Shown here: positions 1 through 64,000 of the stretch, in pieces
How the letters are laid out: each line of letters begins with the position of its first letter
How positions within the stretch are numbered: position 1 is the first letter of the stretch
The notes under the pieces: generated by a model
The model's input: the letters and a program-made list of their open reading frames with translations, nothing else
Databases searched by the model: none
What the model was told of the DNA's origin: nothing
Made by a program: the position numbers and the translations under genes
Assembly (NCBI RefSeq): GCF_900105065.1
Contig: NZ_LT629749.1
Coordinates: forward strand, 4,030,001 to 4,094,000
Reading direction: 5' to 3'
DNA from: Friedmanniella luteola
Lineage (GTDB): Bacteria > Actinomycetota > Actinomycetes > Propionibacteriales > Propionibacteriaceae
Length of the DNA: 64,000 nucleotides

Positions 1-321
1 GGCGCGGCCACCCGGTCCGGCCGGGCTCACGCCGAGACGGGGCTGCGGTTCGCGCGACGGCTCGGGATGGCGCCGTTGGTGGACGAGCTGACCGCGCTGG
101 TCGAGGCCGCCGAGCCCCGCGCGGGCCGGCTGAGCACCCGTGAGCGCGAGGTCGCGGCCCTGGTCGCCGAGGGTCTCAGCAACGCGACGATCGCCGGCCG
201 GCTCGGGGTGTCGGAGCGGACCGTCGAGAGCCACGTCAGCCACGTGCTCACCAAGCTCGACTCGCGCTCCCGGGCGGCCGTCGCCGCCTGGTGGACGCGG
301 CAGGAGCCGCGCCGGGGCTGA
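1..321 (+). CDS. LuxR-type transcriptional regulator, C-terminal part only
   Basis: The reading frame is open from base 1, so the gene begins outside the window and only its last 106 codons are seen. Residues from about 40 onward form a LuxR/GerE DNA-binding domain: the motif LSTREREVAALVAEGLSN is followed by IAGRLGVSERTVESHVSHV, the scaffold and recognition helices of this family. An internal ATG at 67 exists but would start in the linker, so I treat the gene as 5'-truncated by the window edge. The effector or receiver domain is not visible, so it could be a response regulator, a MalT/LAL-type ATPase or an autoinducer-type regulator. The protein would act in the cytoplasm as a DNA-binding transcription factor. 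Confidence 0.85.
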   Translation, partial: GAATRSGRAHAETGLRFARRLGMAPLVDELTALVEAAEPRAGRLSTREREVAALVAEGLSNATIAGRLGVSERTVESHVSHVLTKLDSRSRAAVAAWWTRQEPRRG

Positions 322-397
322 CGCGTCGCACGCTGCCACCGGCCGGGCGGACCGGTCAGACGTCGGCGCGGCCCTGGGCCCGGTGGCGTCCGACCGG

Positions 398-769
398 TCA
401 GGACGGCCGGGCCACCCGCCAGGCCCAGAGCACCAGCGGGACCTGCAGCGGCAGCCGGGCCAGGGTCATCGCCCGCCCCTTCGGCGAGCGGGCCCGGCTC
501 GCCATGTGGAGGTTGCCCGGGAAGACGGCGACGAACAGCGCCGCGGTGGCGGCCCCGCCGAACCGGCGGGTCCGGGGCAGCGCGAGCAGGGCGGCGCAGC
601 CCAGCTCGGCGACGCCCGAGGCCAGCTCCCAGGCCAGCCGGCTGCCGGGCAGCCAGCCGGGCACGGCCGGGTCGAAGCGGTGCGGGTCGACGAGGTGGAT
701 CGCGCCGGTCGTCGTCAGCAGGGCGGCCAGGCCGAGGGCGGTGCGGTCGGTCCGGCGGGGTGTCGTCAC
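398..769 (-). CDS. DoxX-like integral membrane protein
   Basis: A 123-residue hydrophobic protein with about four membrane segments: near the N-terminus (LGLAALLTTTGAIHL), a middle pair (LASGVAELGCAALLAL and ATAALFVAVFPGNLHMA) and a C-terminal one (LPLQVPLVLWAWRVA). The spacing and the phrase VFPGNLHMA fit the small DoxX/DoxD-like membrane proteins common in actinobacteria. Their role is mostly unknown, with links to redox balance. Two in-frame GTG codons, at 787 and 769, are possible starts; I prefer 769 because translation then begins with a short Thr/Arg-rich leader before the first helix. Neither has a strong ribosome site. The gene stands alone, convergent with the LuxR fragment. Confidence 0.7.
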   Translation of the reverse strand: MTTPRRTDRTALGLAALLTTTGAIHLVDPHRFDPAVPGWLPGSRLAWELASGVAELGCAALLALPRTRRFGGAATAALFVAVFPGNLHMASRARSPKGRAMTLARLPLQVPLVLWAWRVARPS

Positions 770-927
770 CCGCCCAGCCTGCCGCACCCGGCGGCGGACC
801 GATCCCCGGGCGTGGCCGGAATACTTCGGGACCGGGATGAGGAGAACGCCTGCGGACCGTCCGCCGCCGTGCTTATCCTCGAGTCATCGACGCCCTCCTG
901 CTCGGGGGAGAAGAGTGGCGGCCCGCG

Positions 928-2268
928 GTGACGACTCCCCGGTCCGTCCCTGCTGGCTTGCGTCCCTGGCTGGTCCGCGCCGGCCTGGTCGTCGCCGGTG
1001 CGGTCGCCGGACTCGGTCTGCTCACCACCCCCGCGCACGCCGACGGCGGGCTCGACGGCCTCGCCGACACCGTCACCGGGGCGGTCCGCACCACCACGTC
1101 GGAGGCCAGCCGGACCACCGCCCGCACCGTCGAGGCGGTGCCGGCCCAGGCGCAGAAGGTGGCGGCCCGGCCGACCCGCACGGTCACCGCGCCGGTGCAG
1201 CGGACCGTCCGCCGCGTCGTCGAGGCCCCCGCGCGGCTGGCGTCGCGACCGCCGACCCCTGCGCGCAGCACCCCGGCGACACCGGCGCCGAAGCCGCGCG
1301 CTCCCCAGTCGCGCCCGACGAGGGCACCGGTCACCAAGGCCCACGTCGCGAAGGCGCCCGTCGCCAAGGCCCACGTCGCGAAGGCACCGGTCACCCGGGC
1401 GACGCCCGTCCGGACGGTCCGCGCCGCGAAGCCCGCCGACGTCACCCGCACGGTGACGACGAAGGCCGTCGCCCCGGTGGTCCGGCGGGCGGTGGAGCCC
1501 GTGCGGCCGGTGGCCGACCTCGTCGCCCGGGTCACCCGCACACCCGTCGTCGACGGCGCCGTCGAGGCGCTCCCGCTCGCCCCCGTGGTCAGCACGGTCG
1601 ACCAGCTCACCGCCGACCTGTCGGCGACGGTCGACCGGCTGCCCGTGGTCCCGGAGGTCCTGGGCACGGTCGACGACGTCGTCCGTCCCGTCCTGGACCC
1701 GGTGCTGACGCCGGTGACCACGCTCCCGCCCCTCGTCGGACCGGTGCTGCCGCCGGCGCTCGGCCCGGTGCGGCCACCGGTCCTGACGCCGGGCGTCCCC
1801 CGGCCCGGGGTCACCACGCCCCTCGTCCCGGCCGTCGGCCGAGCGCCGTCATCCGACCAGGCCGCGGCAGCGCGCGACGCCGACCCCGCTCCCGTGACGG
1901 TGGCCCGGACGGCTGCGGCCCCGGCATTCCGTCCGAACACCCCCGTGGCCCGGACCGCCCTGCTGGGCTCGGCCGTCCCGGTCCTCGCGGCGGCGGCCGA
2001 CACGGTCACCCGCACCCTCGTCGCGGACGACGCCTCCCAGCGGGGCGCCGTCGTCGGGCTCAGCCTGGTGACCGGCGGCCTGGCGGCCGGCGCGGCGACC
2101 GCGGCGGCCACCGGCACCGCGACCGGCCTGGGGGGCGGCGTCTCCCTGCTCGCCCTGCTCGACGGCGGCCTCGCCGCCCTGGCCGGCGCTGCCGCGCGCC
2201 GGACCCTGCGGACCGGACGGCTGCGGGCCTGGAGCCTGCCGCGCCTCCCCGGCTTCGCCCCCGACTGA
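928..2268 (+). CDS. Secreted Ala/Val/Pro/Thr-rich protein with low-complexity repeats
   Basis: A 446-residue protein starting at GTG. Residues 1-35 form a signal peptide with an Arg-containing n-region, a hydrophobic core (AGLVVAGAVAGLGLL) and a likely cleavage after AHA. The mature protein is basic and Val/Pro/Thr/Arg-rich, with short tandem repeats around residues 132-152 (KAHVAKAPVAKAHVAKAPV). Valine/proline-rich segments follow (residues 185-310). A hydrophobic Gly/Ala-rich stretch near residues 370-425 ends in a basic tail and might anchor it in the membrane. I recognise no enzymatic domain. It is followed by a second exported protein of similar composition on the same strand, so both may be cell-surface structural proteins made together. 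Function unknown. Confidence 0.75.
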   Translation: MTTPRSVPAGLRPWLVRAGLVVAGAVAGLGLLTTPAHADGGLDGLADTVTGAVRTTTSEASRTTARTVEAVPAQAQKVAARPTRTVTAPVQRTVRRVVEAPARLASRPPTPARSTPATPAPKPRAPQSRPTRAPVTKAHVAKAPVAKAHVAKAPVTRATPVRTVRAAKPADVTRTVTTKAVAPVVRRAVEPVRPVADLVARVTRTPVVDGAVEALPLAPVVSTVDQLTADLSATVDRLPVVPEVLGTVDDVVRPVLDPVLTPVTTLPPLVGPVLPPALGPVRPPVLTPGVPRPGVTTPLVPAVGRAPSSDQAAAARDADPAPVTVARTAAAPAFRPNTPVARTALLGSAVPVLAAAADTVTRTLVADDASQRGAVVGLSLVTGGLAAGAATAAATGTATGLGGGVSLLALLDGGLAALAGAAARRTLRTGRLRAWSLPRLPGFAPD

Positions 2269-2293
2269 CCTCTCCTCACTCCCCCGGCGCTGC

Positions 2294-2309
2294 CCCGCCT
2301 CCTGGCGGG
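2294..2309. terminator. Short GC hairpin between the two surface-protein genes
   Basis: A perfect 6-bp stem (CCCGCC-TCCT-GGCGGG) lies 26 bases after the first surface-protein stop. There is no T-run. It may attenuate read-through into the second gene or may be incidental in such GC-rich DNA. Confidence 0.3.
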
Positions 2310-2411
2310 CGCAGCGAGCGACCTGAGCCCGTGCTCGGCCGCACCGGACGCCTGGCCACCCGCCGGCGTCCGCTCCCCCTCATCGAGTGAGACCCAGAGA
2401 GAAGATCCCCC

Positions 2412-3857
2412 ATGAACGCATGGTTCGTCCGGCTGCTCGGAGGAGCAGCCCTCACCGTCACCGCCCTCGCCGCCGGCGCCGGCGCCGCCCAGGCGGAGGA
2501 GCACGACACCGGCCTGCTCGACGTCGAGGCCGTCGTCAAGACCGTCACCGGCGCGTCCGCCGAGCCCCGGGGCGAGGCCCGGTCCCGCCCCCTGAAGATC
2601 AGCGCCGACGTCCGTGTCGGCCGGTCCGCCACTCCCCGTCCGCAGCAGTCGCGGCCGGTCAGCCGGCCCAGTACCCCGGCGGCACGTACCGCTCCCGCGC
2701 GTCCGGCCCCGGTGCGCGTCGCCGTCGCGGTCCGGCCGCAGCAGCCGCGGGCGGTCGTCAAGGCCGCCGCACCGGCGGTGCGCGCGAAGGTCGCGGTCGG
2801 CACCCGGAGCTCCACCCGGGCCACCACCCCGCGGACGCCGGTCCGCCCGGCGGTCAAGGCCACGGTCAAGGCCGAGGTCGACCGGCCCCGGGCGACCCGC
2901 CCGACGCCCGCGCCGGAGCCCCGGACGACGAAGCCGTCCGTCCGGGCGGCGGCGGACGTCGAGGTCGCCCCCGTCGCGGCGCCCCGGCGCCTGCTGGCCG
3001 CGGCCGACGTCGACGCCCGGGTGCTCGACCTGCCGGTCGACGTCTGCGTCCGGCTGAACACCGACGGCTGCACCGGCGGCACGACGGCCGGCGGCAGGGG
3101 CGTCCGGGACGTGCTGCCCGTCCTGCCCCGCGCGGTCGTCGACGCCGACGCGGAGGTCCTCGACCTCCCCGTCAGCGCCTGCGTCCTGCTCAACGCCACC
3201 GGCTGCACCAGCGGCAGCACCGACGGCAGCCCGACCGGCCCGACGCTGCCGACCCTCCCCGGTGCGGTCGTCGACGCCGGTGCCGAGGTCCTCGACCTCC
3301 CCGTCAGCGCCTGCGTCCTGCTCAACGCCGCCGGCTGCACCGGCGGCAGCACCGACGCCGTCCCGACCGTCCCGGTCCTGCCGGGCGTCGGGGTCGACGT
3401 GGACGTCGACGTGCCCGGGGTGACCGACGGCTCGGTCTGCCTCCGCGTGAACGGTGGTGACTGCGGCGCCGTGACCGACGGCGGGACCGACCCCGACGGC
3501 GGCACCGACCCGGGCACCGGGACTGACCCGGGGACCGGCACCGACCCGGGCACCGGCACCGGCCCCGACGACGGCACCGACGACGGCACGACGCCGGGCG
3601 ACGGGTCCGACCCGCGGCCGGTCGCCGGCGCCGACTCAGCCCCGACCACGGTCACCGCGGTCGCCGCCGACCTCACCACGGCTCCCCAGCAGGTCGTCCC
3701 CGCCAGCACCACGGCCGCCGCGACGGCGTCGGCGGGTCCGGCGTCGAGCAGCTCCCAGCTCGCGCACACCGGTGCGGGCCCGTGGCTGCTGGCGCTGGCC
3801 CTCTGGGGCCTGCTGTTCACGGTGGCCGGGGGGACGCTGCTCCGCCGCCGCCGCTGA
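2412..3857 (+). CDS. Cell-wall-anchored surface protein with LAXTG sorting signal and repeated Cys-pair modules
   Basis: A 481-residue exported protein. The ATG follows AGAGAAGATCCCCC, and residues 1-29 are a signal peptide ending AQA. Residues 40-195 are basic, Pro/Ala/Val-rich stalk. From about 200 to 355 there are three related modules of about 44 residues (EVLDLPVSACVLLN then GC) plus a degenerate fourth, each carrying two cysteines 6-8 residues apart. A Thr/Asp/Pro/Gly-rich linker with TDPGTG repeats follows. The C-terminus is a full sorting signal: LAHTG at residues 450-454, a hydrophobic segment, then RRRR. Class E sortases of high-GC actinobacteria are known to favour LAXTG, so covalent attachment to the cell wall is likely; no sortase gene is in the window. 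The cysteine modules recall chaplins only loosely. Confidence 0.85.
   Translation: MNAWFVRLLGGAALTVTALAAGAGAAQAEEHDTGLLDVEAVVKTVTGASAEPRGEARSRPLKISADVRVGRSATPRPQQSRPVSRPSTPAARTAPARPAPVRVAVAVRPQQPRAVVKAAAPAVRAKVAVGTRSSTRATTPRTPVRPAVKATVKAEVDRPRATRPTPAPEPRTTKPSVRAAADVEVAPVAAPRRLLAAADVDARVLDLPVDVCVRLNTDGCTGGTTAGGRGVRDVLPVLPRAVVDADAEVLDLPVSACVLLNATGCTSGSTDGSPTGPTLPTLPGAVVDAGAEVLDLPVSACVLLNAAGCTGGSTDAVPTVPVLPGVGVDVDVDVPGVTDGSVCLRVNGGDCGAVTDGGTDPDGGTDPGTGTDPGTGTDPGTGTGPDDGTDDGTTPGDGSDPRPVAGADSAPTTVTAVAADLTTAPQQVVPASTTAAATASAGPASSSSQLAHTGAGPWLLALALWGLLFTVAGGTLLRRRR
3153..3329 (+). repeat. Near-identical internal duplication in the LAXTG protein gene
   Basis: A 45-bp stretch beginning GAGGTCCTCGACC is identical at 3153-3197 and 3285-3329, a 132-bp (44-codon) period. 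It continues with few differences for about 30 bases. A more diverged copy lies near 3020-3080. Identity at third codon positions points to recent duplication or conversion. Confidence 0.85.
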
Positions 3858-3872
3858 GCCGCCCCGTCCTCG

Positions 3873-3904
3873 GGGGACCAGCCCGCTCGGGATGGCTGGT
3901 CCCC
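3873..3904. terminator. Strong stem-loop terminator after the LAXTG gene
   Basis: A perfect 11-bp stem (GGGGACCAGCC with GGCTGGTCCCC) around a 10-base loop begins 16 bases after the stop codon. It lacks a U-tract, which is usual for actinobacterial terminators. It sits between convergent genes. Confidence 0.75.
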
Positions 3905-3914
3905 TGACTACCTG

Positions 3915-3960
3915 ACGTTGCTGCGTCGTGCCGCGTGCTCGCGGCACGACGGAGCAACGT
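3915..3960. terminator. Second, longer stem-loop between convergent genes
   Basis: Two 21-base arms (3915-3935 and 3940-3960) pair with a single mismatch around a 4-base loop, TGCT. It lies just before the stop codon of the minus-strand ADP-ribosylglycohydrolase and probably terminates that transcript. Together with the neighbouring hairpin it forms a double bidirectional terminator. Confidence 0.7.
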
Positions 3961-3975
3961 CCTCGCCGGTCCGGC

Positions 3976-5358
3976 TCAGCGCGCGGGGCCGGCGGTGAGC
4001 CCACCGGTGGCGAGCGCGAGGGTCCGCTCGGCGAGGTCGCTGATCCGGGAGTTGTCGAAGCCGAACAGCGCGGAGCGGGTCCGGTCGTGCAGCGGCTCCA
4101 CCAGTCGGGCCGGCAGCCCGGCGGTGCCGCCGAGGATCCCGGCGACCGAGCCGACGGTCGCGCCGTTGGAGTCGGTGTCCCAGCCGCTCATCACGGTCTT
4201 GCCGAGGGCCGCCATGTAGTCGCCCTCGCCCCAGAGCAGGCCGGCCACCACGACGGCGGCGTTGTTGATGGTGTGCACCCAGCTGTAGTGGCCGTACGAC
4301 CGGCGGATCTGCTCCAGGGCGGCCTCCCAGGTGAGCCCGTCCGCGTGCAGGCGCAGGACGTGGCCGATCGCCTCGGCCAGCCGGGACCGCGGGGGCACGA
4401 CCCCCAGCGCGACCGTGATCGCCTCGCGAGCCGAGCTCGCGGTGAAGGCGGCGGAGACCAGGGCGGCGGCCCACATCTCCCCGTAGATCCCGTTGCCGAC
4501 GTGGGACAGGGCCGCGTCCTGGTAGGACAGGGCGGCGGCGGCCCAGGGGTCGCCCGGGAAGACGTAGCCGAAGACGTCGCCGCGGATCTGCGCACCGATC
4601 CACTCGCGGTAGGGGTTGCGGTGGGTCGCCACGTCCGGCGGGCGGAGGCCGTTCGTCAGGTTGACGTAGGCCGCCCGCTCGGCGGTGTACACCTGCTTCA
4701 GCGGGAACAGCATCGTCCAGGCCTCGCCGACGTGCTCCGGACGCAGCGAGGTCCCCCAGGTCTCGAGCAGGTGCAGCGCGAGGATCGGGTAGTCGATGTC
4801 GTCGTCGCGGGCCGAGCCGTCGACGTTGCCGCGCGTGGTGTCGGGCCAGTTGTCCCGCAGCTCGAACCCGGCCGGCATCGGGTCCAGCACCGGGACGTAG
4901 TCGTCGAGCGGGTAGGCGCCAGCACGCTCCAGGTAGTCCCGGATGTGCTCGACGGTCCAGTGGGAGCCCATCTCGACCGGCTTGCCCACGTTGCAGCCGG
5001 CGATCCGGCCGAGCCACGCGGCGTGCACCTGGTCCGTCAGTCGGGCGGGCGGCGCGGCGGAGCCAGCGGGGACCCTCTCCAGGCTGGCGCGGATCGCCGC
5101 CAGGCCGTCGGGCTCCTCGTACGCCCAGTCTCGCCGCCGCTCGAGGGTGGTCATGCCGTCGACGAGGGCCAGCACGGCCTCCCGGTCGTCCGGGTCGGTG
5201 GCGTTGGCCTGCTCGACCACCGCGTCGACGTCGTAGCCGCTCTCGCGGCGTTGGAGGACCTCGTCGTGGAGCAGGTCGGTGGGTCGCAGGGCGTCGAAGC
5301 CGCTGTTCCGGTACGCCTCCCCGAGCTCGGGGCTGGCGCTGCGGGTGTCGCTGGGCAT
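3976..5358 (-). CDS. ADP-ribosylglycohydrolase (DraG/ARH-like) family protein with N-terminal extension
   Basis: A 460-residue protein. The family's paired metal-binding motifs are present: SARDDDIDYP near residue 190 (equivalent to the usual T-D-D-T) and SGWDTDSNGATVGS near residue 390 (the D-x-D-S/T site). The core therefore looks catalytically complete and should hydrolyse ADP-ribosyl or related N-/O-glycosidic bonds using two magnesium ions in the cytoplasm. About 110 residues precede the core and are not part of the minimal fold. I chose the ATG at 5358 because GGAGAC lies six bases upstream; a GTG at 5394 is also open. No partner overlaps it. A second, different ADP-ribosylglycohydrolase occurs at 15000-16502. 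The substrate cannot be predicted. Confidence 0.85.
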   Translation of the reverse strand: MPSDTRSASPELGEAYRNSGFDALRPTDLLHDEVLQRRESGYDVDAVVEQANATDPDDREAVLALVDGMTTLERRRDWAYEEPDGLAAIRASLERVPAGSAAPPARLTDQVHAAWLGRIAGCNVGKPVEMGSHWTVEHIRDYLERAGAYPLDDYVPVLDPMPAGFELRDNWPDTTRGNVDGSARDDDIDYPILALHLLETWGTSLRPEHVGEAWTMLFPLKQVYTAERAAYVNLTNGLRPPDVATHRNPYREWIGAQIRGDVFGYVFPGDPWAAAALSYQDAALSHVGNGIYGEMWAAALVSAAFTASSAREAITVALGVVPPRSRLAEAIGHVLRLHADGLTWEAALEQIRRSYGHYSWVHTINNAAVVVAGLLWGEGDYMAALGKTVMSGWDTDSNGATVGSVAGILGGTAGLPARLVEPLHDRTRSALFGFDNSRISDLAERTLALATGGLTAGPAR

Positions 5359-5457
5359 GCAGGTCTCCTGGACGACGAGCCGGGTGGGCAGCACGATCGT
5401 CCACCGCGGGAGCCGTGGCTGTGAAGGGGTCGGCGGCCGCCGACGGTCCTGGGGCGC

Positions 5458-5516
5458 GCGACTGTGCGCTCATGTGGCTCGACCACCCCCGCCGGGAACC
5501 CTCAGCGCACAGTCGC
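5458..5516. terminator. Long-loop inverted repeat downstream of the oxidoreductase gene
   Basis: Perfect 13-bp arms (GCGACTGTGCGCT and its complement at 5504-5516) are separated by 33 bases and begin two bases past the minus-strand stop at 5519. It is likely a terminator; the loop is long for one. Confidence 0.5.
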
Positions 5517-5518
5517 CC

Positions 5519-6463
5519 TCAGGGGACCAGGGCCAGCTTCCCGCCGGGGTGCCCGCTGCTGAGCAGCTCGAGCGCCTCCCGGGCCTGGTCGAACGGGAAG
5601 GTCCGGGCCACCGGGACGACGAGGTCGCCGGAAGCGGCCAGGGCGACCAGCCGGGCGCGGGCCGCGTCCCGGAAGGCCCGGCTGGCCGGCATCGCCCCGC
5701 CGATCATCGGGAAGCCCTCCCGCTCGGCGCGGTCCCGGGCGGCGATGGTGACGACCCGGGCGCGGTCGGCCACCAGGGCGAGGGAGACGTCGACGGCCTC
5801 GTCCGTGCCGACGGCGTCGAGGGCGGCGGCGACCCCGTGCGGGGCGAGCGCCCGCACCCGCTCGGCCAGGCCGTCGCCGTAGCGGACCGGCTCGCCGCCG
5901 AACCGGCGGACGACGTCGTCGCGGCCCGGGCCGCAGGTGCCGACCACCCGGGCCCCGAGCAGCCGCGCCTGCTGCAGGACGCTGACGCCGACCGCCCCCG
6001 AGGCGCCGTGCAGCAGCACCGTCTCGCCCGGCGCGACCGTGGTGACGTGCAGCATCTCGGCCGCCGTCGCCCCGGCCAGCAGCAGGTTGGCGGCCTCCGG
6101 GAAGCCGAGCGACGCGGGCTTGGCGAAGACGTCCCGCGCGGGCACGGTGAGCGCCGTGGCGTAGCCGCCCACGACCCGGAACGCCAGCACCTCGTCACCC
6201 ACGGCTCCGCCGCCCGAGGCCAGGGTCGTGCCCGGTCCGAGCGCGCTGACCACGCCGGCCACCTCGTAGCCCACGGGGACGGGCAGCAGGCTCCGGTCCG
6301 TGCCGGCGGCCACGTGCTTGTGGTCGGCCGGGTTCATCCCGGCCGCGCGCACCTCGATCGTCACCTCGCCGGGGCCGGGGGGTGGGACGTCCACCTCCAC
6401 CGCCCGGAACACGTCGAGCCCGCCGAAGTCCGTCGCCACCCACCGCCGCGCCATGCGTCCCAT
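5519..6463 (-). CDS. NADP-dependent quinone-oxidoreductase-like protein (MDR superfamily)
   Basis: A 314-residue medium-chain dehydrogenase/reductase. The N-terminal GroES-like domain contains GMNPADHKHVAAG and PVGYEVAGVV. The cofactor domain carries LLHGASGAVGVSVLQQARLL (residues about 154-173), a classic AXXGXXG-type NADP-binding loop. No structural-zinc cysteine cluster or catalytic zinc site is visible, so it belongs with zeta-crystallin-type quinone oxidoreductases that reduce quinones or enones with NADPH. The first ATG (6463) and a second at 6454 (MARRW) are both plausible, and neither has a strong ribosome site. It lies 24 bases downstream of the aldehyde dehydrogenase gene on the same strand, so the two are probably cotranscribed. 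Confidence 0.85.
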   Translation of the reverse strand: MGRMARRWVATDFGGLDVFRAVEVDVPPPGPGEVTIEVRAAGMNPADHKHVAAGTDRSLLPVPVGYEVAGVVSALGPGTTLASGGGAVGDEVLAFRVVGGYATALTVPARDVFAKPASLGFPEAANLLLAGATAAEMLHVTTVAPGETVLLHGASGAVGVSVLQQARLLGARVVGTCGPGRDDVVRRFGGEPVRYGDGLAERVRALAPHGVAAALDAVGTDEAVDVSLALVADRARVVTIAARDRAEREGFPMIGGAMPASRAFRDAARARLVALAASGDLVVPVARTFPFDQAREALELLSSGHPGGKLALVP

Positions 6464-6487
6464 TGAACGCCCGACCGCGGGAGCCGG

Positions 6488-8200
6488 TCAGACCAGGTGG
6501 CGCAGCAGGCCCGGCAGTCGACGCAGCCGCGGGTCGGCCTCGAACCGCACCAGGTCGGCTCCCGCCCGGCCGGCGTCGGGCAGGTCGGCGAACCAGGGTG
6601 GGGTCGTGCGGCTCCGGATGCTGCCGCGCAGCACCGCCTTCTCGAGGCCGCCGAGCATGAAGGTGTTGTGCACCCAGCCCAGCCCGCTCTGCACGTCCTG
6701 CAGCGTGGCGCTCGGGTGCCCGCCCCAGGGCAGCGAGACCAGCGCGTAGTTGACGGCCGGCCAGTGGTTGACCGCGACGTTGCCGTAGCGGAGGTCGAGG
6801 ACCGCGCGGTCGAGGGCGCGGGCCACCGCCGGGTCCTGCTGCAGTGCCGGCGGGACGACGAGCTCCGCGCTGAGGGTGCCCCACAGGGTGTCGTTGCAGA
6901 AGGTCGTGGCGTCGGCCAGGAAGGTGACCGGGTCCGTGCCGCCCAGGGCCGTCTCGGACAGCACGGCGCAGAAGGGCTCGGTGCGGAACAGCGGGTCGTC
7001 GGCGCCCGCGTCGAGACCGCGGACCAGCGTCCACGGCAGCCGGCCGCCGACCCGCTCGCCCACGGTCTGCACGTCCCGGCCGCCGGTCAGCGCGTCGTAG
7101 CGGTCGGCCGCGCCCGGGTAGTAGGCCAGCCTGGTCGGGATGGCCCGCAGGTAGCCGGTCAGCAGGGCGAGGAACTTCTCGCGCTGCGGCCAGCCCGCCG
7201 CGGTGACGAGCACCTTCGCGGAGATGCAGTTGAACGAGGCGTTGTTCGCCACCATCGTGGCCAGGTAGCGGGCCTGGAAGGCCAGCTCCGGGTCGCTGTA
7301 GCGGTGCGGCACGACGACCACCGGGGTGACGTTGCCGAGCTCGGAGGTGATCGGGACCCGCAGCACCGGGTCGTCGGCGGCCCGCCGGCGGTCCTGGTCC
7401 GCGCCGGGCGGCCCCCAGACCAGCGCGTCGTGCGTGCGGGCCGACCCGGTCAGGTGCACGGCGTCGACGCCCGGATGCTCCGCCAGGTGGCGGCCCTCGT
7501 CGGCGCCGCCGTAGACGACGCGCAGGTAGCCGCCGCTGACCAGGGGCTCCAGGGCCTGCTCGAGGAGCGGGCCCACCCACTCGTTGACCGGGTTGATCTT
7601 GAGCAGGCAGACCTGGCCCTCGTTGAACAGCTTCGTCAGCACGTCCATGGCCGGGATGCTCGACGCGTTGCCCGCGCCCAGGACGAGGCAGACGCCGCCG
7701 TCGGGGTCGGTCTCGGCGTAGAAGGGCGCCTGGAGCCGGCGGGCCTCGTCGACGTCGACGCCCTCCTGCAGCAGCACGTGCGCCGTCGTGCCCGCGTAGA
7801 GCAGCCGGTCCGCCCGGCTGACCGGGAAGACGTCCACCTCCACCCGGCCGTCCTCCCGCAGCCGGTGGCCCGTGCCGAGCGGCGGCCGCCCGTCGCGCGC
7901 CACGACGTCGAGGGCGTCGGCCAGCAGGCGCAGGTGCCGGACCACGGGCAGCGGACCGGCCAGCCACTCCTCGGCCGCCGTCGGGGGCAGGTCCTTCGCC
8001 TCCAGCCCGCGGGCCGACCACGCGGCGGCGACGGCGACGACGCGCGGGAGGCAGGCGCGCACCAGGTCGGCCTTGGCGCCGGGGGCGAGGCGGGCGAAGG
8101 GGCGGGCCCGCTCCTGCAGCTCGGCCACCGCCCGGTCGAGGTCGGCGGCCGGGGTCGCCCGGGTGCTCGCGACGGGCGCGCTCATGCTCAGCTGGGCCAT
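6488..8200 (-). CDS. Aldehyde dehydrogenase family protein, divergent
   Basis: A 570-residue protein of the ALDH fold. It has the oxyanion/cofactor segment (VCLVLGAGNASSIPAMDVL, about residue 170), a catalytic-Glu region (ITSELGNVTPVVVV, near 290, matching ELGGKSP) and a candidate catalytic cysteine in NNASFNCISAKVLV near 325. The usual FxxxGQxCxxxR consensus around the cysteine is not conserved, and the protein is about 70 residues longer than typical NAD-dependent ALDHs. It is therefore a distant branch whose aldehyde substrate is unknown. The ATG at 8200 is preceded by GTGAGGG. It is probably transcribed with the downstream oxidoreductase. Confidence 0.8.
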   Translation of the reverse strand: MAQLSMSAPVASTRATPAADLDRAVAELQERARPFARLAPGAKADLVRACLPRVVAVAAAWSARGLEAKDLPPTAAEEWLAGPLPVVRHLRLLADALDVVARDGRPPLGTGHRLREDGRVEVDVFPVSRADRLLYAGTTAHVLLQEGVDVDEARRLQAPFYAETDPDGGVCLVLGAGNASSIPAMDVLTKLFNEGQVCLLKINPVNEWVGPLLEQALEPLVSGGYLRVVYGGADEGRHLAEHPGVDAVHLTGSARTHDALVWGPPGADQDRRRAADDPVLRVPITSELGNVTPVVVVPHRYSDPELAFQARYLATMVANNASFNCISAKVLVTAAGWPQREKFLALLTGYLRAIPTRLAYYPGAADRYDALTGGRDVQTVGERVGGRLPWTLVRGLDAGADDPLFRTEPFCAVLSETALGGTDPVTFLADATTFCNDTLWGTLSAELVVPPALQQDPAVARALDRAVLDLRYGNVAVNHWPAVNYALVSLPWGGHPSATLQDVQSGLGWVHNTFMLGGLEKAVLRGSIRSRTTPPWFADLPDAGRAGADLVRFEADPRLRRLPGLLRHLV

Positions 8201-8380
8201 CCCTCACCGTAGGAGCGCCGGGCACGGCGGGCAAGCCCCGGTCGGACCGCCGGTCCCGTGCACCAGCGTGCGGATCGACGAGGTGACTGCACCACGCCGG
8301 TTCACACGATCTGCGTCTTCCCAAGCCCGTCGCCGGTGCGGCACGATCGACCCGTCGCCGAGGCCCGGGGGGGAACTGTC

Positions 8381-10765
8381 GTGGAGCTGTCGTCTGCCGT
8401 CGTCGAGCTGGGTCGGGGTCCGTTGACGGCCGGGGCGGCCGCCCCCGTGACCGCACCTCCGCCCACCACCGCCCCAGCGGGCGCGACCCCGTCCGAGACG
8501 TCCGGACCGCCGGTCGCCTCGGGCGGACCGGCCGCGGCCGACGCCGGCTGGTCGCCGCTGTTCGGCTCACCCGCGCTGCCCGGGGACCTCGTCGCGGTCG
8601 CGGTGTCCGGGCCGGACGTCTACGTCGGGGGCAACTTCATCTACGGCATGGCCGGGATGGCGAACGACAGCCACCTGCGGATCGCCCACTGGGACGGCCA
8701 CGGCTGGCACCCGCTGGGCGCCGGGCTGGACGGGGCGGTGCGCGCGATCGCCGTCGTCGGCACCGACGTCTACGTCGGTGGCGACTTCACCGTGGCCGGC
8801 GGGACGGTCGTCAGCCCGCACCTGGCGCGCTGGGACGGCCGGGCCTGGTCCGCGGTCCCGGGCAGCCCCACCGACCCCGACCGCAGCTACGGCACCACCG
8901 TCCGCGCGCTGGCCAGCGACGGGACCACGCTCTACGTCGGCGGGACCTTCACCCGGGCCGGGGACGTCGACTGCCACAGCCTGGCGGCGCTCGACCTCGC
9001 CACCGGCCGCTGGTCCGAGCCCGGTGGCGGGGTCCGCTCCAGCTACTCCACCGAGCCGTCCGAGGTGCGAGCCCTGGCGCTGCGCGGGACGGAGCTGTTC
9101 GTGGGCGGCTCCTTCGACCGGGCCGGCCAGACGGAGGTCTCCTCGTTCGCCTCCCTGGACCCGGCCAGCGGGACCTGGACCGCGTACGGCACCGGCGTCC
9201 GGGACGACGACCTGCAGGGGTTCGTCAACGCGCTCGCCGTCGACGACGCGACCGGCGCGGTCCACCTCGGCGGCCGCTTCACCCGGGCGGGCGACGTGCA
9301 CGCCTGGAACCTGGCCGTGCTGGGCGCGGACGGCTTCGCCTCGCTCGGCGACGTCGGCTCCTACGGCGGCTCCAACGCCGAGGTCGCCGCGCTCGCCGTC
9401 ACCGGCAGCGGCCTCTACCTGGGCGGGTCCTTCACCACCGTCGGCAACGCCGCGACCCAGCACCTCGCGGTCTGGGACGGCACCGCCTGGGCGGGCGTCG
9501 GCGACGGCGTCGACAACGTCGTCCGCGCGCTGGCCGCCACCCCGGACGGCGGCGTCGTCGTCCTCGGCGACTTCGTCTTCTCCGGCGCGCTGCGGGTGGT
9601 GCACGGCGCCGTCTGGTCGGGGACCGGGTGGCGGACGTTCGGCCAGGGCGTCAACGCCGACCCCTACGGGGGCGGCACGGTCGCCGCGCTCGTGCCGGAC
9701 GGCGACGCCGTCTACGTCGGCGGCCTGTTCGACCAGGCCGGCCAGCTGCCCGTCCGCTCGGTCGCGCGCTGGGACGGGCAGGGCTGGGACGCCCTGGCCG
9801 GCGGGGTGACGGCCACGATCAGCCACGGCCAGGTGTTCGCGATGACCTCCCTCGGCGGCGACCTCTACGCGACCGGCGCGTTCCAGACCGCGGGCGGCAG
9901 GGTGATGAACAACATCGCCCGCTGGGACGGCTCGGCGTGGCTCCCGCTGGGCGACGGCCTCGACGACGCCGGGTACGCGCTGACGGTGCTCGGCGGGAAG
10001 CTCTACGTCGGCGGGACGTTCAACCTCGCCGGCCGGGTGCGGGCGGACCACCTGGCCTGCTGGGACCCGGCGACGTCGTCCTGGTCGGCGGTCGGGAACA
10101 GCCCCCGCTACGACGACGAGGTCCGGGCGCTGGCGGCGATCGACGACCGCTACCTGGTGGTCGGCGGCACCTTCCAGCGCTTCTTCGACCAGAACACGAC
10201 CGTCGTGGACGGCCTGTGGGGGATGGTCCTCTTCGACACCGCCGCGGAGCACACCGACGACCTGCTCACCGGCTACCGGCTGCTGGAGGGCACGAGCCGC
10301 TACGGCGGACCCGGCTGGGTGCACGCGCTGCACGTCCTCGGCGGCGACCTCTACGTCGGCGGCTGGTTCGACGTCGCCGGCATCATGGCGCTGGGCGACC
10401 AGCCCTCGCCCGGCTTCCCCGCCGCGAACCTCGCCGTCTGGCACTTCGCCGGGGACGGCTCGTGGGAGACCTGCGGCGGCGGGACGGACCACCAGGTGAC
10501 GGCGCTGACCACCACGGCCGGCGTCCTCGGCGTGGGCGGCTGGTTCAGCCGGGCCGGCGCCGTCCCCGCGGCGCGGGTCGCCACCTTCGACCCGGCGGCC
10601 CGGAGCTGGAGCGTGCTCGGCAGCGGGTTGAGCGACGGGGAGCGCGGCGCCAGCTGGGCGCTGGCCCTCGCCCCCAGCGGGTCCGACGGACTCTGGGTCG
10701 GCGGCCAGTTCCCGGTCGCCGGCGGGGCGCCGAGCGACAACCTGGCGCAGTGGACGGGCAGCTAG
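8381..10765 (+). CDS. Large beta-propeller repeat protein (Rax2/kelch-like), 14 repeats
   Basis: A 794-residue protein built almost entirely of tandem repeats of about 50-60 residues. Each contains a strand-turn unit of the form LYVGGTFTRAG followed by a tryptophan motif (LARWDGxxWSAVG). I count 14 such units, at about 8616, 8772, 8934, 9099, 9267, 9417, 9564, 9714, 9867, 10005, 10158, 10350, 10530 and 10698. Fourteen blades would fit two seven-bladed propellers. The pattern resembles Rax2 'cortical marker' and related kelch-like bacterial proteins, which are non-enzymatic scaffolds. I chose the GTG at 8381 after a G-rich run; the frame is open upstream to 8258. No signal peptide is seen; the N-terminus is a Thr/Ala/Pro-rich linker. 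Confidence 0.75.
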   Translation: MELSSAVVELGRGPLTAGAAAPVTAPPPTTAPAGATPSETSGPPVASGGPAAADAGWSPLFGSPALPGDLVAVAVSGPDVYVGGNFIYGMAGMANDSHLRIAHWDGHGWHPLGAGLDGAVRAIAVVGTDVYVGGDFTVAGGTVVSPHLARWDGRAWSAVPGSPTDPDRSYGTTVRALASDGTTLYVGGTFTRAGDVDCHSLAALDLATGRWSEPGGGVRSSYSTEPSEVRALALRGTELFVGGSFDRAGQTEVSSFASLDPASGTWTAYGTGVRDDDLQGFVNALAVDDATGAVHLGGRFTRAGDVHAWNLAVLGADGFASLGDVGSYGGSNAEVAALAVTGSGLYLGGSFTTVGNAATQHLAVWDGTAWAGVGDGVDNVVRALAATPDGGVVVLGDFVFSGALRVVHGAVWSGTGWRTFGQGVNADPYGGGTVAALVPDGDAVYVGGLFDQAGQLPVRSVARWDGQGWDALAGGVTATISHGQVFAMTSLGGDLYATGAFQTAGGRVMNNIARWDGSAWLPLGDGLDDAGYALTVLGGKLYVGGTFNLAGRVRADHLACWDPATSSWSAVGNSPRYDDEVRALAAIDDRYLVVGGTFQRFFDQNTTVVDGLWGMVLFDTAAEHTDDLLTGYRLLEGTSRYGGPGWVHALHVLGGDLYVGGWFDVAGIMALGDQPSPGFPAANLAVWHFAGDGSWETCGGGTDHQVTALTTTAGVLGVGGWFSRAGAVPAARVATFDPAARSWSVLGSGLSDGERGASWALALAPSGSDGLWVGGQFPVAGGAPSDNLAQWTGS

Positions 10766-10767
10766 GC

Positions 10768-10812
10768 GTCCCCCCGGGCGGGGACTCGGACACTGCCCGC
10801 ACAGTTCCGAGT
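10768..10812. terminator. Tandem hairpins after the beta-propeller gene
   Basis: A 6-bp stem (GTCCCC/GGGGAC, 10768-10785) overlaps a second 7-bp stem (ACTCGGA/TCCGAGT, 10784-10812) directly after the stop codon. They are mutually exclusive at two bases. A plausible but weak terminator. Confidence 0.45.
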
Positions 10813-10853
10813 GGTCCTGCCGCGGACGGCGGGCCAGCGGGAGGGTGGGGCTC

Positions 10854-13646
10854 ATGTCCTCCCTGTCGAGTCCTGCCCGCGGACGGCTGATCCTGGCGGT
10901 CCTGCTCGCTCTCACCACGGCCCTGCTGCTGGTCGCCCCACCGGCCACCGGGGCCCCGCCGGCACCCCGAGCGGGGCGGGCCTGGGAGGTGGAACGGACC
11001 GCCGGCGGCTGGACGGTGACCTGGCGGGCCGACGGACCGGTCCCGGTGCGCGACGACGTGCCCGTGCTGCTGGCGGACGGCCGCCGGGTGGGCGTGGCCC
11101 GCGCCGCGGCCGGCGGGCGCACCTACACCGCGACCACCACCGACGCGCGGGTGCGGCTGGCGACGTCGGTGACCCTGGGCTGGGCCAGCGACGGGGGCGC
11201 CGCGGCCGGTCGCCGGGCCGCGGGGGCGGGGGCAGGCGGCTGGGGCGCCCCGACCGGGCCGGTGCTGGCCGACGACCCAGCGGCGACCGGGCGCTACGCC
11301 GTGCGCACCCGCGACTACGACCTCGGCGACCGGGCCCTGGCGCTGGCCGCGCTGGGCGGGAAGAAGACCGAGCTGCGGGGACGGGTGTACCTGCCCGTGG
11401 GCGCGTCCGGGAGGCGCCCGGTCGTGCTGTTCCTGCACGGGATGCACAGCGCCTGCTACGGCGGGCGGTTCGGTCCTGACCTCAGCGTGTGGCCGTGCCC
11501 GCGGGGCGAGAAGCCGGTGCCGAACCACCTCGGCTACGCGGCGATGGCGCGCTCCCTGGCGAGCCGCGGCTACGTCGTCGCCTCCCTCAGCGCCAACGGC
11601 GTCAACGTCTACAGCAACGCCGACCTCGACGCGGGCCAGCGGGCGCGCGGGGAGCTGGTGCTGGCGTCGCTGGACCTGGTCCGCCGCGGCGGCGGGGGCA
11701 GCGGCGCGCTGGCGTTCCTCCGCGGCCGCGTCGACCTGAACCGCGTCGGGCTGATGGGGCACTCGCGCGGCGGCGAGGGCGTGGCCCGGGCCGCGCTGAT
11801 GAACACCCAGCGCGCGAAGCCGTACGGCATCGTCGGGCTGTTCCTCATCGCCCCCACCGACTTCGCCCGGCTGACCGTGCCCGGGGTCTCGACCGGGGTC
11901 CTGCTGCCCTACTGCGACGGCGACGTCGCCGACCTGCAGGGCCAGCACTACCTGGACGACACCCGCCGCGCGGCCGGTGGCGACCGCAGCGTCAAGACCG
12001 GCGTGCTGATGCTGGGGGCCAACCACAACTACTTCAACACCGAGTGGTCGCCGGGCTCGGTCTCCGAGGGCACGGACGACTCCCAGCCCGACGACCCGGC
12101 GTCGCCGTGCGACGCCCGGCACCCGGACCGGCTGACGGCGGCGGAGCAGCGGGCCGCCGGCCGCGCCTACCTGACCGGCTTCTTCCGCACCGCCGTCGGC
12201 CGCGAGACCCGCTTCCTGCCGCTCTTCGACGGCACCGGCGCCCGGGCGAGGTCCGCCGGCCGGGCCGTGGTCCGGACCACCTACACCGCGCCCGCGCCCG
12301 ACCGGGTCGAGGTGGCCCCGCTCAACCGGGTGCTGCCCGTCGGGCTGACGGCGTCGGGCGGCGCCCGGCTCACCCTGTGCGCGGGGCTGCAGCCGGTCAA
12401 CCCCGAGCCGGGCGAGGTGCCCGACCCGGTGCCGACGACGGCGCGCGGGCGGGCGGCCTGCAGTCGCGAGCTGCTGACGGCGTCGTCCTGGTCGGCGTCC
12501 CCGCTGGTCGGGAACCCGCCCGGGACCACCGTCGGCCACCTGCGCTGGACGGCGACAGGTGCAGTCCGGCTCCCGCTGGCCGCCGGCCGCCGGGACGTCC
12601 GCCGCGCCGACGCGCTCCGCCTGCTGGCGGCCCCTGATCCGGGCGTCGCCGGCACCCAGGACCTGACGGTCCGGGTGGTCGACGGCCGCGGCCGGTCGGT
12701 CCGGGTCCGGGTGGGCGCTGTGAGCGACGCCCTGAAGCCGCTGCCGGGTGCCGGGCGCGACCTGCCCCGGACGGAGCTGCGGACCGTGCGGGTCCCGGTC
12801 GGGAAGCTCCGCGGCCTGGACCTGCGCGACGTCCGCGCGGTCGAGCTGGTCACCGACCGGAAGCCACGGGGGGCGGTCTACGTCAGCGACGTGGCCTTCA
12901 CCCGCTCGACCCGCGGGACGTCGAAGCCCGTGCGGCTGCCGTCGCTGCGGCTGGTCGGAGCCCCCCGGGTCGCGGAGGGCCCCACCGGCGTCACGACGGC
13001 CGCCCGGTTCACCGCGGTGCTGTCCCGGGCCAGCGACCGCGACGTGACGGTCGAGTGGAGCGCGTTCCGCGACAGCGGGGAGCTCATCCCGCCGCCCGCC
13101 GAGTCGGTCGTCATCCCCCGCCGGACCGGCCGGGTGCGGATCCCGGCCGGCACCACGAAGCTCACCGTCAGGGTCCCGGTGCTCGGCAACGACCGGGACG
13201 GCTTCAACCAGGTCGCGCTGGCGGGCCTGTCGTCCCCCGCGGGCGCGGTGCTCGGGGCGAACACCGGCCAGGCGACCGTCCTCGACGACGACCCGGCCCC
13301 GACGCTCCGGGTCGGCGCCGCGACCGCCGACGAGGGCGCCGGCGTGCTGCGGTTCCCGCTGACCCTGTCGGCGGCGAGCGACGCGGGCGTCGCGGTCGAC
13401 GCGGTGGTCCTGCCCGGGACGGCGGTGCGCGGGTCCGACTGGCAGGTCGAGGGCGAGCCCGGCGAGCCGGCCCGGACCTTCGGCTTCGTCGACGTCGGCC
13501 GCGCGACGGGGGTGATCGAGGTGCCCCTGGTCGACGACCGGGTCGCCGAGCCGACCGAGACGTTCCGGCTGCAGCTCGGGGAGGTGTTCAACGCCACCGT
13601 GGTCGGGCCGCGGGCGGTGGCCGGGACGATCCGGGACGACGACTGA
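10854..13646 (+). CDS. Secreted alpha/beta hydrolase with C-terminal Calx-beta-like domains
   Basis: A 930-residue exported protein. The ATG at 10854 follows GGGAGG by nine bases, and residues 1-35 are a signal peptide with core LILAVLLALTTALLLVA. An alpha/beta-hydrolase domain spans about residues 150-460: VVLFLHGMHS (oxyanion loop), VGLMGHSRGGEGVARA (nucleophile Ser in GHSRG), a candidate acid in LLPYCDGDVADLQGQ, and GANHNYFN as the likely catalytic His. The middle region is beta-rich. The C-terminal 250 residues contain two Calx-beta-type segments with Asp-rich turns (ATVLDDDPAPTLRVG; GTIRDDD), which usually bind calcium in extracellular proteins. It is likely a calcium-stabilised secreted esterase/lipase-type enzyme; substrate unknown. 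Confidence 0.8.
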   Translation: MSSLSSPARGRLILAVLLALTTALLLVAPPATGAPPAPRAGRAWEVERTAGGWTVTWRADGPVPVRDDVPVLLADGRRVGVARAAAGGRTYTATTTDARVRLATSVTLGWASDGGAAAGRRAAGAGAGGWGAPTGPVLADDPAATGRYAVRTRDYDLGDRALALAALGGKKTELRGRVYLPVGASGRRPVVLFLHGMHSACYGGRFGPDLSVWPCPRGEKPVPNHLGYAAMARSLASRGYVVASLSANGVNVYSNADLDAGQRARGELVLASLDLVRRGGGGSGALAFLRGRVDLNRVGLMGHSRGGEGVARAALMNTQRAKPYGIVGLFLIAPTDFARLTVPGVSTGVLLPYCDGDVADLQGQHYLDDTRRAAGGDRSVKTGVLMLGANHNYFNTEWSPGSVSEGTDDSQPDDPASPCDARHPDRLTAAEQRAAGRAYLTGFFRTAVGRETRFLPLFDGTGARARSAGRAVVRTTYTAPAPDRVEVAPLNRVLPVGLTASGGARLTLCAGLQPVNPEPGEVPDPVPTTARGRAACSRELLTASSWSASPLVGNPPGTTVGHLRWTATGAVRLPLAAGRRDVRRADALRLLAAPDPGVAGTQDLTVRVVDGRGRSVRVRVGAVSDALKPLPGAGRDLPRTELRTVRVPVGKLRGLDLRDVRAVELVTDRKPRGAVYVSDVAFTRSTRGTSKPVRLPSLRLVGAPRVAEGPTGVTTAARFTAVLSRASDRDVTVEWSAFRDSGELIPPPAESVVIPRRTGRVRIPAGTTKLTVRVPVLGNDRDGFNQVALAGLSSPAGAVLGANTGQATVLDDDPAPTLRVGAATADEGAGVLRFPLTLSAASDAGVAVDAVVLPGTAVRGSDWQVEGEPGEPARTFGFVDVGRATGVIEVPLVDDRVAEPTETFRLQLGEVFNATVVGPRAVAGTIRDDD

Positions 13647-13677
13647 GGGCCGGCCCCTCGCGCCGGCGAGATCGAGT

Positions 13678-13723
13678 GCGCGCTGCAGCAGGTTCGACGG
13701 GGCTCGGACCTGCTGGAGCGCGC
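13678..13723. terminator. Stem-loop terminator after the secreted hydrolase gene
   Basis: Arms of 16 bases (13678-13693 and 13708-13723) pair with one mismatch around a 14-base loop, about 30 bases past the stop codon. Confidence 0.7.
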
Positions 13724-13742
13724 CCTGGGCGTCTGGTTGGAC

Positions 13743-13783
13743 GTTCTCGGAAATTTGTCAGGAGCACAAGATAGCGTTCTCGG
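13743..13783 (+). promoter_or_regulatory. Low-GC promoter/operator region of the YbjN-Nudix-ARG operon
   Basis: This short stretch is far less GC-rich than its surroundings. It holds a direct repeat GTTCTCGG at 13743-13750 and 13776-13783 (33 bases apart, about three helical turns). Between the copies lies an interrupted palindrome TTGT-N7-ACAA (13755-13769). It sits 30 bases upstream of the start codon of the operon. The Nudix-winged-helix protein of this operon is an obvious candidate to bind here, but that is inference. Confidence 0.45.
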
Positions 13784-13813
13784 TGTCAGCACGACCGACC
13801 CGAGGAGGTCCTC

Positions 13814-14260
13814 ATGGACGTTCGCACCAGCACCCAGCGCCGGTGGCTCCGCAGCCACCTCTCCACCCTGCTCGCCACCATCACGGGCGAGCCCGTCACC
13901 GCCGACGGCGACGGCGACTTCCCCGTCCGCGGCCTGACGTCGCAGGCGTGGGTGCGGCCCCGGACGGGCGACCCCTGGGGCGTCCAGGTCTTCGCCACCG
14001 CCGCCCGCGACGTCCCCGCTCGCGTCGCCGTCCTCCGGGAGATCAACGAGCAGAACGCGGCCCACCTGGGCACCCGCGTCTACTGGGTCGAGGGGCTGGT
14101 GGTGGTCGACTGCTTCGTGTTCGCCGACGCCGTGACCGAGGAGACCCTGACGGCGGTGGTCGGCCGGGTGCTGCACCTGGCCGACAGCATCGGCCCGGTG
14201 CTCACCGCACTGCACGGTGGAACCACCTTCCACAGCGCCAGCAGCGCGTCCGCCGCCTGA
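13814..14260 (+). CDS. YbjN / type III secretion chaperone-like domain protein
   Basis: A 148-residue soluble protein whose ATG is preceded by CGAGGAGGTCCTC, a strong ribosome site. The sequence has the alternating beta/alpha pattern of YbjN-like (TY-chaperone) proteins: WVRPRTGDPWGVQVFA, then a helix rich in Ala/Arg/Glu (VAVLREINEQNAAH), then VYWVEGLVVVDCFVFAD and a C-terminal amphipathic helix (ETLTAVVGRVLHLADSI). Members of this fold are small binding proteins without catalytic residues. It is the first gene of an operon; the Nudix-type gene begins five bases after its stop. By association it may bind or deliver a protein connected with ADP-ribose metabolism. The assignment to the fold is moderate, the role unknown. 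Confidence 0.65.
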   Translation: MDVRTSTQRRWLRSHLSTLLATITGEPVTADGDGDFPVRGLTSQAWVRPRTGDPWGVQVFATAARDVPARVAVLREINEQNAAHLGTRVYWVEGLVVVDCFVFADAVTEETLTAVVGRVLHLADSIGPVLTALHGGTTFHSASSASAA

Positions 14261-14265
14261 TCCCG

Positions 14266-15003
14266 GTGAGCTACACCTCGGCGTTCCCGCCGGTCTACGT
14301 CACCGTCGACGTCGTGCTGCTCACCCTCCGCGCAGACCGCCTGCACGTGCTGATGGTGGAGCGCGGTTCCGAGCCCTGGCGGGGGTGGCTGGCTCTGCCA
14401 GGCGGGTTCGTCCGCCAGGACGAGGACCTGCCCGAGGCCGCCCGGCGGGAGCTCCGCGAGGAGACCGGGCTGGCCGTCGAGCCCGTCCATCTCGAGCAGC
14501 TGGGTACCTTCGGTCGGCCGGACCGCGACCCGCGGGCACGCACGGTCGCGGTCGCCCACCTGGCCGTCCTGCCCGCCCTGCCCGAGCCCGTGGCCGGCAC
14601 CGACGCCGCCGGGGCCAGCTGGCAGCCGGTCGAGGCGGTGCTCGACCGCGAGCTGCCCTTCGACCACCACGACATCCTGCTCGCCGGGGTCGAACGGGCC
14701 CGGGGCAAGCTCGAGTACACAACGCTGGCCACGGCGTTCGCCGGCCCGACCTTCACCATCGCCGAGCTGCGGCACGTCTACGAGACGGTCTGGGGACGGC
14801 CGCTGGACCCGGGCAACTTCCACCGCAAGGTCGTCGGTGCACCCGGGTTCGTCGAGCGGGCGCCCGGCGAGCGCAGCAGCGGCCGCGGCCGTCCGGCCGC
14901 GGTCTACCGCGCCGGGACCGCCACCCTGCTCAACCCGCCCCTGTGGCGCGGCGAGCCCGCCACGCCCCCGTCCCCGCTCGCCGACCGAGAGGCCACGCCA
15001 TGA
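14266..15003 (+). CDS. NrtR-like Nudix hydrolase / winged-helix regulator
   Basis: A 245-residue protein. Residues about 46-68 form an intact Nudix box: GFVRQDEDLPEAARRELREE followed by TGL satisfies GX5EX7REUXEEXGU, so metal-dependent hydrolysis of ADP-ribose or another nucleoside diphosphate is possible. After the Nudix domain, residues about 160-225 (FTIAELRHVYETVWG and NFHRKVV) match the winged-helix DNA-binding domain of the NrtR family, which senses ADP-ribose to control NAD genes. The GTG at 14266 is the only reasonable start; the ribosome site is weak, suggesting coupling to the gene before it. Its stop overlaps the next start as ATGA. It could be a repressor of this operon, an enzyme or both; no NAD-biosynthesis gene is nearby. 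Confidence 0.85.
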   Translation: MSYTSAFPPVYVTVDVVLLTLRADRLHVLMVERGSEPWRGWLALPGGFVRQDEDLPEAARRELREETGLAVEPVHLEQLGTFGRPDRDPRARTVAVAHLAVLPALPEPVAGTDAAGASWQPVEAVLDRELPFDHHDILLAGVERARGKLEYTTLATAFAGPTFTIAELRHVYETVWGRPLDPGNFHRKVVGAPGFVERAPGERSSGRGRPAAVYRAGTATLLNPPLWRGEPATPPSPLADREATP

Positions 15004-16502
15004 CGCACTTCTCCCCAGGATCGTCCCTGACCGCCGCCCAGTCCGACCGGGCCGTCGGCGTCCTGCTCGCCCTGGCGTGCGGCGACGCCCTCGGCGCCGG
15101 CTACGAGTTCGGCCCGCCGCTGGCCGCCGACGTCGAGATCCAGATGCACGGCGGCGGCTCGTTCGGCTGGGCGCCCGGGGAGTGGACCGACGACACCTCG
15201 ATGGCCGTGGCCCTCGCCGAGGTGAGCGCTGCCGGCGCCGATCTCCGCTCGTCCGCCGCCCAGGACCGCGTCGCCAGGCGCTGGGTCGGCTGGGGTCGCG
15301 AGGCGAAGGACGTCGGCGTCCAGACCCGCGCGGTCTTCACGGCGGCGTCCGCCGGCCGGTCCGGTCCACCGTCGGCCGCCGACCTGCGCGCCGCCGCGCA
15401 GGAGCTGCACCGGCGAACCGGGCGCACGGGTGGGAACGGCTCGCTGATGCGGACGGCGCCCGTCGCCCTGGCCTTCCTGCACGACGCCGACGCCCTCGTC
15501 GAGGCCGCCATGGCGCTGAGCGCCCTCACCCACGCCGATCCCGAGGCGGGCGAGGCCTGCGTGCTGTGGTGCCTGGCCATCCGACATGCGGTCGTGCACG
15601 GCACCGTCGACGGGCTGCGCCTCGGCCTGGACCGGCTGCCGGCGGAGCGTCGAGCGGCGTGGGCCGAGCGGCTGGACGTGGCGGAGGAGCGTGAGCCGTC
15701 GTCGTTCGCGCACAACGGCTGGGTCGTCGAGGCGCTGCAGGGGGCCTGGTCGGCGATCAGCCGGACGCCGGTGCCGAAGGGGTCTGACGGCAGCCTGCAG
15801 CCCGCCGACCACCTGCGGCTCTCCCTGGAAGCCGCCGTGCGCGGCGGCCGGGACACCGACACCGTGGCGGCGATCGCCGGCGCTTGCCTCGGGGCCACCT
15901 GGGGCGCATCCGCCGTGCCGTCGGCCTGGCGTCGCCTCCTGCACGGCTGGCCGGGACTGCGAGCCCGCGACCTGGTCCGGCTCGGCGTCCTCAGCGCCCA
16001 GCAGGGGCGGCCCGACCGCGCCGGCTGGCCGAGCGACGCCGTGGTCGACTACGGGCGCTGGGCCGAGCGGCACGTGCTCGTGCGGCACCCGCACGACCCG
16101 CAGGTCTGGCTGAGCGGCGTCGGCGCGCTCGAGCGGCTGCCGGCCGGTGTCGACGCGGTCGTCTCCCTGTGCCGGCTGGGTGCCGACGAGGTGCCGGCCA
16201 CCGGAGTTGCTGCAGGCGACCACGTCGAGATCTGGCTCATCGACTCCTCCGACCCGGCCAAGAACCCGCACCTCACCTTCGTGCTGCACGACGCCGCAGC
16301 CGCCGTCCGGCAGCTGCGGTCCGAGGGCAGGACCGTGCTGTTGCACTGCGTCCAGGCGCAGAGCCGGACCCCGACCGTCGCGGCCCTGTACGGGGCGCTG
16401 CTGACCGGGCGGCCCGCAGCGGACTGCCTGGACGACGTGCTGCGGGTGCTGCCGCGGGCGCACCCCAACGCGGCGCTGCGGCAGGCGCTGGAGGATCACT
16501 GA
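15000..16502 (+). CDS. ADP-ribosylglycohydrolase fused to a dual-specificity/tyrosine-type phosphatase
   Basis: A 500-residue two-domain enzyme. The first roughly 340 residues are an ADP-ribosylglycohydrolase with both metal motifs: GEWTDDTSMAVAL near residue 60 and GGRDTDTVAAIAGACLGA near 282. The last roughly 140 residues carry a cysteine-phosphatase P-loop, LLHCVQAQSRTPTVAA, with the CX5R signature (Cys near 450, Arg near 456). Such a fusion suggests that removal of phosphate and cleavage of an ADP-ribosyl bond act on the same substrate, for example a phosphorylated ADP-ribose derivative or a phosphorylated, ADP-ribosylated macromolecule. The start ATG overlaps the stop of the NrtR-like gene by four bases, so the two are translationally coupled. 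The window's other ARG lacks the phosphatase domain. Confidence 0.9.
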   Translation: MTHFSPGSSLTAAQSDRAVGVLLALACGDALGAGYEFGPPLAADVEIQMHGGGSFGWAPGEWTDDTSMAVALAEVSAAGADLRSSAAQDRVARRWVGWGREAKDVGVQTRAVFTAASAGRSGPPSAADLRAAAQELHRRTGRTGGNGSLMRTAPVALAFLHDADALVEAAMALSALTHADPEAGEACVLWCLAIRHAVVHGTVDGLRLGLDRLPAERRAAWAERLDVAEEREPSSFAHNGWVVEALQGAWSAISRTPVPKGSDGSLQPADHLRLSLEAAVRGGRDTDTVAAIAGACLGATWGASAVPSAWRRLLHGWPGLRARDLVRLGVLSAQQGRPDRAGWPSDAVVDYGRWAERHVLVRHPHDPQVWLSGVGALERLPAGVDAVVSLCRLGADEVPATGVAAGDHVEIWLIDSSDPAKNPHLTFVLHDAAAAVRQLRSEGRTVLLHCVQAQSRTPTVAALYGALLTGRPAADCLDDVLRVLPRAHPNAALRQALEDH

Positions 16503-16629
16503 ACAGGTGGCGGTAAGCGGCCGGCCGGGGAGCGAGGACCGGGAGTCAGCTGGAAACTGCGGAAGGACGCCCCTTCGGCGGCCGCACACGTGTCTGCTCC
16601 CCGCAGCTGCTGCCTGGCCCGGCAGAACC

Positions 16630-17352
16630 TCAGCCGTGCTGTCGACGGCTCCCGCCGTGCCAGTCCTCCTGCTGCCCGACCGCCCCGGCCACCACCCCGA
16701 ACGCGGGCAGCTGCGGGCGCTCCCGCAGGCTGCGCTTGAGCTCGGTGAACCCGGGGAACCGCGCCAGCCCGACGACGTGGTCCCACAGCGCGACGGCGTC
16801 CTCGGGGCTGGGGAGCCGGCTGATCACCGGGCCGAAGAACGCCGTGCCCTGGGGCGGCTCGACGTGCAGGATCGGGGTCCCGACGTCGCGTCCCGTGAGG
16901 GCGAGCGCCTCCTCGGTCTCGGCCCGGATCAGCGCGTCCTGGTCGGCGTCGTCGAGGGCGGCGACCAGCGTGGCCGGCAGACCCGCCGCCGCCAGCGCCG
17001 GGGCCAGGAACTCCGGGGTGTCCCGGTTCTCCCCCGCGGCCCAGTCCCCCTGCGCCTCGGTCTCGAACACCCGCTCGCCGAGCGCGGCGTAGAAGTCGCC
17101 CACGGCGTCCCGACCGTGCTCGGCGCGCACCCGCGCCGCCACCCGCAGCAGCCGGAGGCCGGCGGTGTGCCCCGCCTCGTACTCCGGCGGGAACTGGGCG
17201 GCGTAGTCCACGCCCTCGTTCACGATCCGCAGCGAGATGAACCGCCAGTCCACGGCGTAGTCGCGCTGGGCCGCGACCAGCCGCACCCACTTCGAGGTCA
17301 TCCAGGCGAACGGGCAGACGGGGTCGAAGTAGAAGTTCAGGTCGGCGTCCAC
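16630..17352 (-). CDS. DsbA-fold protein (mycothiol-dependent nitroreductase Rv2466c-like), single active-site Cys
   Basis: A protein of about 240 residues with the DsbA thioredoxin-like fold interrupted by a helical insertion. The N-terminal strand leads into DPVCPFAWMTSKW, which aligns with the active site of actinobacterial DsbA-like and Rv2466c-type proteins. The second cysteine of CxxC is replaced (CPFA), so a monothiol or glutaredoxin-like chemistry is implied. The cis-Pro region is VGTPILHVE. I set the start at the GTG at 17352, close to the usual N-terminus of the family; a GTG at 17376 is also open. No signal peptide is seen, so it is cytoplasmic. It lies after, and in the same direction as, the kinase/glycosidase pair, 39 bases past the kinase stop. 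Confidence 0.75.
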   Translation of the reverse strand: MDADLNFYFDPVCPFAWMTSKWVRLVAAQRDYAVDWRFISLRIVNEGVDYAAQFPPEYEAGHTAGLRLLRVAARVRAEHGRDAVGDFYAALGERVFETEAQGDWAAGENRDTPEFLAPALAAAGLPATLVAALDDADQDALIRAETEEALALTGRDVGTPILHVEPPQGTAFFGPVISRLPSPEDAVALWDHVVGLARFPGFTELKRSLRERPQLPAFGVVAGAVGQQEDWHGGSRRQHG

Positions 17353-17391
17353 CCGCCCGACGCTAGACCTCCGCACCGCCCCGCGGCGGAC

Positions 17392-18891
17392 CTACCCCAC
17401 CACCGCCGCGTAGAGCCCCTGGTACGCCTCCCGCCGGCCCCGGTAGTACTCCGCCCGCCCCTCGACGGGCGTCAGCGTCTCCCCCACCGCCGGGCCCACC
17501 CGCTCGACGTCGGGTGCGAGCACCTCCAGCGCCAGCAACGCCGTCCCGCGCAGCGTGGCCCGCTTCGTCGTCACCGGCACCACCGGAGCCGCCAGCACGT
17601 CGGCCAGGATCTGCAGGAACGACGGCACGTCCTGGGCCACCCGGCCGCTGGCCAGGATCGTCGACGCCGGCCCCGACACCGACCGCAGCTGGTCGGCGAT
17701 CCGGGCGTAGGAGATCGCCACACCCTCCAGGACCCCGCGGGCCACCTCAGACCCGGTGGTCGCCGCCGAGACCCCGGTCAGCGTCGCCCGGGCGTTCGCC
17801 GCCCAGCCGGTCGCCCGCTCCCCGGAGAAGTACGGCAGGACCAGCGGCGCACCCGGCCCCGGCTCCGCCGCCGCCACCGTGTCGAGGGAGGCACCGGCCG
17901 CGAGCCGGATCGTCGACTCCAGCCAGGTCACCGCCCGGCCGACGTCGTTGACCGCGCCGCCGAGCAGCGAGCGCGACGCGTCGACGCGGTAGCACCACAG
18001 CCCGGACGGCAGCTCGTCCGGCACGTGGTGCACCAGCACGCGCATCGCGCCGCTCGTCGCGGCCGACGCGGCCATCGCCGAGCCGTCGACCGCCCCGACG
18101 CCGACGTTGCTCGACAGCCCGTCGGCGACCGCCGGGAACCACGCGGCCCCGACCAGCGCGGGCCACCGCGACGCCACCGACGCCGCGACGTCCCGCAGCG
18201 GGGCCGAGGGGTCCCGCACCTCCGACAGCTGCTCGACGTCGACCCCGGCTGCGGCGACCAGCTCGGGGTCCCAGGCCCCCGTCCGCCGGTCGAGCAGCCC
18301 GGTCCAGGCCGCCGTCGCGGTCCCGGCGGCGGTCACGCCGGCCAGCCGGAGGTAGACGTACTCCCCCAGCGATATCCAGCGCCGCGCCTGGCGGAACGTC
18401 TCGGGGTCGGTCTCCCGCAGCCAGCGCAGCCGCGGCGCCAGGTAGCTGGAGTGCAGGCGGGTCCCGGTCCGCTGGTGGACCGCGGCCTCGTCGAGCTCCT
18501 CCCGGAGTGCGACGACCTGGGCACCGCAGCGCGAGTCGGCGTAGGTGAAGCACGGCGTGCAGGCCCGGCCGTCCGCCGTGACCCCGACCAGCGACGAGGC
18601 GAAGGTGTCGATCGCGACCCCGCCGACCCGACCCGCGAGCCGGGAGACGGCGAGCGCGTCGAGGATCTCCTCCACCTCACCGACCACGGCGTCCGCGTCG
18701 AGGACGGAGGTGCCGTCGCCGCCGGCGGCGAACGCATGCGGCACCTTGTGCCGGTTCCCCTCGACCGGCTGCCCGGCCGCGTCGTAGACGTCGCCGCGGC
18801 TCCCGGTGGAGCCGATGTCCAGTGCGAGGACGAACGGCCCCTGCGCCCGGTCGAGCGGCACCCGCCCGCCCCGGTCCGACGGCGCGCTCAC
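17392..18891 (-). CDS. FGGY-family carbohydrate kinase (gluconokinase/xylulokinase-like)
   Basis: A 499-residue ATP-dependent sugar kinase. The N-terminal actin-like domain has the phosphate-1 motif LALDIGSTGSRGDVYDAAG (about residues 22-40). The connection contains IDTFASSLVGV and FTYADSRC, and the second domain has SGAMRVL and a C-terminal ILASGRVAQDVPSFLQ typical of FGGY kinases. The exact substrate (gluconate, xylulose or another polyol/sugar acid) cannot be fixed from sequence. The GTG start overlaps the stop of the upstream phosphodiester glycosidase as GTGA, so the two are translationally coupled. It should act in the cytoplasm on a sugar released or imported from outside. Confidence 0.85.
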   Translation of the reverse strand: MSAPSDRGGRVPLDRAQGPFVLALDIGSTGSRGDVYDAAGQPVEGNRHKVPHAFAAGGDGTSVLDADAVVGEVEEILDALAVSRLAGRVGGVAIDTFASSLVGVTADGRACTPCFTYADSRCGAQVVALREELDEAAVHQRTGTRLHSSYLAPRLRWLRETDPETFRQARRWISLGEYVYLRLAGVTAAGTATAAWTGLLDRRTGAWDPELVAAAGVDVEQLSEVRDPSAPLRDVAASVASRWPALVGAAWFPAVADGLSSNVGVGAVDGSAMAASAATSGAMRVLVHHVPDELPSGLWCYRVDASRSLLGGAVNDVGRAVTWLESTIRLAAGASLDTVAAAEPGPGAPLVLPYFSGERATGWAANARATLTGVSAATTGSEVARGVLEGVAISYARIADQLRSVSGPASTILASGRVAQDVPSFLQILADVLAAPVVPVTTKRATLRGTALLALEVLAPDVERVGPAVGETLTPVEGRAEYYRGRREAYQGLYAAVVG

Positions 18892-20528
18892 CGGTGCGAC
18901 GCCGCCCGCGGCAGGACCAGCAGCGCGTCGCCGACCGGCCGCTCACCGGTGGCGTCGGACGGGCTGTTGACCACCTGACCGCCGGTGACCATCGTCGTGG
19001 AGCCGCCGCCGTCCAGGTTGACCGCCTCGCGCATCCCCAGCGCCCGGGCCAGGGCGGCGGTCTCGACGATGCTCGTGCCCAGGCTGGTGGTGCTGCGGCC
19101 GTCGACGGTCGCGATCAGGGTCCGGCCGGCCCGGTCGACGCCGGCGAAGGTGCGCGGGTTCCGCTGGTGGCTGAAGCCGTAGTAGACGCTCGTCGACGGC
19201 TGGACGAAGCCGTCGGCCCGCGCCGTCACGTGCACCCGGCCCTCGCGCACCAGCTCCGGACCGCCGTTGACGACGAACGCGCCCGAGCCCGGCCGGAGGA
19301 GCCGGTGACCGGACCCCTGCAGCCCCGTGGTCACCCGCAGCCGCTGCCCGACGCGGGCGAGCGCGGTCAGCCGCGGCGCCAGGTCGCCGGTGGCCTGCAC
19401 CGAGCGCTGACCCTGCGCGAGCGCGACCCCGCGGGACGCCCGGACCGCGACGACCCGCGAGCGCCGGTCGAGGACCACCTCGGCGCCCGCACCGACGGGA
19501 GTGCTCGCGCCGAACTGCGGCGTGAACACCACCAGCTCCTCGTCGTCGGTGCAGGTGACGTCGTGCCGGGGCCGCGCCGTCGGCGCGTCGTCGGCGGTGC
19601 CGCCGCAGTTGCGGATCAGCCCGGGCACCCGGTCGATGCCGTCCAGGACCAGGCGCCGGCCGTCGCGCGCGACCGAGCCCGTCCACCGCAGACGCTCCAC
19701 CGCCGTGCGCCGGGCGTCCTCGTGCAGCACCAGGGCGGGCCGACGGCCGACGGTCTCGCTCAGCAGCCGGCCGTCGTAGACCCCGACGCCGGCCGGGTCA
19801 CCGGGCGCGCCCGCCTTCGGGTCGAGCACGAAGTAGCCCGCGTTCGTCGCCGCGGTCGCCCCGGCGGTCCGGGCCAGCGCGCTGGTCGTCTCGCGCCGCT
19901 CCAGGTCGGGACCGTAGGAGGCGACGAGGGACCCGGAGAACCGGCGCGGGTCGATGGTGAGCACCCGGACCTGCCACGGACCGCGCGCGGTCGAGCCGCC
20001 GTCCCAGCCGGTGTAGCGGCTGCTGCCGGTGAAGCCGGCGGCGGCCAGCCGGGCCAGCAGGGCGTCGGCGCCGGCCTTCATGGCCTCACCGCCCACCCGC
20101 ACCCGCCAGCCCAGGCTGCCGCCGGCGTCGTCGGCGGTGGGCGCCGTGACCACCTCCTCGACGCGGGGGTCGAAGCCCGCGCTGCGCACGCGGGCGGCCA
20201 GCCCGTCCGCGCTCGCCCGGTCGGAGAGCGCGGCCGGCGGCGCGTCGGGGTCCGGCGAGGTGGGACCCCCAGGGATGGCGAGCTCGACCGTCCAGACGGC
20301 CGCCGGGTCGACCGCCCCGCGGACGATGGTGGTGAGGGTGACGCCGGGTTGCACGGCGGTCCTGGTCCGCTGCTCGCCCAGCCCGGCCGGGCCGAGGGGG
20401 AGCTCAGCCGCGGAAGCCGGCGGGCGGGTGGGTGCGGCCGCCGCGGCCGGGGCCCCGGCGGCGGGCGACACGAGGACGGCGACGGTGACCAGGGAGACAC
20501 CGAGACGGCAGGACCGGGAGGTGGGCAC
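18888..20528 (-). CDS. Secreted phosphodiester glycosidase family protein with N-terminal SPOR-like region
   Basis: A 546-residue exported protein. Residues 1-32 are a signal peptide (core VSLVTVAVLVSPAAGAPA). The C-terminal half matches the phosphodiester glycosidase (NAGPA/DUF2233) domain: VNGGPELV, TLIATVDGRS and AVNLDGGGSTTMVTGG are its hallmark motifs, and the Asp/Gly-rich GGGSTTM segment is near the active site. Between about residues 60 and 170 there is a beta-alpha pattern with two internally similar segments (LAARVRSAGFDP and LLARLAAAGFTG), reminiscent of SPOR repeats that bind peptidoglycan glycans. It may therefore cleave sugar-phosphodiester linkages in cell-wall or extracellular glycans. 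Its stop overlaps the start of the FGGY kinase gene. Confidence 0.8.
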   Translation of the reverse strand: MPTSRSCRLGVSLVTVAVLVSPAAGAPAAAAAPTRPPASAAELPLGPAGLGEQRTRTAVQPGVTLTTIVRGAVDPAAVWTVELAIPGGPTSPDPDAPPAALSDRASADGLAARVRSAGFDPRVEEVVTAPTADDAGGSLGWRVRVGGEAMKAGADALLARLAAAGFTGSSRYTGWDGGSTARGPWQVRVLTIDPRRFSGSLVASYGPDLERRETTSALARTAGATAATNAGYFVLDPKAGAPGDPAGVGVYDGRLLSETVGRRPALVLHEDARRTAVERLRWTGSVARDGRRLVLDGIDRVPGLIRNCGGTADDAPTARPRHDVTCTDDEELVVFTPQFGASTPVGAGAEVVLDRRSRVVAVRASRGVALAQGQRSVQATGDLAPRLTALARVGQRLRVTTGLQGSGHRLLRPGSGAFVVNGGPELVREGRVHVTARADGFVQPSTSVYYGFSHQRNPRTFAGVDRAGRTLIATVDGRSTTSLGTSIVETAALARALGMREAVNLDGGGSTTMVTGGQVVNSPSDATGERPVGDALLVLPRAASHR

Positions 20529-20702
20529 GCCTCACCGTAGGACACCGCGCGCCGCCGGGACAGGGCCGTCACCGGGGGCCCCGACTGCTCACACAGCCTC
20601 TCGGGCCGGCAGGGAGCTGCACGGCCCGGGCCCCGCCGTCCCGCGCGCAGAATGCATCGAGCGACGATGAGGCCGACACCCCGACCGAGGACCAGGAGCA
20701 CC

Positions 20703-21536
20703 GTGACCCCGACCGAGCCGACCGGCGAGTCGATCGCCCTGTTCGACGGCGAGAGCCTCCGCGGCTGGCACGCCGTGCCGCGGCTGCCCGTCCCCCGTGA
20801 GCCGGGCGGACCGCAGCCGGACCGGGACACCGACGGCTACCGCCGCGCGCTGACCAGCACCGGCGACTGGACGGTCGAGGACGGCGCGGTCGTCGGCCGG
20901 CAGAGCGTCCCGGGTGAGGGCGCCTACCTGCTGACCGACGCCACCTACGGCGACGTCGAGCTGACCTTCGAGGCCCGCCCCGACTGGCCCGCCGACACGG
21001 GCCTCCTGCTCCGCGCGACCCCCCTCGGCTCCCAGGGCTTCCAGGTGCTGCTGGACCACCGCAAGTCGGGCAACATCGGCGGCTTCTACGGCAACGGCAT
21101 CGGCGGCGTGCACGCGATCAACTTCACCCTCGACGTCCGTCGGGACGCCGACGGCCGGCCGGACGGGCTGGTCGTCGAGGACCCGGCGACCACCCTGGAG
21201 CCGCTCACCGACGACAAGCGCGCCCACCTCCGGGCCGCGGCGACGGGCGAGGAGTTCCTCCGGGCCTGGCGCTGGGACGACTGGAACGCGTTCCGGGTCC
21301 GCTGCGTCGGCCGCCTGCCGGTCCTCACGACCTGGGTCAACGGGGTGCTGGTCGCCGAGCTGGACACCGCGACGCTGGACGACCCGCACTGGCACCCGGA
21401 GGCGGTGGCCGAGCTGCTGGGCCCTGCCGGCCACATCGCTCTCGAGGTCCACGACAACGACCCCGGGATGGGCGCCGACCGGTGGGGACCGGGCGCGGCC
21501 TGCCGCTGGCGCCGGCTCCGCGTCACCCCGCTCTGA
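20703..21536 (+). CDS. DUF1080 / 3-keto-disaccharide hydrolase-type protein
   Basis: A 277-residue protein with the concanavalin-like fold of DUF1080. The opening ALFDGESLRGWHA is the classical family signature, followed by DWTVEDGAVVGR, GDVELTFEARPDWPADTGLL and the C-terminal WNAFRVRCVGRLPVLTTWVNG. Characterised members hydrolyse 3-keto-glucosides and related oxidised disaccharides. The GTG at 20703 follows CCAGGAGCACC at good spacing and was chosen over an ATG at 20652. No signal peptide is visible, unlike many Bacteroidetes members. Its stop overlaps the next start (TGATG), so it leads a four-gene operon of carbohydrate-related enzymes. Confidence 0.85.
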   Translation: MTPTEPTGESIALFDGESLRGWHAVPRLPVPREPGGPQPDRDTDGYRRALTSTGDWTVEDGAVVGRQSVPGEGAYLLTDATYGDVELTFEARPDWPADTGLLLRATPLGSQGFQVLLDHRKSGNIGGFYGNGIGGVHAINFTLDVRRDADGRPDGLVVEDPATTLEPLTDDKRAHLRAAATGEEFLRAWRWDDWNAFRVRCVGRLPVLTTWVNGVLVAELDTATLDDPHWHPEAVAELLGPAGHIALEVHDNDPGMGADRWGPGAACRWRRLRVTPL

Positions 21537-22579
21537 TGCCCGACGACGCCGCCGGCTGGCGGGGCTCCGCCGACGCGTGGGCGCGAACCGTCCTCCGGGT
21601 CCTCGGCACGGCGCACCCCTACGCGGCCGGGCACGTCAGCGCAGGCCCGGACGACCTCACCGTCGACCCGCGCCGGCTGCACCCCGCCTTCTGGGGCAGC
21701 TTCGACTGGCACTCCTCGGTGCACATGCAGTGGTCCGCCGTCCGCCTGCTGACCCTGGCCCCCGAGCACCTCGCCGACGCGACGCGGCGGGACCTGGTGG
21801 AGCTCCTCGACGAGCGGCTGACGCCCGCCGCGCTCGGGGTCGAGGCCGCCTACCTGCGCGACCACCCGTCCTGGGAGCGGCCCTACGGCTGGGCGTGGAC
21901 GGTGGCGCTGGCCGCGGCGGTGGCGGGCTGCCCCCGGCCGGAGGCGGAGCGCTGGTCCGCGGGGCTCGCACCGCTCAGCACGGTGGTGGCCGAGCACCTG
22001 CTCGGCTGGCTACCCCGGCTGGACCACCCCGTCCGGCACGGTGTGCACGCCAACACCGCCTTCGCCCTGGCCCTGCTGCACGAGGCGTACGGCGCGCTCG
22101 GCCGGGCCGACGTCGTGGCGGCGGTGGCTGAGGCGGGGCGCCGCTGGTTCGTCGGCGACCGGGACTACCCCGCGGCGTGGGAGCCGAGCGGCAGCGACTT
22201 CCTCTCCCCGGCCCTGTGCGAGGCGGACCTCGTGCGCCGACTGCTGCCCTCGGCCGCGTTCGGGCCGTGGCTGGCCGCCTTCCTGCCCGGGCTGGGCGGT
22301 CCGGACGACCCGCTCCTGGCCGTGCCGGAAGTGCGGGACCCCACCGACGGCCAGTCCGTGCACCTGGTCGGCCTGGCGCTCTCCCGGGCCTGGCAGCTGC
22401 GGCTGCTCACCCCCCACCTGCCCGCCGGGGTCCAGCCGCAGGTCGCGTCGGCGGCCGCCCAGCAGGAGGCGGCCGCGACCGCGCAGATCGTCGCCGGGGA
22501 CTTCATGGCGACCCACTGGCTGGTGTCCTTCGCCCTGCTCGCCGCCACGGCGGCGACGGACGGCATGATCACCTCCTGA
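21536..22579 (+). CDS. DUF2891 family protein
   Basis: A 347-residue protein recognisable as DUF2891 by FWGSFDWHSSVHMQWSAVRL (residues about 52-71), the phrase YGWAWTVALAAAV, and AAWEPSGSDFLSPALCEADL. Its likely fold is an alpha-helical barrel like those of glycoside-processing enzymes; the conserved His/Asp/Glu residues in these motifs could be catalytic. No biochemical function is known to me. The ATG overlaps the DUF1080 stop by one base, and the next gene starts 20 bases later. It is cytoplasmic by the lack of a signal sequence. Its operon position suggests a role in handling an oxidised or unusual sugar. Confidence 0.8.
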   Translation: MPDDAAGWRGSADAWARTVLRVLGTAHPYAAGHVSAGPDDLTVDPRRLHPAFWGSFDWHSSVHMQWSAVRLLTLAPEHLADATRRDLVELLDERLTPAALGVEAAYLRDHPSWERPYGWAWTVALAAAVAGCPRPEAERWSAGLAPLSTVVAEHLLGWLPRLDHPVRHGVHANTAFALALLHEAYGALGRADVVAAVAEAGRRWFVGDRDYPAAWEPSGSDFLSPALCEADLVRRLLPSAAFGPWLAAFLPGLGGPDDPLLAVPEVRDPTDGQSVHLVGLALSRAWQLRLLTPHLPAGVQPQVASAAAQQEAAATAQIVAGDFMATHWLVSFALLAATAATDGMITS

Positions 22580-22599
22580 CTGCGTCGAAGGGGACGAGC

Positions 22600-23637
22600 G
22601 TGCAGAGCAGCGAGGTCTTCGGGTTCAACTACGACGGGTCCTGGGGCACCAGCGGCCTGGACCTGTGGCAGCACCACGACCACGGCCGGATGGCGGTCGA
22701 GGTGGCCCGGGGCAAGGAGCACTTCCCCGCCTGGAACACCGCCCGCTGGTGGCTGTCGCCCGACGCCTACCAGCGTGACCCGGCGCGCTTCCTCGCGAAC
22801 TTCGACGCCGGGCTGGGCATCTTCGCCGCCGCCGGCATCGGCGTCGTCCCGCTGCTGTTCAACCGCTGGCTCGACCCGGTGTGCGACTTCGGCGGCGTGC
22901 CGCTGGACCACCTGATCCCGCAGCACAGCGCCTGGAACCGGACCGACGACCTCTTCGCCGACGTCGAGGCCCACGGCCGGCGGCGCAGCCCCGTCGAGGA
23001 GGTCCACCACGACTACCTCACCGACGTGGTCGGCCGGCACCGCGACGACGACCGGGTCGTGCTGTGGGACCTGTGCAACGAGCCGCTGATGGGCGGCTAC
23101 GTCGACGACCCGACCAGCCCGGCGCGGGCCGCGGAGCTGCGCTGGCTCGGCTGGCTCCGCGACGTCTGCCACCACCTGGGGGTGACCCAGCCGCTGACCA
23201 TCGGCAACTACACGAACACGACCGCCGTCACCCTCACCGAGCCGCTCAGCGACGTCGTGAGCATCCACCCGTACTGGATGTGGAACCTCGACCCGGCCAG
23301 CACCCCGATGGCGTCGCAGCAGGTGTTCGAGGAGCACCTGGACGCCTGCCTGGCGATCGCCACCAGGGCGGGCAAGGGCCTGCTGGCCACCGAGACGGTG
23401 TGGGGCGCCCGCGACGACGCCACCCATGTCGAGGTGCTCCGCTACACCCTCGGCGAGCTGCGCCGGCGCGGGATCGGGTTCACGGTGCACGCGCTGCACC
23501 ACAGCCTGGTGTCCGACCTGCACCGCGACGCCTTCGGGCCGGTCGGGCTGCCGGAGTGCCTGCACTTCCTCGAGGCCGACGGCAGCCTGCGGGCCGGGCA
23601 CGAGGCCGTCAACGCCTTCGCACCGACCGCCGGATGA
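22600..23637 (+). CDS. GH5-like (clan GH-A) glycoside hydrolase
   Basis: A 345-residue protein with a TIM-barrel clan A signature. WDLCNEPLMGGY, near residue 157, contains the Asn-Glu-Pro acid/base motif, and LLATETVWGA near residue 263 supplies the likely nucleophile Glu. VVSIHPYWMW lies between them. It resembles cellulase-like family 5 enzymes and their uncharacterised relatives. The GTG at 22600 follows AAGGGGACGAGC and gives a protein starting directly at the first strand (VFGFNYDGSWG). There is no signal peptide, so it should act on an imported glycoside in the cytoplasm. The stop overlaps the next gene's ATG as ATGA. Confidence 0.8.
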   Translation: MQSSEVFGFNYDGSWGTSGLDLWQHHDHGRMAVEVARGKEHFPAWNTARWWLSPDAYQRDPARFLANFDAGLGIFAAAGIGVVPLLFNRWLDPVCDFGGVPLDHLIPQHSAWNRTDDLFADVEAHGRRRSPVEEVHHDYLTDVVGRHRDDDRVVLWDLCNEPLMGGYVDDPTSPARAAELRWLGWLRDVCHHLGVTQPLTIGNYTNTTAVTLTEPLSDVVSIHPYWMWNLDPASTPMASQQVFEEHLDACLAIATRAGKGLLATETVWGARDDATHVEVLRYTLGELRRRGIGFTVHALHHSLVSDLHRDAFGPVGLPECLHFLEADGSLRAGHEAVNAFAPTAG

Positions 23638-24947
23638 GCGCAGCGTCACCGGACGACCGCCCCGCCGGCCCGACCCGGGGCCAGGGCGCCGGCCGTGCGC
23701 GGCAGAACGCGATCTACCGGGCCGGGGTGCTCGGCCGGAAGCCGGCCGTCCCCACCGACGCCGAGGAGCTCGAGCGCCGGGCCCGGCGGGCCATGAGCCG
23801 GACGGCCTGGGCCTACGTGGCGGGCGGCGCCGGGAGCGGCACGACGATGCGGCACAACCGCGAGGCGTTCGAGCGCCACCGGATCGTGCCGCGGATGCTG
23901 CACGGCGTCGTCGAGCGCGACCTCAGCACCACGCTGCTCGGCGTCCGGCACCGCGCACCGCTGCTGGTGGCCCCGGTCGGGGCGGCCGACCTCCTCCGCC
24001 CCGACAGCGACGTGCTCATCGCGGAGGGCGCGCGGTCGGCCGGCGTCGGCTACGTCCTCTCCAACCAGGGCGGCAGCCCGATGGAGCGGACGGCCGCGGC
24101 GATGGGCACCACGCCGTTCTGGTACCAGCTCTACTGGTCGAGCGACGAGGCCCTCGTCGACTCGTTGATCGGCCGGGCCGAGGCGAGCGGGGCGGGCGCG
24201 CTGGTCGTCACCCTCGACACCACCGTGCTGGGCTGGCGGCCGCAGGACCTCGACCGGGGCTCGTTGCCGTTCGCCCGCGGGCTCGGTCTGGCCCAGTACA
24301 CCTCCGACCCGCGCTTCGCCGCGCTGGTCCGCGAGCGCCTGGAGGCAGCGACGACGGCGGCCGGACGCGCCCCGGTCACCCTGGGCGCCCTGCGCAGCCT
24401 CTGGTCGATCAGCCGCCACCACCCGGGCCCGCTGCTGGCCAACCTCCGCTCGCCCGAGCCGCGCGCCGCCGTCCAGACCTTCCTCGACGTCTACTCCAAC
24501 CCCGCCCTCTCCTGGGACCACCTGGCCACCCTGCGCGACCGCACCTCCCTGCCCGTGCTGCTGAAGGGCGTCCTGCACCCCGACGACGCCCGCCGCGCCC
24601 TCGACCTCGGGGTCGACGGCCTCGTCGTCTCCAACCACGGCGGCCGCCAGGTCGACCGCAGCATCGCCTCGCTGGACGCCCTCGTCGCCATCCGCGCCGC
24701 CGTCGGAGCCGGGCCGACCCTGCTGCTGGACAGCGGCATCCGCTCCGGAACCGACCTGTTCGTCGCGCTCGCCCTCGGTGCCGACGCCTGCCTGCTCGGC
24801 CGCCCCCACCTCTACGGGCTGGCGCTCGCCGGGGCCGACGGCGTCCGCCAGGTGCTGGAGAACCTCCTCGCCGAGCTGGAGCTGACCATGGCGCTGACCG
24901 GCGCCGACGCCGTCGGAGGCATCACCCGGAAGCTCCTGCAGCCCTGA
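23634..24947 (+). CDS. FMN-dependent alpha-hydroxy-acid oxidase (lactate 2-monooxygenase-like)
   Basis: A 437-residue member of the FMN alpha-hydroxy-acid dehydrogenase family. Seen motifs: WAYVAGGAGSGTTMRHN near residue 60, PLLVAPVGAADLL, QLYWSSDEALV, the substrate/flavin lysine segment LPVLLKGVLHPDDA, and the catalytic-histidine signature SNHGGRQVD near residue 340, followed by LLLDSGIRSGTDLF. It should oxidise a 2-hydroxy acid with FMN. The ATG overlaps the glycoside hydrolase stop by four bases, so it is coupled to the DUF1080-DUF2891-GH operon. This is an unusual partner that may oxidise a sugar acid. A leader of about 30 Gly/Arg-rich residues precedes the core. Confidence 0.88.
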   Translation: MSAASPDDRPAGPTRGQGAGRARQNAIYRAGVLGRKPAVPTDAEELERRARRAMSRTAWAYVAGGAGSGTTMRHNREAFERHRIVPRMLHGVVERDLSTTLLGVRHRAPLLVAPVGAADLLRPDSDVLIAEGARSAGVGYVLSNQGGSPMERTAAAMGTTPFWYQLYWSSDEALVDSLIGRAEASGAGALVVTLDTTVLGWRPQDLDRGSLPFARGLGLAQYTSDPRFAALVRERLEAATTAAGRAPVTLGALRSLWSISRHHPGPLLANLRSPEPRAAVQTFLDVYSNPALSWDHLATLRDRTSLPVLLKGVLHPDDARRALDLGVDGLVVSNHGGRQVDRSIASLDALVAIRAAVGAGPTLLLDSGIRSGTDLFVALALGADACLLGRPHLYGLALAGADGVRQVLENLLAELELTMALTGADAVGGITRKLLQP

Positions 24948-25015
24948 TCCCCAGCGCGACCAACGGCCTGCGGCGAACGCGGGTGGGCCACTAGGATCCG
25001 GCCAGGAGGCCCGCC

Positions 25016-25501
25016 GTGAACACCACCGTGATCGTCGTGATCGTCGTGATCGTCGTCGTGCTGCTGATCCTCGTCCTCGCCCTGGTCCCGCGGTTGCGGC
25101 GGCAGAAGCAGCAGCGTGACCGGGCGGAGGCCCAGGAGCGGCTGCAGGAGTCCCAGCGCCTGTCGGTCGAGGCCGAGTCCGCACGCGCCCAGGCGGAGGA
25201 GCAGGCCGCCCGCGTCCGTCGCGACCGCGCTGAGGCCGAGCTCCGCGCCGCCGAGGGTGAGCGCGAGGCCCGCGAGCGGATGGCCGAGGCCGAGCGGCAG
25301 CGGAGCCAGGCCGACGAGCTGCAGCAGAAGGCCGCCCGGCTGGACCCGGGCCTCGTCGACGGTCCCGAGCAGCAGCGCGGCCACGAGGTCGGCCGCCGCG
25401 GGGTGGACGACCGGATCGAGGACGGTCGACCGGGCGACGCGAGCAGGACCGGCGACGACCGCCCGGGCGACGGCCGGGACGACCCGGGTCCGCTGCGCTG
25501 A
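25016..25501 (+). CDS. Single-pass membrane protein with coiled-coil cytoplasmic domain
   Basis: A 161-residue protein starting at GTG after AGGAGGCCCGCC, a strong ribosome site. Residues 5-27 are a very hydrophobic Val/Ile/Leu helix ending in PRLRRQKQQR, consistent with an N-out, C-in anchor. Residues 33-110 are a continuous Glu/Arg/Ala/Gln-rich coiled coil. The last 40 residues are Gly/Asp/Arg-rich and disordered. A possible -10 element TAGGAT lies at 24992-24997. I recognise no family function; such proteins often act as scaffolds or stress proteins. Its stop codon overlaps a CTG that is in frame with the next gene. Confidence 0.75.
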   Translation: MNTTVIVVIVVIVVVLLILVLALVPRLRRQKQQRDRAEAQERLQESQRLSVEAESARAQAEEQAARVRRDRAEAELRAAEGEREARERMAEAERQRSQADELQQKAARLDPGLVDGPEQQRGHEVGRRGVDDRIEDGRPGDASRTGDDRPGDGRDDPGPLR

Positions 25502-25542
25502 GGCCCGAGCGGGGAGGCCCGACCGAGGCCTGCCCCAAGCAC

Positions 25543-26535
25543 ATGGTCCACGGGCCCTGCGGGGGTGTCGGGACGGACGGCAGCTGCGAGCTGGGCGACC
25601 GCCGCTGCTCCTTCGTCGACGTCCCGGTCGTGCCCCGGCACCCGCTCGCCGGCCCCGCAGGTCCCGCCGGGACGCCGCGCCCCACCGACCTGCGCGACCT
25701 GCTCCGCCAGGGCCGCGTCGTGGTCGCCGACCTGCCGGCCGCCGCGCTCGACGCCGGCTCCCTCACCGCCGTCGGCAACCTCCTCCGCAGCACCGTCCAC
25801 GCCGTCCTGGCCGGCGACTCCCCGCGCAGCCGGGTCCAGTTCCCACCCGCCTACCGGGCGGCCCTCGTCCGCGCCGCCGGCCTCCGCGCCTGGACCGGCC
25901 TCACCTGCCGGGACCGGAACCGCGTCGCGCTCGAGGGCGAGCTCGCCGCCCTGGCCCACCTCGGCGTCGACGCCGTGCACTGCGTCACCGGCGACCACCC
26001 GGCGCTCGGCTCGCGCGCCGACGCGGCCGCCGTCTTCGACCTCGACTCCACCCAGCTCGCCGAGCTCGCCGTCGGCGCGGGGCTGCTCACCTCGGTCGGC
26101 GAGTCCCCGACCGCTCCCCCGACGGCGCACCGGGCGGCCCGGCTGGTCGAGAAGCTCGGCACCGGGGCGGAGGTCTGCTTCGTCAACCACTGCGGCGGCG
26201 CGGGGCCGGTGCGGGTCTTCGTCGAGCACGTGCACGACCTCGGCGCCCACCCGTGGTTCCTGCCCTGCGTGCCGGTCGTCGTCGACGTGGCCAGCGCCGC
26301 GCTGCTCGCCTCGTTCCCCGGGCTGGTCCTGCCGCCCGGCCACCTCGACCGCATCCTGGGCGCGCGCGACCCGCGGGAGGCGGGGATCGCGTCCGCCGTC
26401 GAGCTCAGCGAGGCGCTGCTCGCGGTTCCGGGCGTCGCCGGGGTCAACCTGTCCGGCGGCAGCGCACCTGGCCAGGAGCTGCCCTTCGCCGAGGCGCTGG
26501 CCGAGATCGGCCGCCGGCTCGGGGTCGACGCGTGA
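25543..26535 (+). CDS. Methylenetetrahydrofolate reductase C-terminal-domain protein
   Basis: At least 330 residues. The N-terminus is a cysteine-rich module (HGPCGGVGTDGSCE then RRCSFVDVP) typical of the MTHFR C-terminal/MetV-like cysteine domain, followed by a TIM-barrel-like MTHFR domain (CRDRNRVALEGELAALAHLG, VHCVTGDHP, VCFVNHCGGAGPVRV). Family members often start with CPKxMVxGPCGG. Here the frame upstream of the ATG does read ACPKHM, so starting at 25543 would delete one conserved cysteine. No ATG, GTG or TTG lies upstream in frame; a CTG at 25498, overlapping the previous stop as CTGA, may be the true start. It may bind folate or be a partial reductase. No other folate gene is close. 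Confidence 0.75.
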   Translation: MVHGPCGGVGTDGSCELGDRRCSFVDVPVVPRHPLAGPAGPAGTPRPTDLRDLLRQGRVVVADLPAAALDAGSLTAVGNLLRSTVHAVLAGDSPRSRVQFPPAYRAALVRAAGLRAWTGLTCRDRNRVALEGELAALAHLGVDAVHCVTGDHPALGSRADAAAVFDLDSTQLAELAVGAGLLTSVGESPTAPPTAHRAARLVEKLGTGAEVCFVNHCGGAGPVRVFVEHVHDLGAHPWFLPCVPVVVDVASAALLASFPGLVLPPGHLDRILGARDPREAGIASAVELSEALLAVPGVAGVNLSGGSAPGQELPFAEALAEIGRRLGVDA

Positions 26536-26608
26536 GGGCCGGGTAACGAGGAGCGGCGCGGGACCGGTGGGAGACTGGGAGCCCACCCGCGAGCCCGAGA
26601 GGGAGTGC

Positions 26609-27295
26609 GTGACCTCACCCACCGCCGGACTCCACGCCCCGAGCCTGGTCGAGGTCGCCGTCCGCCAGCTGCGGGCCGAGATCCTGGCCGGCGAGCTGCG
26701 GCCGGGACAGCGGCTGATCGAGGACCAGATCAGCCTGCGGTTCGACATCAGCCGGGGGCCGCTGCGGGAGGCTCTCCGGCTGCTGACCCAGCAGGGCCTC
26801 GTCGAGCACGCGCCCCGCCGCGGCGTGCGGGTCACCGAGCTGAGCGACACCGACGTGGCGCAGCTCTTCGGCATCCGCCTCGCCCTGGAGCAGCACGCCG
26901 TGCGGTCGGTGTTCCCGCGGCCGGTCCCCCCCGGCGACGCCGAGCTCGCCGGGCTGCACCGCTGGCTCGACCGCATGCGCGATGCGGAACAGGACGGGGA
27001 CGCGCTGACCAAGGACGACGCCCACCGGGCCTTCCACGCCGCGGTCGTCGCCCTGGCCGGCAACCGGCAGCTGGACCTCGCCCTCGAACCCGTCCTGCTG
27101 AAGCTGCAGCGGCCGATGGCCCTGAACCTGCGGCGCGAGGCGCAGGCGCTCGGTCCGGACGAGGGCCTGGCCCGGCACCAGCGGATCATCGACGCGCTCC
27201 GCTCCAACGACCTCGACCGGATCCTGCACGAGCTCGAGCACCACGGCACCCGGCGGTTCCTCCCCGCCTCGCTCCTGGCGTCACGGGCGGAATAA
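26609..27295 (+). CDS. GntR-family (FadR/FCD-type) transcriptional regulator
   Basis: A 228-residue regulator. Residues 10-75 form a GntR winged helix: LRAEILAGELRPGQRLIEDQ then FDISRGPLREALRLLTQQGL and the wing VEHAPRRGVRVTEL. The C-terminal part is an all-helical FCD ligand domain, with FGIRLALEQHAV, AHRAFHAAVVALAGN and HQRIIDALRSND supplying the Asp/His residues that bind a metal and carboxylate ligand. The GTG at 26609 follows GAGAGGGAG closely. It is 59 bases upstream of the amidase gene, and a palindrome of the FadR type (TTGT-CA-ACAA) lies between them. It probably represses the allophanate/biuret-like operon until a carboxylate or amide intermediate accumulates. Confidence 0.9.
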   Translation: MTSPTAGLHAPSLVEVAVRQLRAEILAGELRPGQRLIEDQISLRFDISRGPLREALRLLTQQGLVEHAPRRGVRVTELSDTDVAQLFGIRLALEQHAVRSVFPRPVPPGDAELAGLHRWLDRMRDAEQDGDALTKDDAHRAFHAAVVALAGNRQLDLALEPVLLKLQRPMALNLRREAQALGPDEGLARHQRIIDALRSNDLDRILHELEHHGTRRFLPASLLASRAE

Positions 27296-27333
27296 CACAC
27301 TCGTAACGTCCAGCCCCTTCCCCCGCGACCGCC

Positions 27334-27349
27334 CGATTGTCAACAATCG
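27334..27349 (+). promoter_or_regulatory. Candidate GntR operator upstream of the amidase operon
   Basis: CGATTGT-CA-ACAATCG is a perfect 7-bp inverted repeat with a 2-base centre, five bases before the amidase ATG at 27355. TTGT-N2-ACAA matches the common FadR-subfamily GntR operator form. Binding here would block initiation of the operon or its translation start. Confidence 0.7.
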
Positions 27350-27354
27350 ACGGC

Positions 27355-28731
27355 ATGGGGATGACAGCAGCGCCGGCGGCCGAGACGGGGACGGGTCCGA
27401 GCATCGGACCGACGGTCGCCGCGCTGCTGGGGGACCACCGCTCCGGCCGCAGCACCCCGACGGAGACCCTGCGCCGGACCCTCGACCTCGTCGAGGCCCG
27501 CGGGTCCGACGGCACGTGGATCACGGTCGTCGACCGCCCGACCGCCCTCGCCCGGGCCGCCGCGCTGGAGGCGGACGCCGAGGCACGACTCCTGCCCCTG
27601 TACGGCGTCCCGTTCGGGGTCAAGGACAGCATCGACGTCGCCGGCTGGCCCACCACGCTGGCCTGCCCGGCCTACGCCTACACCGCGACGACCACGGCCC
27701 CCGTGGTGCAGCGGCTGCTCGACGCCGGTGCGGTGCTGGTGGGCAAGACCAACCTCGACCAGTTCGCGACCGGGCTCAACGGCACCCGGACGCCGTACCC
27801 GGTGCCCCGGAGCGTGTACGGCGGGGACCTGATCTCGGGCGGGTCCAGCTCCGGCTCGGCCGTGGCCGTGGCCGTGGGGGAGGTGCCGTTCGCGGTGGCC
27901 ACGGACACGGCCGGGTCCGGGCGCGTGCCGCCGGCCCTGAACGGGGTCCTCGGCTTCAAGCCGTCCCGCGGCCTGCTGAGCACGGTCGGTCTGGTGCCCG
28001 CCTGCCGGTCCCTGGACTGCATCAGCCTGATCGGCACCGCGGTCGAGGACCTCCGGACGGTCTTCGGCGTGATGGTCGGGCTGGACGAACGGGACCCGTG
28101 GACCCGGCCCCGGGTGCGCTGGACGTCGTCGGTGGAGGACCTGGTCGTCGGCCTCCCCGACCCGGCCGAGCTCTCCTTCTTCGGCGACGCCCCGATGGCG
28201 GCGGCCCACCACGCGGCCCGCGCCCGCGTGCAGGAGCTCTTCGGCACCAGCACGCCGAGCCTGCAGCCGTTCCTGCAGGCCGGCGAGCTGCTCTACTCCG
28301 GACCCTGGGTCGCGGAGCGGCTGGTCGAGTTCGGCGACTTCCTCGCCGAGCACCCCGACGACGTGCTGCCCGTCGTCGGTCAGATCATCAGCGGGGGCGG
28401 CCGGTTCAGCGCCGCCGACGTCTTCCGCGCCCAGTACCGGCTCGCCGAGCTGCGCGCGGTGGTCGCCCGCGTCTTCACCCGGACGGACGTGCTCGTCCTC
28501 CCCACCGTGGGCACCACCTTCACCGTCCCCGAGGTGCTGGCCGACCCGGTCACGACCAACACGGTGCTCGGGCACTACACCCACTTCGCGAACCTGCTCG
28601 ACCTGTGCGCCGTCGCGGTCCCCGCCGGTCTCACCGCCGACGGCCGCCCGGCCAGCCTGATGGTCCTCGGACCCGCCCTGAGCGACGACCAGGTGCTGGC
28701 CGTCGCGGCCCGCATCGCCCTCACCGACTGA
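27355..28731 (+). CDS. Allophanate hydrolase, amidase domain only (AtzF-like N-terminal half)
   Basis: A 458-residue amidase-signature enzyme. The catalytic triad is visible: Lys in PFGVKDSIDVAG (about residue 90), the cis-Ser in SGGSSSGSAVAVA and the nucleophile Ser in ATDTAGSGRVPPAL (about 190). TDTAGSGRVP followed by GVLGFKPSRGLLS is characteristic of allophanate hydrolases rather than general amidases. The usual C-terminal domain of about 140 residues is missing; a protein matching that domain is encoded separately at 31147-31599. The reaction would be allophanate to ammonia and CO2. ATG codons at 27355 and 27361 are candidate starts, neither with a clear ribosome site, so the message may be leaderless. 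The GntR palindrome directly precedes it. Confidence 0.85.
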   Translation: MGMTAAPAAETGTGPSIGPTVAALLGDHRSGRSTPTETLRRTLDLVEARGSDGTWITVVDRPTALARAAALEADAEARLLPLYGVPFGVKDSIDVAGWPTTLACPAYAYTATTTAPVVQRLLDAGAVLVGKTNLDQFATGLNGTRTPYPVPRSVYGGDLISGGSSSGSAVAVAVGEVPFAVATDTAGSGRVPPALNGVLGFKPSRGLLSTVGLVPACRSLDCISLIGTAVEDLRTVFGVMVGLDERDPWTRPRVRWTSSVEDLVVGLPDPAELSFFGDAPMAAAHHAARARVQELFGTSTPSLQPFLQAGELLYSGPWVAERLVEFGDFLAEHPDDVLPVVGQIISGGGRFSAADVFRAQYRLAELRAVVARVFTRTDVLVLPTVGTTFTVPEVLADPVTTNTVLGHYTHFANLLDLCAVAVPAGLTADGRPASLMVLGPALSDDQVLAVAARIALTD

Positions 28732-28822
28732 CCTGCTGGGCAACGGCGCCCCCGACCCACCCTGCGCGCCCTCCTGCCCGGGCGCGTCCCCTCGCACTCC
28801 CTGCGCCCCGAGGAGCTCCGGC

Positions 28823-29515
28823 ATGCCCGAACCCGTCACCGTCCCCGCCGAACCGCAGCCGTTCACCTTCGCGCCCGACCAGGTCGCCCTGGTGGTGATC
28901 GACATGCAGCGCGACTTCCTGCTCCCCGGCGGCTTCGGCGAGACGCTGGGCAACGACGTCGCACAGCTGGCCACCGTGGTGCCCCCGCTGCAGCGCGTCC
29001 TGGCCGCCGCCCGCGCCGCGGGTCTGCTGGTCGTCCACACCCGCGAGGGGCACCTGCCCGACCTCTCCGACCTGCCGCCCGCCAAGCACCGCCGGGGCAG
29101 GCCGTCCCTGCGGATCGGCGACCCCGGCCCGTACGGACGCATCCTCGTCCGCGGCGAGTACGGCCACGACATCATCGACGAGCTCGCGCCCCTGCCCGGT
29201 GAGGTCGTGCTCGACAAGCCCGGCAAGGGCGCCTTCTACGGCACCGACCTCCAGCAGGTCCTCGACGAGGCCGGGGTCCAGGCCCTGGTCGTCACCGGCG
29301 TCACCACCGAGGTGTGCGTGCACACCACGGTCCGGGAGGCCAACGACCGGGGCTACGAGGTGCTCGTGCTCGCCGACTGCGTCGGCTCCTACTTCCCGGA
29401 GTTCCAGCGCGTCGGCCTGGACATGATCGCCGCCCAGGGCGGCATCTTCGGCTGGGTCAGCGACTCGGCCGCCCTGCTCGCCGCCCTCCCCCGTGCCGCC
29501 ACCACGGCCGCCTGA
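28823..29515 (+). CDS. Isochorismatase-like cysteine hydrolase (biuret-hydrolase-like)
   Basis: A 230-residue cysteine hydrolase. The triad is present: Asp in VVIDMQRDFLLPGG (about residue 30), Lys in VLDKPGKGAF (about 133) and the nucleophile Cys in GVTTEVCVHTTVREANDRGY (about 170). Segments VHTREGHLPDLSDLPPAKHR and IGDPGPYGRIL closely recall biuret amidohydrolase (BiuH) and related RutB/N-carbamoylsarcosine amidase branches. With allophanate hydrolase genes on both sides, hydrolysis of biuret or a similar carbamoyl amide to allophanate plus ammonia is the best guess. N-carbamoyl-sarcosine hydrolysis is an alternative, given the creatininase nearby. The ATG follows CGAGGAGCTCCGGC. Confidence 0.8.
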   Translation: MPEPVTVPAEPQPFTFAPDQVALVVIDMQRDFLLPGGFGETLGNDVAQLATVVPPLQRVLAAARAAGLLVVHTREGHLPDLSDLPPAKHRRGRPSLRIGDPGPYGRILVRGEYGHDIIDELAPLPGEVVLDKPGKGAFYGTDLQQVLDEAGVQALVVTGVTTEVCVHTTVREANDRGYEVLVLADCVGSYFPEFQRVGLDMIAAQGGIFGWVSDSAALLAALPRAATTAA

Positions 29516-29529
29516 CCAGGAGCCACACC

Positions 29530-31143
29530 ATGACCACCACCGCCGCACGCCCCGGCACCGCCACGCCCGAACGCTTCTCCGTCCCCTGGTGGACCCGGGG
29601 CGACCTCAACGCCTTCTTCGGTCTCGCCTTCAACATCCTGGTCAACGTCCTCACCCTGACGTCGTTGTTGATCTTCGTCGTCCGGCTGCCCGCCGACCGC
29701 GTCCTGGGCACGGTCCTGCCCGCCCTGGGCATCGCCCTGATCGCCGGCAACGCCTACTACACCTTCCTGGCCAGGAGACTGGCCCGGAAGGAGCAGCGCA
29801 CCGACGTCACCGCCCTGCCCTACGGCCCGAGCGTGCCGCACATGTTCATCGTCGTGTTCGTGATCATGCTGCCGATCTTCCTCGCCACCGGGGATCCGGT
29901 CCGGGCGTGGGAAGCGGGTCTCGCCTGGGCCTTCATCATCGGCGTGATCGTGCTGATCGGCGCCTTCGTCGGACCGTTCATCCGCAGGATCACCCCGAGG
30001 GCGGCGCTGCTCGGCACCCTGGCCGGGATCTCGCTGAGCTTCATCTCGATGCGGCCGGCCGGTCAGATCTGGGAGGCGGCGTGGATCGGCCTGCCCGTGC
30101 TGGGCATCATCCTCGTCGGCTTCTTCACCGACCTGAAGCTGCCCGGCGGGGTCCCGATCGGGCTGGCCGCACTGCTGGTCGGCACGGCGGTCGGCTGGAT
30201 CGGCGGGTACCTGTCGGTGCCCGACGTCGCGTCCGCCGCCGCCGACGTCGCGATCGCCGTCCCGAGCCTCAACCTCTCGCTGCTGGCCGCCGGGCTGGGT
30301 GAGATGGCCCCGCTGCTGGCCACCGCCGTCCCGCTGGGGGTCTACAACTTCCTGGAGGCCATGAGCAACGTGGAGAGCGCGTCGGCTGCCGGCGACAGCT
30401 ACAACCTGCGCAGCGTCCTGCTGGCCGACGGGACCGGCGCGATCATCGGCTCGGCCCTGGGCTCGCCGTTCCCCCCGGCGGTCTACATCGGCCACCCGGG
30501 CTGGAAGGAGGCCGGCGGCCGCGCGAGCTACTCGCTGGCGAGCGGGGCCTTCATCGCCGTGCTGTGCTTCGCCGGCCTGTTCGGCCTGCTCTCGACCGTG
30601 CTCCCGCTGCCCGCCATCGTGCCGATCCTGCTCTACATCGGCCTCCTCATCGGCGCCCAGGCGTTCCAGTCGACCCCGCGGCTGCACGCCGCCGCCGTGG
30701 TCGCCGCGATCATCCCCAACCTGGCGGCGTGGGGGGCCGGGCTGATCGACAACGCCCTCGCCGCCGCCGGCACCACGGCGGCCGAGGTCGGGGAGGCGGC
30801 GCTGGGCGACGCCGGGCTGGTCTACCACGGCCTGCACGTCCTGGGGCAGGGCGCGACCCTGGCCGGCATCGTCCTGGGCGCGATCGTCACCTTCGTGCTG
30901 GAGAAGCAGCTCCGACGGGCGGCCCTCGCCGCCCTCGTCGGCGCGGCGCTGTCCTGGATCGGCCTGCTGCACGCCGACCAGGTGGGCTGGGCGGCTGCGC
31001 CCGGCGTCGCCCTCGGCTACCTCCTGCTCGCCGCGACGATGGCCGGCTTCAGCCTGCTGCACCGGGTCGCGCCCGACGCGTCCGGCCCGACCCAGCCGCC
31101 AGCCACGGACGCCGTCGACGGCTCCGTCCCGGCCGAGGGCTGA
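29530..31143 (+). CDS. NCS2-type (xanthine/uracil-like) permease
   Basis: A 537-residue integral membrane protein with about 13 predicted helices. ALPYGPSVPHMF (about residue 97) and ITPRAALLGTLAGISLSFIS resemble nucleobase-cation symporter-2 relatives often found beside amidohydrolases. GVYNFLEAMSNVESASAAG in the central region would line the substrate site. It would bring a nucleobase-like or amide compound across the inner membrane, driven by a cation gradient. The ATG is preceded by CCAGGAGCCACACC. It starts 14 bases after the cysteine hydrolase and is followed after three bases by the AtzF C-terminal-domain gene, so all are one transcript. The substrate is not determined; biuret, cyanurate or a purine/pyrimidine product would all fit. 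Confidence 0.8.
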   Translation: MTTTAARPGTATPERFSVPWWTRGDLNAFFGLAFNILVNVLTLTSLLIFVVRLPADRVLGTVLPALGIALIAGNAYYTFLARRLARKEQRTDVTALPYGPSVPHMFIVVFVIMLPIFLATGDPVRAWEAGLAWAFIIGVIVLIGAFVGPFIRRITPRAALLGTLAGISLSFISMRPAGQIWEAAWIGLPVLGIILVGFFTDLKLPGGVPIGLAALLVGTAVGWIGGYLSVPDVASAAADVAIAVPSLNLSLLAAGLGEMAPLLATAVPLGVYNFLEAMSNVESASAAGDSYNLRSVLLADGTGAIIGSALGSPFPPAVYIGHPGWKEAGGRASYSLASGAFIAVLCFAGLFGLLSTVLPLPAIVPILLYIGLLIGAQAFQSTPRLHAAAVVAAIIPNLAAWGAGLIDNALAAAGTTAAEVGEAALGDAGLVYHGLHVLGQGATLAGIVLGAIVTFVLEKQLRRAALAALVGAALSWIGLLHADQVGWAAAPGVALGYLLLAATMAGFSLLHRVAPDASGPTQPPATDAVDGSVPAEG

Positions 31144-31146
31144 GGA

Positions 31147-31599
31147 GTGGCGGTCGCGGGCACGGAGTGCTGGACGGCGGAACCGCACGTCCCGACAGCC
31201 CCGTCGGTCGAGCTGCTGGTGCTGGGCGCGCACCTCAGCGGCCAGCCCCTGAACCACGAGCTGCTCACCCTGGGCGGAGCCCTGGTCGGCACCGTCCGCA
31301 CCGCCGCGACCTACCGGCTCTGGGCCCTGGCCACGGTGCCCCCGAAGCCGGGGCTGCTCCGTGTCGCCAGCGGCGGGGCCGCGGTCGTCGGGGAGCTCTG
31401 GGCGCTCCCCGCGGCCGCCTTCGGGCTGTTCGTCGCAGCCCTGCCCGCGCCGATGACCATCGGCTCGGTCGCGCTCGCCGACGGTCGCCGACGTCCGGGG
31501 TTCCTGGTCGAACCCGCCGCGACGGCCGACGCCCTCGACATCACCGCGCACGGGGGCTGGCGGCAGTACCTGGCGGGGCGGGTTCAGCCGGGCAGGTGA
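31147..31599 (+). CDS. Stand-alone allophanate hydrolase C-terminal domain
   Basis: A 150-residue protein that matches the C-terminal domain of allophanate hydrolase rather than an enzyme in its own right: VELLVLGAHLSGQPLNHELL, TAATYRLWALATVPPKPGLL and DITAHGGWRQYLAGRV are its landmarks. In single-chain AtzF this domain follows the amidase and helps dimerise and decarboxylate; here it is its own gene, two genes downstream of the amidase. The GTG lies three bases after the permease stop. The 3' end overlaps the convergent PNPOx-like gene by 16 bases. It probably binds the amidase subunit to make a two-chain enzyme, though an independent function is possible. Confidence 0.85.
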   Translation: MAVAGTECWTAEPHVPTAPSVELLVLGAHLSGQPLNHELLTLGGALVGTVRTAATYRLWALATVPPKPGLLRVASGGAAVVGELWALPAAAFGLFVAALPAPMTIGSVALADGRRRPGFLVEPAATADALDITAHGGWRQYLAGRVQPGR

Positions 31600-32243
31600 T
31601 CGACGGACCAGCCGCCGGCGGTCCGCACGAACGCGGTCCGGTGGCTGGCCCCGTCGGCGCGGCCCTCCCAGAACACGTAGCGGTGCGGGACGACCTCGTA
31701 GCCGCACCAGGTCCCCGGCGGGTCGAGCGGGCCGTCGGGGGTCTCCGCCACCGCCACCGCCCAGGCCTGCTGCCGCTCCTCGTCGGGCAGCCGGGCGTGC
31801 TCGGCGTCGTTGACCCAGGCGAGGTGGCGCAGGTAGGCCGACCGGCGGCCGAAGGCCTCCCGGCTCTCGTCCGCGGCTTCCGGGACCGCCCGGCCCTGCA
31901 CCACCAGCTGCTGGGCCCGCTCGGGGAGGACGATCACCAGCGAGACCCGGTCGTCGGCGGCCAGCTCCCGGGCCTTCGTGGAGCGGGCGTCGGTGTGGAA
32001 GCGGAAGCCCACCTCGCTGACGGCGGACAGCAGGACCGTCCGCGCCGACGGGCCGCCGTCGAGCCCGAGCGTCGCCAGGGTCATCAGCGGTCGCGCCGGG
32101 TCGTCGTCGGCCGGGAGCCACGAGCGGGCCCAGGCGTGCGGTCCGTCGACGAGCTCAGGGGAGACGCCGCGGCCTGAGCCTGTCGAAGGCCCTTCGGCAG
32201 GCTCAGGGAGCGGCGTGCCCGGCTCGGGGAGCGGTGGCGTCAT
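31584..32243 (-). CDS. Pyridoxamine-5'-phosphate-oxidase-like flavoprotein
   Basis: A 219-residue protein with the split-barrel FMN-binding fold. LMTLATLGLDGGPSARTVLL and GFRFHTDARSTKARELAADD are the first strands and FMN-phosphate loop of PNPOx; VNDAEHARLPDEERQQAW and WCGYEVVPHRYVFWEG complete it. The C-terminal substrate region is short, so the reaction may not be pyridoxal phosphate synthesis. The ATG overlaps the creatininase stop as ATGA, making it the last gene of the minus-strand operon. Its first 35 residues (EGPSTGSGRG) are encoded by a palindromic REP-like element at 32173-32207, so this leader is probably acquired and non-structural. Confidence 0.8.
   Translation of the reverse strand: MTPPLPEPGTPLPEPAEGPSTGSGRGVSPELVDGPHAWARSWLPADDDPARPLMTLATLGLDGGPSARTVLLSAVSEVGFRFHTDARSTKARELAADDRVSLVIVLPERAQQLVVQGRAVPEAADESREAFGRRSAYLRHLAWVNDAEHARLPDEERQQAWAVAVAETPDGPLDPPGTWCGYEVVPHRYVFWEGRADGASHRTAFVRTAGGWSVDHLPG
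32173..32207. repeat. REP-like palindrome inside the PNPOx-like coding region
   Basis: Arms of 17 bases (CCTGAGCCTGTCGAAGG and CCTTCGGCAGGCTCAGG) with a 1-base centre and one mismatch. The half-site CTTCGRCRGGCTCAG type also flanks the tandem repeat at 35612-35712. It resembles dispersed palindromes in many high-GC genomes. Confidence 0.75.
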
Positions 32244-33019
32244 CGCCGGTGCGCGAAGGCGGCGATCTCGTGCAGTGCGGCGACGGAGCCGGCCACCGAG
32301 GCCTCGAAGATCGCCTTGCCCGCCTCGGCGGTGGCCTGGGTGGGGTCGCCGATCACGCCGGAGTCGTCGAAGTCGTCGCTCAGCCAGCCGAAGGAGACGG
32401 GCTTGCCGTTGATGCCGAGGTACCGGAGCTCCGCCAGGTGCTCGGGCACGTGCCGCTCGGCCCGGTCCATGTGGACCAGGTCGGGGCGGACGTGCAGCAC
32501 GAGCGACGTCTCGCCGTGCCCGGCGTGGATGCCGAGCCCCAGCTCGTCGGCACCGTCACCCCCGCCGGTCCCGGCCGTCTGGATCCCGGCCGGCATCGAG
32601 AAGGTGACCAGGCCGAAGCGGCGCCGCAGCTCGCGGTTCGCCACCTGCAGCAGGGCCGTGTTGCCGCCGTGGCCGTTCATGAAGACGAGCTTGCGGGCCG
32701 GGGTCGCCGCCACCGAGCGGCCGAGGTCCACCAGCGTCGACATCAGCGTGTCGTGGTTCAGCCACAGCGTGCCCGGCGCCCAGTGGTGCTCGTCGGACTT
32801 GGTGTAGGTCAGCGTGGGCAGCAGCCACAGGTCGAGCCCCTCGGCCACCCCCTGCTCCACCGCGGCCCTGGCCAGGGACTCCGCGAGCAGGGCGTCGGTG
32901 ACCAGCGGCAGGTGGGGTCCGTGGTGCTCGACCGCCCCGGTGGGGAGGACGACCACCGAGTCGGCGGTCAGCGTGGACGCGACCGCCGGTCCGGACAGCT
33001 CGGCGAGCAGCCGGGTCAC
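32240..33019 (-). CDS. Creatininase-family amidohydrolase
   Basis: A 259-residue protein of the creatininase/FAPy-deformylase-like family. The metal-binding segments are visible: LPTGAVEHHGPHLPLVTDAL (Glu-His and Asp), FMNGHGGNTALLQVA (His-Gly-Gly-Asn signature) and GIHAGHGETSLVLH (Glu). Members open cyclic amides such as creatinine, or hydrolyse formamide or mycofactocin-type peptides. The GTG start at 33019 overlaps the FAD-oxidase stop as GTGA, so I reject the longer open frame that continues to 33448. It overlaps the PNPOx gene downstream. In this operon it may open a ring formed by the cytosine-deaminase-like enzyme; the true substrate is unknown. Confidence 0.88.
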   Translation of the reverse strand: MTRLLAELSGPAVASTLTADSVVVLPTGAVEHHGPHLPLVTDALLAESLARAAVEQGVAEGLDLWLLPTLTYTKSDEHHWAPGTLWLNHDTLMSTLVDLGRSVAATPARKLVFMNGHGGNTALLQVANRELRRRFGLVTFSMPAGIQTAGTGGGDGADELGLGIHAGHGETSLVLHVRPDLVHMDRAERHVPEHLAELRYLGINGKPVSFGWLSDDFDDSGVIGDPTQATAEAGKAIFEASVAGSVAALHEIAAFAHRR

Positions 33020-34359
33020 GACGACGACCCGACCGTGGTCCGGCCGCCCATCGTCTTGCCCGCGCCGGGGGCCAGCTCGGTGACCAGCTTGCCCGGGTTG
33101 AGCAGGCCCTGCGGGTCGGTCCGGGCGGCGAGGGCCCGGGTCCGCTCCACCTCGAAGTCGACGTGCCACTGGTGCGGGCTGTGCACGCCGACGCCGAGGG
33201 CGCGCAGGGCGTCGATCCCGGCGTAGACCTGCTCGGGGCTCACGTACACCCCGGCCAGCATGCCGATCGGCGACCCGTCGTACTGGGCCTCGATGTGCAG
33301 CATCCCGCCCTCGAACACCGCGTGCACCTCGTCGATCCGGTCGACCAGCGCGTGCCCACCCACCTCGAGGTGGAAGTAGCGCCCGGGCGCGGTCTTCTGC
33401 AGCCACTCGATCGGGTGGTTGTAGGACAGCGTGCTGATCTTGACGCACGGCTGCGGACCGGGCCGGACGTCCTCCACCCGGCCGCCCGCCGCCTGCACCA
33501 GCGCGGTCGCCTGCGGCAGCGTCGCCACGTCGAGGATCGCCCGCAGGCTGGCCCGGTCGGCCGGGATCGCCGGGTCGAACGGCAGCGCGTTCGCCAGGGT
33601 CGGCAGGTCACCCGAGACCAGCCGCGGCAGGGGGGTCAGCCCGCCGATCGGCCGCAGCACGCCGAGCAGGTCGTCGAAGGTGTCGAAGCTGGCGTAGAAG
33701 CCGTGCCAGTCGCGCACCGGGTCCAGCCGGACGGTCGCCCGCGCGATGATCCCGGTGACGCCGTAGTTGTGCAGGTAGGCCTGCGCCTCCTCACCCTCCA
33801 CGTGCAGCAGCGTGGCGTCGGGGACGGCGTGCACGACGTCGAGCGCCGCGACGAAGCCCATGCTGTTGCTGCCGTGCTCGATCGAGCCGGTGCCGCCGGA
33901 GCCGCCCCCGAGGAACCCGCCGATGCTGGACTGCGCCGTCGACGGGTACATCCACAGCTCCTGCCCCGTCTCCCGGGCCGCCTGCTCCAGGCTGACCATC
34001 GACGCGCCGGCCTCGGCGGTGATGACGCCGTCACCGACCTCGACGACCGCGCGGGCCCGGGACACGTCCAGCACCAGCCCGCCGGGCATCGGGATCGCCT
34101 GGCCGTAGTTGCCGGTGCCCTTGCCACGCGGGGTGATCGCCACCCCGTGCCGGACGGCGGCGCCGACGACGGCCGCGATCTGCTCCGCGTCGGTGGGGAA
34201 GGCGACGACGTCGGCCATCCCCAGCGGCAGCTGCTCGACGATGATCGGCGACATCTTGGCGCCGTCCAGCGACGCCTTCTCCCGGACGCGGCGGTCCGTC
34301 GACACCCCGCGCGGACCGAGCAGCTCGACCAGCTCGGCGTGCAGGCTCTCGACCGACAT
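33016..34359 (-). CDS. FAD-linked oxidase (PCMH-type, GlcD-like)
   Basis: A 447-residue flavoprotein. The FAD-binding PCMH domain occupies residues about 45-225: VVAFPTDAEQIAAVVGAA, ITPRGKGTGNYGQA (pyrophosphate loop), GGFLGGGSGGTGSIEHGSN and GIIARATVRLDPVRDW. The C-terminal FAD-oxidase substrate cap follows, ending TDPQGLLNPGK as in glycolate and lactate oxidases. It would dehydrogenate a hydroxy acid or a ring CH-NH/CH-OH group. The ATG is preceded by GGAGGGG. It lies 28 bases after the ABC substrate-binding gene and overlaps creatininase, so it belongs to the catabolic operon. Confidence 0.87.
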   Translation of the reverse strand: MSVESLHAELVELLGPRGVSTDRRVREKASLDGAKMSPIIVEQLPLGMADVVAFPTDAEQIAAVVGAAVRHGVAITPRGKGTGNYGQAIPMPGGLVLDVSRARAVVEVGDGVITAEAGASMVSLEQAARETGQELWMYPSTAQSSIGGFLGGGSGGTGSIEHGSNSMGFVAALDVVHAVPDATLLHVEGEEAQAYLHNYGVTGIIARATVRLDPVRDWHGFYASFDTFDDLLGVLRPIGGLTPLPRLVSGDLPTLANALPFDPAIPADRASLRAILDVATLPQATALVQAAGGRVEDVRPGPQPCVKISTLSYNHPIEWLQKTAPGRYFHLEVGGHALVDRIDEVHAVFEGGMLHIEAQYDGSPIGMLAGVYVSPEQVYAGIDALRALGVGVHSPHQWHVDFEVERTRALAARTDPQGLLNPGKLVTELAPGAGKTMGGRTTVGSSS

Positions 34360-34387
34360 CAGCGCACCCCTCCGGCCAGCACGGCGC

Positions 34388-35557
34388 TCATCCGGCCAGC
34401 CCGATCTCCGGGTCGAGGAACTCGTTGGTGACGAGGTCGTCGACGGTCAGGCCCTCCTGGGCGGGCGAGCCCAGCTTCTCCGCGATCGGCACCATCACGT
34501 CGAGGATCCCCTGCACGCGGGCGGTGTCGAAGTCACCGATCGTCGCGTTCCCGGCGTTGCCCACCAGGCCGAGCTTCTTCTGCTGCTCCTCGGAGAACGT
34601 GGCGACGCCCTCGGAGTAGACCCAGCCGGTGTCGTACTGCTCGACCAGGTCGAGGATCAGCGCGTTGGTCGCGGCGGAGTCGGCGTAGTAGTCGACCTCG
34701 GCCTGCTGCATGACCGGTACCAGCTTCTTGAGGCAGGGCGTCAGCTCCTCCAACCGGTCGGTGCGCACCGACATCGCGCCCGCGTAGATCTTCCAGCCGG
34801 CGTCGTGGATCAGCTGGAACGCGACCGGCTTGGCCCAGTCCTTGACCTCGTTCTCGTAGATGTAGGGCTCGGCGCTGGCGAAGCCCTGCTGCGCGTCCTT
34901 GCCCTGCGCGGCCACGAAGTTGGCAGGGGTGCCGTCGTAGCCCTCGTCGATCTGCTCGCGGTCCAGCTGGCCGCTGTCGACGAGGTACTCCACGTAGGAG
35001 TTGCCGCCGAACACGCGGACGATCGCCCCGGCCGCCTTGAGGTCCGCGATCGTCTTCACGTCCGGGTAGGTGGCCGGGTCCCACATGATGATCTGCGGGT
35101 TGATGTCCAGCGGGGCCATCACCGCCTTCACGGGCAGCTCCTGCGACGTCTGGATCTGGCCGTCGGTGCTCGCGTAGCCGAGGGTGATGTCGTCGTCCTT
35201 GTACATCTGCGCCGCCACCGCCTCGAAGCCGATGGCCGGGCCGCCCGCGCGGATCTCGACGTCGATGCCCGTCGCCTTGCCCTGGCTCATCAGCGGACCG
35301 CTGACCGTCTTGAGCTTGGTGTCGACCGTGTAGTCGGTGCCGAGCATCGCGTACTGCGCACCGTGCTCGGACTCGGGGTTCCAGTCCGTCTGGATGACGA
35401 CGGTGGCCGGGCAGTCGGCCGAGAGGTCGACGGCGCCGGCCTCCGCGGCGACGGGCGCCGCCTCCTGCTCCTGGCTGGCACCAGAGCAGGCACCGAGCCC
35501 GACCAGGAGGGCGAGCGTGGCGACGGCGGCGAGGCGGTGGGACCGGGGAGCGAGCAT
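34388..35557 (-). CDS. ABC transporter substrate-binding lipoprotein (NMT1/SsuA-like)
   Basis: A 389-residue exported lipoprotein: signal core LAAVATLALLVGLGACS places the lipid-modified cysteine at residue 24. The mature protein has the periplasmic-binding type II fold of nitrate/taurine/HMP-type receptors (VVIQTDWNPESEHGAQYAML at the start, then GYASTDGQIQTSQELPVKAV and TYPDVKTIADLKAAGAIVRV). The strong ribosome site AAGGAGAACT precedes the ATG. It is separated from the upstream permease gene by a tandem-repeat region. It should capture the substrate of this catabolic operon on the outer face of the membrane; the ligand is unknown but probably small, aromatic or N-rich. Confidence 0.88.
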   Translation of the reverse strand: MLAPRSHRLAAVATLALLVGLGACSGASQEQEAAPVAAEAGAVDLSADCPATVVIQTDWNPESEHGAQYAMLGTDYTVDTKLKTVSGPLMSQGKATGIDVEIRAGGPAIGFEAVAAQMYKDDDITLGYASTDGQIQTSQELPVKAVMAPLDINPQIIMWDPATYPDVKTIADLKAAGAIVRVFGGNSYVEYLVDSGQLDREQIDEGYDGTPANFVAAQGKDAQQGFASAEPYIYENEVKDWAKPVAFQLIHDAGWKIYAGAMSVRTDRLEELTPCLKKLVPVMQQAEVDYYADSAATNALILDLVEQYDTGWVYSEGVATFSEEQQKKLGLVGNAGNATIGDFDTARVQGILDVMVPIAEKLGSPAQEGLTVDDLVTNEFLDPEIGLAG

Positions 35558-35611
35558 AGTTCTCCTTCAGAGGCGGGTCGGGTCGAGCGGGCCCTTCGAC
35601 GGGCTCAGGGC

Positions 35612-35712
35612 GCGGGGTGGGGCTCGGGATGCGGGGTGGGGCTCGGGATGCGGGGTGGGGCTCGGGACGCGGGGTGGGGCTCGGGACGCGGGGTGGGGCT
35701 CGGGACGCGGGG
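35612..35712. repeat. 19-bp tandem repeat (5.3 copies) in the permease/SBP intergenic region
   Basis: Units GCGGGGTGGGGCTCGGGAT/C begin at 35612, 35631, 35650, 35669 and 35688, with a partial unit at 35707. The only variation is the last base (T in the first two, C in the next three). Similar sequences containing CGACGGGCTCRGGG flank both ends. It is a minisatellite that may vary between strains. Confidence 0.9.
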
Positions 35713-35744
35713 TCGGTCCTCCGACGGGCTCGGGGGCCGGTGGG

Positions 35745-36614
35745 TCAGGAGGACGGCTCGTACCAGCGGCCGACGGCCGCTTTCTGGATCCAGCCGAAGA
35801 CCAGGAAGATCACGACGCCGAGCAGCGAGGCGGTGAGGACGGACGCCCACAGCTCGGCGGTCTGCAGCCGCGATGCGTAATTGTTGATCAAGATCCCGAG
35901 CCCGGCCTGCCCGCGTCGGAAGAAGAAGTCGCCGACGATGGCGCCGATCACCGCCAGCCCGGCGGAGATCCGCATGCCCGCGAAGATCGCCGGCATCGCC
36001 CCGGGGAACTGCAGCTTGGTGAGCACCGTCCAGCGGCTCGCCCCCTGCAGCTGGAACAGCTCGCGCTGGCTCTTGTCCGCCGCCTGCAGCCCGAACAGCG
36101 TGTTCGACACCATGGGGAACAGGGAGATGAGCACGCAGACCAGCACCCGGCTCGACAGGCTGTAGCCCAGGCTGGAGCCGATCAGCGGCACCAGGGCCAG
36201 GATCGGGATGCACTGCAGGATCACCGCGTAGGGGAAGAGCGACCGCTCCACCCAGCGGGCCTGGGACATGATCACCGCCCAGCCGATCCCGATCACGATG
36301 GAGATCGCCAGCCCGGTCAGGGCCACCCCGGTGGAGAGCGCCAGGGCGTCGAGCAGGTCACCGGTGATCGGCCGGTCCCGCGGGTCGGCCGGGAAGAAGG
36401 AGTCGACGACGATCCGCGTCGGGTCGGGCAGGATCGTCGTCCGGCCGATGGACTCCAGGTAGGCGGCCAGCGCGTACCAGACCACGAGGATGACGGCGAA
36501 GGCCGCGAGCGGCGGGCCGTAGACCTTCACCCGGTCCCCGCCGGTGCGGCCGGGGGTCGAGGGGACCTTCGGCTGGGCCTCGGCGGCCGCCTGCTTCACC
36601 GCCGTGGCGGTCAC
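35745..36614 (-). CDS. ABC transporter permease (nitrate/sulfonate/taurine type)
   Basis: A 289-residue inner-membrane subunit with about six helices (AAFAVILVVWYALAAYL, VALTGLAISIVIGIGWAVIM, VLVCVLISLFPMVSNTLFGL and VLTASLLGVVIFLVFGWI among them). The EAA-like cytoplasmic loop that contacts the ATPase is FQLQGASRWTVLTKLQFPGAM. The GTG start overlaps the ATP-binding gene's stop as GTGA. Together with the ATPase and lipoprotein it forms a complete importer for the catabolic operon. The short Ala/Lys/Pro leader is typical of SsuC-like subunits. Confidence 0.9.
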   Translation of the reverse strand: MTATAVKQAAAEAQPKVPSTPGRTGGDRVKVYGPPLAAFAVILVVWYALAAYLESIGRTTILPDPTRIVVDSFFPADPRDRPITGDLLDALALSTGVALTGLAISIVIGIGWAVIMSQARWVERSLFPYAVILQCIPILALVPLIGSSLGYSLSSRVLVCVLISLFPMVSNTLFGLQAADKSQRELFQLQGASRWTVLTKLQFPGAMPAIFAGMRISAGLAVIGAIVGDFFFRRGQAGLGILINNYASRLQTAELWASVLTASLLGVVIFLVFGWIQKAAVGRWYEPSS

Positions 36615-37411
36615 GAGTGGGCCCCGCGGAGCGCGTGCGAGACCTGGCCGCTGAGGGCCGCGAACTCCGGGGTGAACCGGAAGTCGGGGTCGCGCGGGTA
36701 GGTCTGGTCGACCTCGAAGGTGTCGACGATCCGGCCGGGGCGCCCGCTCATCACCACCACCCGCGTCGAGAGGTAGACCGCCTCGGCCACCGAGTGGGTG
36801 ATGAACAGGCCGGCGAACCGGCGCTCGCCGAAGATCCGCAGGAGCTCGTCGCCGAGCCGTTCCCGGGTGATCTCGTCGAGCGCGCCGAACGGCTCGTCGA
36901 AGAGGAACAGCTCGGGGTCCAGGGTCAGCGACCGGGCGAGCGAGGTCCGCATCCGCATGCCGCCGGACAGCTGCTTGGGCAGCGACTTCTCGAACCCGCC
37001 GAGCCCGACCAGCTCGATGGCCTGCCGGGCCTGCTCGGCCCGGGCGGCCCGCGGCTGCTTGTTCAGCTCGGCCAGCAGCTCGACGTTCGCCTGCACGGTG
37101 CGCCACGGCAGCAGCGTCGCGTCCTGGAACACGTAGCCGATCCGCCTGGTGCCCAGCGCGACCGTGCCCTCGCTGGCCGTCTCCAGTCCGGAGGCGATCC
37201 GCAGCAGGGTGCTCTTGCCGCACCCGCTGGGCCCCACGACGGTCACGAACTCGCCGCGGCGCACGGTCAGGTCGACACCCGACAGCGCCACGGTCCCGTT
37301 GGGGAACTGCATGGCGACGCCGGCGAAGTCGACGAGCGACTCCCCCGCCGCGTCCGGCTCGGGACCCGCCGGCGCCCGCGGCCCGGCGGCAGGGGTGGTG
37401 GGTGCGGTCAC
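36611..37411 (-). CDS. ABC transporter ATP-binding protein (nitrate/sulfonate type)
   Basis: A 266-residue ATPase. Walker A is VGPSGCGKSTLL, the Q-loop GYVFQDATLLPW, the signature LSGGMRMRTSLARSL (with MRMR rather than the more common MRQR), Walker B LFLFDEPFGALDE, and the switch His lies in LFITHSVAEAVYL. The GTG at 37411 overlaps the cytosine-deaminase stop as GTGA, so I reject the longer frame to 37486. The dimer would energise import through the permease encoded downstream. All active motifs are intact. Confidence 0.92.
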   Translation of the reverse strand: MTAPTTPAAGPRAPAGPEPDAAGESLVDFAGVAMQFPNGTVALSGVDLTVRRGEFVTVVGPSGCGKSTLLRIASGLETASEGTVALGTRRIGYVFQDATLLPWRTVQANVELLAELNKQPRAARAEQARQAIELVGLGGFEKSLPKQLSGGMRMRTSLARSLTLDPELFLFDEPFGALDEITRERLGDELLRIFGERRFAGLFITHSVAEAVYLSTRVVVMSGRPGRIVDTFEVDQTYPRDPDFRFTPEFAALSGQVSHALRGAHS

Positions 37412-38691
37412 CGGGAGGCCTCCAACGTGATGGCGGGTGGGACGGGCTCGGGGGAGACGGGCGCGGGAGCGAGGGGGGCCGACCACGGCAGCGCGACCTC
37501 GGTCGCCGTGGTCGTGCGGGCGACGACCCGACCGCCGCGCACCACCACCCGGTCGGCCGGGGCGTCGGCGACGACCGCGGCCAGGTCGGCGCCCCGGACG
37601 GCGAGCAGGTCGGCGACGGCGCCCACCACGGGACCGGCGACCGGCAGCCGCATCACCTCCCGGGCTCCGGAGCTGACCGCGGCGTAGGCCTCGGTGACGG
37701 TGAGGTGGCCGGCGACGACGAGCAGCATCGCGGTCTCCAGGGCGTCGCCGCGGCCCAGCGGGTTGAAGGGGTCGCGGACGTTGTCGGCTCCGGCGGCGAA
37801 CCGGACGCCGGCGTCGAGCAGCTCCCGGGCCGGCGTCAGCCCGCGCGGGGTCGACGTGGGGTGCTGCCAGCCCTGCAGGTACAGGTTGGTGATCGGGTTG
37901 GCGATGACCCCGACGTCGCTGGCCAGCACCTCGGCGATCACCCGGGCACGCTCACGCCCGGGCAGGGTGCCGAGGCGGCAGCAGTGCCCGGCGGAGACGT
38001 TGACCGTCCAGCCGCGGACGGCGCGGGCGAACGCGTCGAGCGTCACGGGGCCGTCCAGGGACTCGTCGACGTGCAGGTCGACCCCGACGCCGCGGCGCTC
38101 CGCGATGGCCAGCAGCCGCGCCAGGTCGTCGTGCGGGTCCAGGGCCAGGTGGCAGGCGCCGCCCACCAGGTCGACGCCGAGGTCGAGGGCCTCCTCCACG
38201 GCGCGGTCCGTGGTCTCCGGCCCGGCCAGGGCGACCAGCTCGAGGTCCAGCAGCGGGGCCAGCTCCTCGCGGACCCGGACCAGCGCCCGGGTGCCGAGCG
38301 TCGGGTCGTCGCCGGTGCGGATGTCGACGTGGGAGCGGATCGCTGTCGTGCCGGCGGCCAGCATGGCGAGGGCCTGCGCGCGGGCGCGGGCCGCCACGTC
38401 GTCCTCGGTCATGGTGGCGGCGTGGGCCCGCCAGGCGGCGATGGCGCTGCCCAGGTCCCCCATCGGGGGCCGGATCGCGTCCCAGGACCGGGCCTTGTCG
38501 AGGTGGGCGTGGGGGTCGGCGGTGGCCGGCAGCAGCAGGTGGCCGTCGAGGTCCAGCTCGGCCGCGGTCGGCTCGGCCTGCCCGGCCGGCAGCACCGCGA
38601 CCACCCGCCCGGCGGCGATCTCGACGTCGACGCGGGACCCGTCGGCCAGGGTCGCGTTCCTGAGCAGCGACAGCTCCGCGGGACCCGGCAC
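37408..38691 (-). CDS. Cytosine-deaminase-like amidohydrolase (CodA/AtzC/creatinine-deiminase type)
   Basis: A 427-residue metal-dependent deaminase, first gene of the minus-strand operon. Metal and active-site motifs are intact: ATADPHAHLDKAR (HxH), IRSHVDIR, VDLHVDESLDG (His and Glu), VNVSAGHCCRLGTL (His) and FAAGADNVRDPFNPLGRGD (Asp). The arrangement matches cytosine deaminase and close relatives such as creatinine deiminase and AtzC, which remove an amino or alkylamino group from a ring. The GTG follows GGGAGCAG. With the ABC importer, FAD oxidase and creatininase overlapping behind it, it probably starts breakdown of an imported N-heterocycle. Confidence 0.88.
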   Translation of the reverse strand: MPGPAELSLLRNATLADGSRVDVEIAAGRVVAVLPAGQAEPTAAELDLDGHLLLPATADPHAHLDKARSWDAIRPPMGDLGSAIAAWRAHAATMTEDDVAARARAQALAMLAAGTTAIRSHVDIRTGDDPTLGTRALVRVREELAPLLDLELVALAGPETTDRAVEEALDLGVDLVGGACHLALDPHDDLARLLAIAERRGVGVDLHVDESLDGPVTLDAFARAVRGWTVNVSAGHCCRLGTLPGRERARVIAEVLASDVGVIANPITNLYLQGWQHPTSTPRGLTPARELLDAGVRFAAGADNVRDPFNPLGRGDALETAMLLVVAGHLTVTEAYAAVSSGAREVMRLPVAGPVVGAVADLLAVRGADLAAVVADAPADRVVVRGGRVVARTTTATEVALPWSAPLAPAPVSPEPVPPAITLEASR

Positions 38692-38902
38692 CTGCTCCCC
38701 CTCCCGCTGGCGACGTCGACGACGCCGATGTCGAGGACGCTAGGGAGCCGATGTTCCGGTCGTGTGACTGCCCGATTCCCGGGCGGTAAAAGCCTGCCGG
38801 CGGCCCGGAGGAGCCGGTCCCGCCGGGCGGCTCCGGGCAGGAGCCCGGGTCCCCCACGTCCTACAGTCGAGCCTCGATGGAGACCCGCAGCCAGGAGGCC
38901 CC

Positions 38903-39883
38903 GTGAGCGGCATGTTCAGCGACGTCGAGCGCGACTGCGTCATCAGCGTCCACCGGCAGGTCGCCGACGACGTGGTGCTGCTGGAGCTGGTCGCGCAGAA
39001 CGGCCGCGACCTGCCGCCGTGGGAGCCGGGCTCGCACGTCGACCTGCTGCTGACGGGCTCCACCACCGACGTGCTGGAGCGGCAGTACTCGCTGTGCGGT
39101 GACCCGGCCGACCGGTCGCGCTACCGGGTCGCGGTGCTGCGGGAGGTCGACGGCCGGGGCGGTTCGGCGGCCGTGCACAGCGACCTCCGCGAGGGCGCAC
39201 CGCTCCGGATCCGCGGACCGCGCAACCACTTCGTCTTCGAGCCGCCGCCGGGAGCGCCCGTCGTCCTCGTGGCCGGCGGTATCGGCATCACCCCGTTCCT
39301 GTCCATGGCGGCGGCCGCCGACGCCGACGGCCGGGACCTGACCCTGCTCTACGCCGGCCGGTCCCGCCGGCGGATGGCCTTCGTCGACGACCTGGTCCGG
39401 CGCTACGGCGACCGCGTCCGGGTGCACGTCAGCGACGAGGCCACCCGGCTGGACGTCGCGGTCACGCTGGCGACGCTGCCGTCGACGGCGCACGTGTACG
39501 CGTGCGGCCCCGTCGCGCTGATCAGCGCGGTGGAGGGAGCCTGGGGCGACCGGCCGTCCTCGCAGCTGCACGTCGAGCACTTCGAGGCCAAGGAGTTCGG
39601 CCCCCCGGTCTGGCAGGAGCCGTTCGAGCTGGAGCTGGCGCTCACCGGGGTCACCGCCCTGGTGCCCCTGGAGAAGACGGTGCTCGACGTGGTGGAGGAG
39701 CAGGGTGTCCTCGTGGTCTCCTCGTGCCGCAAGGGCACCTGCGGGACCTGCGAAACCCCGGTGCTGGAGGGCGAGGTGGAGCACCGCGACTCCGTGCTGA
39801 CCCCCGACGAGCAGGAGGCGGCCGACACGATGATGATCTGCGTCTCCCGGGCCGCCGGGCCGCGGCTGGTGCTGGACCTCTGA
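38903..39883 (+). CDS. Ferredoxin-type oxidoreductase (phthalate-dioxygenase-reductase/VanB family)
   Basis: A 326-residue electron-transfer protein. Order of domains: FAD/FMN-binding beta barrel (QYSLCGDPADRSRYRVAVL), NAD-binding domain (PVVLVAGGIGITPFLSMA and VYACGPVALISAV) and C-terminal plant-type 2Fe-2S ferredoxin (VVSSCRKGTCGTCETPVL, with the fourth Cys in MMICVSRA). Enzymes of this type feed electrons from NADH to Rieske oxygenases or P450s. No oxygenase gene is adjacent, so the partner must be elsewhere. It is divergent from the cytosine-deaminase operon; the 211-bp region between them must hold both promoters. The GTG at 38903 follows CAGGAGGCCCC. Confidence 0.9.
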   Translation: MSGMFSDVERDCVISVHRQVADDVVLLELVAQNGRDLPPWEPGSHVDLLLTGSTTDVLERQYSLCGDPADRSRYRVAVLREVDGRGGSAAVHSDLREGAPLRIRGPRNHFVFEPPPGAPVVLVAGGIGITPFLSMAAAADADGRDLTLLYAGRSRRRMAFVDDLVRRYGDRVRVHVSDEATRLDVAVTLATLPSTAHVYACGPVALISAVEGAWGDRPSSQLHVEHFEAKEFGPPVWQEPFELELALTGVTALVPLEKTVLDVVEEQGVLVVSSCRKGTCGTCETPVLEGEVEHRDSVLTPDEQEAADTMMICVSRAAGPRLVLDL

Positions 39884-39907
39884 CCCGCTGGCCACCTCCT
39901 CGCCGCA

Positions 39908-39954
39908 ACTTCTGGCGGTTCGACCACCCCCAGGGTGGTCCAGGCGCCAGAAGT
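39908..39954. terminator. Bidirectional terminator between reductase and amidohydrolase genes
   Basis: A two-part hairpin: outer 10-bp stem ACTTCTGGCG with CGCCAGAAGT (39945-39954) and inner 8-bp stem GACCACCC with GGGTGGTC. It lies between convergent genes. Confidence 0.75.
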
Positions 39955-39961
39955 CCGACCG

Positions 39962-41281
39962 TCAGCGACCGACGCGGGCCCGGAGGCCGGCGACGACGGA
40001 CTGCTCGTCGGCGCTGACCAGGCGGCCGTCGCGGACGACCACCCGCCCGGCGACGACGACGTGCCGGGGCCGGCGGCCGGGGGCGGCCCAGAGCAGCCCG
40101 TCGACGGGGTCGGCGACCCCCGCGTCGGCGACCCCGGAGACGTCCCAGACGCAGAGGTCGGCGGCCGCGCCGGGGCGCAGGTGGCCGAGCTCGGGCCGGC
40201 CCAGGCCGGCGGCCGACCCCGTCGTCGCCATCTCCAGCACCTCCCGGGCGGCCAGCGCCCCGCCCCCCAGCGGGGCGACCTGCATCGCCAGCCGCGCGTC
40301 GGCCAGCAGGTGCCCGGCGTCGTTGCTGCCGCCGCCGCTGGTCCCCAGCCCGACCGGGACGCCGGCCACCCGGAGCGCGGCGACCGGGGCGACGCCCCAG
40401 CCCATCGGCAGGTCGCAGCCGGGGGCGTGCGTCGCGGTCGCCCCCGCGTCGGCGATCCGCTCGACCTCGGCCGGCGTCACGTCGCAGAGGTGGGCGAGGG
40501 TGACGTCGGGGGCCAGCCACCCCCACGCGGCGAGCAGCTCGAGCGGACGGCGGCCGTACCGCTCGGCGGCGACCGCCACGTCCACCTGCTCGTTGCTCTG
40601 GGTCCGCCGGCGCAGCCCGAACCGGGCCGCGACCTCCCCCAGCAGGCGGAAGGTCTCCTCGCCGTCGCTGTGCACCCCGGCCGGGCCGACGGCCAGCTGC
40701 AGCAGCCCGTCCGCGCTGACCCCGTCGGGCCGGCCGGGCACCAGGGCCTCCGCGATCGCGGTCGCGGAGGCCGCGGCGGTCTCCGGGTCGTCCCGCGCGG
40801 TGCCGCGGACGAACACGAGCCGGGCGCCCAGCGACCGGGCCGCCGCGGCGGTGGCCCGGGCCATCCCGACGGTGTCGGCGCCGGCCGGCCAGGTGAGGTG
40901 GTGGTCGGCGACGGTCGTGACCCCGCAGAGCAGCGCCTCCGCCAACCCGGCCCGGGCGGCCACCGAGCACAGCTCCGGGTCCACCCCTGCCGCCGCGTAG
41001 GCGGCGGCCATCGTGGGCAGCCACGTCGCCATGGGCACGCCGCGGGTGCCCGGCAGGGTCCGGAACGCCGTCTGCAGGAGGTGGTGGTGCGCGTTGACCA
41101 GCCCCGGCGTCACGACGCAGCCGTCAGCCTCCAGGACCTCGGCGCCCGGCGCAGGCTCCACGCTCACCCGGCCGTCGACGACGTGCACCGGCGCGGTCGA
41201 CCGCCCGACCCCGTCGACGACCACCACCGCGGCCCCCACGACCGAGAGCGCCCGCTGTCCGGCCCCGTCCGCATCCGTCAT
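39962..41281 (-). CDS. Amidohydrolase (8-oxoguanine deaminase/AtzB-like) with altered metal ligands
   Basis: A 439-residue amidohydrolase of subtype III. VTPGLVNAHHHLLQTAFR (about residue 60) supplies the first HxH, and VTLAHLCDVTPAEVERI the sixth-strand His. But the fifth-strand motif, normally HTHLAE, reads RTQSNEQ (about residue 225), and the last-strand GxDGSxSND reads GTSGGGSND (about 313). The usual His and Asp metal ligands are therefore Gln and Ser. The family deaminates purines, triazines or related rings; this version may bind metal poorly, use another chemistry or be inactive. It is monocistronic, convergent with the reductase. Start ATG at 41281. Confidence 0.8.
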   Translation of the reverse strand: MTDADGAGQRALSVVGAAVVVVDGVGRSTAPVHVVDGRVSVEPAPGAEVLEADGCVVTPGLVNAHHHLLQTAFRTLPGTRGVPMATWLPTMAAAYAAAGVDPELCSVAARAGLAEALLCGVTTVADHHLTWPAGADTVGMARATAAAARSLGARLVFVRGTARDDPETAAASATAIAEALVPGRPDGVSADGLLQLAVGPAGVHSDGEETFRLLGEVAARFGLRRRTQSNEQVDVAVAAERYGRRPLELLAAWGWLAPDVTLAHLCDVTPAEVERIADAGATATHAPGCDLPMGWGVAPVAALRVAGVPVGLGTSGGGSNDAGHLLADARLAMQVAPLGGGALAAREVLEMATTGSAAGLGRPELGHLRPGAAADLCVWDVSGVADAGVADPVDGLLWAAPGRRPRHVVVAGRVVVRDGRLVSADEQSVVAGLRARVGR

Positions 41282-41328
41282 GGCGGCAGTCTGACGCGCC
41301 CCCGTGCCGGCCGGCCGAGCCGGGGCGC

Positions 41329-41661
41329 TCAGCGCGGCGGCAGCGAGCGGGCGAAGGCCAGACCGTGGTCGAGCCAGCCGTCGAGGTCCGCGTCGTCGAC
41401 GGAGCCGTCGACGTCGGCGTGCACCCAGCCGGTCATCGGCCGGCCCCGCATGACGAACGGGCCCACCCGCGGGTCCCGCTCCAGCGCCTCCTGGTCGCTC
41501 GCGTCGCAGCGGACCAGGAGGCCGCCCTGGCCGCTGGCGCTGACGGCGAGGTGCCCGGCCACCAGGAAGGCGAGCCCGCCGAACATCCGCCGCTCGGTCA
41601 CGTCGGCTTCCGACGCCAGCCGCTCCCGCAGCCGGTCGGCCAGCTCGAGGTCGTACGTCAC
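41329..41661 (-). CDS. TfoX N-terminal-domain protein
   Basis: A 110-residue protein recognised as the TfoX/Sxy N-terminal domain by ERRMFGGLAFLVAGHLAVS (about residues 23-41), GGLLVRCDASDQEAL and VMRGRPMTGWVHADVD. In gamma-proteobacteria TfoX controls competence, but the isolated domain is widespread in actinobacteria with no known role. I begin at the GTG at 41661 (VTYDLELADRL), because the longer open frame upstream is low-complexity Pro/Ala/Thr and overlaps the zinc-ribbon gene. Cytoplasmic. Confidence 0.8.
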   Translation of the reverse strand: MTYDLELADRLRERLASEADVTERRMFGGLAFLVAGHLAVSASGQGGLLVRCDASDQEALERDPRVGPFVMRGRPMTGWVHADVDGSVDDADLDGWLDHGLAFARSLPPR

Positions 41662-41701
41662 GCCCGCAGTATGGCGGCCTCGGGGCGTCGCGGGAAGGTG
41701 G

Positions 41702-41980
41702 TCAGGCCGCGGCGACGGGGTCGTGGCAAGTGTCGGCCCCGCTGCCGTGCCGGGGGTGGCGGTGCCGCCGGCCCCCGTAGATGACGGCGCCGCAGGTGCA
41801 GGACGCCCAGTCGCACCGACGGTTGCTGCAGTGCGGGCTGGTGGTGTCGAGGTTGGTGCAGTGCGGGCAGACGACGTGCCGGGCCGCGAGCCAGGCCGTC
41901 CGCCGGCCCTGCGGCTCGGCCGGGCGGCCACTCAGGGTGAGGACGTGGAACCAGCGGGTCCAGACCGGGTGGGGGATCAC
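41702..41980 (-). CDS. Small zinc-ribbon-like protein
   Basis: A 92-residue basic protein with GGAGCGTCTC before its GTG. The cysteine pattern VVCPHCTN, then HCSNRRCDWASCTCG, followed by His-rich RRHRHPRHGSGADTCH, suggests one or two zinc-binding knuckles. N-terminal WTRWFHVLTLSG may form a small beta sheet. I recognise no family. It is co-oriented with the TfoX-like gene, 40 bases upstream of it. Confidence 0.5.
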   Translation of the reverse strand: MIPHPVWTRWFHVLTLSGRPAEPQGRRTAWLAARHVVCPHCTNLDTTSPHCSNRRCDWASCTCGAVIYGGRRHRHPRHGSGADTCHDPVAAA

Positions 41981-42315
41981 GAGACGCTCCGGCGTACGAG
42001 GCGGACGGCGGGCTGCGGGACGAGAGGAGCTACGGGCACGGGTGGCACTTCCGGAGAGCACGGTGTCGAGGACAGGACACGCCGCCGTCGCCGTGCCCTG
42101 CGCCCGGGGGTACCCACCGCCGGTGGAGCGCACACACCGTCGGACCGACGGCCCGTGTGCTGCACGTCACCCCGCTCGCCCCGGAATACCCGGCCCCGAC
42201 CGCTGGTTGTGCAGACCAGTGCCGTCCGGTGCAAGACCCCCGGGCCTCACCCCTTCGCCGCTTCGAGCGGCCACTCGCCGAGAGGCGTCTGCCGGGCGGC
42301 ACCCCATCTTCCTCC
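41981..42315. other. 335-bp region between zinc-ribbon and phosphotransferase genes
   Basis: No convincing gene is seen. It holds the compound hairpin at 42130-42160 and presumably the promoter of the zinc-ribbon/TfoX pair. Several short open frames on the minus strand here are low-complexity and look spurious. Confidence 0.5.
42130..42160. terminator. Compound hairpin downstream of the phosphotransferase gene
   Basis: GCACAC pairs with GTGTGC outside, and CCGTCGG pairs with CCGACGG inside, with a single-base apical gap. It lies about 155 bases beyond the minus-strand stop, so it may be a terminator for that gene or a regulatory structure upstream of the zinc-ribbon gene. Confidence 0.45.
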
Positions 42316-43449
42316 TCAGCACGCCGCTGAAGGGCCCCAGTCGCCCGCGGCCAGCAGTGCTCCCACCTCCAGATCGGCGATCGCCTGCGCGTAGCGCGGG
42401 AACACGACGTCCCAGAACCCACCGCGCGGACCGACCTGCACCCCGACGGCACCGGCCAGCCGGGCCGCCGGCAGCAGCAGGGCCAGCCGGTAGTCGTCCC
42501 ACAGCCGCTCGAACGGGTAGCCGGTGGTGCCCAGCGCCACGAGGCGCCTGTGATAGCCGCGCAGCAGCTCGCGCTCGGCCGCCCGGCGCTGCTCGGGCAC
42601 GCAGGAGCCGGCCAGCAACCAGGCGACGTCGACCGCCGGCCGGCCCCGCGTCGCGGCCTGCCAGTCGATCACGGCGACGGACCGGTCGCCGTCGGCCTCG
42701 GGGAAGAACAGGTTGGGGCCGTCGAGGTCCTGGTGGACGAGGGTGCGGGGCGGCGTCAGCAGCAGGTACCCGGCGACCGCCTCGAGGTGCTCGCTCAACA
42801 GCGCTCCGGCCTGCTCGATCTCCGCGGTGACCGGGACCGACAGCCGGGCGAGGAAGGTCGGCCACGTCGCGTCCACCAGGTCGTGCAGGTGCGGCACCGA
42901 CAGCGGTCCGCGCAGCTCCAGCCAGTCCTCCGCCGCGATCCGCGGGTCCTCCCACCAGGCCACGTGGACGGCGGCGATCGCGTCGAGGACCAGCCGCAGG
43001 TCCGCGACGGTCGCGCCGTCCAGCCAGTCGCCGTGGTCCGCGGGCGCCAGGTCCTCCAGCAGGAGCACCGCCGCCCCGTCCGCGAGGTCGACCGCGGCGG
43101 CGTGGCAGCGCGGGGTGCGGACCGGGGTGTCCGCCGCCAGCTCGCGGTAGAAACGGACCTCGCGCTCGACGTAGCCGAGCGAGTGCACGAGGGCGCGCAC
43201 GTACGGGTCGGGCGAGGAGAACTTCGCCACCAGCGTGGCCGGCGCACCCGGCGCCGCCCCGTCGTAGGTCAGCCGCAGCCGGACCAGGACCCCCGTCATC
43301 CCCCGCTCCGGGTGCAGGGGCTCCGAGCCGAAGCCGGCGACCCGCCCCTCGGGCAGGGCGCCCGATGCGCGCAGCCGCTCCGTCAGCCAGCCGGCCGTCA
43401 GCTCCTCGGGCTGACGCGGGTAGGCCTCGGCGCCGGCCCCACCGTCCAT
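42316..43449 (-). CDS. Phosphotransferase (aminoglycoside/ecdysteroid-kinase-like)
   Basis: A 377-residue kinase-like protein. ATP-lobe features include VAKFSSPDPYVRAL with the candidate Lys; AAVLLLEDLAPADHGDW is the hinge. The catalytic loop is TLVHQDLDGPNLFF (HxDxxxxN), and the metal Asp lies in VAVIDWQAATRG. The length and order match the DUF1679/EcKinase branch of APH-like phosphotransferases, which phosphorylate hydroxyls of small molecules; the substrate is unknown. I prefer the ATG at 43449 after a G-rich ribosome site over the GTG at 43455. The downstream side is a non-coding stretch with a hairpin. Confidence 0.85.
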   Translation of the reverse strand: MDGGAGAEAYPRQPEELTAGWLTERLRASGALPEGRVAGFGSEPLHPERGMTGVLVRLRLTYDGAAPGAPATLVAKFSSPDPYVRALVHSLGYVEREVRFYRELAADTPVRTPRCHAAAVDLADGAAVLLLEDLAPADHGDWLDGATVADLRLVLDAIAAVHVAWWEDPRIAAEDWLELRGPLSVPHLHDLVDATWPTFLARLSVPVTAEIEQAGALLSEHLEAVAGYLLLTPPRTLVHQDLDGPNLFFPEADGDRSVAVIDWQAATRGRPAVDVAWLLAGSCVPEQRRAAERELLRGYHRRLVALGTTGYPFERLWDDYRLALLLPAARLAGAVGVQVGPRGGFWDVVFPRYAQAIADLEVGALLAAGDWGPSAAC

Positions 43450-43480
43450 GCCCACCCCCCTCGTGACCGGCGACGACCCC

Positions 43481-44560
43481 TCAGACGGCGAGCGCCCGCA
43501 CCGCCAGCACGTCGGGCAGGTGCGCGGCCAGCTGGTCCCAGGAGTCGCCGTCGTCGAGGCTGGCGAACACCGAACCGTCCCGCGCCCCGAGGTAGAGCCC
43601 GGCCTGGTCGCCGTGGTCGGTCGTCATCGCGTCCCGCATGACCGCGGCCCAGAAGTCGTCGGGCAGACCGCGACCCGACGGCGTCCAGCTCTCCCCGGCG
43701 TCGGTCGACCGCCAGACCCGGGCCCGGCCCTCCGGCGGGATCCGGGCGCCGTCGGCGACCAGCGGGAACACGTAGACGGTCTCCGGCTGGTGGGGGTGCA
43801 CGACGATCGGGAACCCGAAGTCGGCGGGCAGCCCGTCGGCGATGGAGACCCAGCGGTCGCCGCCGTCGTCGGAGCGGTAGACGCCGTGGTGGTTCTGCGC
43901 GAAGAGCCGCTGCGGGGCGGCGGGGTGCGCGGCCACCTTGTGCACGCACTGCCCGAACTCCGGCCACGGGTCAGGGAAGAAGTAGGCCTTGATCCCCTGG
44001 TTCGCCGGCGCCCAGGTGCCACCGCCGTCGGCGGTCCGGTAGACGCCGCCCGTCGACATGGCCACCGTGACCTGCTGGGGGTTCTCGGGGTGCGGCACGA
44101 TCGTGTGGATGGCCTGACCGCCGAACCCGGCCCCCCACTCCTCCCGGTGCGGGTGGTCCCACAGCGAGCGGACCAGCGTGAACGACTCGCCGCGGTCCTC
44201 GGAGCGGAACAGCGCCGACGGCTGCGTGCCGGCCCAGACGACGTCCGGCTCCACCACCGACGGCTGGATCTGCCAGACCCGCTCGACGCTGCTGCCGAGG
44301 TCGGCCGGGAACCGCACGGCGGCCCCGTGCGCCTCGGTCCAGCTCGCGCCCAGGTCGTCGGAGTAGTAGATGCCGGGCCCCCAGTGCTCGCTGGTGCCGC
44401 CGGCGAACAGCCGCGGGACGGCGCCGCGGTCGTCGACGCCGAGCCCGTAGATGCCCTGCATCAAGAACTCCGGCGCCGACCACGTCCAGCGGTCCCGGTC
44501 GTCCGACCGCCCGATCCACAGCCCCTTCTTGGTCCCCACCAGCAGCACTGCTCCGCTCAT
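43481..44560 (-). CDS. BNR/sialidase-type beta-propeller repeat protein
   Basis: A 359-residue protein with the recurring Asp-box pattern S-x-D-x-G-x-x-W: IYYSDDLGASWTEA, LFRSEDRGESFTL, VYRTADGGGTWAPA, VYRSDDGGDRWVSI, VWRSTDAGESWTPS and VFASLDDGDSWDQL, giving six or seven blades. This fold is shared by sialidases, plant HCF136-type assembly factors and VPS10 proteins. Catalytic sialidase residues are not obvious and there is no signal peptide, so a cytoplasmic binding role is likely. The ATG at 44560 is preceded by GAGGAGCGGGC. It starts 32 bases upstream of the phosphotransferase gene region in transcription order, suggesting a two-gene transcript. Confidence 0.8.
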   Translation of the reverse strand: MSGAVLLVGTKKGLWIGRSDDRDRWTWSAPEFLMQGIYGLGVDDRGAVPRLFAGGTSEHWGPGIYYSDDLGASWTEAHGAAVRFPADLGSSVERVWQIQPSVVEPDVVWAGTQPSALFRSEDRGESFTLVRSLWDHPHREEWGAGFGGQAIHTIVPHPENPQQVTVAMSTGGVYRTADGGGTWAPANQGIKAYFFPDPWPEFGQCVHKVAAHPAAPQRLFAQNHHGVYRSDDGGDRWVSIADGLPADFGFPIVVHPHQPETVYVFPLVADGARIPPEGRARVWRSTDAGESWTPSGRGLPDDFWAAVMRDAMTTDHGDQAGLYLGARDGSVFASLDDGDSWDQLAAHLPDVLAVRALAV

Positions 44561-44764
44561 GCCCGCTCCTCGCTCGTACGCCCGTCCTGGCCTCGTCGCC
44601 GTGGGACGCGCAGGGTGATGACGGGCAGACCGCTGTCGGTGGTCGAACTCATCGGCCCCGCGCCGGGCACCCGGACCGGTCCGGTGGCCGACCGTCGCGG
44701 CCACCGAGCCGGCCCCCCTGGGTGTTTCCCCCTGGCACCCGGCCGGAGCCGGGTGCGTCCTGCA

Positions 44765-44809
44765 CCGGGAGCGGGCTGCGGCTCCCCCGAGACCGCGGCC
44801 CGCTCCCGG
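44765..44809. terminator. Strong hairpin after the PhzF-like gene
   Basis: Perfect 12-bp arms CCGGGAGCGGGC and GCCCGCTCCCGG (44798-44809) lie 20 bases past the minus-strand stop. A further 9-bp hairpin (GCACCCGGC/GCCGGGTGC) lies at 44735-44756. Confidence 0.7.
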
Positions 44810-44829
44810 AGCCTGTCGTGGTGGTCCGG

Positions 44830-45717
44830 TCAGCCCCGTCCCACCAGGTGCGCGAGCCCCGTGCCGGCCAGCGCCAGTCGCGGGAGCTCGACCGCGTGCC
44901 CCGTCACGTCCACCCCGCTGCCCGCCGCCTCCGGGATGTGCACGGAGAGCTGGCTCGGCCGGCCCAGCTCCTCGCCCTGGAAGACCGCGATGGTGCTGGG
45001 CAGGGGCACGGCCCCGAGGGCCCGCAGGTAGCCGCCCAGCGCGGCGGCCGCCGCCCCGGTCGCCGGGTCCTCGACCACCCCGCCCGGCGGGAAGGGGTTG
45101 CGCGCGAAGAAGGCCGACGGCGAGGCGCGCCAGACGAGGTCCACCGTCGTCCAGCCGCGCCAGCTCATCAGCGTCCGGAGGGCGGCGAAGTCGTAGACCA
45201 GGTCCGCCAGCCGAGCGCGCTCGCGGACGGCGATCACGGGGTGCCAGGCCCCGGCGAAGGCCACCCGTGGCGGCAACGCCGGGTCGAGGTCGGTCGCCGA
45301 CCAGCCCAGCGCCGCGAGCAGCGCCTCCAGGTCGGCGGCCGGCAGCGCGGCGACCTGGGTCGGCACGCTGGTCAGGGTGGCGGCCAGCATCCCGCAGGTC
45401 GACGACGTGGTCTGCACGCTGACCCGGCCCGACCGGGTGTGCAGCGTCATCGTGCCCGGACCGTGCCGCTCGGCGTGCGCCACCGCCGCCGCGATGGTCG
45501 CGTGCCCGCAGAACGACACCTCGGCCCGGGGGCTGAAGTACCGCACGACGTAGTCGTCGTCACCGACCGGGAACAGGAAGGCCGTCTCGGAGTAGCCGAC
45601 GTCCGCGGCGACCCGTTGCATCACCTCGGAGTCCGCGCCCGTGGCGTCGAGCACTACTCCCGCCGGGTTCCCCCCGGCGGGGTGCTGGCTGAAGGCGGTG
45701 TACCTCAGCACGTCCAC
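44830..45717 (-). CDS. PhzF-family isomerase/epimerase-like protein
   Basis: A 295-residue protein with the duplicated diaminopimelate-epimerase-like fold of PhzF: RYTAFSQHPAGGNPAGVV at the N-terminus, VGYSETAFLFP containing the catalytic Glu (about residue 45), VSFCGHATIAAAVA, and in the second half VVEDPATGAAAAALGGYL. It would catalyse a proton-transfer isomerisation; phenazine genes are absent, so a role in phenazine synthesis is unlikely. The GTG at 45717 is divergent from the STAND regulator, with 141 bases between them, which hints that the regulator may control it. Confidence 0.87.
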   Translation of the reverse strand: MDVLRYTAFSQHPAGGNPAGVVLDATGADSEVMQRVAADVGYSETAFLFPVGDDDYVVRYFSPRAEVSFCGHATIAAAVAHAERHGPGTMTLHTRSGRVSVQTTSSTCGMLAATLTSVPTQVAALPAADLEALLAALGWSATDLDPALPPRVAFAGAWHPVIAVRERARLADLVYDFAALRTLMSWRGWTTVDLVWRASPSAFFARNPFPPGGVVEDPATGAAAAALGGYLRALGAVPLPSTIAVFQGEELGRPSQLSVHIPEAAGSGVDVTGHAVELPRLALAGTGLAHLVGRG

Positions 45718-45822
45718 GGCGGCCCCCCCGACTCCGTCCGACCTGCCCGTCCCCGGTAGGCGACGGGGACGATCCTCGTCCTGCCGGGTGCTGCACGGCC
45801 ACGGACGGAACCCGCACAGTTC

Positions 45823-45851
45823 TCGCACACTCGGCGACGGTCTTCTACGAT
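45823..45851 (+). promoter_or_regulatory. Putative leaderless promoter of the STAND regulator
   Basis: A -10-like TACGAT at 45846-45851 ends seven bases before the GTG at 45859, with a weak -35-like TCGCAC 17 bases upstream (45823-45828). The spacing places transcription initiation at the start codon. No ribosome site precedes the GTG. Confidence 0.45.
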
Positions 45852-45858
45852 CACAGGC

Positions 45859-48243
45859 GTGCTGCACGAGGCGGACGGGGCCGCCGCACCCTTCGCGCAC
45901 CGGCTGCGTGCGCTGCGGGAACGGGTGGGGCTGACCCAGGAGGAGCTGGCCAGCCGGGCCGGCCTGACCTCGCACGCGGTCAGCGCGCTGGAGCGGGGCG
46001 CCCGGACCCGCCCCTACCCGCACACCGTCCGCGCCCTGGCCACCGCGCTGGAGCTGGACGGCGCGGAGCAGGCGGCCCTGATCGCGTCCCTGCCCAGCCG
46101 GCGCGCCCCCGCGGCCACGCAGCCGACGCCGGCCCCCGCCACCCCCGAGCGCCGGCCCACGTCGTCCGCGCCGACGCCGCCGCCCGGCGTCGTCGTGCCG
46201 CCCACCCCGCTGCACGGCCGCGACGGCGACCTGGCCGCCCTGACCAGCCTCGTGCGCTCCGGTCGCGTCCGGCTGGTCACCCTGACGGGGATGGGCGGCG
46301 TCGGGAAGACCCGGCTGGCGGTGGCGCTGGCCGCTGCCCTGGCCGACGACTTCCCCGACGGCGTGGTCCAGGTCGCCCTCGCCTCGGTGGCCAGCCCGGC
46401 CGCCGTCCTCGACACCCTGGGTCGTGCCCTCGGTCTCTCCGGGGCCGACGGCCCGGACGCCGTGGAGCTGGTCGCGGCCCACCTCGGCCGGCGATGCGTG
46501 CTGGTCCTGCTGGACAACCTGGAGCACCTGGTCGACGCGGCCGCCGACCTCGGCCGCCTGGTGGCGCTCTGCCCGGCGGTGACCGTGCTGGTGTCCAGCC
46601 GCGCGCCGCTCCGCGTCCGCGGCGAGCACGAGTACCCCGTCGGTCCGCTCGCGCTGCCCTCCCCCGACGCGCTCACCGAGCAGGAGCTGGCCGCCTCCCC
46701 CGCCGGGGCGCTCGTGCTGGACCAGGTCCGGGCCGTCGCCCCCGGCCTGGAGCTGACGCCGGACCGCGTCCAGGCGCTCGCGACCCTCTGCGCCCGGCTG
46801 TCCGGCATCCCGCTGGCGCTGGAGCTGGCGACCGCCCGGCTCCGGCTGCTGACGCCCCGCGCGCTGCTGGAGCGGCTGGACTCGGTCCTCGACTCCTCTT
46901 CCGGCGCCCGGGACCTGCCCGAGCGGCAGCGGACGATGCGGGCCACCCTCGACTGGAGCCACGGCCTGCTGACGCCCGCCCAGCAGCTGCTGTTCACCGT
47001 GCTGTCGGTGTTCCGCGGCGGCGCGACCCTGGACGCCGTCGAGCAGGTCGTCGTGGCCAGCACCGCGCTCTCGGCGGCCGACGTCGTCGAGCAGCTCGAG
47101 GTGCTGGTCGAGCAGTCCATGGTGGTGCTGCGGACCGGGGAGGACGGCCGGCGCCGCTACACGATGCTGGAGCCGGTCGCGCAGTACGCGCAGGCCCTGC
47201 TGGACGGCCCGCTGGCCCAGAGCGCGTCCCGCGCCCACGCCGAGGTCTACCGGGCGCTCGCCCGGCAGGCGGCCAGCGGCTACGAGGGCGCGGACCAGGT
47301 GCTCTGGCTGGCCCGGACCGAGGCCGAGGAGCCCAACCTGCTGGTGGCCGTCGAGCGCGGCCTGACCGGCGGAGACCCCGACACCTCGGGCGGGATCGTC
47401 TGGGAGCTGTGGCTGTACTGGTGGCTCCGCGGGCAGTTCCGCCGCGGCCGCGAGCAGGCCGAGCGCTGCCTGCCCGCCGCGCTGACCCCGGCCGTGCTCG
47501 CCCGGGTCACCCTCAGCGCGGCCACCATGGCCTACGCCGGGGGCGACATGCCCGCCAGTGCGCGCTACTGGGCGGAGGCCCTGCGCCTGGGCGAGGAGCT
47601 GCAGGACCCGGAGGTGGTCTGCAAGGCGCTGGCGGGGACCGGGCTCGCGGCGCTGGCCGTCGGGGACCTCACCGTGGCGGCCGACCGCTTCCGCCGGGCG
47701 CTGCCGGCCTGCGCCGAGGCCGGCGAGCCGGGGATCTGGATGAGCTCGCTGACGCACGTCTGGCTGGGCACGGTGGTGCTGCTGCAGGGCGACCCCGTCG
47801 GCGCGGAGGCGCAGGTCCACGAGGGCCTGGAGATCGCCCGCCGCCGGGGTGACCGGCTCTCCACCTACGTGGCGCTCTACAACCTCTCCCAGGCGGCGCT
47901 GGCCGCGCACGAGTACCGGCGGGCGCGGGCCTACCTCGAGGAGGGCATCGTGCTGTCGGAGCAGACCGTCGACCTCGCCAACCTCGCCTACTTCCTCGAC
48001 AGCCTGGCCGTCGTCGAGTCCGTCGACGGCCGCCACGACCGCGTGCCCGTCCTGCTGGGCGCGGCGCGCGGCTTCCGCGACGTCGTCGGCGGCGTGTACG
48101 CCTACTACGTCCCGGACGCGTCGCTGGGCGCGGCCGCGGAGCGGCAGGCGCGGGCGGTGCTCGGCGCGGCCGCCTACGACGAGGCGTTCGACCGCGGCCG
48201 GGACCTGGACGTCACCGCCGCCGTCCGCGTCGCCCTGGCCTGA
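45859..48243 (+). CDS. XRE-type HTH / STAND NTPase / TPR transcriptional regulator
   Basis: A 794-residue multidomain regulator. Residues about 12-70 are a Cro/C1 helix-turn-helix (LRERVGLTQEELASRAGLTS then AVSALERGAR). After a Pro/Thr linker, a STAND-type NTPase follows: P-loop TLTGMGGVGKTRLA (about 142-155), Walker B CVLVLLDNLEHLV (about 213) and SSRAPLRVRGEHEYPVGPL as sensor 1. A winged-helix region contains LDWSHGLLTPAQQLLFTVLS. From about 480 to 780 lie TPR-like helices. Such proteins (AfsR/SARP-like organisation, but with XRE instead of SARP domain) switch between ADP and ATP states to control nearby genes. PhzF-like gene is divergent. GTG start, likely leaderless. Confidence 0.9.
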   Translation: MLHEADGAAAPFAHRLRALRERVGLTQEELASRAGLTSHAVSALERGARTRPYPHTVRALATALELDGAEQAALIASLPSRRAPAATQPTPAPATPERRPTSSAPTPPPGVVVPPTPLHGRDGDLAALTSLVRSGRVRLVTLTGMGGVGKTRLAVALAAALADDFPDGVVQVALASVASPAAVLDTLGRALGLSGADGPDAVELVAAHLGRRCVLVLLDNLEHLVDAAADLGRLVALCPAVTVLVSSRAPLRVRGEHEYPVGPLALPSPDALTEQELAASPAGALVLDQVRAVAPGLELTPDRVQALATLCARLSGIPLALELATARLRLLTPRALLERLDSVLDSSSGARDLPERQRTMRATLDWSHGLLTPAQQLLFTVLSVFRGGATLDAVEQVVVASTALSAADVVEQLEVLVEQSMVVLRTGEDGRRRYTMLEPVAQYAQALLDGPLAQSASRAHAEVYRALARQAASGYEGADQVLWLARTEAEEPNLLVAVERGLTGGDPDTSGGIVWELWLYWWLRGQFRRGREQAERCLPAALTPAVLARVTLSAATMAYAGGDMPASARYWAEALRLGEELQDPEVVCKALAGTGLAALAVGDLTVAADRFRRALPACAEAGEPGIWMSSLTHVWLGTVVLLQGDPVGAEAQVHEGLEIARRRGDRLSTYVALYNLSQAALAAHEYRRARAYLEEGIVLSEQTVDLANLAYFLDSLAVVESVDGRHDRVPVLLGAARGFRDVVGGVYAYYVPDASLGAAAERQARAVLGAAAYDEAFDRGRDLDVTAAVRVALA

Positions 48244-48283
48244 CCGCCGCGCGGATCCGGCCGAGGACGCCGGCCCCTGGTCG

Positions 48284-49138
48284 TCACGGGCCCGGCGGGC
48301 CGCGCCGGATGCGCTCCCGCATCGCGACCAGCGGTCCCCGCCAGTGCGAGATGCCCTCCATCCACCAGGTGACGCCGGCGTCGGCGAAGCGGCCCACCAG
48401 CGCCCGGTCCGCGGCCCCGCCGTCGCCCACGGTGTCCCCGCCGAAGACGACGTCGTAGGGGCCGGACCCGGTGCGGTGCTGCGCCACGTAGCGGACCAGC
48501 TGGGCGAGCGCCGCCGGTTGCTCGTCCGGCGGGACCGAGAACATCAGCGGGTGGACCCCGTCGAAGCGGGCGGCGCGCCGGAACGGGGCCCGGCGGGGCC
48601 ACTCGCCGCCGACCCAGATCGGCACGTGCTCCTGCAGCGGCGGCGGCAGCAGCTGGGCCTCCCGGACGGTGTGGTGCTCCCCGGTGAAGGTGAACGGCTC
48701 GCCGCTCCACAACCCCTGCAGCACCGCCAGGCCCTCGTCGAGCTTGGCGGCGCGGACGCGGGCGTCGGTCTCCTCGCCGAAGTCCCCGAACTCCAGGCCC
48801 GGCGGCCCGCCCAGCCCGACGCCGACCGTCAGCCGCCCGCCGGACAGGTGGTCGAGCGTGGCCAGCTCGCGGGCGACCTTGGCGGGCCGACGACGGGCCA
48901 GCGGCAGCACCATCGGCCCGATCCGCACCCGCGAGGTGGCCGCGGCGATCAGGGCCAGCGCCACCGTCGGGTCGACCGACGGCTGCCGCGGCTCTCCGTC
49001 GCCCTCGCCGCTCCACTGCAGGTGGTCCCAGACCCAGAAGCCGTCCCAGCCGGAGTCCTCGGCCTCCACCGCCAGCGCCGCCAGCAGCTGTGGGTCGGCG
49101 TACTCGCCGAAGATCGGCACGTTCATCCCGAAGCGCAT
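48284..49138 (-). CDS. LLM-class (luciferase-like) flavin-dependent oxidoreductase
   Basis: A 284-residue TIM-barrel protein of the bacterial luciferase/F420-dependent family. GFWVWDHLQW (about residue 33), TSRVRIGPMVLPLARRRP, LSGGRLTVGVGLGGPPGLEF and LLPPPLQEHVPIWVGGEW are family landmarks. It would use FMN or F420; actinobacteria often use F420, but the sequence alone does not decide. It is divergent from the PASTA kinase and convergent with the STAND regulator (40 bases between stops). No operon partner. Confidence 0.88.
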   Translation of the reverse strand: MRFGMNVPIFGEYADPQLLAALAVEAEDSGWDGFWVWDHLQWSGEGDGEPRQPSVDPTVALALIAAATSRVRIGPMVLPLARRRPAKVARELATLDHLSGGRLTVGVGLGGPPGLEFGDFGEETDARVRAAKLDEGLAVLQGLWSGEPFTFTGEHHTVREAQLLPPPLQEHVPIWVGGEWPRRAPFRRAARFDGVHPLMFSVPPDEQPAALAQLVRYVAQHRTGSGPYDVVFGGDTVGDGGAADRALVGRFADAGVTWWMEGISHWRGPLVAMRERIRRGPPGP

Positions 49139-49284
49139 CGCGGCTCCCCTCGTCGTCGAGGATCTCGTGCTACCAGCCGGCGCCGACAGTTCCGGGCCCG
49201 ACCGCGGTGCGGCACCCGCGACCCCTCCGCCCGGAGAAGACGGCAGACTGTGCGGGTGCAGCGACAGAGCCGGGACGCGGACGG

Positions 49285-51198
49285 GTGAGCGGGGAACCCG
49301 TCGTCGTCGGCGACCGCTACGAGCTCGGCGAGCCGCTCGGGCAGGGCGGCATGGCGACCGTGCACCGCGCGCTCGACCGCCGGCTGGACCGGGCCGTCGC
49401 GGTCAAGCGGCTCGGCCTCCACCTGGCCGCGGACCCGACGGCGCAGGCCCGCTTCCGGCGCGAGGCGCAGGCCTCCGCCAGCCTGAACCACCCGGCCATC
49501 GCGTCGGTCTTCGACACCGGGGAGGGTGCCGACCCGGCCACCGGCGTCTCGCTCCCCTACATCGTCATGGAGCTGGTCGAGGGCTCGACGCTGCGGACGA
49601 TCCTCGACGCCGGGCCGCTCCCGCCAGAGCGCGCCCTGCGGATCACCCGCAGCGTGCTGGACGCGCTGGCCCACAGCCACGCGATGGGCCTGGTGCACCG
49701 CGACATCAAGCCCGCGAACGTCATGATCACCACCGACGGCGCGGTCAAGGTGATGGACTTCGGCATCGCCCGCGCGGTCGACGAGAGCGCCACGAGCCTC
49801 ACGAAGACGGCCTCCGTGATCGGCACGGCGCAGTACCTGTCCCCCGAGCAGGCGCTCGGCCAGACGGTCGACCTGCGCAGCGACCTCTACTCGGTGGGCT
49901 GCCTGCTCTTCGAGCTGGTGACCGGTCGGCCGCCGTTCGTCGGCGACACCTCGCTGGCCATCGCCTACCAGCACGTCCGCGAGCAGCCCGTGCCCCCCAG
50001 CCGGCTCGACCCGTCCCTGGAGCCCGGCCTGGACGCCGTGGTGCTCCGCGCGCTCACCAAGGACCCCGCCGACCGCTACCAGACCGCGGCGGAGATGCGG
50101 GACGACGTCGACCGGCTGCTCGCCGGCCAGGCCGTGGCTCCGCCACCCCCGCCGTCCAGCCCGGCGGCGACGGCGGACACCGCCGCGCTGCCCGGACGCC
50201 TGGTGGCCGCTCCCGCCGCCGCGACCGCCACCGCTGCGGCCGGCACCGACGGCAGCTCCGGGTCCCCGACCGCTCCCACGGCCCTCGTCGGCCCGGCCGC
50301 CGGGGCGCCGTCGCCGGCCGACCCGTCCGAGCCCCCCGACCGCCGCCGGTCCGCCGCGGGTCGGGCCGTGCTCGTCGCCCTGGCCGTGTTCCTGGTCCTC
50401 GGCCTCGGCGCGTTCGGGCTGTTCCGCGTCTTCGGGCCCGCAGCGGACGGGGCGGCGGCCGTCACGGTCCCCGACGTGGACGGACAGCCCCGGGAGCAGG
50501 CCGAGGCCGCGCTCCGCGACGCCGACCTGGTGCCGCGGGTCACCCCCACGGCCGGGAAGGACGACAAGACCGTCGGCACCGTCCTGGACCAGGCCCCGGC
50601 CGCCGACGCGCGGGTGGCGGCGGGCACCACGGTGACGCTCCGGGTCAACGCCGGTCCCGCCACGGCCGCGATCCCCGACGACCTGGTGGGTCGTCCCGTG
50701 GCCGACGTCGAGGCCCAGCTGGAGGACCTCGGCTTCACCGACGTGAGCACCGAGGCCGTCGACGGCGACGGCGAGGTCGATCCGGGCGACGTCGTCTCGG
50801 TGAAGCCCGGCGAGGGGAAGGAGGCGGCGCTGGACGCGGCGGTCCGCGTCCGCTTCGCCCGCGCGACGGAGGCGACGACGTCGGGCGGCGGCGGCACGCA
50901 GACCCGGGCACCGACCCGCTCGAGCGCCCCCAGCGCGTCGGCCGACGACGACGAGGCCGGCGGCCCCACGAGCGACCCCGGCGGCGACGCGACCAGCGAG
51001 GCCCCGGACGACGACGAGCCGACCTCGGAGGCGCCGACCAGCAGCGCCCCCACGACCCGCAGCCCCACCAGCGACCCGGAGCCGACGGCGTCGGCGACGA
51101 GCACGGCGACCGAGGAACCCACGAAGAAGGCGAAGAAGGCGAAGCCCACCAGCACCCACCAGGGCCGCGGGCAGGGGCAGGGGCAGGGCGGCGACTGA
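49285..51198 (+). CDS. PknB-like Ser/Thr protein kinase with two PASTA domains
   Basis: A 637-residue membrane kinase. The kinase domain (about 10-275) is complete: Gly loop LGQGGMATVHRA, VAVKRLG (Lys), LVHRDIKPANVMI (HRD), VMDFGIAR (DFG), SVIGTAQYLSPEQA (activation segment/APE-like) and DLRSDLYSVGCLL. A Pro/Ala/Thr-rich juxtamembrane linker leads to one membrane helix (VLVALAVFLVLGLGAFGLF, about 365). Outside are two PASTA domains (VTVPDVDGQPREQAEAAL and AAIPDDLVGRPVADVEAQL) that in this family sense peptidoglycan fragments. The tail is Ser/Thr/Pro/Glu-rich, ending in KKAKKAKP and GQGQGQ repeats. Typical PknB has four PASTA repeats, so this is a short variant. GTG start. Confidence 0.92.
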   Translation: MSGEPVVVGDRYELGEPLGQGGMATVHRALDRRLDRAVAVKRLGLHLAADPTAQARFRREAQASASLNHPAIASVFDTGEGADPATGVSLPYIVMELVEGSTLRTILDAGPLPPERALRITRSVLDALAHSHAMGLVHRDIKPANVMITTDGAVKVMDFGIARAVDESATSLTKTASVIGTAQYLSPEQALGQTVDLRSDLYSVGCLLFELVTGRPPFVGDTSLAIAYQHVREQPVPPSRLDPSLEPGLDAVVLRALTKDPADRYQTAAEMRDDVDRLLAGQAVAPPPPPSSPAATADTAALPGRLVAAPAAATATAAAGTDGSSGSPTAPTALVGPAAGAPSPADPSEPPDRRRSAAGRAVLVALAVFLVLGLGAFGLFRVFGPAADGAAAVTVPDVDGQPREQAEAALRDADLVPRVTPTAGKDDKTVGTVLDQAPAADARVAAGTTVTLRVNAGPATAAIPDDLVGRPVADVEAQLEDLGFTDVSTEAVDGDGEVDPGDVVSVKPGEGKEAALDAAVRVRFARATEATTSGGGGTQTRAPTRSSAPSASADDDEAGGPTSDPGGDATSEAPDDDEPTSEAPTSSAPTTRSPTSDPEPTASATSTATEEPTKKAKKAKPTSTHQGRGQGQGQGGD

Positions 51199-51201
51199 GC
51201 G

Positions 51202-52761
51202 CTACGGCGCCGCGGTCAGGTCCCGGCGCAGCCCGTCGGCCAGGGTCCGCAGCGCCTGCACCTGCCGCGCCTGCTCGGCCCGGGCGTCGCTGAGCTGGCG
51301 GTGGGCGTCCGCGACGGCCTGGTCGACCACGGCCAGGTCGGCCGCCTGCTCGCGCGCCGCCTGGCGTCGGCTGCGGCGGCCCAGCACGGCCACCACCGCG
51401 AGCACCACCGCCACGACCCCGACCAGGCCGACCACGGCGGCCGACCAGCCGAGCAGCGCGCCCACCAGGGCCAGTACGGCGAAGACCCCGGCCAGCACGG
51501 TGGGGACCAGCGGGCTGAGGGTGCCCACGGGCACCCGGGCGGTGATGGTGTGCCGCACCTGGGCGAGCCGGTCGGCGTCGGGGCCGTCGGGCCCCACGAC
51601 CAGCGGCCCGCCCGGCGTCCGCTGCTGCACCGGCTCGACGGGGCGTGGGGGCGCCGCGACCGCCGCCTCGACCGCCTGGTGCAGGCCGGGCCGCAGCCAG
51701 CCGAGCAGGCAGGCCCGGACGGCGGGGTCGCGGGTGCTCGCGAACTCCTGCCGGACCAGGGCGCGGACCTCGGTCGGGGGTGGCTCGACCGGCCCGGCCG
51801 GACCCAGGCCGCTCGGGTCCTCCACGCGCAGCCGCAGCAGCCGGGCGCGCGTCAGCAGGTCGCGCTCGGCCTCCGAGCCCTCGGCGATCAGGGTGCCGGC
51901 GACGGAGCGCAGCGCGGCCCGCGGGTCCCCCTCCGCGGCCGGCTCGGCGCGCGCCGCGCGCTCCTGACCCGGGACCGCCACCCGGCGGGCGGGCTCGCGC
52001 GGGCTCGCCAGCGGGAGCAGGACCTCACCGTCCAGCAGGGCCCGGACCCACGTCAGCTCGGCCTCGGCGTCGTCGGCGCCGCTCTGCTCCGCCACCCAGC
52101 CCCGCCACTCGTCGGCGTCGCCGCCGGCCAGCGTCGAGCGCCAGCGCTCGCCGACGGCGGCGAGGACGGCCTCCCGGTCGCCGGGCCCGCCGTAGACGCC
52201 CGCCAGCAGGGCGCGCCAGAGCACCACCTGGGCGTCGCCGAGGGTGCCGTCGGTGACCAGCAGGTCGGGAACCCGGTCGGCGACGAGCGCGCCGTGGCCG
52301 AGCGCACCGAGCAGCACGACGACGAAGAGGTCGGCCTGCCGACCCAGCGTCCGGGCCCGGCCCTCCGCGGCCCGGTCGCGTCCCCCGGCGACCAGGGCGG
52401 TCACCGCGTTCATGGCGTGCGGCAGCCAGTAGTCGTCGGCGTCGGACGGGTCGACCCGCTCGGCGCGGCGGCCGCCGACCAGCGCGTCGACGGCCGCCAG
52501 CACGTCGCGGCGGACGGCCGCCGTGTCGGCGTGCGCGGCCAGCTGCTCGCGCACGTCCCCCAGCTCGACGTAGGCGTCGAAGGCCGCTGCGAGGGCGTTC
52601 AGGCGGGACTCCAGCGAGCCCTGCAGCCGGGTCAGCTGGCTGCTCAGCCGGGAGCTCCGGGCGTTGGCCGAGGCCGAGGAGGCCGCCAGCTCGTCCACCT
52701 GCGAGCGCAGCAGGTTGGTCCGTCCGGCCTCGCTCGTGAAGAACCACTCCCAGTCGCTCAT
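51202..52761 (-). CDS. Membrane protein with coiled-coil segments, unknown function
   Basis: A 519-residue protein. It starts MSDWEWFFTSEAGR, followed by coiled coil (LRSQVDELAASSASANARSS, residues about 17-60). A long Ala/Arg/Leu-rich helical middle may form repeats. Two adjacent membrane helices (VPTVLAGVFAVLALVGALLG and AAVVGLVGVVAVVLAVVAVL, about 428-470) are followed by a C-terminal coiled coil (RQAAREQAADLAVVDQAVAD). The ATG at 52761 is nine bases after AGG. No family is recognised. It converges on the PASTA kinase with only four bases between the stops, and is divergent from the DUF309 gene. A scaffold or stress-linked membrane role is possible but not shown. Confidence 0.7.
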   Translation of the reverse strand: MSDWEWFFTSEAGRTNLLRSQVDELAASSASANARSSRLSSQLTRLQGSLESRLNALAAAFDAYVELGDVREQLAAHADTAAVRRDVLAAVDALVGGRRAERVDPSDADDYWLPHAMNAVTALVAGGRDRAAEGRARTLGRQADLFVVVLLGALGHGALVADRVPDLLVTDGTLGDAQVVLWRALLAGVYGGPGDREAVLAAVGERWRSTLAGGDADEWRGWVAEQSGADDAEAELTWVRALLDGEVLLPLASPREPARRVAVPGQERAARAEPAAEGDPRAALRSVAGTLIAEGSEAERDLLTRARLLRLRVEDPSGLGPAGPVEPPPTEVRALVRQEFASTRDPAVRACLLGWLRPGLHQAVEAAVAAPPRPVEPVQQRTPGGPLVVGPDGPDADRLAQVRHTITARVPVGTLSPLVPTVLAGVFAVLALVGALLGWSAAVVGLVGVVAVVLAVVAVLGRRSRRQAAREQAADLAVVDQAVADAHRQLSDARAEQARQVQALRTLADGLRRDLTAAP

Positions 52762-52842
52762 GGCGGCCATCCTGCCGGAGGGCGGGCCGCCGCCGCCGAC
52801 GTGCCCACGACGCCGCGCAGGCACCGGAGGAGGATGGGGGAC

Positions 52843-53325
52843 ATGGCAGTGCAGCGGGAGCGGGACGACCAGGGCCGGGCCCGCAACGCGCGGCCGCGGG
52901 ACGGGCTCGGCCGGCCGCTCCCCCGGGACGCCGAGGGCGTGCCACGGGTGCCGGACGACCTGGTGCTGCCGCCGCTGCCCTCGCTGGTCGAGGCCCAACG
53001 GCTGCTGGACGCGGGGATGCCCTTCCACGCCCACGAGGTGCTGGAGGCCACCTGGAAGGCCGCACCGGCCGAGGAGCGCGAGCTCTGGCAGGGGCTCGCC
53101 CAGCTGGCCGTCGGGTGGACCCACCTGCTGCGCGGCAACCCGGTCGGCGCGACGACGCTGCTGGAGCGGGCCCGACGGCGGATCGGGCTCTACGCCGAAG
53201 CCCCGCCCCACCGGGTCGACGTGGCGGGGCTCCTGCGGTGGTGCGACGCGGTGCTGGCCGCCCTGGCCGCCTCCGGCACGGCGACGGCGGAAGCGCCGCG
53301 CCTGCAGGGGCCTGCTGCTCGCTGA
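52843..53325 (+). CDS. DUF309 domain protein
   Basis: A 160-residue protein with the DUF309 core: RLLDAGMPFHAHEVLEATWK (about residues 53-72) and ELWQGLAQLAVGWTHLLRGN with LLERARRRI. The conserved His-Glu pair in FHAHEVLE and the later His suggest a metal or acid-base site; no enzymatic role has been established. The ATG at 52843 follows GGAGGAGG by nine bases; an ATG at 52834 is too close to it. The N-terminal 40 residues are Arg/Pro-rich. Divergent from the coiled-coil membrane protein and convergent with the MEDS sensor. Confidence 0.85.
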   Translation: MAVQRERDDQGRARNARPRDGLGRPLPRDAEGVPRVPDDLVLPPLPSLVEAQRLLDAGMPFHAHEVLEATWKAAPAEERELWQGLAQLAVGWTHLLRGNPVGATTLLERARRRIGLYAEAPPHRVDVAGLLRWCDAVLAALAASGTATAEAPRLQGPAAR

Positions 53326-53402
53326 CCCGAACGGGGCCGAGCGGTCAGCACGAGCTCCGGTCCGGGCCGGCCGCACGTCGGACGGGTCCGCAGGGCCGGC
53401 TC

Positions 53403-54350
53403 TCAGCTGGTCCAGGCGTGCACCCGGACGGCGGTCCCACGGACGGTGGAGCGGAGCTGCACGAGGTCGCACAGCTGGTTGGCCACCCACAGGGCGTCGT
53501 GGTCGTCGGCGGCCGGCGGCCGGCGACCGGCCAGCGGGTCCTCGACCGGGACGTCGTCGGCGACCTCGCAGACCACCCCGCCCGGCTGGGACCAGATCGT
53601 CACCGTCCCGCCGCCCGAGCCCCGGTGCAGGCTGCTCGCGGCCAGCCGCTCGACGACGTGCGCCAGGTCGGCGGCCCGGCCGAGGCTGAGCCCGGCCACG
53701 TAGAACTCCAGCCGGGTGTAGCTGAGCAGCCGGCCGACGTCGGCGGCCGTGAAGTGGGCCTGGCGCACCTGCCCGGCCGGAGCGCTGAGGTCACTCGAGA
53801 AGAGCGAGTCGACGTGGGCCCGACCCCCGTAGCCGGCGCTGCCGGAGTAGCCGCCGGCCTCGACCAGCACGGGATGGCTGCGGAAGGCCTCCTCGATGAC
53901 CGCCTCGCTCAGCTGCGCGGTGTCGTACGGGCAGATCAACCAGAAAGGGAGCTCGGGGTCGACGGCCACGTTGAGCAGGGCCTCGTGCAGCTGGCACTCC
54001 AGCAGCTCCTCGGCGCGCCGCCCCGGCCAGATCGGCTCACCCACCCCGCGGACGGGCCGGCCGCCGGCCGCCTCCTCGTCCAGGAACCGCTGCCAGGCCG
54101 GGATGATCCGGGCGGGGTTGCGGCCCAGCTGGTGCATGTCGACGAAGCGGATCGTGTCGGCGGCGGCGCCGAGCGCCTCCCGCAGCCAGCTGGTGTGCTC
54201 CGGCCCCACCGCGACCATCATCGGCTCGCCGGCCTCCAGGCCCTCCTCGAGGAAGGGGACCAGCCCAGCCGTGAAGTCCTCCGCGCCACCCCAGAGGAAC
54301 GCCTCGTGCCGATAGCTCTGGTGCTCGCGCGCAGGCGATGACCACGACAT
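53403..54350 (-). CDS. MEDS-domain sensor with C-terminal anti-sigma-type ATPase (RsbA-like)
   Basis: A 315-residue signalling protein. Residues about 15-175 form a MEDS (DcmR sensory) domain: HEAFLWGGAEDFTAGLVPFL, GEPMMVAVGPEHTSWLREAL and FRFVDMHQLG-type segments through LICPYDTAQL. The C-terminal part (about 195-310) matches HATPase_c of anti-sigma regulators such as RsbA, although the N-box and G-box Asp/Gly residues (ADDVPVEDPL; HDALWVANQLCDLVQLRS) are only partly conserved. It probably binds a cofactor or ligand and regulates a sigma/anti-sigma partner that is not in the window. Confidence 0.8.
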   Translation of the reverse strand: MSWSSPAREHQSYRHEAFLWGGAEDFTAGLVPFLEEGLEAGEPMMVAVGPEHTSWLREALGAAADTIRFVDMHQLGRNPARIIPAWQRFLDEEAAGGRPVRGVGEPIWPGRRAEELLECQLHEALLNVAVDPELPFWLICPYDTAQLSEAVIEEAFRSHPVLVEAGGYSGSAGYGGRAHVDSLFSSDLSAPAGQVRQAHFTAADVGRLLSYTRLEFYVAGLSLGRAADLAHVVERLAASSLHRGSGGGTVTIWSQPGGVVCEVADDVPVEDPLAGRRPPAADDHDALWVANQLCDLVQLRSTVRGTAVRVHAWTS

Positions 54351-54519
54351 GCAGGACTCCCCCGGTCACCGATGCTGCTGGACGCCTGACGCTATCCGCG
54401 CACGCCGGAGCCCCGCCAGGTACCAGAACACCCACCTGGCGTCTCCGGTTCAGCCGCCGCCGCGAGCCTGGGCCGGCCGGCCCGCCCCCGGATCCCAGGG
54501 CAGGGCCGGCCGCAGCGAC

Positions 54520-54687
54520 CTACTGGCCGATCTTGTCGTCGGCGGCCTGCTGGGCCTTGTCGACCTGCTCGCCACCCTTGCCGCCGAGCTTCGTGTCCGC
54601 GGCGTCGCCGGCCTTCTCGATGCCCGCGTCGCTGGCCTTCTCCGTGGCCCCGCCGCTGACCTTGTCCTTGAGCTCGTCCAGACCCAT
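54520..54687 (-). CDS. Small charged protein (MT0933/antitoxin-like or CsbD-like)
   Basis: A 55-residue protein with a very strong ribosome site (CGAAGGAGGACCC before ATG). It is rich in Lys, Asp, Ala and Gly: MGLDELKDKVSGG, then AGDAADTKLGGKGGEQVDKA. The pattern resembles the MT0933-like 'antitoxin' family of mycobacteria and small CsbD-like stress proteins. There is no toxin gene next to it, so the antitoxin label is not supported by context. Probably an abundant, helical, stress-type protein. Confidence 0.65.
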   Translation of the reverse strand: MGLDELKDKVSGGATEKASDAGIEKAGDAADTKLGGKGGEQVDKAQQAADDKIGQ

Positions 54688-54851
54688 GGGTCCTCCTTCG
54701 TGGGATCGCGCCGGGCGACGGCTGCCGCCCCGCGACCGGGTACCCATCCGTCGGCACGTGCACACCGGGACCCCCGGCAGCCGGCGGGCGGGCCGCCGGC
54801 CGGGCCGGCCGGGCGACGGGTGGGCTGGTGCCGGGCACCTACCATCGGCCC

Positions 54852-55196
54852 GTGTCTCGCACCCTTGCCCGCCTGTTCGTCGTCGTCGCGACCCTCGAGG
54901 CGCTGTCCTGGCTGGGGCTGCTGACCGGCATGTACGTGAAGTACCTCACGGCGGCCGGCGACCTGGGCGTCAGGATCTTCGGCCCCGTCCACGGCGGCGT
55001 GTTCGTGGCCTACGTCGTGCTCACGCTGCTGCTCGCCCGCACGCTCCGCTGGTCGGTGTGGACGACGCTGCTGGCCCTGGCCTGCTCGGTCCCGCCCTTC
55101 GCCACCCTGCTGTTCGAGTGGTGGGCCGTGCGCACAGGTCGGCTGAGCTGGCCGGGAGCCACGACGCGACGAGCCGTGGACGAGGTCGCCGTCTAG
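54852..55196 (+). CDS. DUF3817 membrane protein
   Basis: A 114-residue protein with three membrane helices: ARLFVVVATLEALSWLGLLT, GGVFVAYVVLTLLLARTL and VWTTLLALACSVPPFATLLF, with GPVHGGVFVAY typical of DUF3817. The GTG at 54852 begins VSRTLARLF, matching the usual start of the family. The C-terminal tail is polar. Function unknown. Convergent with the sugar ABC transporter operon, separated by a strong hairpin. Confidence 0.85.
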   Translation: MSRTLARLFVVVATLEALSWLGLLTGMYVKYLTAAGDLGVRIFGPVHGGVFVAYVVLTLLLARTLRWSVWTTLLALACSVPPFATLLFEWWAVRTGRLSWPGATTRRAVDEVAV

Positions 55197-55238
55197 GTCG
55201 ACCTCACCCACGGCTCGCCCGCCGTCGCGTGGTGGTGG

Positions 55239-55288
55239 ACCTGCTCCCCGGACTTGTGGAGGCCTGTCGACAGGCCCGGGGAGCAGGT
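55239..55288. terminator. Bidirectional terminator between DUF3817 and sugar-permease genes
   Basis: Perfect 13-bp arms (ACCTGCTCCCCGG and its complement at 55276-55288) enclose a further 16-base palindrome GGCCTGTCGACAGGCC. It lies between convergent genes. Confidence 0.8.
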
Positions 55289-55300
55289 GGTGCGGGGGGG

Positions 55301-56191
55301 TCAGCCCTTGACGGCCCCGGCCGTGATCCCGTTCACGATCTGCTTGCCGAAGATCGCGGTCACGATGACCAGCGGCACCGTCGCGATGACGGTGCCCGCG
55401 AGGATGACCGAGATGTCGGGGGTGTAGCCGGCCTGGATGCTGGCCACCGCCACCTGGATGGTCGGGGTGTTGCGGACGACGATGAACGGCCAGAGGAAGT
55501 CGTTCCAGGACGCCATGAACGACAGGATCCCCAGCACCGCCATGCCCGGGCGCGCGATCGGGAAGACGATCTCGAACAGCGTCCGGGTCAGGCTGGCCCC
55601 GTCCACCTTGGCCGCCTCGACGAGCTCGTCGGGCAGCGCCTGGGTGAGGAACTGACGCATGAAGAACACCCCGAACGCGGTCACCGCCGCCGGCAGGATC
55701 ACCGAGGCCAGGTTGTTGACCAGCCCGAGCTTGCTCATCACGACGTACAACGGGACGATCCCCAGGGTCGGGGGGATGGTCAGGGTCGCCAGGGTGATGC
55801 CGAACAGCGCATTCCGTCCCCGGAACTTCAGCTTGGCGAAGGCGAAGCCGGCCATGGTGCAGAAGAACACGGTGGCCACGGTGACCACCACCGCGACGAC
55901 GAGCGAGCGTCCCAGCGCCTGGAAGAGGTCGGCCTGGGCCAGCGCCAGCCCCATGTTCTTGAACAGCCCCGGTCCGGGGAGCAGCGGCGGCGACCCGTCG
56001 TAGAGGTCCGCGGGCGGGTGGGAGCCGGCCACCAGGGAGAAGTAGAAGGGGAACAGGAACAGCGCCGCGGTCAGCGTCAGCACGATGTAGGTGCCGACCC
56101 CGGCCCGCTCGCCGGCGTGTCCCCGGCCGCGCTTCGCGGGGACCGGTGCGGCGCTGACGGCCGCCTCGCGAGGGGCGTCGATCGTGGTCAT
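55301..56191 (-). CDS. Carbohydrate ABC transporter permease (MalG-type)
   Basis: A 296-residue inner-membrane protein with six helices (YIVLTLTAALFLFPFYFSLV first). The EAA loop ELVEAAKVDGASLTRTLFEI, near residue 195, contacts the ATPase. PPTLGIVPLYVVMSKLGLVN and TAIFGKQIVNGITAGAVKG are typical of MalG/UgpE-like subunits. The ATG overlaps the upstream permease stop by four bases. No ATPase gene is in the locus, so, as in other actinobacterial sugar importers, a shared MsiK-type ATPase elsewhere is likely. With the GH3 and LacI genes it fits import of beta-linked oligosaccharides. Confidence 0.9.
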   Translation of the reverse strand: MTTIDAPREAAVSAAPVPAKRGRGHAGERAGVGTYIVLTLTAALFLFPFYFSLVAGSHPPADLYDGSPPLLPGPGLFKNMGLALAQADLFQALGRSLVVAVVVTVATVFFCTMAGFAFAKLKFRGRNALFGITLATLTIPPTLGIVPLYVVMSKLGLVNNLASVILPAAVTAFGVFFMRQFLTQALPDELVEAAKVDGASLTRTLFEIVFPIARPGMAVLGILSFMASWNDFLWPFIVVRNTPTIQVAVASIQAGYTPDISVILAGTVIATVPLVIVTAIFGKQIVNGITAGAVKG

Positions 56192-57186
56192 CGGGTGCCT
56201 CCGGTCGTGGTCGTGGTCGTGGTCCCGCGCTGCGGGCGCTCGCGGGTGCGCAGCTGAGCCAGTCCCGTGTTGATGAGCACCAGCAGGATGACCAGCGCCA
56301 GCACCACCACGGCGATCGCCGACGCCCGGCCGAGGCGACCGATGTCGAAGGCCATCTCGTACATGTACATGGCCACCACCTGGTACTGGCCCAGCGCGCC
56401 GCCACCGGCTCCGTTGCCGAACAGGAAGGGCTCCGTGAACAGCTGGGTGGCACCGATGGTCGACAGCACGATGGTGAACAGGATGGTCGGACGCAGCCCC
56501 GGCAACGTGACGTGCAGGAACTGCGAGAAGCGGCTGGCACCGTCGATGGCGGCCGACTCGTACAGCTCCTTGCCGATCGACTGCATGCCGGCGAGATAGA
56601 TCAGCGCGTTGTAGCCCGTCCAGTGCCAGGTGACGATGACCGCGATGGCGATCTGGGCCGTCCAGTTGCCGGCGGTCCAGGCGATCGGCTCCATCCCGAG
56701 CCGGTTCAGCACGACGTTGGCCAGCCCCCCGGAGGTGTTGGAGAAGATGGAGGCGAAGACCAGCGTCGCCGCCACCAGGGAGGTCGCGTACGGCATGATC
56801 ATCGAGATCCGGAAGAAGTTGCGGACCCGCATGTTGTAGTTCAGCAGGTGCGCCAGCCCGAGGGCCATGATCAGCTGCGGGACGGTGGAGAGCAGGCCGA
56901 TGGTGAACGTCTTCCACAACGAGTTGTAGAACGACTCGCTCCCGAACAGCCAGACGTAGTTCTCCAGCCCGATGAACTTCGGCTCCCCGCCGGCGAGGCG
57001 GAACTCGTAGAAGCTGAGCCACACCGTGTAGATCAGCGGGAACAGCCCGAACGCGCCGAACAGGATGAAGAAGGGTGCGATGAAGGCGTAGGGGGCGGAC
57101 CGCTCCCCGGCCGGTCTGGGGCGGGCTGGACGGGACCGCCGTGCCGCGGGCCCGGTGAGGGCGTGGGTCGGGGTGTCGACGGCCAT
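56188..57186 (-). CDS. Carbohydrate ABC transporter permease (MalF-type)
   Basis: A 332-residue inner-membrane protein with six helices (APYAFIAPFFILFGAFGLFP first). Its EAA loop is ELYESAAIDGASRFSQFLHV (about residue 215). FIGLENYVWLFGSESFYNSL and IIVTWHWTGYN-like segments match MalF/LacF permeases. The C-terminus is Thr-rich. It is preceded, in transcription order, by the substrate-binding protein gene and a perfect 19-bp stem-loop, and its stop overlaps the MalG-type gene, so the three form one operon with the binding protein first. Confidence 0.9.
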   Translation of the reverse strand: MAVDTPTHALTGPAARRSRPARPRPAGERSAPYAFIAPFFILFGAFGLFPLIYTVWLSFYEFRLAGGEPKFIGLENYVWLFGSESFYNSLWKTFTIGLLSTVPQLIMALGLAHLLNYNMRVRNFFRISMIMPYATSLVAATLVFASIFSNTSGGLANVVLNRLGMEPIAWTAGNWTAQIAIAVIVTWHWTGYNALIYLAGMQSIGKELYESAAIDGASRFSQFLHVTLPGLRPTILFTIVLSTIGATQLFTEPFLFGNGAGGGALGQYQVVAMYMYEMAFDIGRLGRASAIAVVVLALVILLVLINTGLAQLRTRERPQRGTTTTTTTGGTR

Positions 57187-57223
57187 GTCGTGACTCCGGT
57201 TCCTGTGTGTCGGGTGGGTGACC

Positions 57224-57266
57224 TGACCGGTGCCCCCGACCCACGCGGGGTCGGGGGCACCGGTCA
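57224..57266. promoter_or_regulatory. Intercistronic 19-bp stem-loop between binding-protein and permease genes
   Basis: Perfect arms TGACCGGTGCCCCCGACCC (57224-57242) and its complement (57248-57266) enclose five bases. It begins 11 bases after the binding-protein stop. Such hairpins after malE-type genes commonly protect the upstream mRNA from decay or attenuate, giving more binding protein than permease. Confidence 0.8.
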
Positions 57267-57277
57267 GCGGCTGGTCA

Positions 57278-58609
57278 TCAGCCGATCTGGTCCTCGAGGG
57301 TCTTCATGGCGCTGTCCCAGGCCTCGGCCGGCGGGACGTTGTTGCTCTCCACCGAGGTCAGCGCCTTGCCGATGGTGTTGTCGATCGTGCCGTCGTCGAC
57401 CCCGAGCGGCTGGTCGGGCGCCGCGCGGAAGCCGTCGCTGAAGATCTGCCCGATCGGGGCGCCGTTGAAGTACGGGTCCTTGACGTCGGCGATCTGGTCC
57501 AGCGACCCGCTGTTGGAGGGGAACGCCAGACCGGCCTTGAACTCCTTGGTCTCGGACTCGGCGCTGGTCAGGAAGGCGGCGAGCTGGGCGGCGGCCGCGG
57601 CGTTGGGGCTGTCCTTCGGGATGGACAGGTAGGACCCGCCCCAGTTCCCGCCGAGGCCCTGCGGCAGCGGCAGGACCCCCCAGTTGCCGGCGTTCTGCTC
57701 ACCGGCCTGCTGCTTGATGTAGCCGAGCATCCAGGCGGGGCAGGCGATGGTGGCGAAGTCGCCGGTGTTCATCGCGGTGTTCCACGGCTGGGAGAACTGC
57801 TCCAGCTTCGCGGTCAGACCCTCCGCGCCGACCTTGGCCGCACGGTCGAACGACGGCCGCGCGGTGGCGTTGGTCGTGTAGGTGGGCTCGCCCTCGGCGT
57901 TGTAGTTGCGCTCGGGCAGGACCGAGGTCAGCAGCCGGTAGTAGCCACCGGCCGAGTCCATCCACGGCTCCTTGGTGGCGCTGACGTACTTCCGGCCCGT
58001 CTCCTCGTAGGAGTCCCAGTCGGTGATCACCTTGGACAGCTCCGCGCTGGTGGACGGCAGGCCGGCCTTCTCGAGCTTGTCGCTGCGGTAGCAGATGGCC
58101 ATCGGGCCGGCGTCGGTACCCCAGCCGAGCACCGCCCCGTCCTCGGTGGTGATGGCGCCCTGCTTCGCCGGCGGGTACTTGTTGGCGTCGCCCACGGCGG
58201 TGGTGCGGATGTCCAGCCACTTGTCCTGCTGCTGCTGGGTGACCAGGGCCGCCCGGCTGATCTCGAGGGCCTGGATGTCCGCCAGGCCCGAGCCGGAGTT
58301 CAGCTTGGTGGTGAGCGCGGTCCAGTAGTCGCTCTCCTGCTGGACCTCGGAGTACTTGACGGTGACGTTGGGGTGCAGCTTCTTGTAGTCGTCCAGCAGC
58401 CCGGCCTTCTCGAAGTTGGCGAAGATGCCGCCGAACGAGTCGACGTTGATGGTGACGGGCTTGCTCTCGTCGGGGGCGGCGAGGGTGCTGGCCGGCGACC
58501 CGGCCTCGGGTGCTGACCCGCCGCCGCTGCACGCGCTGAGCAGGAGCGAGGCCGCGAGGAGCCCCGCTGCTGCTGCGCCCGCAGTCCTCCCGTTGTCGAA
58601 GATGGACAT
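57278..58609 (-). CDS. Sugar ABC transporter substrate-binding lipoprotein (family 1)
   Basis: A 443-residue lipoprotein. AGLLAASLLLSACSGGG contains the lipobox with Cys near residue 27. The mature part has the family-1 extracellular fold: KPVTINVDSFGGIFANFEKA, then DWDSYEETGRKYVSATKE and LPLPQGLGGNWGGSYLSIPK. The ATG follows AAGGAGGTTCGG, a near-ideal ribosome site. It is the first gene of the operon, divergent from the GH3 gene across a region carrying CGAWA-N-TTTCG palindromes. It probably captures a xylo- or gluco-oligosaccharide. Confidence 0.92.
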   Translation of the reverse strand: MSIFDNGRTAGAAAAGLLAASLLLSACSGGGSAPEAGSPASTLAAPDESKPVTINVDSFGGIFANFEKAGLLDDYKKLHPNVTVKYSEVQQESDYWTALTTKLNSGSGLADIQALEISRAALVTQQQQDKWLDIRTTAVGDANKYPPAKQGAITTEDGAVLGWGTDAGPMAICYRSDKLEKAGLPSTSAELSKVITDWDSYEETGRKYVSATKEPWMDSAGGYYRLLTSVLPERNYNAEGEPTYTTNATARPSFDRAAKVGAEGLTAKLEQFSQPWNTAMNTGDFATIACPAWMLGYIKQQAGEQNAGNWGVLPLPQGLGGNWGGSYLSIPKDSPNAAAAAQLAAFLTSAESETKEFKAGLAFPSNSGSLDQIADVKDPYFNGAPIGQIFSDGFRAAPDQPLGVDDGTIDNTIGKALTSVESNNVPPAEAWDSAMKTLEDQIG

Positions 58610-58783
58610 CCGAACCTCCTTGAGCCCCGGCGAGCGGGGGTCGTCGTTGACCTGATGGGGAGTGGGTGGCGTGCGGCCGCCCTGACCGGGTCCTGCCGAC
58701 CTCCGCGGGCCAGCCCCTGCGGACTGCCTGGCGATCGTCACGGATCCTGGCTAGGCGAGCCGAAGGCCCGCCGAGACAACTCT

Positions 58784-58794
58784 CGATAGTTTCG
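58784..58794. promoter_or_regulatory. Candidate LacI-family operator, transporter side
   Basis: CGATAGTTTCG is one base from the palindrome CGAAA-N-TTTCG. It is 175 bases upstream of the binding-protein start, in a low-GC patch. The likely binder is the LacI-type regulator at 61552. Confidence 0.6.
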
Positions 58795-58945
58795 CCTTGA
58801 AGAACGAAATTGTGTCTCGCGAGCAGCGTAGGTCCCAGCCCGCGGCACGTCAACGACCTCCGCCAGATACTTGACAGGCGCCCCACGAGCCGCTTGCCTT
58901 CGTGGTCAGAGCGCGGCCTGTCATCTCGTAGCCTCGAAGCGCTGC

Positions 58946-58956
58946 CGAAAGTTTCG
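58946..58956. promoter_or_regulatory. Candidate LacI-family operator, GH3 side
   Basis: CGAAAGTTTCG is a perfect odd palindrome (5-bp arms) 35 bases before the GH3 GTG. The CGAA-N-TTCG core resembles operators I recall for the xylobiose regulator BxlR of Streptomyces. Confidence 0.7.
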
Positions 58957-58991
58957 ACACAGCGAGTCGCACTCGTGGAGAGGAACCAGCC

Positions 58992-61424
58992 GTGACGACC
59001 CAACCGTCGACGGTCGACGTCCAGCAGTCCGTGCCCCCGTGGCAGGACACCGCGCGGCCCCTCGACGTGCGCGTCGACGCCCTGCTGGCCGCCATGACGC
59101 TGGAGGAGAAGGTCGCCCAGCTCGGCAGCCGTTGGACGGGCAACGACAGCCCGGCCGCCGAGCCGACGACGGCCGCGCCCGAGGCCCCGCCCGGCGAGAC
59201 GTTCAACGTCGCGCCGATGCAGGACGAGTTCGCCACCGACGCCGCCCTCCCCCTCGAGGAGGCCAGCCGGCACGGCCTCGGCCACCTGACCCGCGTCTAC
59301 GGCAGCGTGCCGCTCACGGTCGAGCAGGGTGCCGCGGAGGTCGTCCGGCAGCACCGCGTCGTCCTGGCGGGGTCCCGGCTCGGGGTCCCCGCCCTCGTGC
59401 ACGAGGAGTGCCTCACCGGTTTCACCACCTACGGAGCCACCGTCTACCCGACCGCCCTGGCCTGGGCGGCGACCTTCGACCCGCGGCTCGTCGAGCAGAT
59501 GGCCGCGGCGATCGGCCGCGACATGGCCGCCCTCGGCGTCCACCAGGGCCTGTCCCCCGTGCTCGACGTCGTCCGCGACTACCGCTGGGGCCGCGTCGAG
59601 GAGACCCTCGGGGAGGACCCCTACCTGGTCGCCGAGCTGGCCTCGGCCTACGTGCGCGGCCTGCAGGGTGCCGGCGTCGTGGCCACCCTCAAGCACTTCG
59701 CCGGCTACTCCGCCTCCCGCGGCGCCCGCAACCACGGCCCGGTCCCGATGGGGCGCCGCGAGCTCGTCGACGTGATCCTGCCGCCGTTCGAGATGGCGGT
59801 GACCCTGGCCGGCGCCGCCTCGGTGATGAACTCCTACTCCGACGTGGACGGCGTCCCCGCCGGCGCCGACGCCTGGCTGCTCACCGACCTGCTGCGCGGC
59901 GTTTGGGGCTTCGACGGCACCGTCGTGTCCGACTACTGGGCGGTCCCGTTCCTCGCCTCCACGCACCGGGTCGCCGCCGACGCCGACGAGGCGGGCGCCC
60001 TGGCCCTGGAGGCCGGCATCGACGTCGAGCTGCCCGACACGGTCGGCTTCGGCCCTGGCCTGGTCGAGCGGGTCCGGCGCGGCCAGCTGCCCGAGGCGCT
60101 GGTCGACCGGGCCGCCCGCCGCCTGCTGCGGCAGAAGATCCAGCTGGGCCTGCTCGACCCGGGCTGGACGCCCGAGGGCTCGGTGGCCGGTGCGGCCGGA
60201 CGCGACCTCGACTCCCCCGGCAACCGGGCCCTGGCGCGCGAGCTCGCCGAGCGCTCGGTCGTGCTGCTGGACGCCGGCAGCGCGCTGCCCCTCCTCGGGG
60301 AAGGACGCCCGGGGCTCGGCCGCGTCGCGGTGGTCGGCCCGTGCGCCGACGACCCGGCCACCTTCATGGGCTGCTACGCCTTCCCCAACCACGTGCTGCC
60401 CCGCTACCCCGACCTCGGCCTGGGGGTCGAGGTGCCCAGCGCGCTCGACGCCCTGCGGGCCGAGCTGCCCGGCGTCGACCTGGTGCACGCGCCGGGCTGC
60501 GACGTCCGCGACGAGGACCGCTCCGGCTTCGCGGCCGCCGTGGACGCCGCCCGCGGGGCCGACCTCTGCGTCGCCGTCGTCGGCGACCTGGCCGGCCTGT
60601 TCGGCCGCGGCACCTCCGGGGAGGGCTGCGACGCCGAGGACCTCCGGCTGCCCGGGGTGCAAGCCGACCTGCTGGAGGAGCTGCTGGCGACCGGGACCCC
60701 GGTCGTCGTGGTCGTCGTGTCCGGGCGCCCCTACGCCCTCGGCGCCGTGCACGGTCGGGCGGCCGGCCTCGTGCAGGCGTTCATGCCCGGCGAGGAGGGC
60801 GGGGCGGCGCTGGCCGGCGTCCTCTCCGGCCGCGTCCAGCCCTCGGGCCGGCTGCCGGTGCAGATCCCGCGGACGCCGGGCGCCCAGCCCGGCACCTACC
60901 TGCAGCCGCCGCTCGGGGTCGGGAACGACGGTCCCACCAACCTCGACGCGACTCCGCTCTTCCCCTTCGGCTTCGGCCGCGCCTACACCACCTTCGCGGT
61001 GGAGGACCTGCGGCTGAGCAGCACCGAGATCCCCACCGACGGCGAGGTCACCGCCACCGTGCGCGTCCGCAACACCGGCGCGCGGGCGGGCGCCGAGGTG
61101 GTGCAGCTCTACCTGCACGACGTCGTCGCCAGCGTGACGCGGCCGGTCGTCCAGCTGACCGGGTTCACCCGGGTCCCGCTGGAGCCCGGCGAGGCGGCCG
61201 AGGTGGCGTTCCGGGTGCACGCCGACCGGACGGCGTTCGCCGGCCGCGACCTGCAGCGGGTCGTCGAGCCGGGCGACGTGGACGTGCTGGTCGGCACCTC
61301 GGCGCGCGACCTGCCCTGCCGGGCACGGGTGCGGCTGACCGGCCCGGTCCGGGCCGTCGGCATCGACCGCCGCCTGGACACCCCGGTCGAGGTCGCCCGC
61401 GGCCTCGCCGACGCCGCGGTCTAG
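58992..61424 (+). CDS. GH3 glycosidase (beta-xylosidase/beta-glucosidase, BxlA-like) with C-terminal Fn3-like domain
   Basis: An 810-residue GH3 enzyme. Domain 1 (TIM barrel) contains VHEECLTGFTTYGATVYPTAL, LSPVLDVVRDYRWGRVEETL and GVVATLKHFAGYSASRGARN. The nucleophile Asp is in GTVVSDYWAV (about residue 314). Domain 2 (VAVVGPCADDPATFMGCYAF) supplies the acid/base region, and a fibronectin-III-like domain ends the protein (VTATVRVRNTGARAGAEVVQ). HEECLTGF is typical of the xylosidase-like branch. No signal peptide, so it would act on imported oligosaccharides. GTG after GGAGAGGAACC. It is divergent from the importer and followed by the LacI gene. Confidence 0.92.
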   Translation: MTTQPSTVDVQQSVPPWQDTARPLDVRVDALLAAMTLEEKVAQLGSRWTGNDSPAAEPTTAAPEAPPGETFNVAPMQDEFATDAALPLEEASRHGLGHLTRVYGSVPLTVEQGAAEVVRQHRVVLAGSRLGVPALVHEECLTGFTTYGATVYPTALAWAATFDPRLVEQMAAAIGRDMAALGVHQGLSPVLDVVRDYRWGRVEETLGEDPYLVAELASAYVRGLQGAGVVATLKHFAGYSASRGARNHGPVPMGRRELVDVILPPFEMAVTLAGAASVMNSYSDVDGVPAGADAWLLTDLLRGVWGFDGTVVSDYWAVPFLASTHRVAADADEAGALALEAGIDVELPDTVGFGPGLVERVRRGQLPEALVDRAARRLLRQKIQLGLLDPGWTPEGSVAGAAGRDLDSPGNRALARELAERSVVLLDAGSALPLLGEGRPGLGRVAVVGPCADDPATFMGCYAFPNHVLPRYPDLGLGVEVPSALDALRAELPGVDLVHAPGCDVRDEDRSGFAAAVDAARGADLCVAVVGDLAGLFGRGTSGEGCDAEDLRLPGVQADLLEELLATGTPVVVVVVSGRPYALGAVHGRAAGLVQAFMPGEEGGAALAGVLSGRVQPSGRLPVQIPRTPGAQPGTYLQPPLGVGNDGPTNLDATPLFPFGFGRAYTTFAVEDLRLSSTEIPTDGEVTATVRVRNTGARAGAEVVQLYLHDVVASVTRPVVQLTGFTRVPLEPGEAAEVAFRVHADRTAFAGRDLQRVVEPGDVDVLVGTSARDLPCRARVRLTGPVRAVGIDRRLDTPVEVARGLADAAV

Positions 61425-61551
61425 GCCGCGCCGTGCACCCGGGCTGCGGTCGGGCGGGGTTCCACCGGACCCTGTCCGCGCCGCCGGGTGGGCGCCGGCT
61501 GGTCCGAGAAGGCTGCGGTGAGATGATCAAGCCAGCACGGGAGGGGTGCCC

Positions 61552-62616
61552 ATGACGTCCGACACGCGAGCGAGCACCCGGATCACGCTGGCCAGCGTCG
61601 CCCGGGAGGCGGGTGTCTCCCTGCCCACCGTCTCCAAGGTGCTGAACGGGCACCACGACGTCGCGGAGCAGACCCGGGAGCGGGTGGAGCAGGTGATCCG
61701 CGACACGGGCTACCAGCGGGTGACCCGGCGTGCGGGCAAGCCCACCATCCCCGTCGTCGAGCTGGTCTTCGACGACGTCGTGAGCGCCTACTCGATCGAG
61801 ATCCTGCGCGGGGTGACGGACGCCGCCAGCGCGCACGACGTCGACGTCGTCGTCGCCAAGTTCGGCCGCTTCGGCGACCGCCGCCCCGACGCCGAGCTCT
61901 GGGCCCGCCGGTCCCGGCTGGCCGGCCGCGCCGGCATCATCTCGGTCACGACCGAGATGACCAGCGACCACCTCGACGCCTTCGAGCGCGCACGGCTGCC
62001 GCTCGTGCTCATCGACCCGGTCAACCCGCCGCCGCGCCAGGACACCGTGAGCGTCGGCGCGACGAACTGGGCCGGGGGGATGACGGCCACGCAGCACCTG
62101 ACCGCGCTCGGGCACCGGCGGATCGCCTACATCGGGGGTGAGCCCGGCGCCACCTGCAGCCAGGCCCGGCTCTACGGCTACCACGCGGCGCTCGCGCAGG
62201 CGGGGATCGCCCAGGACCCCCAGCTGGTCCGGTCCGGCCACTTCGACGCCGAGACCGGGTACGCCGCGACGCTCGAGCTGGCGGCCCTCGACGAGCCCCC
62301 CACCGCGGTGTTCGCCGGCTGCGACGCCAGCGCCGTCGGCGTCGTCGAGGCCGCCCGCACGCTGGGTCTGCGCGTCCCCGAGGACCTCAGCGTCGTCGGG
62401 TTCGACGACACCTACGTGGCCGAGCACTGCTTCCCGAAGCTGACCACCATCGCCCAGCCGCTCGAGGAGATGGGCCGGGTGGCGCTGCGGACCCTGCTGC
62501 GGCTGGCCGACGGCGACACCCCGGAGAGCCACCACGTCGAGCTGGCCACCCAGCTCGTCGAGCGCGCCTCGACCGCGCCCCCGGCCCGGCACCAGGGTCG
62601 CGGAGCCGGTTCCTGA
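61552..62616 (+). CDS. LacI-family transcriptional regulator
   Basis: A 354-residue repressor-type protein. Residues 10-58 form the LacI headpiece: ITLASVAREAGVSLPTVSKV and LNGHHDVAEQTRERV, plus the hinge. The effector domain shows VVELVFDDVVSAYSIEILRG, LVLIDPVNPP, ATNWAGGMTATQHLTALGHR, IAYIGGEPGA and LSVVGFDDTYVAEHCFPKLT, as in sugar-responsive LacI proteins. The ATG follows GGGAGGGGTGCCC. It sits downstream of the GH3 gene, and its likely targets are the palindromes between the transporter and GH3 genes, giving induction by a sugar such as xylobiose. Confidence 0.92.
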   Translation: MTSDTRASTRITLASVAREAGVSLPTVSKVLNGHHDVAEQTRERVEQVIRDTGYQRVTRRAGKPTIPVVELVFDDVVSAYSIEILRGVTDAASAHDVDVVVAKFGRFGDRRPDAELWARRSRLAGRAGIISVTTEMTSDHLDAFERARLPLVLIDPVNPPPRQDTVSVGATNWAGGMTATQHLTALGHRRIAYIGGEPGATCSQARLYGYHAALAQAGIAQDPQLVRSGHFDAETGYAATLELAALDEPPTAVFAGCDASAVGVVEAARTLGLRVPEDLSVVGFDDTYVAEHCFPKLTTIAQPLEEMGRVALRTLLRLADGDTPESHHVELATQLVERASTAPPARHQGRGAGS

Positions 62617-62620
62617 TCGA

Positions 62621-62648
62621 TTGACTTTCGATGGTTTGGCGTTAATGA
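62621..62648 (+). promoter_or_regulatory. Putative leaderless sigma-A-type promoter of the DUF2975 operon
   Basis: TTGACT (62621-62626), a 16-base spacer, then TAATGA (62643-62648) ends seven bases before the ATG at 62656. This is close to consensus in a strikingly low-GC patch and predicts a leaderless message. The spacer carries CGATGGTTTGG, two mismatches from the LacI operator form. Confidence 0.65.
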
Positions 62649-62655
62649 TCGGTGA

Positions 62656-63135
62656 ATGTTGACGGAGAGTCGAGCGGTCGCCGCCCTGCGGGTCTGCCTC
62701 GTGGTGCTGTTCGCGGTGCTGGTGCTGTTCCAGGTCATGTCGTTGCCCGGGCAGTTCCGGTCCATGGCCCAGCAGGACCCGGAGATGGCCTACCTGCGCT
62801 GGCCGGCGACCGCCGTCACGGTCTTCTGGGTCCTCTGCGTGCAGGTGGTGGTGGTCTGCACCTGGAAGCTGCTCGCCCTCGTGCTGGCCGACCAGATCTT
62901 CACCGACGCGGCCCTGCGCTGGGTGGACGGGATCGTCTGGGCCGTCGGCGCCGCCTGGGTGGTGCTGCTGGGCGTGCTGCTCTTCGTGGGGTTCAACGCC
63001 TCCGACCCGGGCCTGCCGCTGCTGCTGTTCCTGCTCACGGTCGGGGTCACCGTGCTGGGGCTCCTGATGGTGGTGATGCGCGCGCTGCTGCGCCGGGCCA
63101 CCACGCTGCGGACCGACATGGAAGCGGTCATCTGA
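62656..63135 (+). CDS. DUF2975 membrane protein
   Basis: A 159-residue protein with four membrane helices: LRVCLVVLFAVLVLFQVMSL, TVFWVLCVQVVVVCTWKLLA, GIVWAVGAAWVVLLGVLLFV and LLLFLLTVGVTVLGLLMVVM, as in DUF2975. Members are nearly always next to a small Cro/C1-type regulator, as here. It starts at an ATG with no ribosome site, consistent with the leaderless promoter immediately upstream. Its stop overlaps the next ATG (TGATG). Confidence 0.87.
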   Translation: MLTESRAVAALRVCLVVLFAVLVLFQVMSLPGQFRSMAQQDPEMAYLRWPATAVTVFWVLCVQVVVVCTWKLLALVLADQIFTDAALRWVDGIVWAVGAAWVVLLGVLLFVGFNASDPGLPLLLFLLTVGVTVLGLLMVVMRALLRRATTLRTDMEAVI

Positions 63136-63341
63136 TGCCCATCGTGGTGCGGATCGACGTCGAGCTGGCCCGGCGGAAGATGAGCGTCGGCGAGTTCGCC
63201 GAACGCGTCGGGATCACCCCGGCCAACGTCGCGGTGCTCAAGAACGGCCGGGCGAAGGCGGTCCGCTTCTCGACGCTGGAGGCCATGTGCCGGGTGCTCG
63301 AGTGCCAGCCCGGGGACCTGCTCGAGTGGGTGGCGGAGTGA
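63135..63341 (+). CDS. Small Cro/C1-type HTH regulator (YozG-like)
   Basis: A 68-residue protein that is almost entirely one helix-turn-helix: RRKMSVGEFAERVGITPANV then AVLKNGRAKAVRFSTLEAMC and a short tail CQPGDLLEWV. Typical partner of DUF2975 membrane proteins, with which it overlaps by one base. It probably binds near the operon promoter. The next gene's GTG overlaps its stop (GTGA). Confidence 0.9.
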   Translation: MPIVVRIDVELARRKMSVGEFAERVGITPANVAVLKNGRAKAVRFSTLEAMCRVLECQPGDLLEWVAE

Positions 63342-63553
63342 GCGCCGACGACCGCCGTGCCGCCGTCTTCGGCCTGGTCCTCGCGCTGCTGGTGGTCGCC
63401 GTCGGCGTGGCCGGGGTGGTGGCCGGGGAGGCCGACGACTCCCCCGGCCTCCAGCTGCTGGGCGGACTGCTCGTCATCGCCGCGGTCGCGGGCGTCGCCC
63501 GGGCCGCGCGGCTCCGGCGGCGGCGGGCGCGGGCGCGGGCGCGACGGCCGTAG
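63338..63553 (+). CDS. Small two-helix membrane protein
   Basis: A 71-residue protein with two membrane helices (AAVFGLVLALLVVAVGVAGV and LQLLGGLLVIAAVAGVARAA) and a very basic C-terminus (RLRRRRARARARRP). The GTG at 63338 overlaps the HTH stop, so it is the third gene of the operon. No family is recognised. Possibly a membrane partner of the DUF2975 protein. Confidence 0.7.
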   Translation: MSADDRRAAVFGLVLALLVVAVGVAGVVAGEADDSPGLQLLGGLLVIAAVAGVARAARLRRRRARARARRP

Positions 63554-63565
63554 CAGCCGGCCGCC

Positions 63566-64000
63566 TCATCGGCCGCCGTCGTACCAGCCGAGGACCCGCA
63601 GCGCCCGCAGCGTGATCCAACGGCTGGACGACCCCGGCCCGGCCTCCAGGGCGAGGTGCACGGCCCCGCGGTGGACAGGGCCCGCGGGCCACGTGCCGTC
63701 CGCGCGGCGCGCCGAGCGCACCAGCTCCACCGCCTCCGCCGCACGCCGGTCCGGCCGCTCGCCCACCGCGCGGAAGTGGTCGAGCGCGCGCAGCACGTCG
63801 TAGTGCCACCAGGTCGGGAAGCTGGGGGTCAGGTAGCCCTCGTCGACGACGGCACCGGTGCTCAGCCGGCGGAACAGCCCCCGCTCCAGCAGGTACTCCT
63901 CACCACGGCGGCGGGCCACCGCGACCTCGGTGGCACCACCGGCGGCGACCTCGAAGGCCCTCAGCCCCTCGAGCACGCACAGCGTCGAGTCGAACGACGA
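63566..64000 (-). CDS. Terpene-cyclase/prenyltransferase-like repeat protein, C-terminal part
   Basis: The last 144 codons of a gene that enters from beyond the window end. It is open to base 64000 (reading SSFDSTLCVLEGL before the first internal GTG). FPTWWHYDVLRALDHFRAV and SARRADGTWPAG are repeats of the squalene-cyclase/prenyltransferase alpha-toroid fold, where QW-like motifs line helices. The catalytic part is not visible. Convergent with the small membrane protein, 12 bases apart. Confidence 0.7.
   Translation of the reverse strand, partial: SSFDSTLCVLEGLRAFEVAAGGATEVAVARRRGEEYLLERGLFRRLSTGAVVDEGYLTPSFPTWWHYDVLRALDHFRAVGERPDRRAAEAVELVRSARRADGTWPAGPVHRGAVHLALEAGPGSSSRWITLRALRVLGWYDGGR

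What the first reader, a model, noticed from the sequence alone, without database searches (positions are those of the whole stretch)
13814..16502. YbjN-like / NrtR-like / ADP-ribosylglycohydrolase-phosphatase operon: candidate ADP-ribose signalling or repair module
Seen: a 5-base gap and a 4-base overlap couple the three genes. The Nudix box is perfect and joined to a winged helix; the third protein has both ARG metal motifs plus a CX5R phosphatase loop. Known: NrtR proteins bind ADP-ribose; ARG enzymes cleave ADP-ribosyl bonds. Inference: the operon handles a phosphorylated ADP-ribose compound (dephosphorylate, release ADP-ribose, sense or hydrolyse it), with the YbjN protein as client-binding factor. 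No NAD-biosynthesis gene is next to it, so this is not the textbook NrtR setting.
Basis: partly seen in the sequence, partly recalled or inferred. Interest (0 to 1): 0.7.

Follow-up and report, generated by a model that had tools for sequence, protein, structure and literature searches.

The report
Inducible ADP-ribose removal operon
Three coupled bacterial genes look like a switchable kit that strips ADP-ribose tags from the cell's own molecules, matching a kit already predicted in print, with an unusual sensor that may destroy its own trigger molecule.

Summary
In detail: TY-Chap1/YbjN (13814-14260), an NrtR-type Nudix-winged-helix regulator (14266-15003) and a fused ADP-ribosylglycohydrolase/dual-specificity phosphatase (ARG-DSP, 15000-16502), joined by a 5-base gap and a 4-base overlap. 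The set is not new in kind: PMC9503650 (2022; section 3.8) predicts ARG-centred systems with Nudix-HTH regulator, rhodanese/DSP-type phosphatase and TY-Chap chaperones, as defence against foreign ADP-ribosylation. New here: the same three-gene layout in two further same-genus genomes; a predicted operator at 13755-13769; and a regulator unlike the usual one. In 80 named loci the NrtR found beside 43 lies on the opposite strand and none has an intact Nudix box; the window's belongs to a separate branch (8 of 10 ARG-linked members intact), most of whose fetched members face an SPFH/Band-7 gene. Substrate, induction and phage defence are untested.

The parts
13755..13769 (+). predicted NrtR operator TTGTC-AGGAG-CACAA (imperfect inverted repeat); extended conserved form to 13775
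   Evidence: one mismatch to TTGTC-N5-GACAA; 9 of 10 ARG-linked promoters of this NrtR branch have at most one mismatch to the inner 8 positions, the tenth, L248, does not; extended pattern has one exact site in the 4.7-Mb genome
13802..13808 (+). Shine-Dalgarno-like GAGGAGG just before the first ATG
   Evidence: read from the sequence; not tested
13814..14260 (+). TY-Chap1 / YbjN-like predicted peptide-binding chaperone, 148 aa
   Evidence: PF22551 E 2.7e-22, YbjN E 1.2e-7
14266..15003 (+). NrtR-type regulator: Nudix domain with intact box plus NrtR winged helix, 245 aa, GTG start
   Evidence: PDB kin 3gz5 and 5bs6 by sequence; box and proline
15000..15926 (+). ADP-ribosylglycohydrolase (ARH/DraG-like) domain of the 500-aa protein, residues about 1-309
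   Evidence: PF03747 E 9.8e-52 over residues 20-308; invariant ligand residues; model pLDDT 94.5 matches Thermus ARG 2cwc, the 6drh toxin/immunity pair, DraG and ARH3
16065..16499 (+). dual-specificity-type phosphatase domain with D415 and H449-C450-x5-R456-T457

Best explanation
The operon is a repressible, ADP-ribose-inducible eraser module. At rest the NrtR-type protein sits on 13755-13769 and holds the operon down (inferred). When cell molecules become ADP-ribosylated, most likely by an ADP-ribosyltransferase from outside (a phage's or a rival's), free ADP-ribose or a relative of it binds the Nudix domain and the repressor lets go (inferred from studied NrtRs). The products then work together: the ARG domain cuts ADP-ribose from the modified molecule (family chemistry; substrate unknown), the fused DSP domain takes phosphate from the product, the remnant or the client (fold and catalytic residues shown; substrate inferred), and TY-Chap1 holds the modified client (inferred). 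The intact Nudix box suggests that this regulator can also split ADP-ribose and so clear its own inducer and reset the switch (inferred).
For: Domains and catalytic residues present. Linkage conserved: same TY-Chap1-NrtR-ARG order in G018 and G088; NrtR of the same branch divergent from an adjacent ARG in six further family genomes (L007, L008, L009, L010, L015, L027), ARG being DSP-fused in five of them and not in L027; an NrtR homologue beside 43 of 80 named ARG loci. Two well-separated NrtR branches (split 100/99) are joined to ARG-DSP. Shared palindrome. Patchy spread (47 of 296 class genomes at E 1e-60, 39 of 147 family genomes at E 1e-20) and absence of KptA and DarT here fit an eraser aimed at a foreign writer, as argued in PMC9503650. 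HCx5R kept in 77 of 79 full-length named homologues.
Against: No experiment. The scanned neighbours are sugar, redox and secreted-type genes, not defence genes; PADLOC gives only one weak Nudix hit (PDC-S07, 20.1 bits). Other ADP-ribosyltransferase families were not searched in this genome. TY-Chap1 is in only 6 of 80 named loci, and 37 of 80 have none of NrtR, ARPP, TY-Chap1 or TY-Chap3 by my profiles within the distances searched, some because contigs end. The Nudix box is not intact in 2 of 10 ARG-linked regulators of this branch, and one of the ten (L248) lacks the palindrome. Patchy distribution also fits plain gene loss.
Confidence: 0.6

Rival explanations
1. One reading: the module processes a phosphorylated ADP-ribose metabolite such as ADP-ribose-1''-phosphate from RNA 2'-phosphate removal; the DSP dephosphorylates it and NrtR senses or splits the ADP-ribose.
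For: Phosphatase fused to an ADP-ribose enzyme beside a Nudix protein. S. coelicolor ARH-like SCO5809 acts on phosphate-linked ADP-ribose of RNA ends (PMC11833690, section read).
Against: No KptA in the genome; ARG/KptA overlap 8 of 296 genomes against 8.3 expected, fused form 2 against 3.9. A free ADP-ribose-phosphate would leave the ARG domain nothing to cut unless it cuts the phosphate bond (inference).
Confidence: 0.12
2. A housekeeping regulatory cycle like DraT-DraG: the ARG removes ADP-ribose from a specific endogenous protein modified by an endogenous transferase, and the DSP reverses phosphorylation of the same client.
For: ARG domain is kin of DraG and Tri1; the DSP domain resembles protein phosphatases.
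Against: Patchy within one genus: 3 of the 15 same-genus genomes listed. No transferase among the neighbours scanned. Far below the DraG and Tri1 equivalog cut-offs (82.5 of 337.05 and 99.3 of 490 bits).
Confidence: 0.15
3. A small-molecule salvage enzyme: ARG and DSP act on a ribosylated or phosphorylated sugar or nucleoside, and NrtR acts as a metabolite sensor, as AraR does for arabinose.
For: NrtR kin BtAraR is a sugar regulator (PMC4666351, start of abstract seen in a search listing; PDB kin 5bs6); sugar-type genes and another ARG gene (3976-5394) lie nearby.
Against: The flanking genes are not conserved with the operon: none of the eight tested is found in 13 kb around the G088 copy. ARPP and TY-Chap partners in other loci fit the published macromolecular reading.
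Confidence: 0.1

Closest known systems
ARG-centred host conflict systems predicted in PMC9503650 (2022), section 3.8
   Same: ARG coupled to a phosphatase of the rhodanese-phosphatase superfamily, Nudix-HTH regulator, TY-Chap1 chaperone; no transferase alongside; actinobacteria named as hosts.
   Different: Here all three genes run the same way with NrtR in the middle; the regulator is from a branch with mostly intact Nudix boxes; no ARPP. Figure 7 of the paper could not be seen, so whether this exact layout is drawn there is unknown.
NrtR family (MsNrtR, PMC6800001, passages seen)
   Same: Nudix domain plus NrtR winged helix; palindrome in the regulated promoter.
   Different: No NAD-synthesis gene adjacent; Nudix box intact, whereas MsNrtR's is altered and no hydrolase activity was detected; palindrome TTGTC-N5-GACAA-like instead of GTTTTCGA-N7-TCGAAAAC.
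DraG, Tri1 and ARH3 ADP-ribosylhydrolases
   Same: ARG fold and ligand residues.
   Different: C-terminal DSP domain; below the DraG and Tri1 equivalog cut-offs.
Small dual-specificity phosphatases (DUSP28, Tk-PTP)
   Same: Fold, conserved D and HCx5R loop.
   Different: Fused to ARG in bacteria; under Pfam's DSPc cut-off.

Membership tests
ARG-centred conflict system (PMC9503650) | ARG gene without a coupled ART or sirtuin | tested here: met
   no such Pfam match in the neighbouring genes scanned between 3976 and 21536
ARG-centred conflict system (PMC9503650) | coupled phosphatase of the rhodanese-phosphatase superfamily | tested here: met
ARG-centred conflict system (PMC9503650) | Nudix- or WYL-HTH one-component regulator | tested here: met
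ARG-centred conflict system (PMC9503650) | predicted chaperone (TY-Chap, SseB, vWA) | tested here: met
   TY-Chap1 E 2.7e-22
ARG-centred conflict system (PMC9503650) | protects against foreign ADP-ribosylation | not testable with these tools
   needs bench work; a prediction in the paper too
NrtR | Nudix plus NrtR winged helix | tested here: met
   NUDIX 3.7e-20, NrtR_WHD 9.3e-13; below the cut-off of the NCBIfam NtrR equivalog (119.5 of 400 bits)
NrtR | controls NAD metabolism genes | tested here: inconclusive
   no NAD gene adjacent; a distant regulon was not excluded
NrtR | conserved palindrome in the regulated promoter | tested here: met
   9 of 10 ARG-linked promoters of the branch; binding itself not tested
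NrtR | ADP-ribose as ligand | not testable with these tools
   inferred from kin
DraG / Tri1 equivalogs | equivalog score cut-off | tested here: not met
   82.5 of 337.05 and 99.3 of 490 bits
DarT- or KptA-coupled ADP-ribose system | DarT or KptA in the genome | tested here: not met
   none in G000 at E 0.001
Dual-specificity phosphatase fold | conserved D, C-x5-R loop, DSP fold | tested here: met

The most novel reading that the evidence does not exclude
The window's regulator is both repressor and active ADP-ribose hydrolase: it senses the product that the neighbouring eraser releases and destroys it, so the operon switches itself off when the damage is gone. This regulator was recruited from an SPFH/Band-7-linked NrtR branch, independently of the decayed-box NrtRs that serve the same ARG-DSP enzymes in other actinobacteria.
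Probability: 0.3. Interest if true: 0.6.

Novelty: new member of a known kind. Interest (0 to 1): 0.38.

Why it matters
Host systems that undo foreign ADP-ribosylation with an ARG-phosphatase enzyme are predicted, and I saw no test of one in my literature searches (listings capped). This locus is a compact three-gene version with a defined, checkable operator and a sensor whose catalytic motif is complete, so the main predictions (DNA binding, release by ADP-ribose, eraser activity, phosphatase substrate) can be tested with three purified proteins.

Tried and rejected
ADP-ribose-1''-phosphate from KptA: set aside as the main reading after (ARG 47 of 296 genomes, KptA 52, overlap 8, expected 8.3; DarT 20, overlap 2, expected 3.2; fused ARG-DSP 22, overlap with KptA 2, expected 3.9, with DarT 1, expected 1.5). 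The 22 fused genomes are those whose best match reached about residue 470 or beyond, by my reading of the table. I take the genomes to be the same draw because the handles agree. KptA and DarT are not all possible writers.

Operator caveats. An automatic palindrome search over the promoters found nothing useful; the motif was then read by eye from nine ARG-linked promoters, so their fit is not independent. Of 26 loci not used to find it, 25 have at most 2 mismatches to TTGTC-N5-GACAA against 5.8% of control segments, but 17 of the rows come from one close clade, and their own site is slightly different (TTGTCGTCA-N3-TGACGATAA exactly in 15 of 26). The one failure, L248 (G391), is itself ARG-linked. 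The motif does not hold for the distant NrtRs: 3 of 43 regions with at most 1 mismatch against 5.4% of controls; there the commonest 5-base dyad, chosen after the fact among many, is TTAGC-N10-GCTAA, 8 of 43 against 0.2 expected, in loci that are partly close kin. The general pattern TYGTCA-N3-TGACRA with one mismatch is not specific in this genome (37 sites per strand against 3 for the pattern read backwards).

Defence-island context: not found next to the operon. The own genome has two Band_7 genes; their link to this regulator was not tested. Empty-site comparison in G114 and G443: only the DsbA-like neighbour was recovered in 3.7 kb, so inconclusive.

Selection. Alignment A1 (22 rows) was drawn from 27 loci picked for HCx5R; I dropped L005, L006, L015, L037 and L044. 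The count not so picked is 77 of 79 (exceptions L136 and L113; L131 is too short). NrtR beside 43 of 80 loci: all on the strand opposite to ARG, 41 upstream (divergent) and 2 downstream (L084, L111). Only the best 80 of 560 confirmed relatives were kept, and several loci end at contig ends, so absences are upper bounds. Only 30 NrtR loci were fetched of those matched in 93 genomes.

Papers. PMC9503650: passages and section 3.8 whole, not its figures. PMC6800001: passages. PMC11833690: outline with abstract, passages and one results section. Others only as search listings. No paper with both NrtR and SPFH was seen in one search, of which 10 of 41 papers were listed.
Full report
What is there. 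Three genes on the + strand, 13814-14260, 14266-15003 and 15000-16502, separated by 5 bases and overlapping by 4. A GAGGAGG stands just before the first ATG. Gene GC is 0.74-0.76 and third-position GC 0.93-0.96, in a window of GC 0.755. The window is bases 4030001-4094000 of a 4.72-Mb single-contig genome.

The proteins. Gene 1 is TY-Chap1 (PF22551, E 2.7e-22) and YbjN (1.2e-7). Gene 2 is NUDIX (3.7e-20) plus NrtR winged helix (9.3e-13). Gene 3 is an ADP-ribosylglycohydrolase over residues 20-308 (9.8e-52). By sequence, gene 2 is kin to solved NrtR/AraR-type structures (3gz5, 5bs6) and gene 3 to Tri1-type 6dre, Thermus ARG, DraG and ARH3. The last 145 residues of gene 3 reach no Pfam cut-off (DSPc E 1.6e-4, 21.9 of 33.5 bits), but a profile of 17 homologous C-termini finds protein tyrosine and dual-specificity phosphatases (best E 1.2e-10), and a confident model (pLDDT 95.1) matches DUSP28 and other DUSPs (best Foldseek E 1.2e-7). 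In 22 aligned full-length homologues E36, D64, D65, T66, D285, D287 (ARG ligands; roles recalled) and D415, H449, C450, R456, T457 (phosphatase; role of D415 as general acid recalled) are invariant. Those rows had been chosen for HCx5R; a count not so chosen is 77 of 79. Both enzyme parts therefore look active.

Conservation. The ARG protein has matches at E <= 1e-60 in 47 of 296 class genomes and at E <= 1e-20 in 39 of 147 family genomes, including 3 of the 15 same-genus genomes listed; the own genome is counted in each. The same three-gene order is in G018 (71, 86 and 83% identity) and G088 (48, 72 and 71%); none of the eight flanking genes tested is found in 13 kb around the G088 copy. G188 has TY-Chap1-ARG without a recognised NrtR. 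G213 and G196 have an opposite-strand NrtR-like match, then TY-Chap1 and ARG (L039, L054). In six family genomes an NrtR of the window's kind lies divergently beside ARG; in one of them, G110 (L027), the ARG has no DSP domain. Among 80 named genome loci an NrtR homologue lies near 43, always on the other strand, 41 upstream and 2 downstream. Within about 3.5 kb an ARPP gene is in 20, TY-Chap1 in 6, and 37 have none of NrtR, ARPP, TY-Chap1 or TY-Chap3. The names ARPP-1 and TY-Chap3/TY-Chap1 were confirmed by Pfam on two proteins each.

Prior art. Section 3.8 of PMC9503650 (read whole) describes this kind of system: ARG without a transferase, Nudix- or WYL-HTH regulators in over 42%, phosphatases in a little over 55%, most often of the rhodanese-phosphatase superfamily, TY-Chap1-3, SseB or vWA chaperones, and ARPP, in actinobacteria among others. 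Its authors predict defence against viral ADP-ribosylation with induction through ADP-ribose or nucleoside. The finding is therefore a new member of a predicted kind. I saw no experimental test of such an operon in my searches (listings capped).

What differs: the regulator. A tree of 78 NrtR-type proteins has a branch (100/99) between the 35 rows of the window's kind and the 43 NrtRs of the named ARG loci; one of the latter, L084, is a long row next to that branch. None of the 43 keeps the full Nudix motif (for example GTFLRERETLADAVLRSLREKAGI). In the window's branch 8 of 10 ARG-linked and 24 of 24 SPFH-linked proteins keep it, the one other row (L239) does not; of those that keep it, 6 of 8 and 24 of 24 have the proline 16 residues on. 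Published MsNrtR has an altered box and no detected hydrolase activity (PMC6800001). Homologues of the window's regulator at E <= 1e-40 occur in 93 of 245 genomes of the order; of the 30 loci fetched, 24 have an SPFH/Band-7 gene upstream on the opposite strand (tblastn with one member, 57-81% identity to it in the other 23 loci; that member is Band_7 at E 3.9e-12). The ARG-linked members form two groups of five (86/86 and 86/59) beside the SPFH-linked group; root and direction of change are not settled, so 'recruited from the SPFH branch' is a guess.

Operator. Nine of the ten ARG-linked promoters of this branch hold TGTC-N5-GACA with at most one mismatch, a level reached by 0.5-7.8% of same-length control segments; G088 and G095 have the full TTGTC-N5-GACAA. 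The tenth, L248 (G391), has at best three mismatches near its NrtR. The longer form TTGTC-N5-SACAAGWTAGC has one exact match in the genome, this one, and one other with two mismatches. In 26 loci not used to find it, 25 have at most two mismatches against 5.8% of control segments, and 15 share TTGTCGTCA-N3-TGACGATAA exactly. The motif is not enriched beside the distant NrtRs. Two NrtR branches, apparently with different sites, thus serve the same enzyme: this repeated pairing is the best evidence that ADP-ribose-type sensing belongs to its function (inference).

Mechanism. Shown: gene set, coupling, domains, catalytic residues, conserved linkage, shared palindrome. Inferred: repression at the palindrome, release by ADP-ribose, ARG cutting of ADP-ribosylated molecules, phosphate removal by the DSP domain, client holding by TY-Chap1, and inducer clearance by the intact Nudix domain. 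It is not excluded, since S. coelicolor ARH-like SCO5809 acts on phosphate-linked ADP-ribose of RNA ends (PMC11833690).

Verdict. Real, with well-conserved linkage and a coherent function, but in its main lines already predicted. The new points are the site, the intact-box regulator branch and its SPFH connection.

Noticed in passing
L223-L238 and L240-L247 (24 loci), e.g. L226:2210-3298 +: Close kin of the window's NrtR face an SPFH/Band-7 gene on the opposite strand (24 of 30 fetched loci) across a conserved palindrome (TTGTCGTCA-N3-TGACGATAA exactly in 15 of 26 loci). An NrtR-controlled SPFH gene is unexplained and was not seen in print in one search.
   Followed up: partly
3976-5394 (- strand): A second ADP-ribosylglycohydrolase gene (PF03747 E 2.6e-43) lies 8.4 kb from the operon; Pfam shows no phosphatase domain in it.
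   Followed up: no
L142:4947-6398 and L143:1720-3330: Two of 64 viral-contig ARG loci encode an ARG followed by HCHAGxSRT, i.e. apparent ARG-DSP fusions on contigs classed as viral; host contamination not excluded. No TY-Chap1 or NrtR match was found in the 64 loci by tblastn at E 0.001.
   Followed up: no
43 loci among L061-L140 with opposite-strand NrtR: Regions beside the decayed-box NrtRs hold a dyad TTAGC-N10-GCTAA in 8 of 43, against 0.2 expected (chosen after the fact): a candidate site of the usual ARG-linked NrtR.
   Followed up: partly
L097: One full-length ARG-DSP protein (51% identity) on a contig assigned to a Myxococcales MAG: horizontal transfer or mis-binning.
   Followed up: no
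8258-13646: An 835-aa beta-propeller-like protein (Rax2, E 8.6e-34) and a 933-aa putative hydrolase lie upstream; in G018 the operon stands directly beside the zinc-dehydrogenase-like gene instead, so about 7 kb differ between the two genomes.
   Followed up: partly
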